NCBI GenBank assembly: GCA_019639095.1
Contig: JAHBSN010000008.1
Span: 1-32,706, forward strand
Origin: Actinomycetota bacterium
GTDB taxonomy: Bacteria; Actinomycetota; Acidimicrobiia; Acidimicrobiales; Iamiaceae
Direction: 5' to 3'
DNA length: 32,706 nucleotides
The notes beneath the pieces were generated by a model. The model was not told where the DNA came from. It made no database searches and saw only the letters and a list, made by a program, of their open reading frames with translations. This document shows positions 1-32,706 of the stretch, piece by piece; the first letter of the stretch is position 1, and the number at the start of each line of letters is the position of its first letter. Made by a program: the position numbers and the translations under genes.

Positions 1-717
1 GAGGCCCCGAGCCGGATGCGAGCGCCGTCCGGAGAGTTCGCTACATGGCTGCGCACGGCGTGGTGGGAGATCGTCGGCAGCGGATCGAAGGCGCACCACG
101 GCCGGGGGGTGGACCTGGCGGTGTGGTTCTGGACGGACCGGGCCGAGGAGTCGGCTGATCGGGTGCGGGTGGCGGAGTACCTCTGGCGGGAGTCGGGGAA
201 GTGGGCGCAGAAGCAGCCACCGGAGGGCTTCGGATCGCTGAAGTTCTATGGCCGTTGGGGTGGTGCCATCGGGTTCAAGCCGATCGTGTCCGAAGCGCAG
301 ATGGAGGAGCAGGCCGGATACGAGCTGCGTCGGGTGCTTCGGCGGATGCAGGAGGGCAAGCAGCGGGAAGCGGCAGAGCGGATGGGGCGCCCATACCGAA
401 AGGGGCAGACCAGCCGAGGGCGTGACGGGCTGACGGTCTTCGATGTGGCGAACGGCAGCTTGTGGGCACCGCGATTGCTGGCCTGGGCGGAGGACGTGGC
501 CCTGTACAAGGCCATGACCGCTGTGGAGCGACCACCGCTGGAGTACCGGCGGGGTCGGCCCATCTGGCGGGCGTTCTCCGAGCTCGAGGCGCTGACGCAG
601 GCGGCGCAGGATGAGATCGCCTACGACGAGTGGGTGGCGAGCGGGGGCGAAGAAGGCGTCTATGAGCGGTGGCTCGAAGCCGAAGCCGCACGGGAAGCCA
701 GCGCCGAGTACTGGTGA
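1..717 (+). CDS. Plasmid/integrative-element replication initiator (Rep), C-terminal part, open at left edge
   Basis: The frame is open from base 1; the first ATG is at 16, so the true start probably lies outside the window. The protein begins with a stretch (WLRTAWWEIVGSG, then HHGRGVDL) that I recognise from Rep initiators of actinobacterial plasmids and AICE-type integrative elements, where it follows the HUH nuclease motif. Next come a tyrosine-containing segment (EYLWRESGKWAQK) matching the family's Y-K region, and PEGF....YGRWGG, the counterpart of the usual PEGF...GRFWG motif. The C-terminal half is charged and helical. The gene converges on an integrase remnant, and the rep-plus-integrase pairing indicates an integrated element. 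The HUH metal-binding histidines would be to the left, so catalytic competence cannot be judged. The family call rests on motif memory. Confidence 0.62.
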   Translation, partial: EAPSRMRAPSGEFATWLRTAWWEIVGSGSKAHHGRGVDLAVWFWTDRAEESADRVRVAEYLWRESGKWAQKQPPEGFGSLKFYGRWGGAIGFKPIVSEAQMEEQAGYELRRVLRRMQEGKQREAAERMGRPYRKGQTSRGRDGLTVFDVANGSLWAPRLLAWAEDVALYKAMTAVERPPLEYRRGRPIWRAFSELEALTQAAQDEIAYDEWVASGGEEGVYERWLEAEAAREASAEYW

Positions 718-750
718 TCGGCCACCTCGACGGCATCACGAACGGAGACG

Positions 751-816
751 GCACCGAGCGCCAGGCGGAGGGCCGAGGCGGCGTAGCCGCACTGCCCCTC
801 CGCTCGGCGCCGGTGC
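751..816. terminator. Long imperfect stem between convergent rep and integrase
   Basis: Bases 751-772 are nearly complementary to 796-816 (about 19 paired positions with small mismatches or a bulge), enclosing a second small hairpin (GCGGC/GCCGC, about 778-789). It lies between the rep stop (717) and the integrase stop (829), so it could terminate both convergent transcripts. There is no U-tract on either side, which is usual in high-GC actinobacteria. Confidence 0.5.
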
Positions 817-828
817 TCCCGGCTGCTG

Positions 829-1770
829 CTAGTCGAGGTGCGATGAGGCGCGGTCGAGGACGCCGGTGTCCATCGGGTCGAGGTAGGAGCGCATGGTCGT
901 GGCGGGGTCGGTGTGGCCGAGCACCCTCTGAATGTCGAGCAGGTCGAAGTGGTGGGCGCCGCTGTCGTCGGTGGCGTGGTGGAGGATGCCGGCAGCGGTG
1001 CGTCGCAGGTCATGGGGGCGACGTGGCCGAGGCCGGCGGTTGCTGCTCGGCGGGTGACGATCTTGTGGATGCAGTTGGTGTCGCTCCGGTACGGCTGTCC
1101 CCAGTCCACGAACGGTCGGACGGTGCCGCCGGTGCGGCAGATCACCGGGGCATCGGGGTGCGGGTCGGGGTAGGCGGCGTGCCAGCGGTCGAGGACGGCG
1201 AGGAAGGCGGGACCGATGACGATGCGGCGGGGCCGGTTGCCCTTCCCGATCCACTCGACGGCGGGGAGGGCGGCGAGGTTGCGCCAGGTCATGGTGACGA
1301 TCTCCGAACGCCGCACCCCCGCAAGTCCGAAGCGGATGACCAGCTCGTCACGGATGCCGAGGTCGGTGCCGTCCTGGCAGGCCGGGATGAGCCGGTTGAA
1401 TGCTTCGTCGTAGGTGAGCCAGCGGGCTGGGTTGGCTGCCTGTGCTCGTCCGTAGACCCTCGGGTATCGACGCTTGAGCCCTTGGACCCGAGCCAGGTCG
1501 ATGGAGCCGTACCCGTGCTGCTGGCACCAGGTGAAGAACGCCACGGCCACGGCGATGCGTCCTCGCACGGTGTTATTGGTGGTGGCAGCGCAGGCCCAGG
1601 CGATCACCTGTGCTTCGGTGGCCTTCTCGGGACGGTCGATCCCGGCGTGCTCGATGAGGGTTCGCAGGCGTCCGGCGTAGAGCCGCCTGGTGCCTGCGTT
1701 CGGGTAGCCGTCGAGCCAGTGCTCGGCCAGGCTGGTTCGTCCGTCGGGTTCGACGGACAGGTTCGGCGCT
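829..1770 (-). pseudogene. Tyrosine recombinase (integrase) remnant, frameshifted and without a visible start
   Basis: Read on the minus strand, the sequence starts with a SAM-like N-terminal domain (LAEHWLDGYPNAGTRR, then the VAVAFFTWCQQHG core-binding helix) and continues into a catalytic domain with Arg I in AGVRRSEI. The second half of the active site is in another frame: HDLRRT around 1000-1013, then RVLGHTDPATTMRSY with the nucleophile Tyr at 883-885 and a stop at 829-831. The switch is at a run of five G at 1014-1018 (C5 on the coding strand); one extra C would restore ...APHDLRRT. Upstream, recognisable integrase sequence runs to the uvrB stop codon with no ATG/GTG/TTG in frame; the first GTG (1607) would delete the N-terminal domain. 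Either the gene is dead (no start plus frameshift), or the C5 run is a base-calling error and only the start problem is real. Confidence 0.8.
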
Positions 1771-3802
1771 AGCCGACCTGCTTGAGTTCGCGCCGCAAGT
1801 CCTTGATCTCGTCTCGGAGGCGGGCGGCGTACTCGAAGCGGAGGTCCTGGGACGCGGCGGCCATCTCCTCCTCGAGGGTGAAGATGAGGCGGGCCAGCTC
1901 GTCGCCTGGAAGCTCGGCCAGCTCCTGGCGTCGGCGACGGTCGGCCTCGGTCTCGCGGCGACGCTCCTTCTCCGGCAGCGGTGCCCCGGTGGACGGCCGC
2001 AGGTACTCGAGGATGTCGGTGACGGCCTTGCGAACCGTCTGCGGGTTGATCCCGTGCTCGGCGTTGTAGGCCTGCTGCAGCCCACGCCGGCGGTTCGTCT
2101 CCGAGATCGCCCGCTGCATGGAGGCGGTGACGACGTCGGCGTACATGATCACCTGGCCGTCGACGTTTCGAGCCGCACGGCCGATGGTCTGGATCAGCGA
2201 GGTCTCGCTGCGGAGGAACCCCTCCTTGTCAGCATCGAGGATCGCCACGAGCGACACCTCGGGCAGATCGAGGCCCTCTCGCAGGAGGTTGATGCCGACG
2301 AGCACGTCGAACTCGCCGAGGCGGAGGTCTCGCAGGATCTCGATGCGCTGGATCGTGTCGACCTCGGAGTGGAGGTAGCGCACCCGCACGCCGAGCTCGA
2401 GGAGGTAGTCGGTGAGGTCCTCGGACATCTTCTTGGTGAGCGTGGTGACGAGCACCCGATCTCCGCGGGTGACGCGCTCGTTGATCTGCTCGATCAGGTC
2501 GTCGATCTGGCCCTTGGTGGGCTTCACCACGATCTCGGGGTCCACCAGGCCGGTGGGGCGGACCACCTGCTCCACCACGTTGGTGGAGACCTCGAGCTCG
2601 TAGGCCCCGGGGGTGGCCGAGAGGAACACCACCTGGCCAACCCGGTCCATGACCTCCTCGAAGCGCAGCGGACGGTTGTCGGCCGCCGACGGGAGGCGGA
2701 ACCCGTGCTCGATGAGCTGCTCCTTGCGCGAGCGGTCGCCCTCGTACTGGCCGTGGAGCTGGGGCACCGTCTGGTGGCTCTCGTCCATGATCACGAGGAA
2801 GTCCCGCGGGAAGAAGTCGAGCAGCGTGCCCGGGGCCTCCCCCGGGCCTCGACCGTCGATGGGCGCCGAGTAGTTCTCGATCCCGTTGCAGAAGCCCATC
2901 TCCTGCATCATCTCGAGGTCGTACTGGGTGCGCATGCGCAGGCGCTGGGCCTCGAGCAGCTTGCCCTCGGCCTCGAAGTAGGCCAGGCGCTCCTGGAGCT
3001 CCTTCTCGATCCGGGCGATGGCCTTGGTCATCCGCTCCTCCCCCGCCACGTAGTGCGTGGCCGGGAGGACCAGCAGCTCGTCCTGGGTGCGGACGGTCTC
3101 GCCGGTGAGCGGATCGACCACCACGATGCGCTCGACCTCGTCGCCGAAGAGCTCGACCCGCACCGGGTTCTCGTCGTACGCCGGATGGAGCTCGATCACG
3201 TCTCCCCGCACCCGGAACTTGGCGCGGGTGAGGTTCATGTCGTTGCGGTCGTAGCGCAGGTCGACCAGCTTGCGCAGCACCTGGCGCTGGTCGATCTCCT
3301 CCCCCACGCTGAGGTGCAGGAGATTGTCCCGGTACTCCTCAGGCGAGCCCAACCCGTAGATGCACGACACCGAGGCCACCACGATGGTGTCCCGCCGGGT
3401 GAGCAGCGAGGCGGTGGCCGAGTGGCGGAGCCGATCGATCTCGTCGTTCACCGACGAGTCCTTCTCGATGTAGGTGTCCGAGGCCGCCATGTAGGCCTCG
3501 GGCTGGTAGTAGTCGTAGTAGCTGACGAAGTACTCGACCTTGTTGTTCGGGAAGAACTCCCGGAACTCGCTCGCCAGCTGGGCCGCCAGCGACTTGTTGG
3601 GCGCCAGCACCAGCGTGGGCCGCTGCACCTGTTCGATGGTCCACGCCATCGTGGCGCTCTTGCCGGAACCCGTGATGCCGAGCAGCGTCTGGAAGCGCTC
3701 GCCGCCCTCGATCCCCTCGGCCAACGAGGCGATCGCCTTGGGCTGGTCTCCGGCAGGTCCGAACGGTGAGACGACCTCGAAGCGGTTCGCGGGCTTGGCC
3801 AT
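1769..3802 (-). CDS. uvrB: Excinuclease ABC subunit B
   Basis: UvrB is the damage-verifying helicase-like subunit of UvrABC nucleotide excision repair; it is loaded by UvrA and then recruits UvrC. The 677-residue length is normal. Visible features are Walker A (GITGSGKSA, about residues 42-50, with Ser where Thr is common), the beta-hairpin that inserts at lesions ([10 protein letters not shown]), the DESH Walker B box, a late helicase motif (QTIGRAARN) and a C-terminal UVR motif (about 635-670, the UvrC-binding coiled coil). The ATG at 3802 is 6 nt from a TACACT -10 box, suggesting a leaderless mRNA. Its stop (TAG at 1769-1771) coincides with the point where the integrase remnant begins. In many actinobacteria uvrB lies close to coaE and rpsA; here several genes intervene. 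Confidence 0.97.
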
Positions 3803-3808
3803 CCCCGG

Positions 3809-3814
3809 AGTGTA
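3809..3814 (-). promoter_or_regulatory. -10 box of uvrB (leaderless start)
   Basis: On the minus strand TACACT lies exactly 6 nt upstream of the uvrB ATG, which would place transcription initiation at or next to the start codon. No Shine-Dalgarno is present between them. A 14-bp palindrome-like element (CGGTCG-GG-CGACCG, 3833-3846) sits in the -35 zone and could be an operator or only the end of the upstream gene. Confidence 0.55.
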
Positions 3815-3849
3815 CGGAGGGGGTGTGACAGCCGGTCGGGCGACCGACC

Positions 3850-5253
3850 TCAGGCTCCTCCGGGCAGGTCGCCACTGGTGAGGCGAGCATCGTCAGCCGC
3901 CTTCGTGCCGCTCGCCCAGCCGGCGGCGTCCCATCCACCTCGCACGTGCGAGCTCACGAGGTCGCCGTACCGATCCGCTACGAAGTCGTCCACGGCGTCG
4001 GCCTGAGTGCGCAGCACCGGAAGGAACGACGCCCCGAGCTCCTCCTCAGCGGCGCGCAGCACCGCGCGGTTGGCCTCATCGAGGCGATCACCGATGCGCT
4101 GGGCGTAGGCGAGCAGGAACGCCGATCGGTAGGACTGGCTGCGCACCCGCGTTCCCGGTGGGGCGGCCTTCGCCGCCGCCGCCAGGGCACCCTGCGCCTG
4201 GAGAAGCAGCGAGGTGAAGAGCAGCTCGGTTGCGGCGACGTCGTCCGCGAACCCGATCACCGCCGACAGCCCCAGGCCTCCGTGGGCGATGGCCCGGCAC
4301 CGGTTTGCCTCCGCCACGAACTGGAGGAGGAGCGACTTGGCATCGGCGTACGGCGAATCCACCGGGAGCCTGACCACCACCGGGGCCTCGGTGGTGACGC
4401 CGCCGCGTGCAGCGACCGCGGCCGCGTCGATGGCGTGCCTGGTCATGAGCTCCTGCGCCTTGGCCGTGAGCGCCGACGCCTCGGCCTCGTAGGGCGTCGA
4501 CTCCGCCTTGGCGAGCAGGGCACGGATGCGCTCGAGCACCGGGTCGGCATCGGCACCCTTGGTGGATGACGCCGCCTGGAAGGCGGCACGATCGCTGCCC
4601 GGCGGTGGGAGGATCGGTTCGAGGGTGGGTATGCCGCACAGGTTGACCATGGCGTCTACCCCGGCTCGCAGGACCAGGTGGTGGTCCAGCTGCTGCTCGT
4701 CGGCCCAGCGCCCGACGAAGCCGGGGCGGCCGTTCGTCTTGGGCAATCCGAGCTGGTCGACCTGCGCCATCCAGCGCGGATCGAGCGTGGCCGCGCGGCG
4801 GTTGGCATGGTCCGCCGCGATCGCCAGGTGGATCAACCGGGTGGCCTTGGCGTCGTCGCACCCGCGCTTGGCCTGACGATGGAGTTCGGCCGGCTGCCAG
4901 CCGCACGACCACGCCATGCCCACACCCGTGAGCAGCATGGTCTCGATCGCCATGCGCATCGAGCTGGGAGGGCATGCCCGGGCTGCGGCGAACTCGCCGC
5001 CCTGCTTTCGGCCGTCCATGTGGACGAACACGGCGGCACGCAGGCGATCCACCGCCTCCTGCACGGGATCGTCCGACCACGGAGGCGGCTCGGGCGGCGC
5101 ATCGAACGGCCGCCATCCGGCGCCGCCGGAGCGCGGGCCGGGATCGCTGGGGCCGGCCCGGCCCGACGAAGGGCCACCAGCGCGCTTGCGAGCCTCGGCG
5201 GCGGCACGGGCCTTCGTCTTCGCGGCGCGGCGCGCACGGTTGTCCTTGCCCAT
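3850..5253 (-). CDS. DUF2786 / DUF7168-type protein
   Basis: The product has 467 residues. A basic, Ala/Pro-rich N-terminus (1-60) is followed by a helical region with Cys and His residues (about 95-230). A DUF2786 segment (about 236-276; [15 protein letters not shown]...[15 protein letters not shown]) comes next, then a region resembling the associated DUF7168 (about 290-410). The biochemical function of DUF2786 proteins is not established to my knowledge; they are frequent in phages, mobile elements and actinobacterial genomes. The start is the ATG at 5253, with GGAAGG close upstream. It lies 13 bp downstream of the coiled-coil gene and 47 bp upstream of uvrB, all on one strand, but uvrB appears to have its own promoter. 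No signal peptide or membrane segment is seen. Confidence 0.75.
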
Positions 5254-5266
5254 CGGCCTTCCAACC

Positions 5267-5701
5267 TCAGCCGAGACCGACGGTGGAGACCACCATGCTG
5301 ATGAGCGCCACCACCAACGCCAGGATCACCGCACGCGACATCGCCCGCCGCTCGGCGTGCACCTCGTCTCGGAACGACCCGAACGCTGTGAGCAGCCGCA
5401 CCTCGAGCTGGGCGATCTCTGCCCGCAGCTCGTGCTTCGCCCCTTCGATGTCTCGTCCGAGAACCTCTGCGGTGCGCTCCAACTCCTGACGGAGGCTGCC
5501 GATGCCTGATGCTGCTTCCTGCCGAACCGACTTCATGTCCCGCGTGAGCAGCTCGGTCTGCATCTCCAGGTCGTGCTTGGTGGCGACGTCGGCCCAGCCG
5601 ACCGGAGGGAGGAAGTCCATGATCAACAGCGCTCCTTCTCGCCCGTAGGTGGTCTCGAACAGCTGGAACAGATCTTGGCGGGATTCCTCGGTGATCGCCA
5701 T
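5267..5701 (-). CDS. Small coiled-coil protein with C-terminal membrane anchor
   Basis: The chosen start is the ATG at 5701, because GGAGG lies 7 nt upstream; a longer reading to 5773 has no such support. This gives 144 residues. The N-terminus (MAITEESRQDLFQLFE...LPPVGWADVATKHDLE) matches a widespread actinobacterial hypothetical family that I associate with CCDC90/DUF1640-like coiled coils. A long amphipathic helix (about 48-120) is followed by a single hydrophobic segment at the C-terminus (VILALVVALISMVVSTVGL), implying a tail-anchored membrane protein with the coiled coil in the cytoplasm. The function is unknown. A TAGGGT -10-like element (5785-5790, minus strand) could start a short leader. 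It sits between the NERD helicase and the DUF2786 gene. Confidence 0.72.
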   Translation of the reverse strand: MAITEESRQDLFQLFETTYGREGALLIMDFLPPVGWADVATKHDLEMQTELLTRDMKSVRQEAASGIGSLRQELERTAEVLGRDIEGAKHELRAEIAQLEVRLLTAFGSFRDEVHAERRAMSRAVILALVVALISMVVSTVGLG

Positions 5702-5809
5702 GGCGGCCTCCACGTGGTGGTGCTGGATGCGCGGAGCCGGCCTGCTCGAGCTTGTGCCACCCATCGGGCGCACGGCCTGTGCTGACCCTACCGAGGGGGT
5801 CCGACAGAC

Positions 5810-7411
5810 CTACGGCACGAGGAGCTTGAGCCGGGTACCGACAGGTGGTGGGGCCACGATCACGAGCTCGGAGACGGCGCGGCTGATGCCGACGTAGAGC
5901 AGGTCGTCGGGCACCTCGTCGGCGTCGGTGGCGAGGATCACCGTGTCGGCCTCGAGGCCCTTCACCCGGTGCACGTTCTCGCACAGGATCCCGGTGTCAC
6001 GTCCCTCCCAACGCCGCAGGTCGAGCTCCGCCACCAGCTGGTCGCGGGTCTGGCTGGAGAACGTGAGGACCGCGACGTCGCTCGCCGGGAGCCCCTCCAC
6101 CTGGACGAGCCGTTCGAGCTCGCCCCGGACCAGCACCGGCAGGTCGTACCGGAACGCGAGCGGCACGAACCGCACGGGGGAACCTTCGGGGGCGACCGCC
6201 GGCGCGGCGGCGCCGCCCAGCGCGCGGCGCAGGAGCGACGCGATGCGGTGGGAGTTGCGGCAGTTGCTGACCAGCTCGCAGCGGGTCCAGCCGTCGTCGA
6301 CGGCCGGCACCTGGAAGCCACGGGTGTAGAGCTCCTGGGCGGGATCCGCGGCCAGCAGGATCCGGCGGGGACCATCGGGGTCGAGCAGGGCCTCGAGCTG
6401 GGCGAGCCACGCCGGGCTGAAGTCCTGGGCCTCGTCGACCACGATCGTGTCGAAGCGCTCCACGATCCGGTGCCAGTGGGCGTGGAGGTGCCCGACCGCG
6501 GTCACGGTCCACCACTCGTGGTCGGCATCGGCCGGCACCTCGAGCGGGGCCATGCCCTCCAGGCCGAGCGCCAGCCGGAGGAAGGGACCCACCCGCAACG
6601 ACTCGTCGTCCACCAGCTGCTCCGCCACCCGGGCCGCGAGCGGCTCGTTGTAGCAGGTGAGCAGCACCCGCTCGCCCCTGGCGAAGGCCCGGTTCGCCCA
6701 CGTGGTGGCGAGCCGCGTCTTGCCCGTGCCGGCCCGACCGAGCGCCACGACCCGGCGGTTCACGTCCAGCCGCTCGAGTGCCTGGACCTGGGTGGCGCAC
6801 AGCTCGTCGAGCCGGTCGCGCGACGCGCGGTGGCGGGCCGTCGGGTCCCACCGGAACTCGAGGTCGGGACGGAGGATGGCGACGATCGCCTCGACATCGC
6901 CTGCCGTGAGCGGCCGGCTCGTCCACCGGGCCAGCGCAAGGGTCTCGATGGCCGCCATCGGATCGTCGATCTCCGGTGCGGTCAGGATCTGCTCTCGAAT
7001 GGTGTCGATGGGAAGTTGGCCGTCGTACGCGGCGGTGTTGGGGAGGGCCACGCCGTAGGTGGTCCGGAAGCCATCGAGATCGGGCCGCTCCTGGATCAGT
7101 CGGTCTCGGAGCGCGTAGGCGTTCCGGCGGGCCTGGTCCATCGGCTGCGGCTCCATCGGCCGGCCCTGGTGGCGCCACAGGCCGTCTCGAACCTCGACCC
7201 GGTGCCCCTTGACCTCGATGACCACGAGTCCGAGCTCCTCGTGGAGCAGCACCACGTCGATCTCGTAGTCGCGCTGATCGGTGCGGAGCTGCACGGTCGG
7301 GAGCACGAGCCAGCGGTCGCCCAGCCGGTCTCGGAACGCCTCCACCACCCGTCGCTCGGCCTCGTTGGCCAGCGAGGACAACGGGAAGTCCTCCGGTACC
7401 ACGGTTCCCAC
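5810..7411 (-). CDS. NERD-domain nuclease fused to UvrD/Rep-family helicase
   Basis: The product has 533 residues. The N-terminal NERD domain (about 10-130) keeps a PD-(D/E)xK-like core: D52 in YEIDVVLL and E66-x-K68 in VVIEVKG. A superfamily 1 helicase core follows: Walker A GRAGTGKT (225-232), Walker B VVDEAQDF, motif III-like ILLAADPAQ, an Arg motif in CRNSHRI, motif V HRVKGLEAD and motif VI VGISRAVSELVIV. NERD is known as a nuclease-related domain often joined to helicases in DNA-processing and defence contexts; the role here is inferred, not shown. The start is the GTG at 7411, with GGGGAGGG just upstream. It is much shorter than UvrD (about 700 aa), so accessory subdomains are reduced. 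It lies upstream on the same strand of the coiled-coil and DUF2786 genes and may form a functional group with them. Confidence 0.88.
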   Translation of the reverse strand: MGTVVPEDFPLSSLANEAERRVVEAFRDRLGDRWLVLPTVQLRTDQRDYEIDVVLLHEELGLVVIEVKGHRVEVRDGLWRHQGRPMEPQPMDQARRNAYALRDRLIQERPDLDGFRTTYGVALPNTAAYDGQLPIDTIREQILTAPEIDDPMAAIETLALARWTSRPLTAGDVEAIVAILRPDLEFRWDPTARHRASRDRLDELCATQVQALERLDVNRRVVALGRAGTGKTRLATTWANRAFARGERVLLTCYNEPLAARVAEQLVDDESLRVGPFLRLALGLEGMAPLEVPADADHEWWTVTAVGHLHAHWHRIVERFDTIVVDEAQDFSPAWLAQLEALLDPDGPRRILLAADPAQELYTRGFQVPAVDDGWTRCELVSNCRNSHRIASLLRRALGGAAAPAVAPEGSPVRFVPLAFRYDLPVLVRGELERLVQVEGLPASDVAVLTFSSQTRDQLVAELDLRRWEGRDTGILCENVHRVKGLEADTVILATDADEVPDDLLYVGISRAVSELVIVAPPPVGTRLKLLVP

Positions 7412-7501
7412 GCCAGCCCTCCCCTGCCGTCGACGCCGGTGCCGACCCGACGCCCGGGAAGGTATCGGACGACCGTGACCGCCGGCCCGGCCTCCCGGCC
7501 G

Positions 7502-7618
7502 TTCTTGTGCCCGTAGTGGTCACCGGCGGCGAACACGGGCACAAGAAGCGAACCAGCGGGCCGGCCCACCCGTTCTTGTGCCCACAGTCGCCCCCAGCGG
7601 CGAACACGGGCACAAGAA
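7502..7618. repeat. Two 71-bp-spaced copies of a palindromic repeat
   Basis: Copy 1 has arms TTCTTGTGCCCG (7502-7513) and CGGGCACAAGAA (7536-7547). Copy 2 has TTCTTGTGCCC (7573-7583) and GGGCACAAGAA (7608-7618). Left and right arms are each offset by exactly 71 bp, so the element is both a tandem direct repeat and a pair of inverted repeats. The right half (CGGCGAACACGGGCACAAGA) is identical in the two copies, whereas the loop differs (GTAGTGGTCACCGG against ACAGTCGCCCCCAG). The pair lies between divergent genes (starts 7411 and 7701), so it is not placed as a terminator. It could be a REP/BIME-like interspersed repeat or a protein-binding site. Confidence 0.8.
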
Positions 7619-7684
7619 GCGAGACCGGCCCGGCCGCACCCCCCGGAGCGAGGCCGGGCGGGCGGGCGGCATGGACCACCGTCC

Positions 7685-7690
7685 GTATGC
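7685..7690 (+). promoter_or_regulatory. -10 box of the beta-helix lipoprotein gene
   Basis: TATGCT lies 9 nt upstream of the ATG at 7701, predicting a transcript that begins within a few nucleotides of the start codon. There is no convincing -35 hexamer. An ATG at 7671 in the same frame would precede this box and is less likely to be the start. Confidence 0.5.
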
Positions 7691-7700
7691 TGGGCGGGCC

Positions 7701-9155
7701 ATGGACGACGACTCGGGCGGCGAGCACCAGCGGTCGCCGGACCCGTCGGTCACCCGGCGACGCTTCCTGGCGGGGGCGGCGGGCGCCGCCGCGGCGGCAC
7801 CCGTCATCCTCGTGGCCTGCTCGTCCGATGCCGAACCGCAAGCGAAGCCCGCCGCGAGCACCACCACCGATCCGGCCGCCAGAACCGGCGCCACCAGCAC
7901 CACCGCCCCGAGGCCGGCCGGCACCAGGCCCGACCCCACCACCCTGCCGAGCGTGGTGGGCGACGGGGTGGCCGACGACCACGCCGCGCTGCAGGCCATC
8001 TTCGACCAGCTCCGGCCCGACGAGGGGGTGGCCGGCGCCCGCATCGTGCTGCCGCCCGGCGTCTTCCTCCTGGGGGACACCCTCGAGCTCCAGCGGTTCT
8101 CGGGCAGCATCGAGGGCCAGGGCGTGGGCCACCCGCCGACCAAGGGCGGCCAGGGCACCGTGCTTCGGTGGGCCGGCCCGCCGGGCCGGCCGATGATCCG
8201 GGTCCGCGACTCCAAGGGCGTGCTGGTCGGTCGCATCCGGTTCGAGGGCCACGACGAGCGCCCGCCGTCGGCCGGCATCGAGTTCCAGGGCGCGGCGCAG
8301 GACCAGCAGGGCACGAACGCCCAGCTCGTGGTGTCGGACTGCCACCTGGGTCCGTGGACCTGGGCCGAGGCCGGCACCGACCAGGGCCGCCTCGACGCCG
8401 CCATCGCGTTCACCGGCGACAACGGCAACAACGACCAGTTCTCGATCCTGCGCTGCACCTTCGCCGGCGGCGGCCGCGAGGGCACCACGGGCGTGCGCAT
8501 CGACAACACCCAGTCGGTCTGGGGCCAGCTCACCGACTGCCTGTTCGACGACCTGGCCGAGGGCCTGCGCACGTCGGCCTCCACGGTGCTCGACAACCCG
8601 CAGTTCAACCGGTGCGGCACCGACCTGGTGGTGGGCTCCACCGCGCAGGTGCAGGTGCGAGACGGCAACTCCGAGCAGTCCGGCCGCATCGCCACGGTGG
8701 CGCCCGAGGCCGGCCTGCGCTGGAACGGCGGCTACCTCCAGGCCCACGCCGAGCACATGGGGCCGGTCCTGATCGACGCCTTCCCGTCCGAGAGCGCCAG
8801 CGTGGTGCTGCGCGACGTGCGCATCACCTACCCCACCGGCCGGGGCCGCCCCTGGCGCGAGGGCACCCGGCCCACGATCCGCTTCGGTCCCGACCGGGCG
8901 GCCAAGGTGTCCGCCGGCGGTCCCGGCTTCGTGGTGCGCGCCACCGACTGCACCGGCCTGTACGCCGACCAGTTCGAGCTGGCCGGCGAGCTCTGGGCCG
9001 TCGTGCCGGCGTCTCGGGGTTCGGTGGAGGTCACGAGTCGCCACCGCGAGGGGGTGGTGGCGTTCCGCAACGAGCTGTGGAACGACCAGGTGGGCTTCGG
9101 CCGGACCCGCCTGGACACCGCCGCGTGGGACCCGCCCCGGCCCGGCACCTGGTAG
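7701..9155 (+). CDS. Tat-exported lipoprotein with pectate-lyase-like right-handed beta-helix
   Basis: The product has 484 residues from the ATG at 7701. The N-terminus has a twin-arginine signal (TRRRFLAGAAGAAAAAPVI) ending in a lipobox (LVACSS), so a folded, lipid-anchored protein outside the membrane is predicted. A Ser/Thr/Pro-rich linker follows (about 40-85). The mature domain opens with GDGVADDHAALQAI, the hallmark start of the Pectate_lyase_3 family, and continues with beta-helix-like rungs (GSIEGQGVG, ILRCTFAGG, LTDCLFDDL, NPQFNRCG). The fold is predicted with good confidence; the substrate is not, since these folds serve lyases, hydrolases, epimerases and phage tailspikes. The gene ends exactly against coaE: the two stops form TAGCTA at 9153-9158. 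Confidence 0.82.
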   Translation: MDDDSGGEHQRSPDPSVTRRRFLAGAAGAAAAAPVILVACSSDAEPQAKPAASTTTDPAARTGATSTTAPRPAGTRPDPTTLPSVVGDGVADDHAALQAIFDQLRPDEGVAGARIVLPPGVFLLGDTLELQRFSGSIEGQGVGHPPTKGGQGTVLRWAGPPGRPMIRVRDSKGVLVGRIRFEGHDERPPSAGIEFQGAAQDQQGTNAQLVVSDCHLGPWTWAEAGTDQGRLDAAIAFTGDNGNNDQFSILRCTFAGGGREGTTGVRIDNTQSVWGQLTDCLFDDLAEGLRTSASTVLDNPQFNRCGTDLVVGSTAQVQVRDGNSEQSGRIATVAPEAGLRWNGGYLQAHAEHMGPVLIDAFPSESASVVLRDVRITYPTGRGRPWREGTRPTIRFGPDRAAKVSAGGPGFVVRATDCTGLYADQFELAGELWAVVPASRGSVEVTSRHREGVVAFRNELWNDQVGFGRTRLDTAAWDPPRPGTW

Positions 9156-9758
9156 CTACGCCGAGGCGCGCAGGCCCTCGATCCACGCCCACGCCCGCTC
9201 GACCTGGGCGTCGAGGTCGGCCAGGGTGCCGCTGTTGTCGACGACGAGGTCGGCCTTGGCGAGGCGGTCCTCGCGCGAGACCTGCTTGGCGATGCGGGCC
9301 CAGGCGTCGTCGGCCCGGAACCCGCGGTGGGCCACGAGGCGCTCGACGGCCACGGCCGGGTCGACGTCGACCACGATCATCCCCACGAGGTCCGATCGAC
9401 CCGACTCCACCAGCAGCGGTACGTCGAGCACCACCACGTGGTCCGTGGCCGCCTCGGCCTCGAGCCGACGGGCGATCTCGGCGCCCACCGCGGGGTGGAC
9501 GATGGCGTTGAGGTCGGCCAGGGCCTCGGCGTCGGTGAAGACCACGTCGGCCACCGCCTGGCGGTCGAGCGAGCCGTCGTCGGCCAGGATCCCCGGCCCG
9601 AACCGCTCGACCATGGCGGCCAGCACGGGGGTGCCGGGCGCCTGCACCTCGCGCACGATCGCGTCGGCGTCGATCACCACCGCGCCCCGCTCGGCGAGGC
9701 GCGCCGACACCGACGACTTCCCCGACCCGATCCCTCCGGTGAGCCCGATCAACAGCAC
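9156..9758 (-). CDS. coaE: Dephospho-CoA kinase
   Basis: CoaE phosphorylates the 3'-hydroxyl of dephospho-CoA, the last step of coenzyme A synthesis. The 200-residue protein has the P-loop at its start (GLTGGIGSGKSS, residues 5-16), followed by the family DADAIVRE motif and a central VVLDVPLLVESG segment typical of CoaE. The start is the GTG at 9758; TAGCTT lies 6 nt upstream, suggesting a leaderless mRNA. It converges with the beta-helix gene without a spacer and is divergent from the histidine kinase (58-bp gap). In many actinobacteria coaE follows rpsA; here the same strand and order are kept but about 11 kb of other genes separate them. Confidence 0.96.
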   Translation of the reverse strand: MLLIGLTGGIGSGKSSVSARLAERGAVVIDADAIVREVQAPGTPVLAAMVERFGPGILADDGSLDRQAVADVVFTDAEALADLNAIVHPAVGAEIARRLEAEAATDHVVVLDVPLLVESGRSDLVGMIVVDVDPAVAVERLVAHRGFRADDAWARIAKQVSREDRLAKADLVVDNSGTLADLDAQVERAWAWIEGLRASA

Positions 9759-9764
9759 GGCGAG

Positions 9765-9810
9765 AAGCTACCGCCCCGTCCCACCAGCACCGTGCGTGTC
9801 GCCGTAACCT
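9765..9810. promoter_or_regulatory. Divergent leaderless promoters of coaE and the histidine kinase
   Basis: On the minus strand TAGCTT (9765-9770) is 6 nt from the coaE GTG. On the plus strand TAACCT (9805-9810) is 6 nt from the kinase ATG. Only 34 bp separate the two -10 boxes, so their upstream elements must overlap. Confidence 0.55.
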
Positions 9811-9816
9811 CGCAGC

Positions 9817-11523
9817 ATGGCGACGGCCACCTCCGCCCCGCCCGATGGGCCCTCCGGCTTCCCGCCCCCCGGCGGCGAGGTCGACCTGACCCCGCCCAGC
9901 CGGGACCAGGTGGCCGCGTTCCGCCCCGCCATCCTCGGCATCCGCGGCGGCACCACCGCCATCTCGGTGGCGCTGGCCAGCCCGTTCTTCGCCAACCAGG
10001 AATGGGACGTGGTGGCGTGGTGCGCGGTCGTGGTGGCGTACAACGTCTTCCGGATCGTGCGCCCCGTGCGCTTCGTCGACGACCTCAACAGCATCGTCCG
10101 CGTCCTGCTCGAGGTCGGCTTCCACGTGGTGGCGGTGGTGGCCACCGGCTACTGGGAGTCGCCGTTCGTGTTCGCCCTCATCACCGCGGTGATGGTGGCC
10201 GGATTCGCCCGCGGCTTCGGGTTCGCCCTCCGCGTGAGCATCACCTCGGCCATGGCGGTGTCGATCCCGTTCCTCATCCGCCCCTCGGCCGACCTGTCCG
10301 ACCTGCGAACGGCCACGCAGTGGACGGTGGAGCTGATCCTGGTGGCCCTGATCGCCGGATACGCCCGGCGGGTCACCGGCGAGGCCGACCGCCAGCACAG
10401 CCTGGCGCTGGACCGCCTCGGCCGCCTGGCCGACGCCAACCTGCTCCTCTACTCGCTGCACCGCGTGGCCCAGACGCTGCCGGCGAGCCTCGACCTGGAG
10501 GAGGCGCTCGACACCACGATCAGCCGGCTCAAGGACCTCTTCGACTACGACGCCGCCGCCGTGCTGATGCTCGACGAGACCGACCAGACCTGGGTGGTGG
10601 CCCGCTGGGACGGCGTTCGCCCCGCCCCCACCTACGGCCTCGACGAGCTGCCGGCGCCCGTGCGCGAGGCGGTGGAGGTCCGCCACCCCGTCAACGTGAC
10701 CGAGCTGCTGATCGACGGGCCGGGGCTGTGGGCGGAGATGAGCTCGGGCCTCTACGCCGCCCTCCCCGCCCGGGACTCCACCGTGGGGCTCGTGGCCCTG
10801 GAGCACCGCCATCGGGACCACTTCCGCCTGCGCGACCAGGAGCTGCTCGACGGGTTCGTGGAGCCGGCCGCGCTCGCCATCGACAACGCCCGCTGGTTCG
10901 CCCGGCTGCGCACCGTGGGCGCCGACGAGGAGCGCACCCGCATCGCCCGGGACCTCCACGACCGCATCGGCCAGTCGCTCGCCTACCTGGCCTTCGAGCT
11001 CGACCGCATCGTGAAGGCCGACGCCAAGGGCTCCTCGGTCACCAAGCAGCTCGGCCAGCTCCGCAACGACGTGCGCGGCGTGGTGGGCGAGGTGCGCGAC
11101 ACCCTCTACGACCTGCGCACCGACGTGACCGACAGCCAGGACGTGGGGGCCATCCTCCAGGGCTTCCTCGACCGGGTGCGCACCCGCAGCGACCTCGAGG
11201 TGAAGCTGGTCGCGACGAGCACCGGCCGGCTCCCGCTGCTGCAGGAGCGCGAGCTCTGGCGGATCGCGCAGGAGGCGATCACCAACGTGGAGCGCCACGC
11301 CCAGGCGCACAAGGTCACCGTCACCTGGCGCTGCGACGGCCGCCACGCCCTGCTGCTGGTGGTCGACGACGGCGTCGGCTTCCCCGAGGGCCGCGCCGGC
11401 CGCCTCGACAGCTACGGCATCCTCGGCATGCGAGAGCGGGCGGCCAGCATCGGCGCGAGCCTCGACGTGACCGGCGTGAGCGGCGTCGGCACCACCGTCC
11501 GCTGCGAGATCACCACACTCTGA
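9817..11523 (+). CDS. NarL-type membrane sensor histidine kinase with GAF domain
   Basis: The product has 568 residues. The N-terminal part (about 40-190) has several hydrophobic segments (e.g. VVAWCAVVVAYNVF, VELILVALIAGYA), indicating a polytopic membrane sensor. A GAF-like domain follows (about 225-355), then a HisKA_3 dimerisation domain with phospho-acceptor His381 in RIARDLHDRIGQSL. The C-terminal HATPase_c domain has the N box (EAITNVERHA, N490), G1 (VVDDGVGFPEG) and G2 (GILGMRERAASIGASL). It is expected to autophosphorylate and pass phosphate to the response regulator immediately downstream. The ligand cannot be told from sequence. The ATG at 9817 is preceded by TAACCT at 6 nt rather than a ribosome-binding site. 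Confidence 0.92.
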   Translation: MATATSAPPDGPSGFPPPGGEVDLTPPSRDQVAAFRPAILGIRGGTTAISVALASPFFANQEWDVVAWCAVVVAYNVFRIVRPVRFVDDLNSIVRVLLEVGFHVVAVVATGYWESPFVFALITAVMVAGFARGFGFALRVSITSAMAVSIPFLIRPSADLSDLRTATQWTVELILVALIAGYARRVTGEADRQHSLALDRLGRLADANLLLYSLHRVAQTLPASLDLEEALDTTISRLKDLFDYDAAAVLMLDETDQTWVVARWDGVRPAPTYGLDELPAPVREAVEVRHPVNVTELLIDGPGLWAEMSSGLYAALPARDSTVGLVALEHRHRDHFRLRDQELLDGFVEPAALAIDNARWFARLRTVGADEERTRIARDLHDRIGQSLAYLAFELDRIVKADAKGSSVTKQLGQLRNDVRGVVGEVRDTLYDLRTDVTDSQDVGAILQGFLDRVRTRSDLEVKLVATSTGRLPLLQERELWRIAQEAITNVERHAQAHKVTVTWRCDGRHALLLVVDDGVGFPEGRAGRLDSYGILGMRERAASIGASLDVTGVSGVGTTVRCEITTL

Positions 11524-11541
11524 GGTCGTTTGCCGGTCGAA

Positions 11542-11564
11542 CCGCCCGCAGATCCTCCGGGCGG
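11542..11564 (+). other. Hairpin between kinase and regulator genes
   Basis: CCGCCCG (11542-11548) pairs with CGGGCGG (11558-11564) around a 9-nt loop, 19 nt after the kinase stop. It could attenuate or process the kinase-regulator transcript. The 113-bp gap otherwise holds only the Shine-Dalgarno sequence of the next gene. Confidence 0.35.
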
Positions 11565-11636
11565 CGGGCGGGCTGTGCCAGGATGACCAGCGATCCGGTG
11601 GGAAAACCGGTCGAATCGTCCACGAGGAGCTGCGCC

Positions 11637-12281
11637 GTGACCATCCGACTGCTGCTCGCCGACGACCACCGCATGCTGCGGGAGAGCCTCCGTCGGACCC
11701 TCACCGAGGAGGGGTTCGACGTGGTGGACGAGGCGTCCGACGGCGACGAGGCGGTGCGCCTGGCGACCGACCTGCGGCCCGACGTGGTGCTCATGGACGT
11801 GACCATGCCCGACGTGGGCGGCATCGAGGCCACGCGCCGCCTCCAGGCCAGCAACCCCGAGATCCGCGTGGTCATGCTCACGATGCACGCCGACGAGTCG
11901 GTGGTGTCCGATGCGCTCAGGGCCGGGGCCGTGGGCTACCTCGTGAAGGACTGCTCCACCGACGAGATCGCCGGGGCCATCCGCGTGGCCGCCGGCGACG
12001 AGGCGCTCTCGCCCGAGCTGGCCGGCGCCATGCTCGACGAGGTGCGCCGGATCGACCCGGAGCCCGCCGAGGAGTCCGACCAGGTGGTGACCAAGCGGGA
12101 GGTGGAGGTCCTCCAGCTCATCGCCGACGGCTGCTCCACCCCCGAGGTGGCCGAACAGCTCTTCATCAGCCAGAAGACGGTCAAGAACCACCTGGCGTCG
12201 ATCTACCACAAGCTCGACGCCCGGGATCGCACCCAGGCCGTGCTCCAGGCGGTGCGCATGGGCATCGTCCGCCTCCGCTAG
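11637..12281 (+). CDS. NarL/FixJ-family response regulator
   Basis: The GTG at 11637 is chosen because GAGGAG lies 7 nt upstream; an in-frame ATG at 11583 has no such signal. The product has 214 residues. The receiver domain has the acidic pair (LLADDH), phospho-acceptor Asp54 (VLMDVTMP), the switch Thr (MLTMHA) and conserved Lys (LVKDC). A LuxR-type helix-turn-helix fills the C-terminus (TKREVEVLQLIADG...TVKNHLASIYHKL). It is a transcription factor activated by the kinase encoded just upstream. Its targets are unknown; the neighbouring Tad pilus locus is a candidate by position only. Confidence 0.95.
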   Translation: MTIRLLLADDHRMLRESLRRTLTEEGFDVVDEASDGDEAVRLATDLRPDVVLMDVTMPDVGGIEATRRLQASNPEIRVVMLTMHADESVVSDALRAGAVGYLVKDCSTDEIAGAIRVAAGDEALSPELAGAMLDEVRRIDPEPAEESDQVVTKREVEVLQLIADGCSTPEVAEQLFISQKTVKNHLASIYHKLDARDRTQAVLQAVRMGIVRLR

Positions 12282-12311
12282 TCCCGCCCATCGACGGCGG
12301 CCAGACGCGGC

Positions 12312-12338
12312 GATGAGGTGGGCCGAGCCCACCTCATC
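12312..12338 (+). terminator. Strong hairpin terminator after the response regulator
   Basis: GATGAGGTGGGC (12312-12323) pairs perfectly with GCCCACCTCATC (12327-12338) across a 3-nt loop, 31 nt after the stop codon. It is followed by a pyrimidine-rich run (CCTTCCCTCC). It lies between convergent genes and may act in both directions. Confidence 0.8.
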
Positions 12339-12347
12339 GACCTTCCC

Positions 12348-12375
12348 TCCACCCCCGCCGTGCGGGGCGGGTGGA
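12348..12375 (-). terminator. Hairpin terminator at the end of the Tad locus
   Basis: TCCACCC (12348-12354) and GGGTGGA (12369-12375) enclose an inner GC hairpin. The element lies 15 nt beyond the flp stop on the minus strand, so it would end the pilus transcript. Confidence 0.55.
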
Positions 12376-12389
12376 CCTGTTGGCTCAGA

Positions 12390-12596
12390 TCAGTTGCAGG
12401 TCCCGCCGTCGCCGTAGGCGACCTTGATCGAGCAGGCCGACTTGCCGAAGCCGCCGCCCGTGGACGTGCCGAAGAACGCGACCGCGCTGAAGACGATGGT
12501 GGCGATCAGCGCCAGCAGCAGGGCGTACTCCACGAGGCCGGCACCTCGCTCGTCCTTGCGGATCCGCCGTGGTGTGTGCCTGTGGTGGTGGTGCAA
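12390..12596 (-). CDS. flp: Flp/Fap-type pilin
   Basis: This is the major subunit of a Tad pilus. The 68-residue prepilin has a short basic, His-rich leader (about 1-17), the processing site ERGAGLVEYALLLALIA (cleavage expected after the Gly of ERG, with the +5 Glu present), one hydrophobic assembly helix and a short Gly-rich tail with two Cys (SACS and GTCN), which may form a disulphide. The start is TTG at 12596, supported by AGGAGGG 7 nt upstream. A small hairpin (GAACC/GGTTC, 12616-12631) precedes the ribosome-binding site. In many tad loci flp is the first gene; here it comes last, after the membrane protein. Confidence 0.93.
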   Translation of the reverse strand: MHHHHRHTPRRIRKDERGAGLVEYALLLALIATIVFSAVAFFGTSTGGGFGKSACSIKVAYGDGGTCN

Positions 12597-12670
12597 CGCT
12601 CAGCCCTCCTGGCCAGAACCCCTACTGGTTCATCGGCGCTCGGGGCGTGCGGCTACATGGGCCGTCGGCC

Positions 12671-14242
12671 TCATTCCGATCCCGCGGGTAGCGCAACCAC
12701 CCACTTCTCGTCCTCGAACACCACCCGCCATCGGTCCGAGCGGCTCACGTAGCGGCCGAGGTCGCTGTCCCGGGTCCACAGCACGGCGGTGGCCCCCACG
12801 TCGGAGAGGATCCGGTCGTACTCCCGGGTGTCTCCCCCGCGCTTCTTGTTCAGCGCCGTGTACTGCTGGATGACCTCGATGGGGTACATGTCGACCCGGT
12901 CGTCGAAGTAGGTGCGCACCTCGTCGGGCCCGTACCGGTACTCGAGCCAGTTGCCCACGTAGTCGTGGGTGACCACCCGGTCGTCGAGTCCGAGCTCGCC
13001 GTGCTGGCGCATCCAGCGGGCGGCGTCCTCGGGGTAGGGCGCCATGGCGGTGTTCGGCCCGGCCAGGCCGAACACGGCGGCCAGCACCACCAGCAGGGCC
13101 GTGGCCTGGAACACCGGGCGGATGAGCCGGGGGCGTCGGGTGCCGTCGAGGGTGCCGAGACCGGCCAGCCCGGCGGCGAGCAGCGGGGTGAACACGATCG
13201 AGGCCTGGAGGATGTTGCGCGTGCTGGTGACGGCGGCGAGGCCGAAGACCACCGTGGGCAGGATCGCCCGCCACCGGCGGTGCCGCACGACGATGGCCAC
13301 CACCAGCAGGATCAGCTGGGCGGCGAAGAACAGCTCCACGCCCCGGTGCCAGCTCGGCGGCTCCCACTCGGCCACGCCCTCGAAGGCCTCTCGCTTGGAC
13401 AGCAGCTGGAGGGGGAACACGAGCAGCTTGGGGCCGAGCGGGCCGATGGCGCCGAGGGCGGTGCCGAGCGTGGCCCACGCGAGGGCCCGGAGCTCCACCA
13501 TCGGTGGCGTCCGGTCGTCGATCCAACGGCCCGCCGCCAGCAGCCCGAGCACGCCCGGCCCGAACGGGAAGCTGCCGTGGATGTTCACCCACAGCCACAT
13601 GGTGGGCACGAGCCAGCGGGGGTCGAGTCCGTCCTCGGCGGCGAGCATCACGAGCGCCAGGCCGAGCGCCCCGAAGAGGAGGGGGCGCTCCACCCACAGG
13701 CCGGTGCCCATGCACACGATGATCCCGGCCACCAGCACCCGCGGCACGAGGGTGCGGGCGGGCCTGGTGAGGCGCCACAGCACCAGCACCAGGGCCACCG
13801 CCGCCACGGCGTTCACGATGCGGATGCCCACCAAGCCCACGGTGCGCTCGGCCCCGGCGTAGATCACGCTGGCGCCCCAGCTCTGGACGGTCCACTCGTG
13901 GCCGTGGGCGGTGAAGGAGTACGGGTCGGCGCTCGGGATCGAGCCGGTGTCGAAGATGATCCGGCCGGTGGCCAGGTGCGTGAGGAAGGAGTTGTCCTGG
14001 AGCGGCGCCAGGCCGATGCGGACGCCCACGAGCACCAGGATCAGCACCAGCACGCCCTCGATGGACGGGCGTCGGAGGCGGTCGCGCCACCCCAGGGCCT
14101 CTTCGGGGGCGGATGGCGGGGGCTCGTCGGCCTCGGCTCGGGCCTCGTGGTCGACGGTGGCCGCGGCGGCCGGGACCTGATCGGCCGTGACGGCCTTGGC
14201 GGGTGCGTCGTCCACGGTGATCAGGTCGGACATTACCGTCAC
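12671..14242 (-). CDS. Polytopic membrane protein, GT-C glycosyltransferase-like
   Basis: The product has 523 residues. A charged, Ala/Pro-rich cytoplasmic N-terminus (about 1-58) is followed by roughly 10-12 predicted membrane helices and a soluble C-terminal domain (about 405-523). The first loop (HLATGRIIFDTG...PSADPYSFTAHGHEW) resembles the first extracytoplasmic loop of bacterial GT-C/PMT-like membrane proteins, which transfer sugars from polyprenyl carriers. I cannot name a specific family or verify catalytic acids. The GTG start overlaps the tadC stop (GTGA), implying translational coupling; an ATG at 14233 is an alternative. Its place between tadC and flp suggests a role in pilus function, perhaps pilin glycosylation, but this is inference from position. 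Confidence 0.68.
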   Translation of the reverse strand: MTVMSDLITVDDAPAKAVTADQVPAAAATVDHEARAEADEPPPSAPEEALGWRDRLRRPSIEGVLVLILVLVGVRIGLAPLQDNSFLTHLATGRIIFDTGSIPSADPYSFTAHGHEWTVQSWGASVIYAGAERTVGLVGIRIVNAVAAVALVLVLWRLTRPARTLVPRVLVAGIIVCMGTGLWVERPLLFGALGLALVMLAAEDGLDPRWLVPTMWLWVNIHGSFPFGPGVLGLLAAGRWIDDRTPPMVELRALAWATLGTALGAIGPLGPKLLVFPLQLLSKREAFEGVAEWEPPSWHRGVELFFAAQLILLVVAIVVRHRRWRAILPTVVFGLAAVTSTRNILQASIVFTPLLAAGLAGLGTLDGTRRPRLIRPVFQATALLVVLAAVFGLAGPNTAMAPYPEDAARWMRQHGELGLDDRVVTHDYVGNWLEYRYGPDEVRTYFDDRVDMYPIEVIQQYTALNKKRGGDTREYDRILSDVGATAVLWTRDSDLGRYVSRSDRWRVVFEDEKWVVALPAGSE

Positions 14243-15150
14243 ATCACCGTCGAGATGTTGATGATGGCCGGCCCGATCACCACCACGAACAGGGCGGGGA
14301 ACACGCAGAACACCATCGGGATCATCATCTTCACCGGCGCCTTCTGGGCCCGCTCCTGGGCCATCTGACGGCGCTTGATGCGCATCTCGTCGGCCTGGGC
14401 CCGCAGCACCCGGCCGATCGACACGCCGAAGGTGTCGGCCTGGAGGATGGCGAGCACGAAGGACCGCAGCTCGGGCACGTCGCAGCGGCGTTCCATCGCG
14501 CGCATGGCGTCGGCCCGGCTCGAACCGGCCCGGACCTCGCCGAGCATGCGGCCGAACTCCTGGGTGAGCGGGCCGGGCACCGAGCCGACCACCCGGTCCA
14601 GCGCCTGCTCGAAGCCGAGGCCGGCCTCCACGCTGATGACCAGGAGGTCCATGACGTCGGCGAGCTTCGTGCGGATCTCGTGCTGACGCTCCTCCACGCG
14701 GCGGTTGAGGATGGCGTCGGGACCGAAGATCAGCACCGCCACGAGCAGGCCGGCCACGATCAGCGCCGACATGCCCTTCATGTGCAGGATGCCGAACACC
14801 AGGATCACCATGACCGGCGCCAGCGCGACGCCCACCACCTTGATGGCCACGAACCGGTCCACGGCGTCGGGCGAGTTGTTGCCGCTCGCCACGAGCTTGT
14901 CGCGGATCTTCTCGACGTAGCCGTCGGGCGTGTACCGGTTGCCGATCGAGGTCAGCTTGTTGAGGACGGGGGCGATCGTGCGATCGCGCATCGGAGCGAG
15001 CAGCTCCTGGTCGCGCACGTTGTCGACCTCGTAGCCCTCGAGCTGGCGCAGCGACGCCCGGACGGTGGCCTTCTCGTCCGCGCTCGAGGCGACGGTGTAG
15101 ATGCCCACGCCGATGGCGGTGGCGATCAGTGCGAGTGCGAGCAGCAGCAT
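14239..15150 (-). CDS. tadC: Tad pilus platform protein TadC (type II secretion F domain)
   Basis: TadC is an inner-membrane platform protein that pairs with TadB and couples the TadA ATPase to pilin assembly. The 303 residues include an N-terminal membrane helix (1-20), two helices around 105-145, the T2SSF domain (about 170-270; GLGFEQALDRVV...GEVRAGSSRADAMRAM) and two C-terminal helices (MIPMVFCVFPALFVVVIGPAI). It lies 10 bp downstream of the VWA-tadB gene and overlaps the next gene by 4 bp, so it is within one operon. Confidence 0.93.
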   Translation of the reverse strand: MLLLALALIATAIGVGIYTVASSADEKATVRASLRQLEGYEVDNVRDQELLAPMRDRTIAPVLNKLTSIGNRYTPDGYVEKIRDKLVASGNNSPDAVDRFVAIKVVGVALAPVMVILVFGILHMKGMSALIVAGLLVAVLIFGPDAILNRRVEERQHEIRTKLADVMDLLVISVEAGLGFEQALDRVVGSVPGPLTQEFGRMLGEVRAGSSRADAMRAMERRCDVPELRSFVLAILQADTFGVSIGRVLRAQADEMRIKRRQMAQERAQKAPVKMMIPMVFCVFPALFVVVIGPAIINISTVM

Positions 15151-15160
15151 CAGGTCGTCC

Positions 15161-17098
15161 TCAGATCTCGATGTTGATGATCTTCTTCATCCACAGGAAG
15201 CCGATCGAGGCGGTCACGCCCGCCACGCCGAGCAGCACCTGTCCCATGGTCGTGCCGCTCAGCGGCGCCATGTACTCCGGGTTCGACATCCACATGAACA
15301 GGCCGAGGCCGATCGGCAGCAGGCCGAGGATGATCGCCGAGATCTTGCCCTCGGCGGTGAGCGCCGAGACGTCCCGGCGGAGGCGGTCGCGCTGCACCAT
15401 GGTGTCGGCCACGGTGAGCAGCAGCTCCGACAGGTTGCCGCCCACCTCCCGCTGGATCCGGACCGCCATGACGGCCCAGCCGAAGTCCGGGCTGTCCATG
15501 CGCTCGGCCACGGCGTCCATCGAGTCCTCGATCTCCCGGCCCAGGCGTGCCTCGGTGACCACCCGGCGCAGCTCCTTGCCCATGGGCTCCTCGACCTCCT
15601 GGGACACGGCCTCCACGCCCTGCATGAGCGAGTAGCCGGCCCGGAGCGAGCCCGACAGCAGGTTCAGGGTGTCGGGCAGCTGGGCCACGAACTTCTTGCC
15701 CCGGCGACCGGCGATGAAGTTCACCGCCGCCACCGGGACCATGCCGGCCACGACGGTGAGCAGGATGCCGGGAACCAGGCCCAGACCGAACACGGCGCCC
15801 ACGAACACCACCACCACGGCGGCGACGTAGAAGAACAGCGCCTCGGCCGCCCGCAGGGGCAGGTCGGCCCGCTCGAGCATGAGCTCCACCTTCACCAGGA
15901 AGCCCTGGCGCTCGGCGAAGTCCTCGGTGATCTCGACCGCCCGCTGGAGCAGCGCGGTCTGGGCCAGGGCGCCGTCGTCGTCCTCGTCGGAGCTACCGCC
16001 CTCGTCGTAGACCCGCAGCATCACGTTCAGGCCGCTCTCGTCCTTCGAGGCCAGGGCGGCGAAGGCGTAGGCACCGAGGCCCACGGCCACGCCCACCAGC
16101 ACGAAGGCCAGCACGGCGCCGAGCGTGGAGCGCATCCACTGCGGCCCGAACGCCTTGTCGGCGCTGACCGCCTTGGTGGTGGCGGCCCCCTCGGCCTTGG
16201 TGCCCACCACGTAGGAGGCGTCCCGGGTCACCCCGCCGACGCCCACGCTCACGTTGACCGAGCCCTGGTCCTTGGTGGACGCGTAGGACGCCACGAACTG
16301 GCTGCGCATGGTGGTGGACAGCGACGTGAAGGCGTCGGCCACCTCCTTCTCGCTCTCGCCGTGGAACATGGCGCCACCGGTGCGATCGATGATCGACTGG
16401 ATGGCGTTCACGTCGGTCTGGCCCACGTGGGTGAGGTCGACGGCGAAGAGGGCGGCACCGGAGCTCACCATCGAGGCCCGGGTGGCGGCCAGGTCGGCCT
16501 CGGAGACGTCGTCGGCGCCGTCGGTCACCAGCACGAGGTTGTGCTGGAGCTTCGGGCGGCTGTCGAACAGCGAGGTGCCGAGCCGGATGCCGTCGTAGAG
16601 GGCGGTGCGACCGTCGCGGGGCGCGGCCATCGCGTCGAGCGCCTCGGTCAGCTGGTCGACGTCGTCGGTGAAGGGCGACTCCACCGTGGCCTCGTTGGTG
16701 AAGCTCACGATGGCCATCTGGTCGCCCTCGGGGAGCTCCGCGGCCATCTTGGCGATGCCGGCCTTGGCCCGGGTGAGGGCACCGTCGTCGGCCATCGAGC
16801 CCGAGGTGTCGACCACGAACACGGTGGCGAGGCGGGTCTCGGTCTTGCGCAGGTCGGTCAGGGAGTCGACCTTCTTGGCCACGCCGTCCTCACGGATGGT
16901 CAGGTTCTTCAGCGCGTCGGGCGCACCGGTCCACAGGAACGTGACCTTCACGGCCTTCTGGTCGGTGCCGTCGATGCCGCGCACGGCGAGCTCGCCGCCC
17001 TGGCTCTGGCCCGACGCCGCCGGCGCCAGGACGAGGGCGGCCAGGGCCGCCACCACCACGGCGAGGAGCAGGTGGAGCGCCTTGAGCCGGATCACCAC
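15161..17098 (-). CDS. tadB: VWA domain fused to Tad platform protein TadB
   Basis: The product has 645 residues, about twice a usual TadB. It has a signal-type N-terminus (1-30), a von Willebrand A domain (about 90-275) with an intact MIDAS (D97-T-S-G-S101, then VTDGADD), a linker, a membrane helix (about 325-350), and a complete TadB-like T2SSF module with its helices (about 400-645; LSGSLRAGYSLMQGVEAV, VGGNLSELLLTVADTM). The VWA part should face outward and bind a divalent-metal-dependent partner, while the F domain works in the membrane with TadA and TadC. The reading frame is continuous across both parts, with no internal stop or shift. The GTG start overlaps the tadA stop by 7 bp; a second GTG at 17095 would overlap by 4. 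The fusion is likely genuine because both halves are well conserved. Confidence 0.92.
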   Translation of the reverse strand: MVIRLKALHLLLAVVVAALAALVLAPAASGQSQGGELAVRGIDGTDQKAVKVTFLWTGAPDALKNLTIREDGVAKKVDSLTDLRKTETRLATVFVVDTSGSMADDGALTRAKAGIAKMAAELPEGDQMAIVSFTNEATVESPFTDDVDQLTEALDAMAAPRDGRTALYDGIRLGTSLFDSRPKLQHNLVLVTDGADDVSEADLAATRASMVSSGAALFAVDLTHVGQTDVNAIQSIIDRTGGAMFHGESEKEVADAFTSLSTTMRSQFVASYASTKDQGSVNVSVGVGGVTRDASYVVGTKAEGAATTKAVSADKAFGPQWMRSTLGAVLAFVLVGVAVGLGAYAFAALASKDESGLNVMLRVYDEGGSSDEDDDGALAQTALLQRAVEITEDFAERQGFLVKVELMLERADLPLRAAEALFFYVAAVVVVFVGAVFGLGLVPGILLTVVAGMVPVAAVNFIAGRRGKKFVAQLPDTLNLLSGSLRAGYSLMQGVEAVSQEVEEPMGKELRRVVTEARLGREIEDSMDAVAERMDSPDFGWAVMAVRIQREVGGNLSELLLTVADTMVQRDRLRRDVSALTAEGKISAIILGLLPIGLGLFMWMSNPEYMAPLSGTTMGQVLLGVAGVTASIGFLWMKKIINIEI

Positions 17099-18456
17099 GC
17101 ACCCGCCGCACGCTTGGCGAACGCCTCGGGCTGGAACACCTCCGGTCCGAGGCGGATCCCCTGGTCGGCGAGCTTCTCGGCGAACTTGGGCCGGACGCCG
17201 GTGGCCTTCAGGTGGCCGCGGTAGCGACCGTGCTCGTCCACGCCCATGCCGAAGTCGAACAGGAACACGTCCTGGGTGGTGATCACGTCACCCTCCATGC
17301 CCTGGATCTCGGTGATGTGGGTGATGCGGCGGGAGCCGTCCCGGAGGCGGGTGAGCTGCACCACGCAGTCGATGGCCGACGCCATCTGCTCCCGGATGGC
17401 CCGCACCGGCAGGTCGAAGCCGGCCATGAGGACCAGCGTCTCCAGACGGGCGAGGGTGTCCCGGGGGCTGTTGGCGTGGACGGTGGTGAGCGACCCGTCG
17501 TGGCCGGTGTTCATGGCCTGGAGCATGTCGAGGGCCTCGCCGGCACGACACTCGCCCACCACGATGCGGTCGGGCCGCATGCGGAGGCAGTTCTTGACGA
17601 GGTCGCGGATCGTGATCTGGCCCTTGCCCTCGATGTTCGGCGGCCGGGCCTCCATCGAGAGCACGTGCTCCTGGTGGAGCTGGAGCTCCTTCGCGTCCTC
17701 CACCGTGACGATGCGCTCGTCGCCGGGGATGAACGACGACATGACGTTGAGGGCCGTCGTCTTACCGGTGCCGGTACCGCCGGAGATGATGATGTTGAGC
17801 CGACCCACCACCATGGCCTGCAGGAAGCGGGCCGACGCGGCGTTCAGGGTGCCGAACCGGATCAGGTCGTCGATCTGGTACGGGTCCTTGGAGAACTTCC
17901 GGATGGTGAGGAAGGGCCCGCCGATGGCGAGGGGGTGGATCACCGCGTTCACGCGGGAGCCGTCGGGGAGGCGGGCGTCGCAGAGGGGCTGGGCCTCGTC
18001 GATGCGACGGCCCACCTGGCCCACGATCTTGTCGATGATCCGACGCAGGTGCGTCTCGTCGACGAAGGTGGCGTTGGCCTTCTCGACCTTGCCCTTGCGC
18101 TCGACGAACACCATGTCGGGGCCGTTGCACATGACCTCGGTGATGTCGTCGTCCTTGAGGAGCCGGTCGATGGGCCCGTAGCCCAGGATGTCGTCGGAGA
18201 CGTCCTGGATCAGCTGCGCCTTGTCGGCGGCCGACAGCGGGGCCCGCTCGACGGCGAGGGCCGACTGCAGCTGGTCCTGCACCCGACGCCGCAGGTCGTC
18301 CTCGGACAACCGCTTGTCGTAGAGGATCGGACCGAGCTCGTCGATCAGGTGGTGGTGGATCTTCTGGCGGAGCTCATCGAGCACCGGGTCCCGACGCTTG
18401 GTCACGGGTCCGGAGCCGTTGCCCTGCTGTTCGTGGAGGCGCTTGTAGAGGGACAC
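17092..18456 (-). CDS. tadA: Tad/CpaF secretion ATPase TadA
   Basis: TadA is the hexameric ATPase that powers Flp pilus assembly. The 454 residues contain the CpaF N-terminal region (about 1-150; LGYGPIDRLLKDDDITEVMCNG), Walker A (GGTGTGKTT, Lys232), the Asp box (RIVTVEDAKELQL), Walker B-type VVGECRAGEALDML and the His box (GSLTTVHANSPRD). The start is GTG at 18456. A 139-bp gap with a hairpin separates it from tadZ upstream, while the downstream genes overlap or are only a few bases apart, so tadA may head its own sub-operon. Confidence 0.96.
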   Translation of the reverse strand: MSLYKRLHEQQGNGSGPVTKRRDPVLDELRQKIHHHLIDELGPILYDKRLSEDDLRRRVQDQLQSALAVERAPLSAADKAQLIQDVSDDILGYGPIDRLLKDDDITEVMCNGPDMVFVERKGKVEKANATFVDETHLRRIIDKIVGQVGRRIDEAQPLCDARLPDGSRVNAVIHPLAIGGPFLTIRKFSKDPYQIDDLIRFGTLNAASARFLQAMVVGRLNIIISGGTGTGKTTALNVMSSFIPGDERIVTVEDAKELQLHQEHVLSMEARPPNIEGKGQITIRDLVKNCLRMRPDRIVVGECRAGEALDMLQAMNTGHDGSLTTVHANSPRDTLARLETLVLMAGFDLPVRAIREQMASAIDCVVQLTRLRDGSRRITHITEIQGMEGDVITTQDVFLFDFGMGVDEHGRYRGHLKATGVRPKFAEKLADQGIRLGPEVFQPEAFAKRAAGAW

Positions 18457-18556
18457 ACGTAGCTATCGGCCCTGGGCGCCGGGCATTGAGCGAAAGCCGC
18501 CAACACCTGCGACCGACGCCGCTCCCCCGCCTCCGGACGCGCCGAAGCGGCCCTCC

Positions 18557-18583
18557 GAGCCGGCCGCCCGGGGGCGCCGGCTC
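18557..18583 (-). terminator. Hairpin downstream of tadZ
   Basis: GAGCCGGC (18557-18564) pairs with GCCGGCTC (18576-18583), with a GC-rich loop that may pair further. It lies 12 nt past the tadZ stop and 100 nt before the tadA start. It could partially terminate or process the transcript, altering the ratio of cpaB/tadZ to tadA-flp. Confidence 0.5.
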
Positions 18584-18595
18584 GTCAGGACCGGG

Positions 18596-19849
18596 TCAGC
18601 GCCAGCCCTTCTTCTTGCCGGCGGTGGCCGGCGCGAAGCGGTCGGCCAGCTGCTCGAGGCTCTTGGCGATGGCCGAGCGGGGCGCGTCGAGCACCACGGG
18701 CGTGCCCTTGTTCACCGATTGCGGCACCACGATGTCGCTCGGGATCAGGGCGTCGGCCTTCACCTGGAGGGTGCGCTCCACCTCGCTCACCTCGAGCTTC
18801 ACCTTGGAGTTCGCCCGGTTGAGGATCAGGTGGATCTTCTGCATCGGCGTGTTGAGCAGCCGCAGGGTCTGCAGGCCGATCTTCACGTTCTTGATGTTCG
18901 GGATGTCCATGCCCGCCACGAGCAGCACGTCGTCGCTGTCCTCGATGAGGCCGAGCACGACCTCGTTGAAGTAGGCGGGCGTGTCCACCACCACGTACGA
19001 GCAGAACGACCGCAGCAGCCCGATGATGTGGTGCATCTGGTCGGCGCCGATCTGGTCGGCGAACGCGGGCTCGAGCGGGGCGGGCAGGACCTTGAGACCC
19101 GACGGCTGGTGCGTGGCGAGCAGGCTCTCGAGGAAGCCGACGTCGAGGCGCTCGAACGAGCTCACGGCATCGACGATGGTGTGCTGGGGGGCGAGCTTGA
19201 GCATCACCGCGATGTCGCCGAACTGCAGATCGGCGTCCACCAGGGCCACCGGCTTGTCGGAGCGCTGAGACAGGATGACGCCCAGATTGGTGGCCAGCAC
19301 CGACTTGCCGGCGCCCCCCTTGGTGGAGAAGACGGTGATGACCCGGCCGCCCTCGGCGGGCTCGTCCTCGCCCATGGGCATGCCCATGGAACGGGCCCCG
19401 GAGAGCGCGGAGTACAGGGTCTGGTCGACCCGGCGGACGGCCTCGTTGAGCTGGCCGGTGTCCACCGGGGCACCGAGGACGTCCCGGACGCCGATGCGGA
19501 TGGCCCGCTGGAAGAGGTCGGTGGAGAGGTCGTCGGCGATCAGGATCGCCCCCACGTCAGGCCGGTGCGCCAGCAGCGCCTCGGCCCCGCTCATCCCCGG
19601 CGAGCGCGAGCAGCTCGGGCCGAGCACCACCAGCAGCGGGGAGTCGAGGTAGCGCTCCTCGACGCCGTTGAGGTCGGCCAGCGGGATGGCTCGCTCGCCG
19701 AGCTGCATGGCCAACCGGCTCCGCACCGAGGGATCGGCCTCGACCACCACCAGCGGCGCGTTCGGTTCGGCTGCGGTGAAGTTCGACATCGATCCTGTCG
19801 GGTTCGGTGGGGGGGCCGACCATTCGTCAGCCCGAAGATACTCGCTCAT
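18596..19849 (-). CDS. tadZ: TadZ/CpaE-like pilus localisation ATPase
   Basis: The 417 residues comprise a degenerate receiver-like N-terminal domain (about 30-140; LVVVEADPSVRSRLAMQL) and a ParA/MinD-type ATPase domain with a deviant Walker A (FSTKGGAGKSVLATNLG), VDADLQFGDIAVML and the switch region VVVDTPAY. TadZ/CpaE proteins position the Tad machine at specific sites, often a cell pole. Two starts are possible: ATG at 19849, or ATG at 19789, which has AGGA close upstream. The second removes 20 residues with no conserved features and may be the true one. It lies 57 bp downstream of cpaB. Confidence 0.92.
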   Translation of the reverse strand: MSEYLRADEWSAPPPNPTGSMSNFTAAEPNAPLVVVEADPSVRSRLAMQLGERAIPLADLNGVEERYLDSPLLVVLGPSCSRSPGMSGAEALLAHRPDVGAILIADDLSTDLFQRAIRIGVRDVLGAPVDTGQLNEAVRRVDQTLYSALSGARSMGMPMGEDEPAEGGRVITVFSTKGGAGKSVLATNLGVILSQRSDKPVALVDADLQFGDIAVMLKLAPQHTIVDAVSSFERLDVGFLESLLATHQPSGLKVLPAPLEPAFADQIGADQMHHIIGLLRSFCSYVVVDTPAYFNEVVLGLIEDSDDVLLVAGMDIPNIKNVKIGLQTLRLLNTPMQKIHLILNRANSKVKLEVSEVERTLQVKADALIPSDIVVPQSVNKGTPVVLDAPRSAIAKSLEQLADRFAPATAGKKKGWR

Positions 19850-19906
19850 GGTGGGCTTTCGGACCTGTCGTTGGGGATGGATTGCCGCTGAGGGATGGCG
19901 GACGCC

Positions 19907-20761
19907 TCACTCCGAGCTGTCGGGCCCGTCCTTGCCGTAGGGGGTGAGCTGACCGGCGTCCTCGGCGGGGAGGAGGTCGCTGAGCTCGATGGGCGCCTGC
20001 GGGACCGGCTTGTAGTCCCGGGCCACCAGGACCAGGTAGATCGAGGTCGGGTCGACCGAAGCCACGTACTGGGCGGCCTTGGCCGGCACGATCAGGGTGA
20101 TCAGGCCCGCGTTCTCGGTGGGGGCGGTCGTCTCGGTGTCGGTGCCGGCGGGAGCGGCCGCACCCGCCTGGGGCAGGGCGTCCTGGCCGACGGCGAGCAC
20201 CTGCGCCTTCTGGTACAGGTACCGGGCCTTGAAGTCGACCTGCTGGGCCGCCGCCGGGTTGGCGTTGGTGTCGTCGCCCGTCGACGCCTGGTTGGCGAGC
20301 AGGATGTTGACGAAGTCACCGGGGCGGACCAAGCCGGCCACGCCGCGCACCTGGTCGACGCTCAGGCTGATGGCCACCTGGTCCTCGTTGCGGATCTTGG
20401 TGAGCCGCTCGGAGAACGACGCCCGTGCTGCCGGGTCGGAGGCGTCGACGAACATGTCGGACACCACCACCTGGTTCGGCACCAGGTCGTTCACCGCCAC
20501 CTTGCCCGAGATGTCCTCGATGCTGGCGATGGCGTTCCCGGGCTTGAACTTCCGCGGGATGTTCTCCTTGGCGATGTACGCCTGGGCCTCGATGCCCGAG
20601 GTGCCCCGGGCCACGTTCTGCTTGACCAGGTACACGGGCACCTGTTCGGCGTTGTCGAAGGCCTCGTCCTGGACGCCGTTCACGTAGTTCCACACGAGGA
20701 ACGACGCGAGGGCGCCGATGGCGATGGCGGCGACGAGGATGAGTGTCCGGCGTTGGCTCAC
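19907..20761 (-). CDS. cpaB: Flp pilus assembly protein CpaB (RcpC)
   Basis: The GTG at 20761 is preferred: AAGGGG lies just upstream and the protein then starts directly before its membrane helix (TLILVAAIAIGALASFLVW). A longer frame reaches a GTG at 20845, but its extra residues look non-conserved. The product has 284 residues: a membrane anchor (about 5-25), a SAF domain (about 40-115; VPVYLVKQNVARGT...IPRKF...GKVAVNDLVPNQVV) and an RcpC-type domain (RLTKIRNEDQVAISLSVDQVRGVAGLVRPGDFVNILL). CpaB is an extracytoplasmic component of Tad pili. With no RcpA secretin here, it probably acts between membrane and cell wall. It is the first gene of the locus. Confidence 0.9.
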   Translation of the reverse strand: MSQRRTLILVAAIAIGALASFLVWNYVNGVQDEAFDNAEQVPVYLVKQNVARGTSGIEAQAYIAKENIPRKFKPGNAIASIEDISGKVAVNDLVPNQVVVSDMFVDASDPAARASFSERLTKIRNEDQVAISLSVDQVRGVAGLVRPGDFVNILLANQASTGDDTNANPAAAQQVDFKARYLYQKAQVLAVGQDALPQAGAAAPAGTDTETTAPTENAGLITLIVPAKAAQYVASVDPTSIYLVLVARDYKPVPQAPIELSDLLPAEDAGQLTPYGKDGPDSSE

Positions 20762-20764
20762 CGA

Positions 20765-20819
20765 GGAACCCCTTGCTTCTGCGATCGGCTCCCGGTGGAG
20801 CCGTCTGGCGACGGGTTCC
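20765..20819 (-). promoter_or_regulatory. Structured leader over the cpaB ribosome-binding site
   Basis: On the minus strand GGAACCC (20819-20813) can pair with GGGTTCC (20771-20765), the latter overlapping the likely Shine-Dalgarno of cpaB. Between them lies an independent 7-bp hairpin (CGGCTCC/GGAGCCG, 20786-20803). Folding would hide the ribosome-binding site. I do not recognise a known riboswitch consensus; in such GC-rich DNA the pairing could be chance. Confidence 0.35.
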
Positions 20820-20878
20820 CCTTCGGCCGTCGGGGCGGCGCGCACAAGGGTTTCGGCGCGATTTCTGGCCGGGCGCGA

Positions 20879-20908
20879 CGATGCCCCGCCCGTGCGGGCG
20901 GGGCATCG
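20879..20908 (-). terminator. rpsA terminator hairpin
   Basis: A perfect 13-bp stem (CGATGCCCCGCCC with GGGCGGGGCATCG) and a 4-nt loop lie 34 nt beyond the rpsA stop on the minus strand. This should insulate the pilus locus from ribosomal-protein transcription. Confidence 0.85.
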
Positions 20909-20942
20909 TGACGGTCTCGGCGGGCCGTGGGGCCCGCGGCGA

Positions 20943-22301
20943 TCAGGCCTCGGGGGCCTCGGCGTCGGTGGCCTCGGCCACCGCAGCCTCGCCCTCGGCG
21001 GCCGCCTCGGTGCCGGCCTCGAGTGCCTCGGGGTGCTCGGCGTAGTACTCGGCCCAGGCCTCCTGCGCCTCGGACGAGTCGCCGCCGATGTAGTTGCCCT
21101 CGTCGTCGTAGGCGTGCTCGCCGAAGTGCTCCTGGTACTCGGCGGACACCACGCCGCCCTCGGCGGCCTGCTTGATCGACAGGCTGATCCGGCGGCGCTG
21201 CAGGTCGAGGTCGATGATCTTCACCCACAGCTCCTCACCAGGGGTGACCACCTGCTCGGGCAGGTCGACGTGGTGCGCCGACATCTCCGAGATGTGCACG
21301 AGGCCCTCGATGCCGTCGCCCACCTGGACGAAGGAGCCGAACGGCACCAGCTTGGTGACCCGGCCGTAGACCAGCTCGCCCACGCGGTGGCTGCTGGCGA
21401 ACTCCTGCCACGGATCCTGCTGGGTGGCCTTGAGCGAGAGGCTGATGCGCTCGCGGTCGAGGTCGACCTCGAGGACCTGCACGGTGATCTCGTCGCCCAC
21501 CGCCACGACCGAGCCGGGGTGGTCGACGTGCTTCCAGGACAGCTCGGACACGTGCACCAGGCCGTCCATGCCGCCGAGGTCCACGAAGGCACCGAAGTTG
21601 ACCACGCTCGACACGACGCCGGAGCGGATCTCGCCGGGCTTGAGGTTCTCGAGGAACTCCTCGCGCTGCTCCTTCTGGGTCTCCTCGAGCCAGGCCCGGC
21701 GCGACAGCACCACGTTGTTGCGGTTCTTGTCGAGCTCGATGATCTTGGCCTCGAGCGTGCGGCCCACGTACGGGGCGAGGTCGCGCACCCGGCGCAGCTC
21801 CACCAGCGAGGCGGGCAGGAAGCCGCGCAGGCCGATGTCGAGGATCAGGCCGCCCTTGACGACCTCGATCACCGGGCCGGAGACCACGCCGTCCTCGTCC
21901 TTCTTGCGCTCGATGTCGCCCCAGGCCCGCTCGTACTGGGCCCGCTTCTTCGACAGGACCAGGCGGCCGTCCTTGTCCTCCTTGGTGAGGACGAGGGCCT
22001 CGATGAGCTCGCCGAGGCTGACCACCTCGGCCGGGTCGACGTCGTTGCGGATCGACAGCTCCCGGCTGGGGATCACGCCCTCGGACTTGTAGCCGATGTC
22101 GAGCAGGACCTCGTCCTTGTCGACCTTCACGACCGTGCCCTCCACGATCTGGCCGTCCTCGACGCTGACCAACGTGCCGGCGATGGCGTCCTCGAAGCTG
22201 ACGTCGAGGTCGTTGGAGGTGATCTGTCGGGGGACGTAGGCCTCGGGGCCGGTGGCCTCGGGGTTCTCTTCGGTGGGAGCGGTGATCGTCTGGTCGGACA
22301 A
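20943..22301 (-). CDS. rpsA: 30S ribosomal protein S1
   Basis: S1 binds mRNA and helps start translation, especially on structured leaders. Four S1/OB repeats are visible (about residues 45-120, 130-205, 215-290 and 300-375; e.g. IVEGTVVKVDKDEVLLDIGYKSEG, GVVSSVVNFGAFVDLGG, GRVTKLVPFGSFVQVGDG), followed by an acidic Glu/Ala-rich tail. This is the four-domain actinobacterial type rather than the six-domain enterobacterial one. The start is taken as TTG at 22301, giving SDQTITAPTEE after the initiator; GAAGAG lies about 9 nt upstream, and no ATG or GTG fits the conserved N-terminus. The product has 452 residues. A promoter and hairpin leader precede it. Confidence 0.95.
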   Translation of the reverse strand: MSDQTITAPTEENPEATGPEAYVPRQITSNDLDVSFEDAIAGTLVSVEDGQIVEGTVVKVDKDEVLLDIGYKSEGVIPSRELSIRNDVDPAEVVSLGELIEALVLTKEDKDGRLVLSKKRAQYERAWGDIERKKDEDGVVSGPVIEVVKGGLILDIGLRGFLPASLVELRRVRDLAPYVGRTLEAKIIELDKNRNNVVLSRRAWLEETQKEQREEFLENLKPGEIRSGVVSSVVNFGAFVDLGGMDGLVHVSELSWKHVDHPGSVVAVGDEITVQVLEVDLDRERISLSLKATQQDPWQEFASSHRVGELVYGRVTKLVPFGSFVQVGDGIEGLVHISEMSAHHVDLPEQVVTPGEELWVKIIDLDLQRRRISLSIKQAAEGGVVSAEYQEHFGEHAYDDEGNYIGGDSSEAQEAWAEYYAEHPEALEAGTEAAAEGEAAVAEATDAEAPEA

Positions 22302-22344
22302 GGGAAGGTCTCTTCTCGGATGGATGGGATCGGTGGATGGGACG

Positions 22345-22405
22345 GTGCGCGCCAACAGCGCGCACAGAGGACACGAAGGTACCACCGACGTCGCCGGGCG
22401 CCCAA
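22345..22405 (-). promoter_or_regulatory. rpsA promoter and leader hairpin
   Basis: On the minus strand TTGGGC (22405-22400) and TACCTT (22381-22376) are separated by 18 nt, a plausible -35/-10 pair. The predicted leader is roughly 70 nt and includes a perfect 8-bp stem (GTGCGCGC/GCGCGCAC, 22345-22365) with a 5-nt loop. Ribosomal-protein leaders are often autoregulatory sites; that role is inferred. Confidence 0.5.
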
Positions 22406-22429
22406 GGCCCGACGAACCCGCACACCGCC

Positions 22430-23191
22430 TCAGGCCGGGCGGTGCCCCACCAGCAGCAGCTCCTCGTGGTCCAGGTCGGGTCGGTTCGGGCCGTACTCCC
22501 CCGGTCGGACCGACCAGAGGTGGTCCACCACGAGGCCGGAGCGCGTCGCCAGGAGCCGGAGCTCCCGCGGGGTGAAGCACGTGGTCCAGAGGTCGACCTC
22601 GGCGACCGACCCGGCCTCGTCGCGGATCTCGGTGCGCTCGTGGTTCACCCCCCGCTCGGCGTCGAACGAGCCTCGCTCGGCGTCGAGCCACTGCACCTGG
22701 AAGTAGGCGCTGAACGCGCTCACCGCCAGCGGCGCACCCGGGCGGAGGGCGGCGGCGATGCCGTCGAGCACCACCCCGTCGGGATCGAGCGGCGTGTCGG
22801 CACCCGGGCCACCGTCGGCCAGGCCGAACGCGCCCTGGCAGAGGGAGATGGCGGCGTCGAACTCGGCATCGAACGGGAGCCGGCGGGCATCGAGGCGCTC
22901 GAAGGTGACGCCGTCGGGCGCGTCGCGGCGGGCGAGCTCCACGAAGCGGGCGCTGATGTCGACGCCGTGCACCTCGATCCCCCGCCGCCCGAGCGCGTGG
23001 GCGTGGCGACCGGGGCCGCAGCCCACGTCGAGGACCCGCATGCCCGGCTCCAGGCCGAGCGCATCGACCAGGAAGCCCACCTCCTGCTCGGTCCCCTTCG
23101 TGAAGGAGTAGCGGAGGTACGCCCCGCCGAGGTGGTCGGCGAGGTCCTCGAACCAGTGGTCACGGGCGGGCTCGTCCACGGTGCCGAGCAT
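22430..23191 (-). CDS. Class I SAM-dependent methyltransferase
   Basis: The product has 253 residues from the ATG at 23191. Motif I is clear (VLDVGCGPGRHAHALG), followed by the acidic end of strand 2 (VHGVDIS) and motif IV-like FDAAISLCQGAFG. It has the architecture of small-molecule or general methyltransferases (Methyltransf_25/11 type); the substrate cannot be inferred. It sits between the IF2_N-like membrane protein gene (58-bp gap) and rpsA (128-bp gap with the rpsA promoter). The longer open frame upstream to 23536 overlaps the neighbouring gene and is not used. Confidence 0.85.
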   Translation of the reverse strand: MLGTVDEPARDHWFEDLADHLGGAYLRYSFTKGTEQEVGFLVDALGLEPGMRVLDVGCGPGRHAHALGRRGIEVHGVDISARFVELARRDAPDGVTFERLDARRLPFDAEFDAAISLCQGAFGLADGGPGADTPLDPDGVVLDGIAAALRPGAPLAVSAFSAYFQVQWLDAERGSFDAERGVNHERTEIRDEAGSVAEVDLWTTCFTPRELRLLATRSGLVVDHLWSVRPGEYGPNRPDLDHEELLLVGHRPA

Positions 23192-23249
23192 GCCAGGCGA
23201 GGACGGAGCGCGAGGACGGCTGGATGTGGCGCGGGCCCACCCGACCGGA

Positions 23250-24194
23250 TCAGCTGCAGGAGGCGGCGCGCACCGACTCCACGTGGGCCACGGCGGCCTG
23301 GGTGGCCGGCACCTGGAGCTGGGCCAGCCCGGCGGCCGCGGCCACGTCGACCTCGGCCGGCGTCGGCGCGCCGAGCACGCCGTCGCGCATGGCGCGGAAG
23401 ACCGTGCCGAGCTGCACCGCGTCCTCGTGGAGCCCGCCGGACGTGGAGGCCGCCAGCGAGTCGAGGGCGCCGTCGAGCTCCAGCGGCCGGTCGCGCAGCA
23501 TCTGCGGGAGGCCGCTGCCGCCGTCGCCGAGCCCACCGGCGGTGGCCTTGCCGGCCACGTCGGCCATCCAGGTCCCCGCCATCGCCGCGCTGGTGCAGAA
23601 CCCGGCGGCGTCGGAGATGCCCGCGGCGGACTGCGCGGAGGTGGGCGCCTTGGGCGCCGCCGGTGCCTCGCCGCCCACCGCGGCCGCCGCCACGCTCTCG
23701 GCCGCCGCCGCCTTGGTCTCGGCCTCGGCCCGGGCCGTGGAGGCCGCCAGCTCCGCCTTCTTGTCCTCGAGGCTGCCCATGTTCACGGTCATGTAGGCGA
23801 GCAGCGCCACGGCCGCCACGCCCACCACCGCCACCACCATCGTGGATCCGAGGCGCAGGCTCGGCCGGCGCCGGGGGCGCAGGTTCTCCATGTCGATCGC
23901 GATCTGGGTGGTCACCGCGCGCCCGAGGCGCCGCTTGGCCGCCGGATCCTCGGTCGGCGCCGGCTGGGCGGCTGGCGCGGTCACGGGCGGGGTGGCACCC
24001 CACGCCAGCGGCGCCGGTCCCCCGGTGGGCGACTCGGTGCCCCCTGGCATCGGACCCTCGCCGCGGAGGGCGAGCACCTGGGCGTGGGTCAGCTCGGTGC
24101 TGGGCATGGCGCCGGGGATGCCCATCTGGCGGGCGCGGTCGGCCAGGTCGCCCGACTTCTCCTCGAGTTCCAGTGCCAGCTCGTACAGAAACAT
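23250..24194 (-). CDS. IF2_N-like domain plus transmembrane protein of unknown function
   Basis: The product has 314 residues. The N-terminus (FLYELALELEEKSGDLADRARQMGI...LTHAQVLAL, 1-44) resembles the IF2_N helical module found at the start of translation factor IF-2. A Pro/Ala-rich linker follows (about 48-100), then a basic stretch (RPRRRPSLRL) and one membrane helix (about 117-137, STMVVAVVGVAAVALLAYMT). An Ala/Glu-rich coiled segment leads to an outer domain with two Cys (GFCTS, and AASCS at the very C-terminus). Topology is N-in by the positive-inside rule. The ATG at 24194 has AAGAGGG 5 nt upstream. I do not recognise the full-length family; the IF2_N assignment is by eye. Confidence 0.6.
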   Translation of the reverse strand: MFLYELALELEEKSGDLADRARQMGIPGAMPSTELTHAQVLALRGEGPMPGGTESPTGGPAPLAWGATPPVTAPAAQPAPTEDPAAKRRLGRAVTTQIAIDMENLRPRRRPSLRLGSTMVVAVVGVAAVALLAYMTVNMGSLEDKKAELAASTARAEAETKAAAAESVAAAAVGGEAPAAPKAPTSAQSAAGISDAAGFCTSAAMAGTWMADVAGKATAGGLGDGGSGLPQMLRDRPLELDGALDSLAASTSGGLHEDAVQLGTVFRAMRDGVLGAPTPAEVDVAAAAGLAQLQVPATQAAVAHVESVRAASCS

Positions 24195-24275
24195 GTGCCC
24201 TCTTGCCTGCGTCGGCCCTCCCGTCGGCAGCGGCGGCGCAACGTTGAGGTGAGCGGGCGGGCCGCAGGAGCAGCG

Positions 24276-24980
24276 TCAGCCGGGCGCGCGCAGCACCAGG
24301 GCCACCGTGGTGCCGTGGTCCACCGTGGCCGCCGAGTCGAGCCGGTAGCCGTGGGGGTGCTCGAGCCCCTCGAGCGCGAAGGGGTCCCGATTGCCCGTCT
24401 CGGCCAGCCAGCGCACGATCGAGCCCTTGAGCAGCTTGTTCCAGTGCGACACGGTGCGGTCCTCCGCGTCCACGAAGCGCACCGTCACCCGTCGGCGCGG
24501 GGCCAGGGCGCTCCAGTCGACGGCGGCAGCGTGCTCGTTGGGCAGCAGGTCCCACACCACCGCCCCGCGGACACGGGGCGCCAGCGCGGCGGTGATCTGC
24601 GGACGCCACCACGTGGACAGGCGGCCGAGCGGGGCCACGCTCGCGCTCATCTTCAGCCGATAGTCGGGGATCGGGTCCGCCGGGGCCACCAGGCCCCAGA
24701 GGCCCGAGACGATGCGCACGTCCCGCCGCAGGCGCGTGCGGGCCGCCCCGCGCAACGAGGCGGCGTCGAGCTCGCGGTAGAGCACCCCGGTGTAGCGCTC
24801 GATCGCCGGCAGCGTGGGCTCGGTGGTGGCCGGGTGGCGCCGGCCGAGCGCGGCGAGCACCTGTCGACGGGCGTCGTCGAGCTCGGCCACGGCCATGGTG
24901 CCGGGCGCCCAGGGCGGACCCGATCCCCCCGGCGCCTTGCCCTCCGACGGCGGGAGCAGGACCAGGGAGCGGGCGGGCAC
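24276..24980 (-). CDS. yaaA: YaaA-family protein (DUF328, peroxide-stress/DNA-binding fold)
   Basis: The product has 234 residues from the GTG at 24980. Family signatures are the N-terminal LLPPSEGKAPG, the central SGLWGLVAPADPIPDYRLKM and the C-terminal HWNKLLKGSIVRW. E. coli YaaA limits iron-driven damage during hydrogen peroxide stress and has a DNA-binding-like fold. Whether this homologue does the same is inferred. A -10 box (TAGCGT) lies 8 nt upstream of the start, and a second, divergent box serves menG, so the two genes share a very short promoter region. Upstream in-frame sequence to 25664 is the antisense of menG and is not coding. Confidence 0.88.
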   Translation of the reverse strand: MPARSLVLLPPSEGKAPGGSGPPWAPGTMAVAELDDARRQVLAALGRRHPATTEPTLPAIERYTGVLYRELDAASLRGAARTRLRRDVRIVSGLWGLVAPADPIPDYRLKMSASVAPLGRLSTWWRPQITAALAPRVRGAVVWDLLPNEHAAAVDWSALAPRRRVTVRFVDAEDRTVSHWNKLLKGSIVRWLAETGNRDPFALEGLEHPHGYRLDSAATVDHGTTVALVLRAPG

Positions 24981-24988
24981 GGGCGCCG

Positions 24989-25011
24989 ACGCTACCGGCG
25001 CCCCGTACGCT
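24989..25011. promoter_or_regulatory. Back-to-back leaderless promoters of yaaA and menG
   Basis: Minus-strand TAGCGT (24989-24994) lies 8 nt before the yaaA GTG, and plus-strand TACGCT (25006-25011) lies 8 nt before the menG ATG. The two -10 boxes are only 11 bp apart, so each promoter's -35 zone covers the other's core; simultaneous use by two polymerases looks impossible. Confidence 0.5.
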
Positions 25012-25019
25012 CGGGGTCC

Positions 25020-25718
25020 ATGGCCCGCACCGAGACCGAACCGCTCCCCACCGGCCCGGAGAAGGTGGAGGCGGTGCGGTCGATGTTCGACGCCATCGCC
25101 CCGCGCTACGACCTCGTGAACCGGGTGATGACGTTCCGCATGGACGTCGGCTGGCGCAAGCGCACCATCGCCGACCTGCGCCTCCCGCAGGCGTCCACGG
25201 TCCTCGACCTGGCGTGCGGCACCGGTGACCTGTGCCGGGGCCTCGCCGACGCCGGCCTGCGGCCGGTGGGCATGGACCTCTCGTTCGGGATGCTGGCCGC
25301 CGCCCGAACCGAGGTGCCCCTCTGCCAGGCCGACGCCCTGCGCCTCCCGGTGCCCGACGCCAGCGTCGACGGTGTCACCTGCGGGTTCGCCCTGCGCAAC
25401 TTCGTGGAGCTGGCGCCGTTCTTCGCCGAGCTGGGCCGGGTGGTCCGCCCTACCGGTCGCATCGCCCTGCTCGAGGTGGCCGAGCCGGCCAACCCGGTGC
25501 TGCGGTGGGGCCACGGCATCTACTTCGGGTCGGTGGTCCCCCGCATCGGCGGGCTGCTGTCGGACGCCTCGGCCTATCGCTACCTCCCGCGCTCGGTGGC
25601 CTACCTGCCCGAGCCGGAGGAGATGCTGGCGATGCTCGCCGACGCCGGGTTCACCGACGTCCACCGCCGCCTGCTCTCCACCGGGATCGCCCAGCTGATC
25701 ACCGCCACCCGCGCATGA
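25020..25718 (+). CDS. menG: Demethylmenaquinone methyltransferase (MenG/UbiE family)
   Basis: MenG carries out the last step of menaquinone synthesis: SAM-dependent C-methylation of demethylmenaquinone. The 232-residue protein shows the family opening VRSMFDAIAPRYDLVNRVMTF, motif I VLDLACGTGDLC, and the signatures VTCGFALRNF and SDASAYRYLPRSV. The ATG at 25020 follows a TACGCT box by 8 nt. The stop overlaps the menF ATG (ATGA), so the two are translationally coupled. Confidence 0.95.
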   Translation: MARTETEPLPTGPEKVEAVRSMFDAIAPRYDLVNRVMTFRMDVGWRKRTIADLRLPQASTVLDLACGTGDLCRGLADAGLRPVGMDLSFGMLAAARTEVPLCQADALRLPVPDASVDGVTCGFALRNFVELAPFFAELGRVVRPTGRIALLEVAEPANPVLRWGHGIYFGSVVPRIGGLLSDASAYRYLPRSVAYLPEPEEMLAMLADAGFTDVHRRLLSTGIAQLITATRA

Positions 25719-26956
25719 CCGGCTCGCCGGCCCTGCGCGCCCGCACCGCCCGGCTCGACCGCGACGTCGACCTCGGCGCGGTGGCGGGCGACCACGGCGT
25801 GCTGTTCGCCCGCAACCGGATCGGGTTCGGGGGACGGGGCGTGGCCGCCCGACTCCCCCGCAACGAGGCCCTCGCCGGCCTCGCCGGCATCGCCACCGAC
25901 GGTCCGCCCACGGCGGCCGACCAGCCCGGCACCGGACCGGTGGCCTTCGGCGCGCTGCCGTTCCTGCCCGGCGCCCCGGCCGAGCTCGTGGTGCCGGAGC
26001 TGCTCGTGGCCCGAGACCCCGACGGCACCCGGTGGATCACCACCGTCACGCCGGCCGAGGACCCCGACCCCGATCCCCTCGAGCTGCTCGAGGTCGCCCT
26101 GGCCGAGGCCGTGGCCCCCGGGACCCGGCCCGGGCCGAGCTCGTTCGAGGTGCGGGCCACCCGACCTCCCGCCGAGTGGACCGACGCCGTGGCCACCGCC
26201 ACCGAGCGCATCCGCGCCGGCGCGCTCGACAAGGTGGTCCTCGCCCGGGAGGTGGTGGTCACCGCCGACGCCCCCATCCCGGTGGCCACGGTGCTCACCC
26301 GATTGGGCCAGGCGTTCCCGGACTGCTTCCTCTACCTCGTCGACGGCTACTGCGGCGCCAGCCCCGAGCTGCTCGTCGGCCGGACCGGCGACGTCGTGCG
26401 GGCCCAGCCCATGGCCGGCACCGCGCCCCGGCGCGGCGACCCGGCCGCCGACGCCCGCCTGGCCGCCAACCTGCTCGCCTCCCCCACCTACCGCCACGAG
26501 CACCAGGTGACCATCGACGCCGTGCACGACGGGCTGCTCGCCTTCTCCTCCTACGTCGACTACGAGCCCGAGCCGTCGGTGGTCGCCCTGGCGAACGTCG
26601 CCCACCTCGCCACCTCGGTCGAAGGGCGACTCTCGCACCCGCCGGCGTCGGTGCTCGAGCTCGTGGAGGCGCTCCATCCCACGCCCGCGGTGTGCGGCCG
26701 GCCGCGCCAGGCGGCGCTCGACCTCATCGCCGAGCTCGAGGGGTTCGACCGCGGGCGCTACGCCGGGGCCGTGGGCTGGGTGAACGCCGCCGGCAACGGG
26801 CAGTGGGCGGTGGGCATCCGTGGCGCCGACATCTCGGGCCACCGCGCCCGGCTGGTGGGCGGCAACGGCATCGTCGGCGACTCCGACCCGCCCACCGAGC
26901 TCATCGAGACCCGGGCCAAGCTCCAGGCCATGCTCAACGCCATCGTGCGCCCCTGA
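25715..26956 (+). CDS. menF: Isochorismate synthase
   Basis: MenF converts chorismate to isochorismate, the entry to menaquinone synthesis. The 413-residue protein has a poorly conserved N-terminal half and a chorismate-binding C-terminal half. The latter has the expected motifs: LDKVVLARE, GYCGASPELLVGR, PMAGTAPRR, HEHQVTID, LHPTPAVCGRP and GRYAGAVGWV, with the metal-binding Glu in TELIETRAKLQAML. The start is ATG at 25715, overlapping menG by 4 bp. Salicylate or siderophore isochorismate synthases (EntC/DhbC) share the domain, but the surrounding men genes favour MenF. Confidence 0.94.
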   Translation: MTGSPALRARTARLDRDVDLGAVAGDHGVLFARNRIGFGGRGVAARLPRNEALAGLAGIATDGPPTAADQPGTGPVAFGALPFLPGAPAELVVPELLVARDPDGTRWITTVTPAEDPDPDPLELLEVALAEAVAPGTRPGPSSFEVRATRPPAEWTDAVATATERIRAGALDKVVLAREVVVTADAPIPVATVLTRLGQAFPDCFLYLVDGYCGASPELLVGRTGDVVRAQPMAGTAPRRGDPAADARLAANLLASPTYRHEHQVTIDAVHDGLLAFSSYVDYEPEPSVVALANVAHLATSVEGRLSHPPASVLELVEALHPTPAVCGRPRQAALDLIAELEGFDRGRYAGAVGWVNAAGNGQWAVGIRGADISGHRARLVGGNGIVGDSDPPTELIETRAKLQAMLNAIVRP

Positions 26957-27033
26957 CCCCACGCTCCTCCTCCCCGCACCCGATGCCCCGCGCAGGCGGC
27001 TGGGGCAGCTCGTGCAAGGAGAAGCCGTCGGGA

Positions 27034-28803
27034 TCAACCGGCGGGCAGCGCCTCGAGTGCGGCGGCCACGGCAGCGTGGAGCTCGGCGTGCACCTCGACG
27101 TTGGCCGCCCGATCGGTGCGGACCCGCACCACCTGCACCCCGCCGGCCACCGCGGCGCGCAGCGCGGTGTCGACGTCGGCGGCGCCGGCCGGCTCGATCG
27201 TGACCAGGCCGTGGGCTGCGGCCACCAGGCCGAGGTCGACGCCGTGGGGCGTGCCGAAGAGCTGCTCGAACCGGTCGGCGGCGAGCAGGTCGGCCTGCGG
27301 GAGGAACGAGAAGATCCCGCCCCCGTCGTTGTCCACCACCACGATGGCGAGGTCGACGTCGCGGGCGAGCAGGCCGAGCAGCGCGTTGGCGTCGTGCAGG
27401 AACGCCACGTCGCCCACGAGCACCGCGGTGGGCGACCCCGTGCCCCGAGCGGCGAGGGCGGCCCCGACGGCGGTGGACACCACGCCGTCGATCCCGTTGG
27501 CGCCGCGGTTGGCCAGCACCCGCACCCCGGGGTGGCGACCACCGAACCACTCCAGGTCGCGCACCGGCATCGACGAGGAGGCCACGAGCGTCGACCCGGC
27601 GGGCAGGGCAGCGAGCAGGCGGCGCGCCACCGCCGGCTCGGTGGGCTCGGGGTGGCCCGCGAGCACCTCGTCGACCGCGGCCGACGCCGCCCGCTCCGCC
27701 GCCGACCACCGACCAGCCCACGGGTCGGAGGCCGGTCGGGCCACCAGGCGGGCCAGCGCGGTCACAACGGCGGTCGGGTCGGCGTGCAGCACGTGGTGCG
27801 CGGTGCGGTCGGCGTCGAACCAACGGCCGTGCGCGTCGACCGCCACCTGGCGAGCCCGGCTCCCGGCCAGCCAGGCGCCCACGACCTTGGAGGCGGGCGG
27901 CGCGCCCAGCCGGAGCACCACGTCGGGCCGCAGGGCGGTCGCGGTGGACTCGTGGCGGAGCAGGGCATCGGCGTGGGCCACCACCGACGGGTGGTCGAGC
28001 CGGCACCCCGATCGGGGGTCGGCGAGGACCGGCCACCCGGTGGCGGCGGCCAGGGCGACCACCGCCCCGGGGTCGCCGGCGTCGGCGCCGGCCACGATCA
28101 CCCCGCGATCGGCGTCGAGCAGCTCGGTGAGGAGGGAGGTGCCGAGCCGGTCGACCGCCACGCGATGCCCACCCGCGCGGTGCCAGGGCGCCCCGTCGGG
28201 TCGGCCCTCGGGCAGCGGACCGGGCGCTCCCACCAGGGGCTCGCGGAAGGAGAGGTCGAGGTGGACCGGCCCGGGACCCGTGGGGTGTTCGGTGGCCTCC
28301 AGCACGGCGCGAGCCGCGAGCGACCGCCACGAGCCCGCCGCCTCCGTCGACGGCGGACCGGGCGCGGCGAACCAGCGCACGCTGCGGCCGAAGAGGTGGA
28401 GCTGGTCCACCGTCTGCGGCGCGCCCACGTCGAACAGCTCCGGTGGCCGGTCGGCGGTGACGGCCAGCATCGCGACGCCGGCCTGGTGCGCCTCGACCAC
28501 GGCGGGGTGCAGCTCGACGGCCGCCGTCCCGCTCGTGGTGAGCACCACCGCCGGGCGCCCCGACGCCAGTCCGAGCCCGAGGGCCACGAAGCCGGCGGCG
28601 CGCTCGTCGAGGTGCACGTGGACGCGCAGCTCGGGCCGAGACGCCAGCGCGAGGGCGAGCGGGGTGGACCGCGACCCGGGCGCCACCACGGCATCGGTCA
28701 CGCCGGACCGCACCCACTCGTCGACGAGCGTGGCGCAGAAGGTGGCTGTGACCGTGACGCTGGCATCGGCGATGGGATCCGACGGATCGGTGGGGTCGCT
28801 CAC
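27034..28803 (-). CDS. menD: SEPHCHC synthase (MenD)
   Basis: MenD is the thiamine-diphosphate enzyme that joins isochorismate and 2-oxoglutarate to give SEPHCHC. The 589 residues include the N-terminal pyrimidine-binding domain (VVAPGSRSTPLALAL, HVHLDERAAGFVALG, TSGTAAVELHPAV), a central domain, and the PP-binding domain with GDVAFLHDANAL and NDGGGIFSFLPQ, which replace the GDG...NN motif in the MenD manner. The start is GTG at 28803; upstream in-frame sequence is the antisense of menH. It is divergent from menH (58-bp gap) and convergent with menF (77-bp gap). Confidence 0.95.
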   Translation of the reverse strand: MSDPTDPSDPIADASVTVTATFCATLVDEWVRSGVTDAVVAPGSRSTPLALALASRPELRVHVHLDERAAGFVALGLGLASGRPAVVLTTSGTAAVELHPAVVEAHQAGVAMLAVTADRPPELFDVGAPQTVDQLHLFGRSVRWFAAPGPPSTEAAGSWRSLAARAVLEATEHPTGPGPVHLDLSFREPLVGAPGPLPEGRPDGAPWHRAGGHRVAVDRLGTSLLTELLDADRGVIVAGADAGDPGAVVALAAATGWPVLADPRSGCRLDHPSVVAHADALLRHESTATALRPDVVLRLGAPPASKVVGAWLAGSRARQVAVDAHGRWFDADRTAHHVLHADPTAVVTALARLVARPASDPWAGRWSAAERAASAAVDEVLAGHPEPTEPAVARRLLAALPAGSTLVASSSMPVRDLEWFGGRHPGVRVLANRGANGIDGVVSTAVGAALAARGTGSPTAVLVGDVAFLHDANALLGLLARDVDLAIVVVDNDGGGIFSFLPQADLLAADRFEQLFGTPHGVDLGLVAAAHGLVTIEPAGAADVDTALRAAVAGGVQVVRVRTDRAANVEVHAELHAAVAAALEALPAG

Positions 28804-28861
28804 CGGACCATCTGAGCAGCCGCCGAGGGCGCCGTGCACCCCGGCGTGCGAGCATGCGGCC

Positions 28862-29653
28862 ATGGAGCCGGCCGACGCGAAGGGCGCACCGCCCCCGCTC
28901 CACCAGGTGCACGCCGGCGAGTCCGGTCCGCGCGTGGTCCTGGTCCACGGCTTCACCCAGACCCACGTCGCCTGGATGCCGGTGGTGGCCGAGCTCGTGC
29001 GGGACCACCAGGTGGTGGCCGTGGACCTGCCGGGCCACGGCGGCTCGAGCGAGATCGCCGCCGACCTCCCGCTCGCCGCCCGACTGCTCGGCGAGGCCGG
29101 AGGCCACGCCACCTACGTCGGCTACTCCCTCGGCGGGCGGGTGGCGCTACGACTGGCGCTCGACCACCCCGACCTCGTGGACGGCCTGGTCCTGCTGGGC
29201 GCCACGGCGGGGATCGACGACCCCGCCGAGCGTGCCGCCCGCCGGGACGCCGACGGGGCGCTCGCCGATCGCATCGTGGACGACGGCCTGCCCCGGTTCC
29301 TCCGGGAGTGGTTCGCCCAGCCGCTCTTCGACGGGCTCCGACCCGACCCGGCCGACCGCGCCGCCCGGCTCGCCAACTCGCCGGCCGGCCTGGCGTCGTC
29401 GCTTCGCCTCGCCGGGACGGGGACGATGGATCCGCCGTGGTGGGACGAGCTCGGATCGATCGAGGCGCCGCTGCTGGCCTGCGCCGGCGCACGCGACGCC
29501 AAGTTCGCCGCCCTCGCCGAACGACTCGCCGCCGGCTCGGCCGGCCCGGCGCGGGTGGTGCTGCTCGACGGCTGCGGCCACGCCGCCCACCTCCAGGACC
29601 CCGCCGCGTTCGCCGCCGAGGTCCGCACCTTCGTGACCGCCCTCCCCCGCTGA
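28862..29653 (+). CDS. menH: SHCHC synthase-like alpha/beta hydrolase (MenH)
   Basis: MenH removes pyruvate from SEPHCHC to give SHCHC. The 263-residue alpha/beta hydrolase has an oxyanion-hole segment (LVHGFTQTHVAW), the nucleophile elbow GYSLGGR (Ser89), a late Asp (AGARDAKFAAL) and the catalytic His (GCGHAAHLQDP). SHGFTQ/HGFTQ near the N-terminus and a WFAQPLF segment are typical of MenH rather than generic hydrolases, and the position between menD and menA supports this. The start is ATG at 28862. Confidence 0.88.
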   Translation: MEPADAKGAPPPLHQVHAGESGPRVVLVHGFTQTHVAWMPVVAELVRDHQVVAVDLPGHGGSSEIAADLPLAARLLGEAGGHATYVGYSLGGRVALRLALDHPDLVDGLVLLGATAGIDDPAERAARRDADGALADRIVDDGLPRFLREWFAQPLFDGLRPDPADRAARLANSPAGLASSLRLAGTGTMDPPWWDELGSIEAPLLACAGARDAKFAALAERLAAGSAGPARVVLLDGCGHAAHLQDPAAFAAEVRTFVTALPR

Positions 29654-29661
29654 CCACCCCG

Positions 29662-29823
29662 CCACGTCGCAACGAATCTGCGCAGATTCTGCGGCCCGCT
29701 CCCGACGTGGGTGCGCAACCGGTTGCTGGACGACCAGCAGCGCACACACCTCGGTCGCCGCCGCCCCCGAGAACGCGACCTATCGCCCCGACCGGACATC
29801 GCACAGAATCTGCGCAGATTCTG
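29662..29823. repeat. Two copies of a perfect GAATCTGCGCAGATTC palindrome with flanking inverted repeats
   Basis: Copy 1 is a 16-bp perfect palindrome at 29674-29689, enclosed by CCACGTCG (29662-29669) and CGACGTGG (29704-29711). Copy 2 is a 20-bp perfect palindrome at 29804-29823 (CAGAATCTGCGCAGATTCTG). Both are preceded by TCGCA and followed by TGCG, so the shared unit is about 25 bp. Between them is a third inverted repeat (GTGCGC...GCGCAC, 29711-29744, with an inner GCTGG/CCAGC). They fill the 246-bp gap between convergent menH and menA and could be REP-like repeats, binding sites or terminators. Confidence 0.75.
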
Positions 29824-29829
29824 CGCCAA

Positions 29830-29858
29830 CGTCGTCGGCGGCGAGTCCGCCGGCGACG
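29830..29858 (-). terminator. Terminator-like hairpin after menA
   Basis: A 12-bp stem (29830-29841 with 29847-29858, one G-U pair on the RNA) and a 5-nt loop lie 41 nt beyond the menA stop on the minus strand. Confidence 0.55.
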
Positions 29859-29899
29859 CAGGCAGGGGTGGGTCGCCGGCGGCGCGGTGCCGTGGAGGG

Positions 29900-30781
29900 T
29901 CAGGCGGAGAGGGCGAGGCCCAGGGCGAACAGCGCGCCGAAGGCGAGTTGCACGCGGCCGGTGGCACCGAGCACGGGGATCAGCGCCGGGCCGCGTGCGC
30001 CGGTGAGGACGTCGACCACGGGCTGGCGCCCGAGGAGCACCGCGCCCAGCGCCAGGGCGGCCGCCGGGCGCTCGCCGATCCCGGCCACCAGCGGCACGCA
30101 CACGAAGGGCAGCACCAGCAGCGCCGTGTAGAGGAACCGGGTGCGGCGGTCTCCGAGGCGCACGGCGAGGGTGCGCTTGCCCACCTCGGTGTCGCCCGGG
30201 ATGTCGCGCAGGTTGTTGACCACGAGCAGCGCCGTGGCGAGCAGGCCCACCGGCACCGAGGCGCCGAGCGCCAGCCCAGATAGCTCCCCCGTCTGCACGT
30301 AGGCCGACCCCGCGGTGGCCACCACGCCGAAGAACACGAACACGAACGCCTCGCCCAGCCCGGCGTAGCCGTAGGGCCGCGGCCCCCCGGTGTAGAACCA
30401 GCCGGCGGCGATGGCGGCCGCGCCCACCGCGAACAGCTCGGGCCCCACCGCCACCGCCAGCGCCGCGCCCACCAGCCCGGCCACCCCGAACGCGGCGAAC
30501 GCCGCCTTCTTCACGGCGCTCGGCGACGCGAGCCCCTGGCCCACCAGGCGCACCGGTCCCACCCGCTTGTCGTCGGCGTCGGTGCCGCGCACGCCGTCGC
30601 TGTAGTCGTTGGCGTAGTTGGTGGCCACCTGCAGGGCGAGGGCCACCACCATGGCCGCGGCCGCCCGCCACCAGATGAGCCCGCCGGGCACCTCGCCCAC
30701 CGCGCACGCGGTGCCGACCGCCACCGGCACGACCGCGGCGGGGAGGGTGCGGGGCCGCGCCCCGGCCACCCAGATGTTCAA
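29900..30781 (-). CDS. menA: 1,4-dihydroxy-2-naphthoate polyprenyltransferase
   Basis: MenA attaches the isoprenoid tail to dihydroxynaphthoate in the membrane, giving demethylmenaquinone. The 293-residue UbiA-superfamily protein has about eight or nine membrane helices and both Asp-rich motifs: NYANDYSDGVRGTDADD (about 55-71) and NNLRDIPGDTEVGKRTLA. The start is TTG at 30781, giving NIWVAGARPRTLPAA, the conserved MenA opening; TGGAG lies 7 nt upstream. It is divergent from menE (89-bp gap). Confidence 0.95.
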   Translation of the reverse strand: MNIWVAGARPRTLPAAVVPVAVGTACAVGEVPGGLIWWRAAAAMVVALALQVATNYANDYSDGVRGTDADDKRVGPVRLVGQGLASPSAVKKAAFAAFGVAGLVGAALAVAVGPELFAVGAAAIAAGWFYTGGPRPYGYAGLGEAFVFVFFGVVATAGSAYVQTGELSGLALGASVPVGLLATALLVVNNLRDIPGDTEVGKRTLAVRLGDRRTRFLYTALLVLPFVCVPLVAGIGERPAAALALGAVLLGRQPVVDVLTGARGPALIPVLGATGRVQLAFGALFALGLALSA

Positions 30782-30858
30782 CGACTGCGCTCCACGTCGA
30801 CGAGTCTGCCGCCCGGACCTCCGGCCACCCCACTCCAGGCCGCCGCCCGGCCGGGTGC

Positions 30859-30864
30859 CAGGCT
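30859..30864 (+). promoter_or_regulatory. Weak -10 box of menE
   Basis: CAGGCT lies 6 nt upstream of the menE GTG, the same spacing as the stronger TAnnnT boxes of uvrB, coaE and the kinase gene. The first base differs from consensus, so support is modest. Confidence 0.35.
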
Positions 30865-30870
30865 GGGACG

Positions 30871-32019
30871 GTGCGCGAGCTCGTGGCCCTCGACCTCCCC
30901 GGCGGTCCGGCCTTCGTGCGCGCCCTCCAGCAGGCGTGGGACGGCGGCGACGCCGTGTTCCCGCTCGACCAGCGCCTCCCGCAGCCGGCCCGCCGCCAGC
31001 TCCTCGACGCCGCCCGCCCCCATGCCGTGGTCGAGGCGTCGGGTCCCACCACGTGGGAGCGCGCCGCGCCGCCGGTGGCCGACGACGACGCCGTCGTGGT
31101 GGCGTCGAGCGGATCGACCGGCGCCCCCAAGCTGGTGGTGCACACCCACACCGGGGTTGCCGCCCACGCCTGGGCGGTGCACCAGCACCTCGGCGTCGAT
31201 CCCGCCACCGACCGCTGGCTCGCCTGCCTCCCCCTCGCCCACCTCGGCGGGCTCGGCGTGGTGCTGCGCTCGATCGTGACCGACACGCCGGTGGACGTGG
31301 TGCCGGGGTTCGACGCCGCCGATGTGGCCACCGCCCCCGCCGAGCGCGGCACCACGCTCGTCTCGCTGGTGCCCACGGCGCTGGACCGGATCGATCCCGA
31401 GCCCTTCCGGTGGGTGGTGCTCGGCGGCTCGGCCGACCCGACCGACCGACCGGCCAACGTGGTCCGCACCTACGGCCTCACCGAGACCGGCGGCGGCGTG
31501 GTCTACGACGGCGTGCCGCTGCCGGGCGTGGCCGTCCGCGTGGCCGACGACGGGACGATCTCGATCGCCGGCCCCACGCTCGCCCGCGGCCTCCGAGCCG
31601 ACGACGGCACCACCGTGCCGGTTGCTGGCGCCGACGGATGGCTCGCCACCGGCGACCTCGGCGCGTGGGACGACGACGGTCGCCTCGTGGTGCACGGCCG
31701 GGCCGACGACCTCATCGTGACCGGCGGCGAGAACGTGTGGCCGGCCACGGTGGAAGCGGTGCTCGCCACCCACCCAGCGGTGGCCGAGGTGGCGGTGCTC
31801 GGCCGCCCCGACCCGGCCTGGGGGTCGGCGGTGGTGGCCGTGGTGGTCCCGGTGCCCCACGTCGACCCGCCCACGCTCGAGCACCTGCGGAACCACGTGC
31901 GGGCCCGCCTCCCCGCCTACGCCGCACCTCGGCGGCTCGTGCTGGTGGAGGCCCTCCCCCGCACCGCCCTCGGCAAGGTGGCGCGGGCGGCGCTCGTGGT
32001 GCCCGACCGCGATCAGTAG
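30871..32019 (+). CDS. menE: o-Succinylbenzoate-CoA ligase (MenE)
   Basis: MenE is the adenylate-forming ligase that activates o-succinylbenzoate with CoA. The 382-residue protein is shorter than most acyl-CoA ligases (about 500) because the N-terminal region is reduced, as in actinobacterial MenE. It has the P-loop SSGSTGAPK (A3), TYGLTETGGG (A5), GWLATGDLG (A7), RADDLIVTGGENVWP (A8) and the terminal catalytic Lys in RTALGKVAR (A10). The start is GTG at 30871. The stop overlaps the convergent CBS gene by 7 bp. Confidence 0.93.
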   Translation: MRELVALDLPGGPAFVRALQQAWDGGDAVFPLDQRLPQPARRQLLDAARPHAVVEASGPTTWERAAPPVADDDAVVVASSGSTGAPKLVVHTHTGVAAHAWAVHQHLGVDPATDRWLACLPLAHLGGLGVVLRSIVTDTPVDVVPGFDAADVATAPAERGTTLVSLVPTALDRIDPEPFRWVVLGGSADPTDRPANVVRTYGLTETGGGVVYDGVPLPGVAVRVADDGTISIAGPTLARGLRADDGTTVPVAGADGWLATGDLGAWDDDGRLVVHGRADDLIVTGGENVWPATVEAVLATHPAVAEVAVLGRPDPAWGSAVVAVVVPVPHVDPPTLEHLRNHVRARLPAYAAPRRLVLVEALPRTALGKVARAALVVPDRDQ

Positions 32020-32447
32020 GGGTTGGCGATGTAGTCGTGCAGCACCTGGGTCTCGGCCTCCAGCGCCGAGACGTGGTCCTTCACGACGTCGCCGATGCTC
32101 ACCAGGCCGGCGAGCTCGCCGTCGACGAGGACGGGCACGTGCCGCACCCGCCGCTCGGTCATGGTGGCCATCAGCCACTCGACGGTGGTGTCGGGCTCGC
32201 AGGTGACGGCGGGGCTGCTCATCCACCGCCGGGCCGGTTCGGCGAGCGCGTCGGCGCCGTGGCCGGCCAGGGCGGTGACCACATCGCGCTCGGAGAGCAC
32301 GCCGTCGACGTGGCGACCGTCGCCCGACACCACCACCGCGCCGATGCGGCGCTCGGCGAGGACGCCCACCACCTCGGCGGTGGGCGCGTCGGGCCCGACG
32401 GTGACCACCTCGGAGCCCTTGGCCTGCAACAAGATGCTGACCTGCAT
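32013..32447 (-). CDS. CBS-pair domain protein
   Basis: The ATG at 32447 is chosen because a strong AGGAGGT lies 5 nt upstream; the frame is open to 32477. The product has 144 residues made almost wholly of two CBS repeats (about 8-62 and 72-130; GVLSERDVVTAL, GLVSIGDVVKDHV), a stand-alone Bateman module. Such proteins usually bind adenosine nucleotides (AMP, ATP or SAM), and stand-alone members act as regulators; the partner is unknown. No enzyme domain or membrane segment is present. Confidence 0.9.
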   Translation of the reverse strand: MQVSILLQAKGSEVVTVGPDAPTAEVVGVLAERRIGAVVVSGDGRHVDGVLSERDVVTALAGHGADALAEPARRWMSSPAVTCEPDTTVEWLMATMTERRVRHVPVLVDGELAGLVSIGDVVKDHVSALEAETQVLHDYIANPY

Positions 32448-32531
32448 GGGTACCTCCTCGATCGGGTCGGCCCCCATGTTCCCACAACCGACCCCTCGAT
32501 GTGCCGCACGTCACGTCGACCTCGGACGCGG

Positions 32532-32560
32532 CACGACCCCCGGCCAGGCCGGGGGTCGTG
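32532..32560 (-). terminator. Strong hairpin terminator of the Rpf-like gene
   Basis: A perfect 13-bp stem (CACGACCCCCGGC with GCCGGGGGTCGTG) and a 3-nt loop lie 35 nt past the stop of the partial gene at the right edge. Confidence 0.85.
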
Positions 32561-32595
32561 GTGCAGAGCAGGAGCCGGCCCGACGGGGCCGGAGC

Positions 32596-32706
32596 TCAGC
32601 GCAGGCCGAGCTTGCGGGAGCAGGCCGGCCAGGCACCCCAGCCCTGCGCGGCGCGCAGGCGCTCGCCCATGGCGATCTGGGTCTCACGGCTGGCCTGGTG
32701 GGGCAG
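32596..32706 (-). CDS. Rpf/transglycosylase-like protein, C-terminal 36 residues (partial)
   Basis: The minus-strand frame is open from the window edge to TGA at 32596-32598. The residues SRETQIAMGERLRAAQGWGAWPACSRKLGL match the end of the resuscitation-promoting-factor/transglycosylase-like domain, whose typical ending is Q-I-x-x-x-E-R-x-x-x-x-Q-G-W-G-A-W-P-x-C. That domain is a lysozyme-like peptidoglycan glycosidase in actinobacteria. The catalytic Glu and any signal peptide lie outside the window. Confidence 0.82.
   Translation of the reverse strand: MPHQASRETQIAMGERLRAAQGWGAWPACSRKLGLR

Follow-up and report, generated by a model that had tools for sequence, protein, structure and literature searches.

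The window, a stretch of 32,706 nucleotides, makes up the whole of contig G000:C454 in a draft genome of 4.0 Mb and carries on its minus strand a gene series with the full Tad (type IVc) set, RcpC, TadZ, CpaF/TadA, TadB, TadC and Flp. The series begins with rcpC/cpaB (19907..20845; RcpC, E 6.3e-15) and tadZ/cpaE (18596..19849; CbiA, 9.3e-13), whose position is conserved, and continues with the cpaF/tadA ATPase gene (17092..18456; T2SSE, 5e-62) and tadB (15161..17098), in which an N-terminal von Willebrand A (VWA) domain (VWA_2, 2e-18) precedes the T2SSF part (3.5e-19). Full-length relatives of TadB align across both of these parts in many loci. Then follow tadC (14239..15150; T2SSF, PF00482, E 3.5e-21), the gene of a multi-pass membrane protein of 523 aa with a predicted GT-C fold (12671..14242, GTG start), and flp (12390..12596), a pilin gene of 68 aa with a TTG start whose match to PF04964 (E 2.3e-6) lies under Pfam's cut-off. 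On the plus strand, convergent to the Tad genes, a histidine kinase gene (GAF/HisKA_3, 9817..11523) and a LuxR-type response regulator gene (11523..12281) were found. This pair is kept next to the Tad locus throughout the class, which suggests that it controls the locus. Elsewhere in the window, a recombinase-looking frame near the contig end (660-1607, minus strand) has no Pfam match and an odd C-terminal half and is possibly frameshifted, and a 525-aa protein with a Tat-like signal (7578-9155, plus strand) has no Pfam match at 1e-5.

The original prediction had placed the start of the 523-residue protein over the tadC stop and the whole gene ahead of flp, and this arrangement was confirmed: the tadC TGA (14241-14239) and the GTG (14242-14240) share 4 nt as GTGA, and 74 nt lie between the stop of the gene and flp. 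Translational coupling, which had been proposed from the overlap, is plausible here, but it is not certain, since the second candidate start, an in-frame ATG 9 nt downstream (14233), would remove the overlap. Furthermore, coupling is not a conserved feature, whereas the tadC/flp neighbourhood is. Across the class the median distance between the matched parts of tadC and the enzyme gene is about 100 bp; close spacing is general and the exact overlap is not.

Searches of Pfam, NCBIfam and PDB by sequence gave no match of note for the 523-aa protein and no family name for its 69-row family. None of the 69 members matched a Pfam model at E<=0.01, those of the oligosaccharyltransferases STT3, AglB and PglB included (0/69), and the sole relevant NCBIfam hint was WsfD, a glycan biosynthesis transferase, at E 0.004 in two of the 69. 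An AlphaFold2 model was built from the 69-sequence alignment (mean pLDDT 92.1, pTM 0.88), and the fold comparison bore out the GT-C resemblance that had been noticed in the first loop. Foldseek against solved structures returned 13 matches at E<=0.001, every one a GT-C enzyme, with AglB at the top. With VIA-align, rows 1-47 (Z 19.6 to 6.0) were all proteins of GT-C fold or parts of such proteins, and unrelated rows began lower, at Z 4.6. The best match was the catalytic subunit of human oligosaccharyltransferase (Z 19.6 over 417 residues, 4.4 Å), followed by AglB (18.7), DPY19 and Pmt4 (about 17), PglB (15) and ArnT (14). ArnT, DPY19 and Pmt4 share the fold (Z 14-17), but they act on other acceptors and show no sequence match. 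STT3, AglB and PglB are the best fold matches across nearly the whole chain (Z 13-20), STT3 and AglB aligning over roughly 390-427 residues of the model, and their likeness includes the C-terminal outer domain (residues 399-520; 12683..13048, minus strand), which resembles that of AglB (3vu0_A, Z 8.4, 111 residues, 2.8 Å). The model thus has the multi-helix membrane domain and the outer loop after helix 1 of the GT-C superfamily, together with the combination of membrane domain and C-terminal outer domain that marks the oligosaccharyltransferase fold. However, no sequence similarity to STT3, AglB or PglB was found, and the C-terminal domain of the window protein is shorter. WWDYG, the oligosaccharyltransferase motif, does not occur in its sequence as such, the closest stretch being HDYVGN (426-431). 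The 523-aa protein is predicted to have a GT-C/oligosaccharyltransferase-like fold and to belong to an unnamed GT-C family with the architecture of a small oligosaccharyltransferase and no Pfam model.

In the 69-sequence alignment 11 columns are invariant, among them R186, N220, H222, E292, W293 and R342, while W122 is also invariant or nearly so, and D83, H89, D106, D447 and R449 are kept in 90% or more of the sequences. D447 and R449 lie in the C-terminal outer domain. D83, H89 and D106, with P107 and W117, are nearly invariant in the first outer loop (residues 78-121; 13880..14011, minus strand), which in GT-C enzymes is the place of the catalytic Asp (excerpt of PMC11127046), and D83 stands directly after the first membrane helix (61-77), a conserved acidic position typical of the superfamily. 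Positively charged loops were seen at 158-164, 320-323 and 359-373; the pattern of helices and loops and the positive-inside rule would place the conserved residues on the outer side of the membrane. Of the alignments used, A1 was made without L006, L025, L026, L029 and L035, and A2 without L065, L068, L070, L077, L078, L086, L098, L110, L112, L115, L116 and L119. The conserved residues bear on whether the protein is an enzyme at all. It could keep the GT-C fold without catalysis and serve as a membrane accessory of the pilin or as an assembly factor, in the manner of TfpY, a pilin-linked protein described in an excerpt of PMC11841053 as having no glycosyltransferase activity. We consider this quite improbable, since the polar residues that a GT-C active site should contain show little or no variation, among them the Asp that follows the first helix and would not survive relaxed selection, and since Tad loci without the gene persist (see below). 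As for the pilus-anchoring role that had been offered as a second option, nothing specific was found in its favour.

An active glycosyltransferase of the Tad locus agrees with the distribution of the gene among relatives. The gene is present in one copy in the window's genome. Within the genus, 10 of 11 further genomes have a homologue, as do 38 of the 61 genomes searched among relatives, the window's own included; of the named relatives, Aquihabitans sp. G128 is closest at this locus, with 67% identity. All 19 relatives whose loci were fetched have tadC directly upstream and 16 of them have an flp match downstream. The homologues and the kept neighbourhood show that the reading frame is real, and the expectation that related genomes would have the same gene in the tadC-flp interval was strongly borne out. 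In the window's class the family occurs in 76 of 247 genomes, tadC lying directly upstream on the same strand in 67 of these carriers and flp within 1.5 kb of the enzyme gene in at least 53, mostly in convergent orientation. A tadC relative was found in 74/76 carriers vs 25/171 non-carriers, and flp in 72/76 vs 24/171; related genomes are non-independent, so the tiny p-values of these counts should not be taken literally. Among the 61 loci of the window type on named genome contigs, 50 have tadC directly upstream and 57 some Tad gene, and in six of the 11 without adjoining tadC the contig extends less than 700 bases upstream. The enzyme gene is missing from Tad loci of the window's subtype in the genomes G243, G086 and G102, indicating that the enzyme is dispensable and not essential for Tad assembly. 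Its loss from the otherwise intact Tad loci L153, L154 and L155 fits a role in decoration rather than in assembly. No relative of the enzyme was found on the plasmids and viral contigs searched. Two further observations concern individual loci. In L077, L082, L089, L092 and L105 either the kinase/regulator pair is flanked by two Tad loci that face each other or the enzyme is accompanied by the flp array together with tadC of a second type. L083, titled Acidobacteria bacterium B69T1B8, has the same operon, falls in an Acidimicrobiia-type clade and is probably mislabelled.

Within the class such an arrangement could have been inherited once, and an envelope-glycan enzyme that entered the Tad operon of an ancestor by chance, with no functional tie to the pilus, might then look the same. 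This is very improbable in our view, because the gene co-occurs with tadC and flp at the level of genomes and because the linkage recurs outside the class and even outside the phylum, with the genes ordered differently. Among 20 loci assigned to other classes of the phylum (including L150, which is from the window's class), none has tadC upstream, 14 have Tad genes and 10 have flp within 1.5 kb, divergent in nine. With flp near and tadC not upstream, the pilin is the neighbour that the classes share. L118 belongs, by its record title, to the Acidobacteriota; in that phylum a relative of the enzyme occurs in 49 of 149 genomes, flp in 21 and both in 14; in nine of these 14 the two stand on one contig at most 20 kb apart, the distances having been taken from part of the enzyme and flp places (carriers with flp and some others). 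Tad genes were present in 14 of the 20 loci fetched from this phylum, which were picked mainly by score, and in 12 of 18 when G571 and G695, added for their flp, are left aside. This linkage beyond the class, in changed gene order, and the co-occurrence indicate a recurrent Tad accessory rather than a local oddity. It had been suggested that such a role is not standard in Tad loci; however, our results revealed that the gene is the rule for one Tad subtype in the class and recurs in other classes and in Acidobacteriota. A single gain of the Tad linkage was also considered and rejected: on the tree the Tad label requires 21 changes, at least 13 of them forced by starred branches, although weak forks and short contigs inflate the count.

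In this sample the wider family mostly lacks a link to Tad genes, and among the other distant relatives any Tad gene was found in only 2 of 19 loci. This leaves room for a GT-C enzyme that belongs to the Tad locus and is active on a surface molecule other than the pilin (a glycan of the cell wall or S-layer, or the VWA domain of TadB on the outside), and that readies the envelope for the pilus. Many acceptors are known for GT-C enzymes, TadB does carry the VWA domain, and the weak WsfD hint points the same way. Nevertheless we regard it as unlikely, since in other classes the nearest Tad neighbour of the enzyme is flp and not tadB or tadC, and since pilin tails co-vary with the presence of the gene in raw counts.

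These counts, which exclude long TadE-like pilins and tails of fewer than 8 residues, gave a mean of 3.8 tail serines in pilins near the enzyme (n=119) vs 1.1 in those from loci without it (n=23). Ser stands at the first of two tail positions in 70 of 113 distinct pilins vs at most one of the 23 without the enzyme, and at the second in 73 of 113 vs three of 23; the pilin of L158 (G131) was scored here as one without the enzyme, in a fragmented genome where neither tadC nor the enzyme was found. The two positions are four residues apart, which would align them on the same helix face. Within one family, the Gly-Ser of the carriers corresponds to Gly-Thr in two relatives that lack the gene. However, the link between pilin serines and the enzyme is confounded by ancestry: on the tadC tree the association comprises only three independent contrasts and is not significant. 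Furthermore, the pilin of L153, a locus without the enzyme, has four serines. N-X-S/T sequons were present in 21 of 87 pilins of carriers and in 3 of 23 without the enzyme (one carrier and seven non-carrier pilins were dropped from this count); they are no clear mark of carrier pilins, and N-glycosylation is therefore not favoured. The linked pilin of the window itself is divergent and has a Cys-containing tail, while a second, more typical pilin lies away from the enzyme on another contig of the same genome (G000:C124), with no Tad gene in the 12 kb around it. Typical flp genes with no Tad genes found in the stretch around them lie at L194 10917-12515 and L193 4021-4236, three in Aquihabitans sp. 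G128 and this one in the window's genome.

The gene neighbourhood and the modelled fold, together with the pilin tails, lead us to propose, with a probability of roughly 0.6, that the protein works outside the cytoplasm as a GT-C glycosyltransferase dedicated to the Tad (type IVc) pilus and glycosylates the Flp pilin, probably on serines close to the C-terminus. A sugar or short glycan carried by polyprenyl phosphate would be taken up by the membrane part of the enzyme at the outer face of the membrane and passed to the Flp pilin just after its insertion, and the C-terminal domain would help to bind the pilin. Attachment would probably be O-linked, to serines of the short exposed C-terminal tail, and would precede or accompany assembly by CpaF/TadB/TadC. 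In the gaps examined, in selected loci, open frames were read by eye and some were recognised (uvrB- and coaE-like starts), but no gene for making the donor was seen; such a gene would not be needed at the locus if the general polyprenyl-sugar pool of the cell serves.

Enzymes of comparable role have been described for other type IV pili. TfpW of Pseudomonas aeruginosa is a GT-C pilin arabinosyltransferase (Kus 2008, cited in an excerpt of PMC11841053), and it is likened to the window protein here by role and gene context, being a GT-C enzyme encoded with its pilin and having the same function that we propose. Encoding together with the pilin, as in such dedicated enzymes, was also found for the window family. 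However, TfpW acts on type IVa pilins, while the window system is Tad. According to the same excerpt, TfpW and TfpO are dedicated type IVa pilin glycosyltransferases that protect from pilus-specific phages, and by analogy the likely use of the modification at the Tad locus would be a glycan coat on the pilus that alters adhesion or shields it from phages. For Tad pili, called the least understood type IV pili in an excerpt of PMC13170226, glycosylation of Flp has been reported in one species: Flp1 of Aggregatibacter actinomycetemcomitans is described as glycosylated (excerpt of PMC6182317), and RcpC is implicated in it (excerpt of PMC12307814). It is a Tad pilin too, but the excerpts name no GT-C enzyme of the window kind for it. 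Likewise, in the parts of the open-licence full-text literature covered, no paper was found that connects Tad loci with a GT-C enzyme or names a transferase in them.

More tentatively, and at somewhat less than even odds, the unnamed family may serve the Tad pili of Actinomycetota and Acidobacteriota generally as a module for pilin glycosylation. It would have joined pilin genes on several occasions, with tails that evolve acceptor serines, and would be the Tad counterpart of TfpW/TfpO. If the enzyme does modify the pilin, then the gene for deletion, the predicted active-site residues and the predicted acceptor region would open the old report of Flp glycosylation to direct testing, and many genomes would gain a function for a protein that has no Pfam model.
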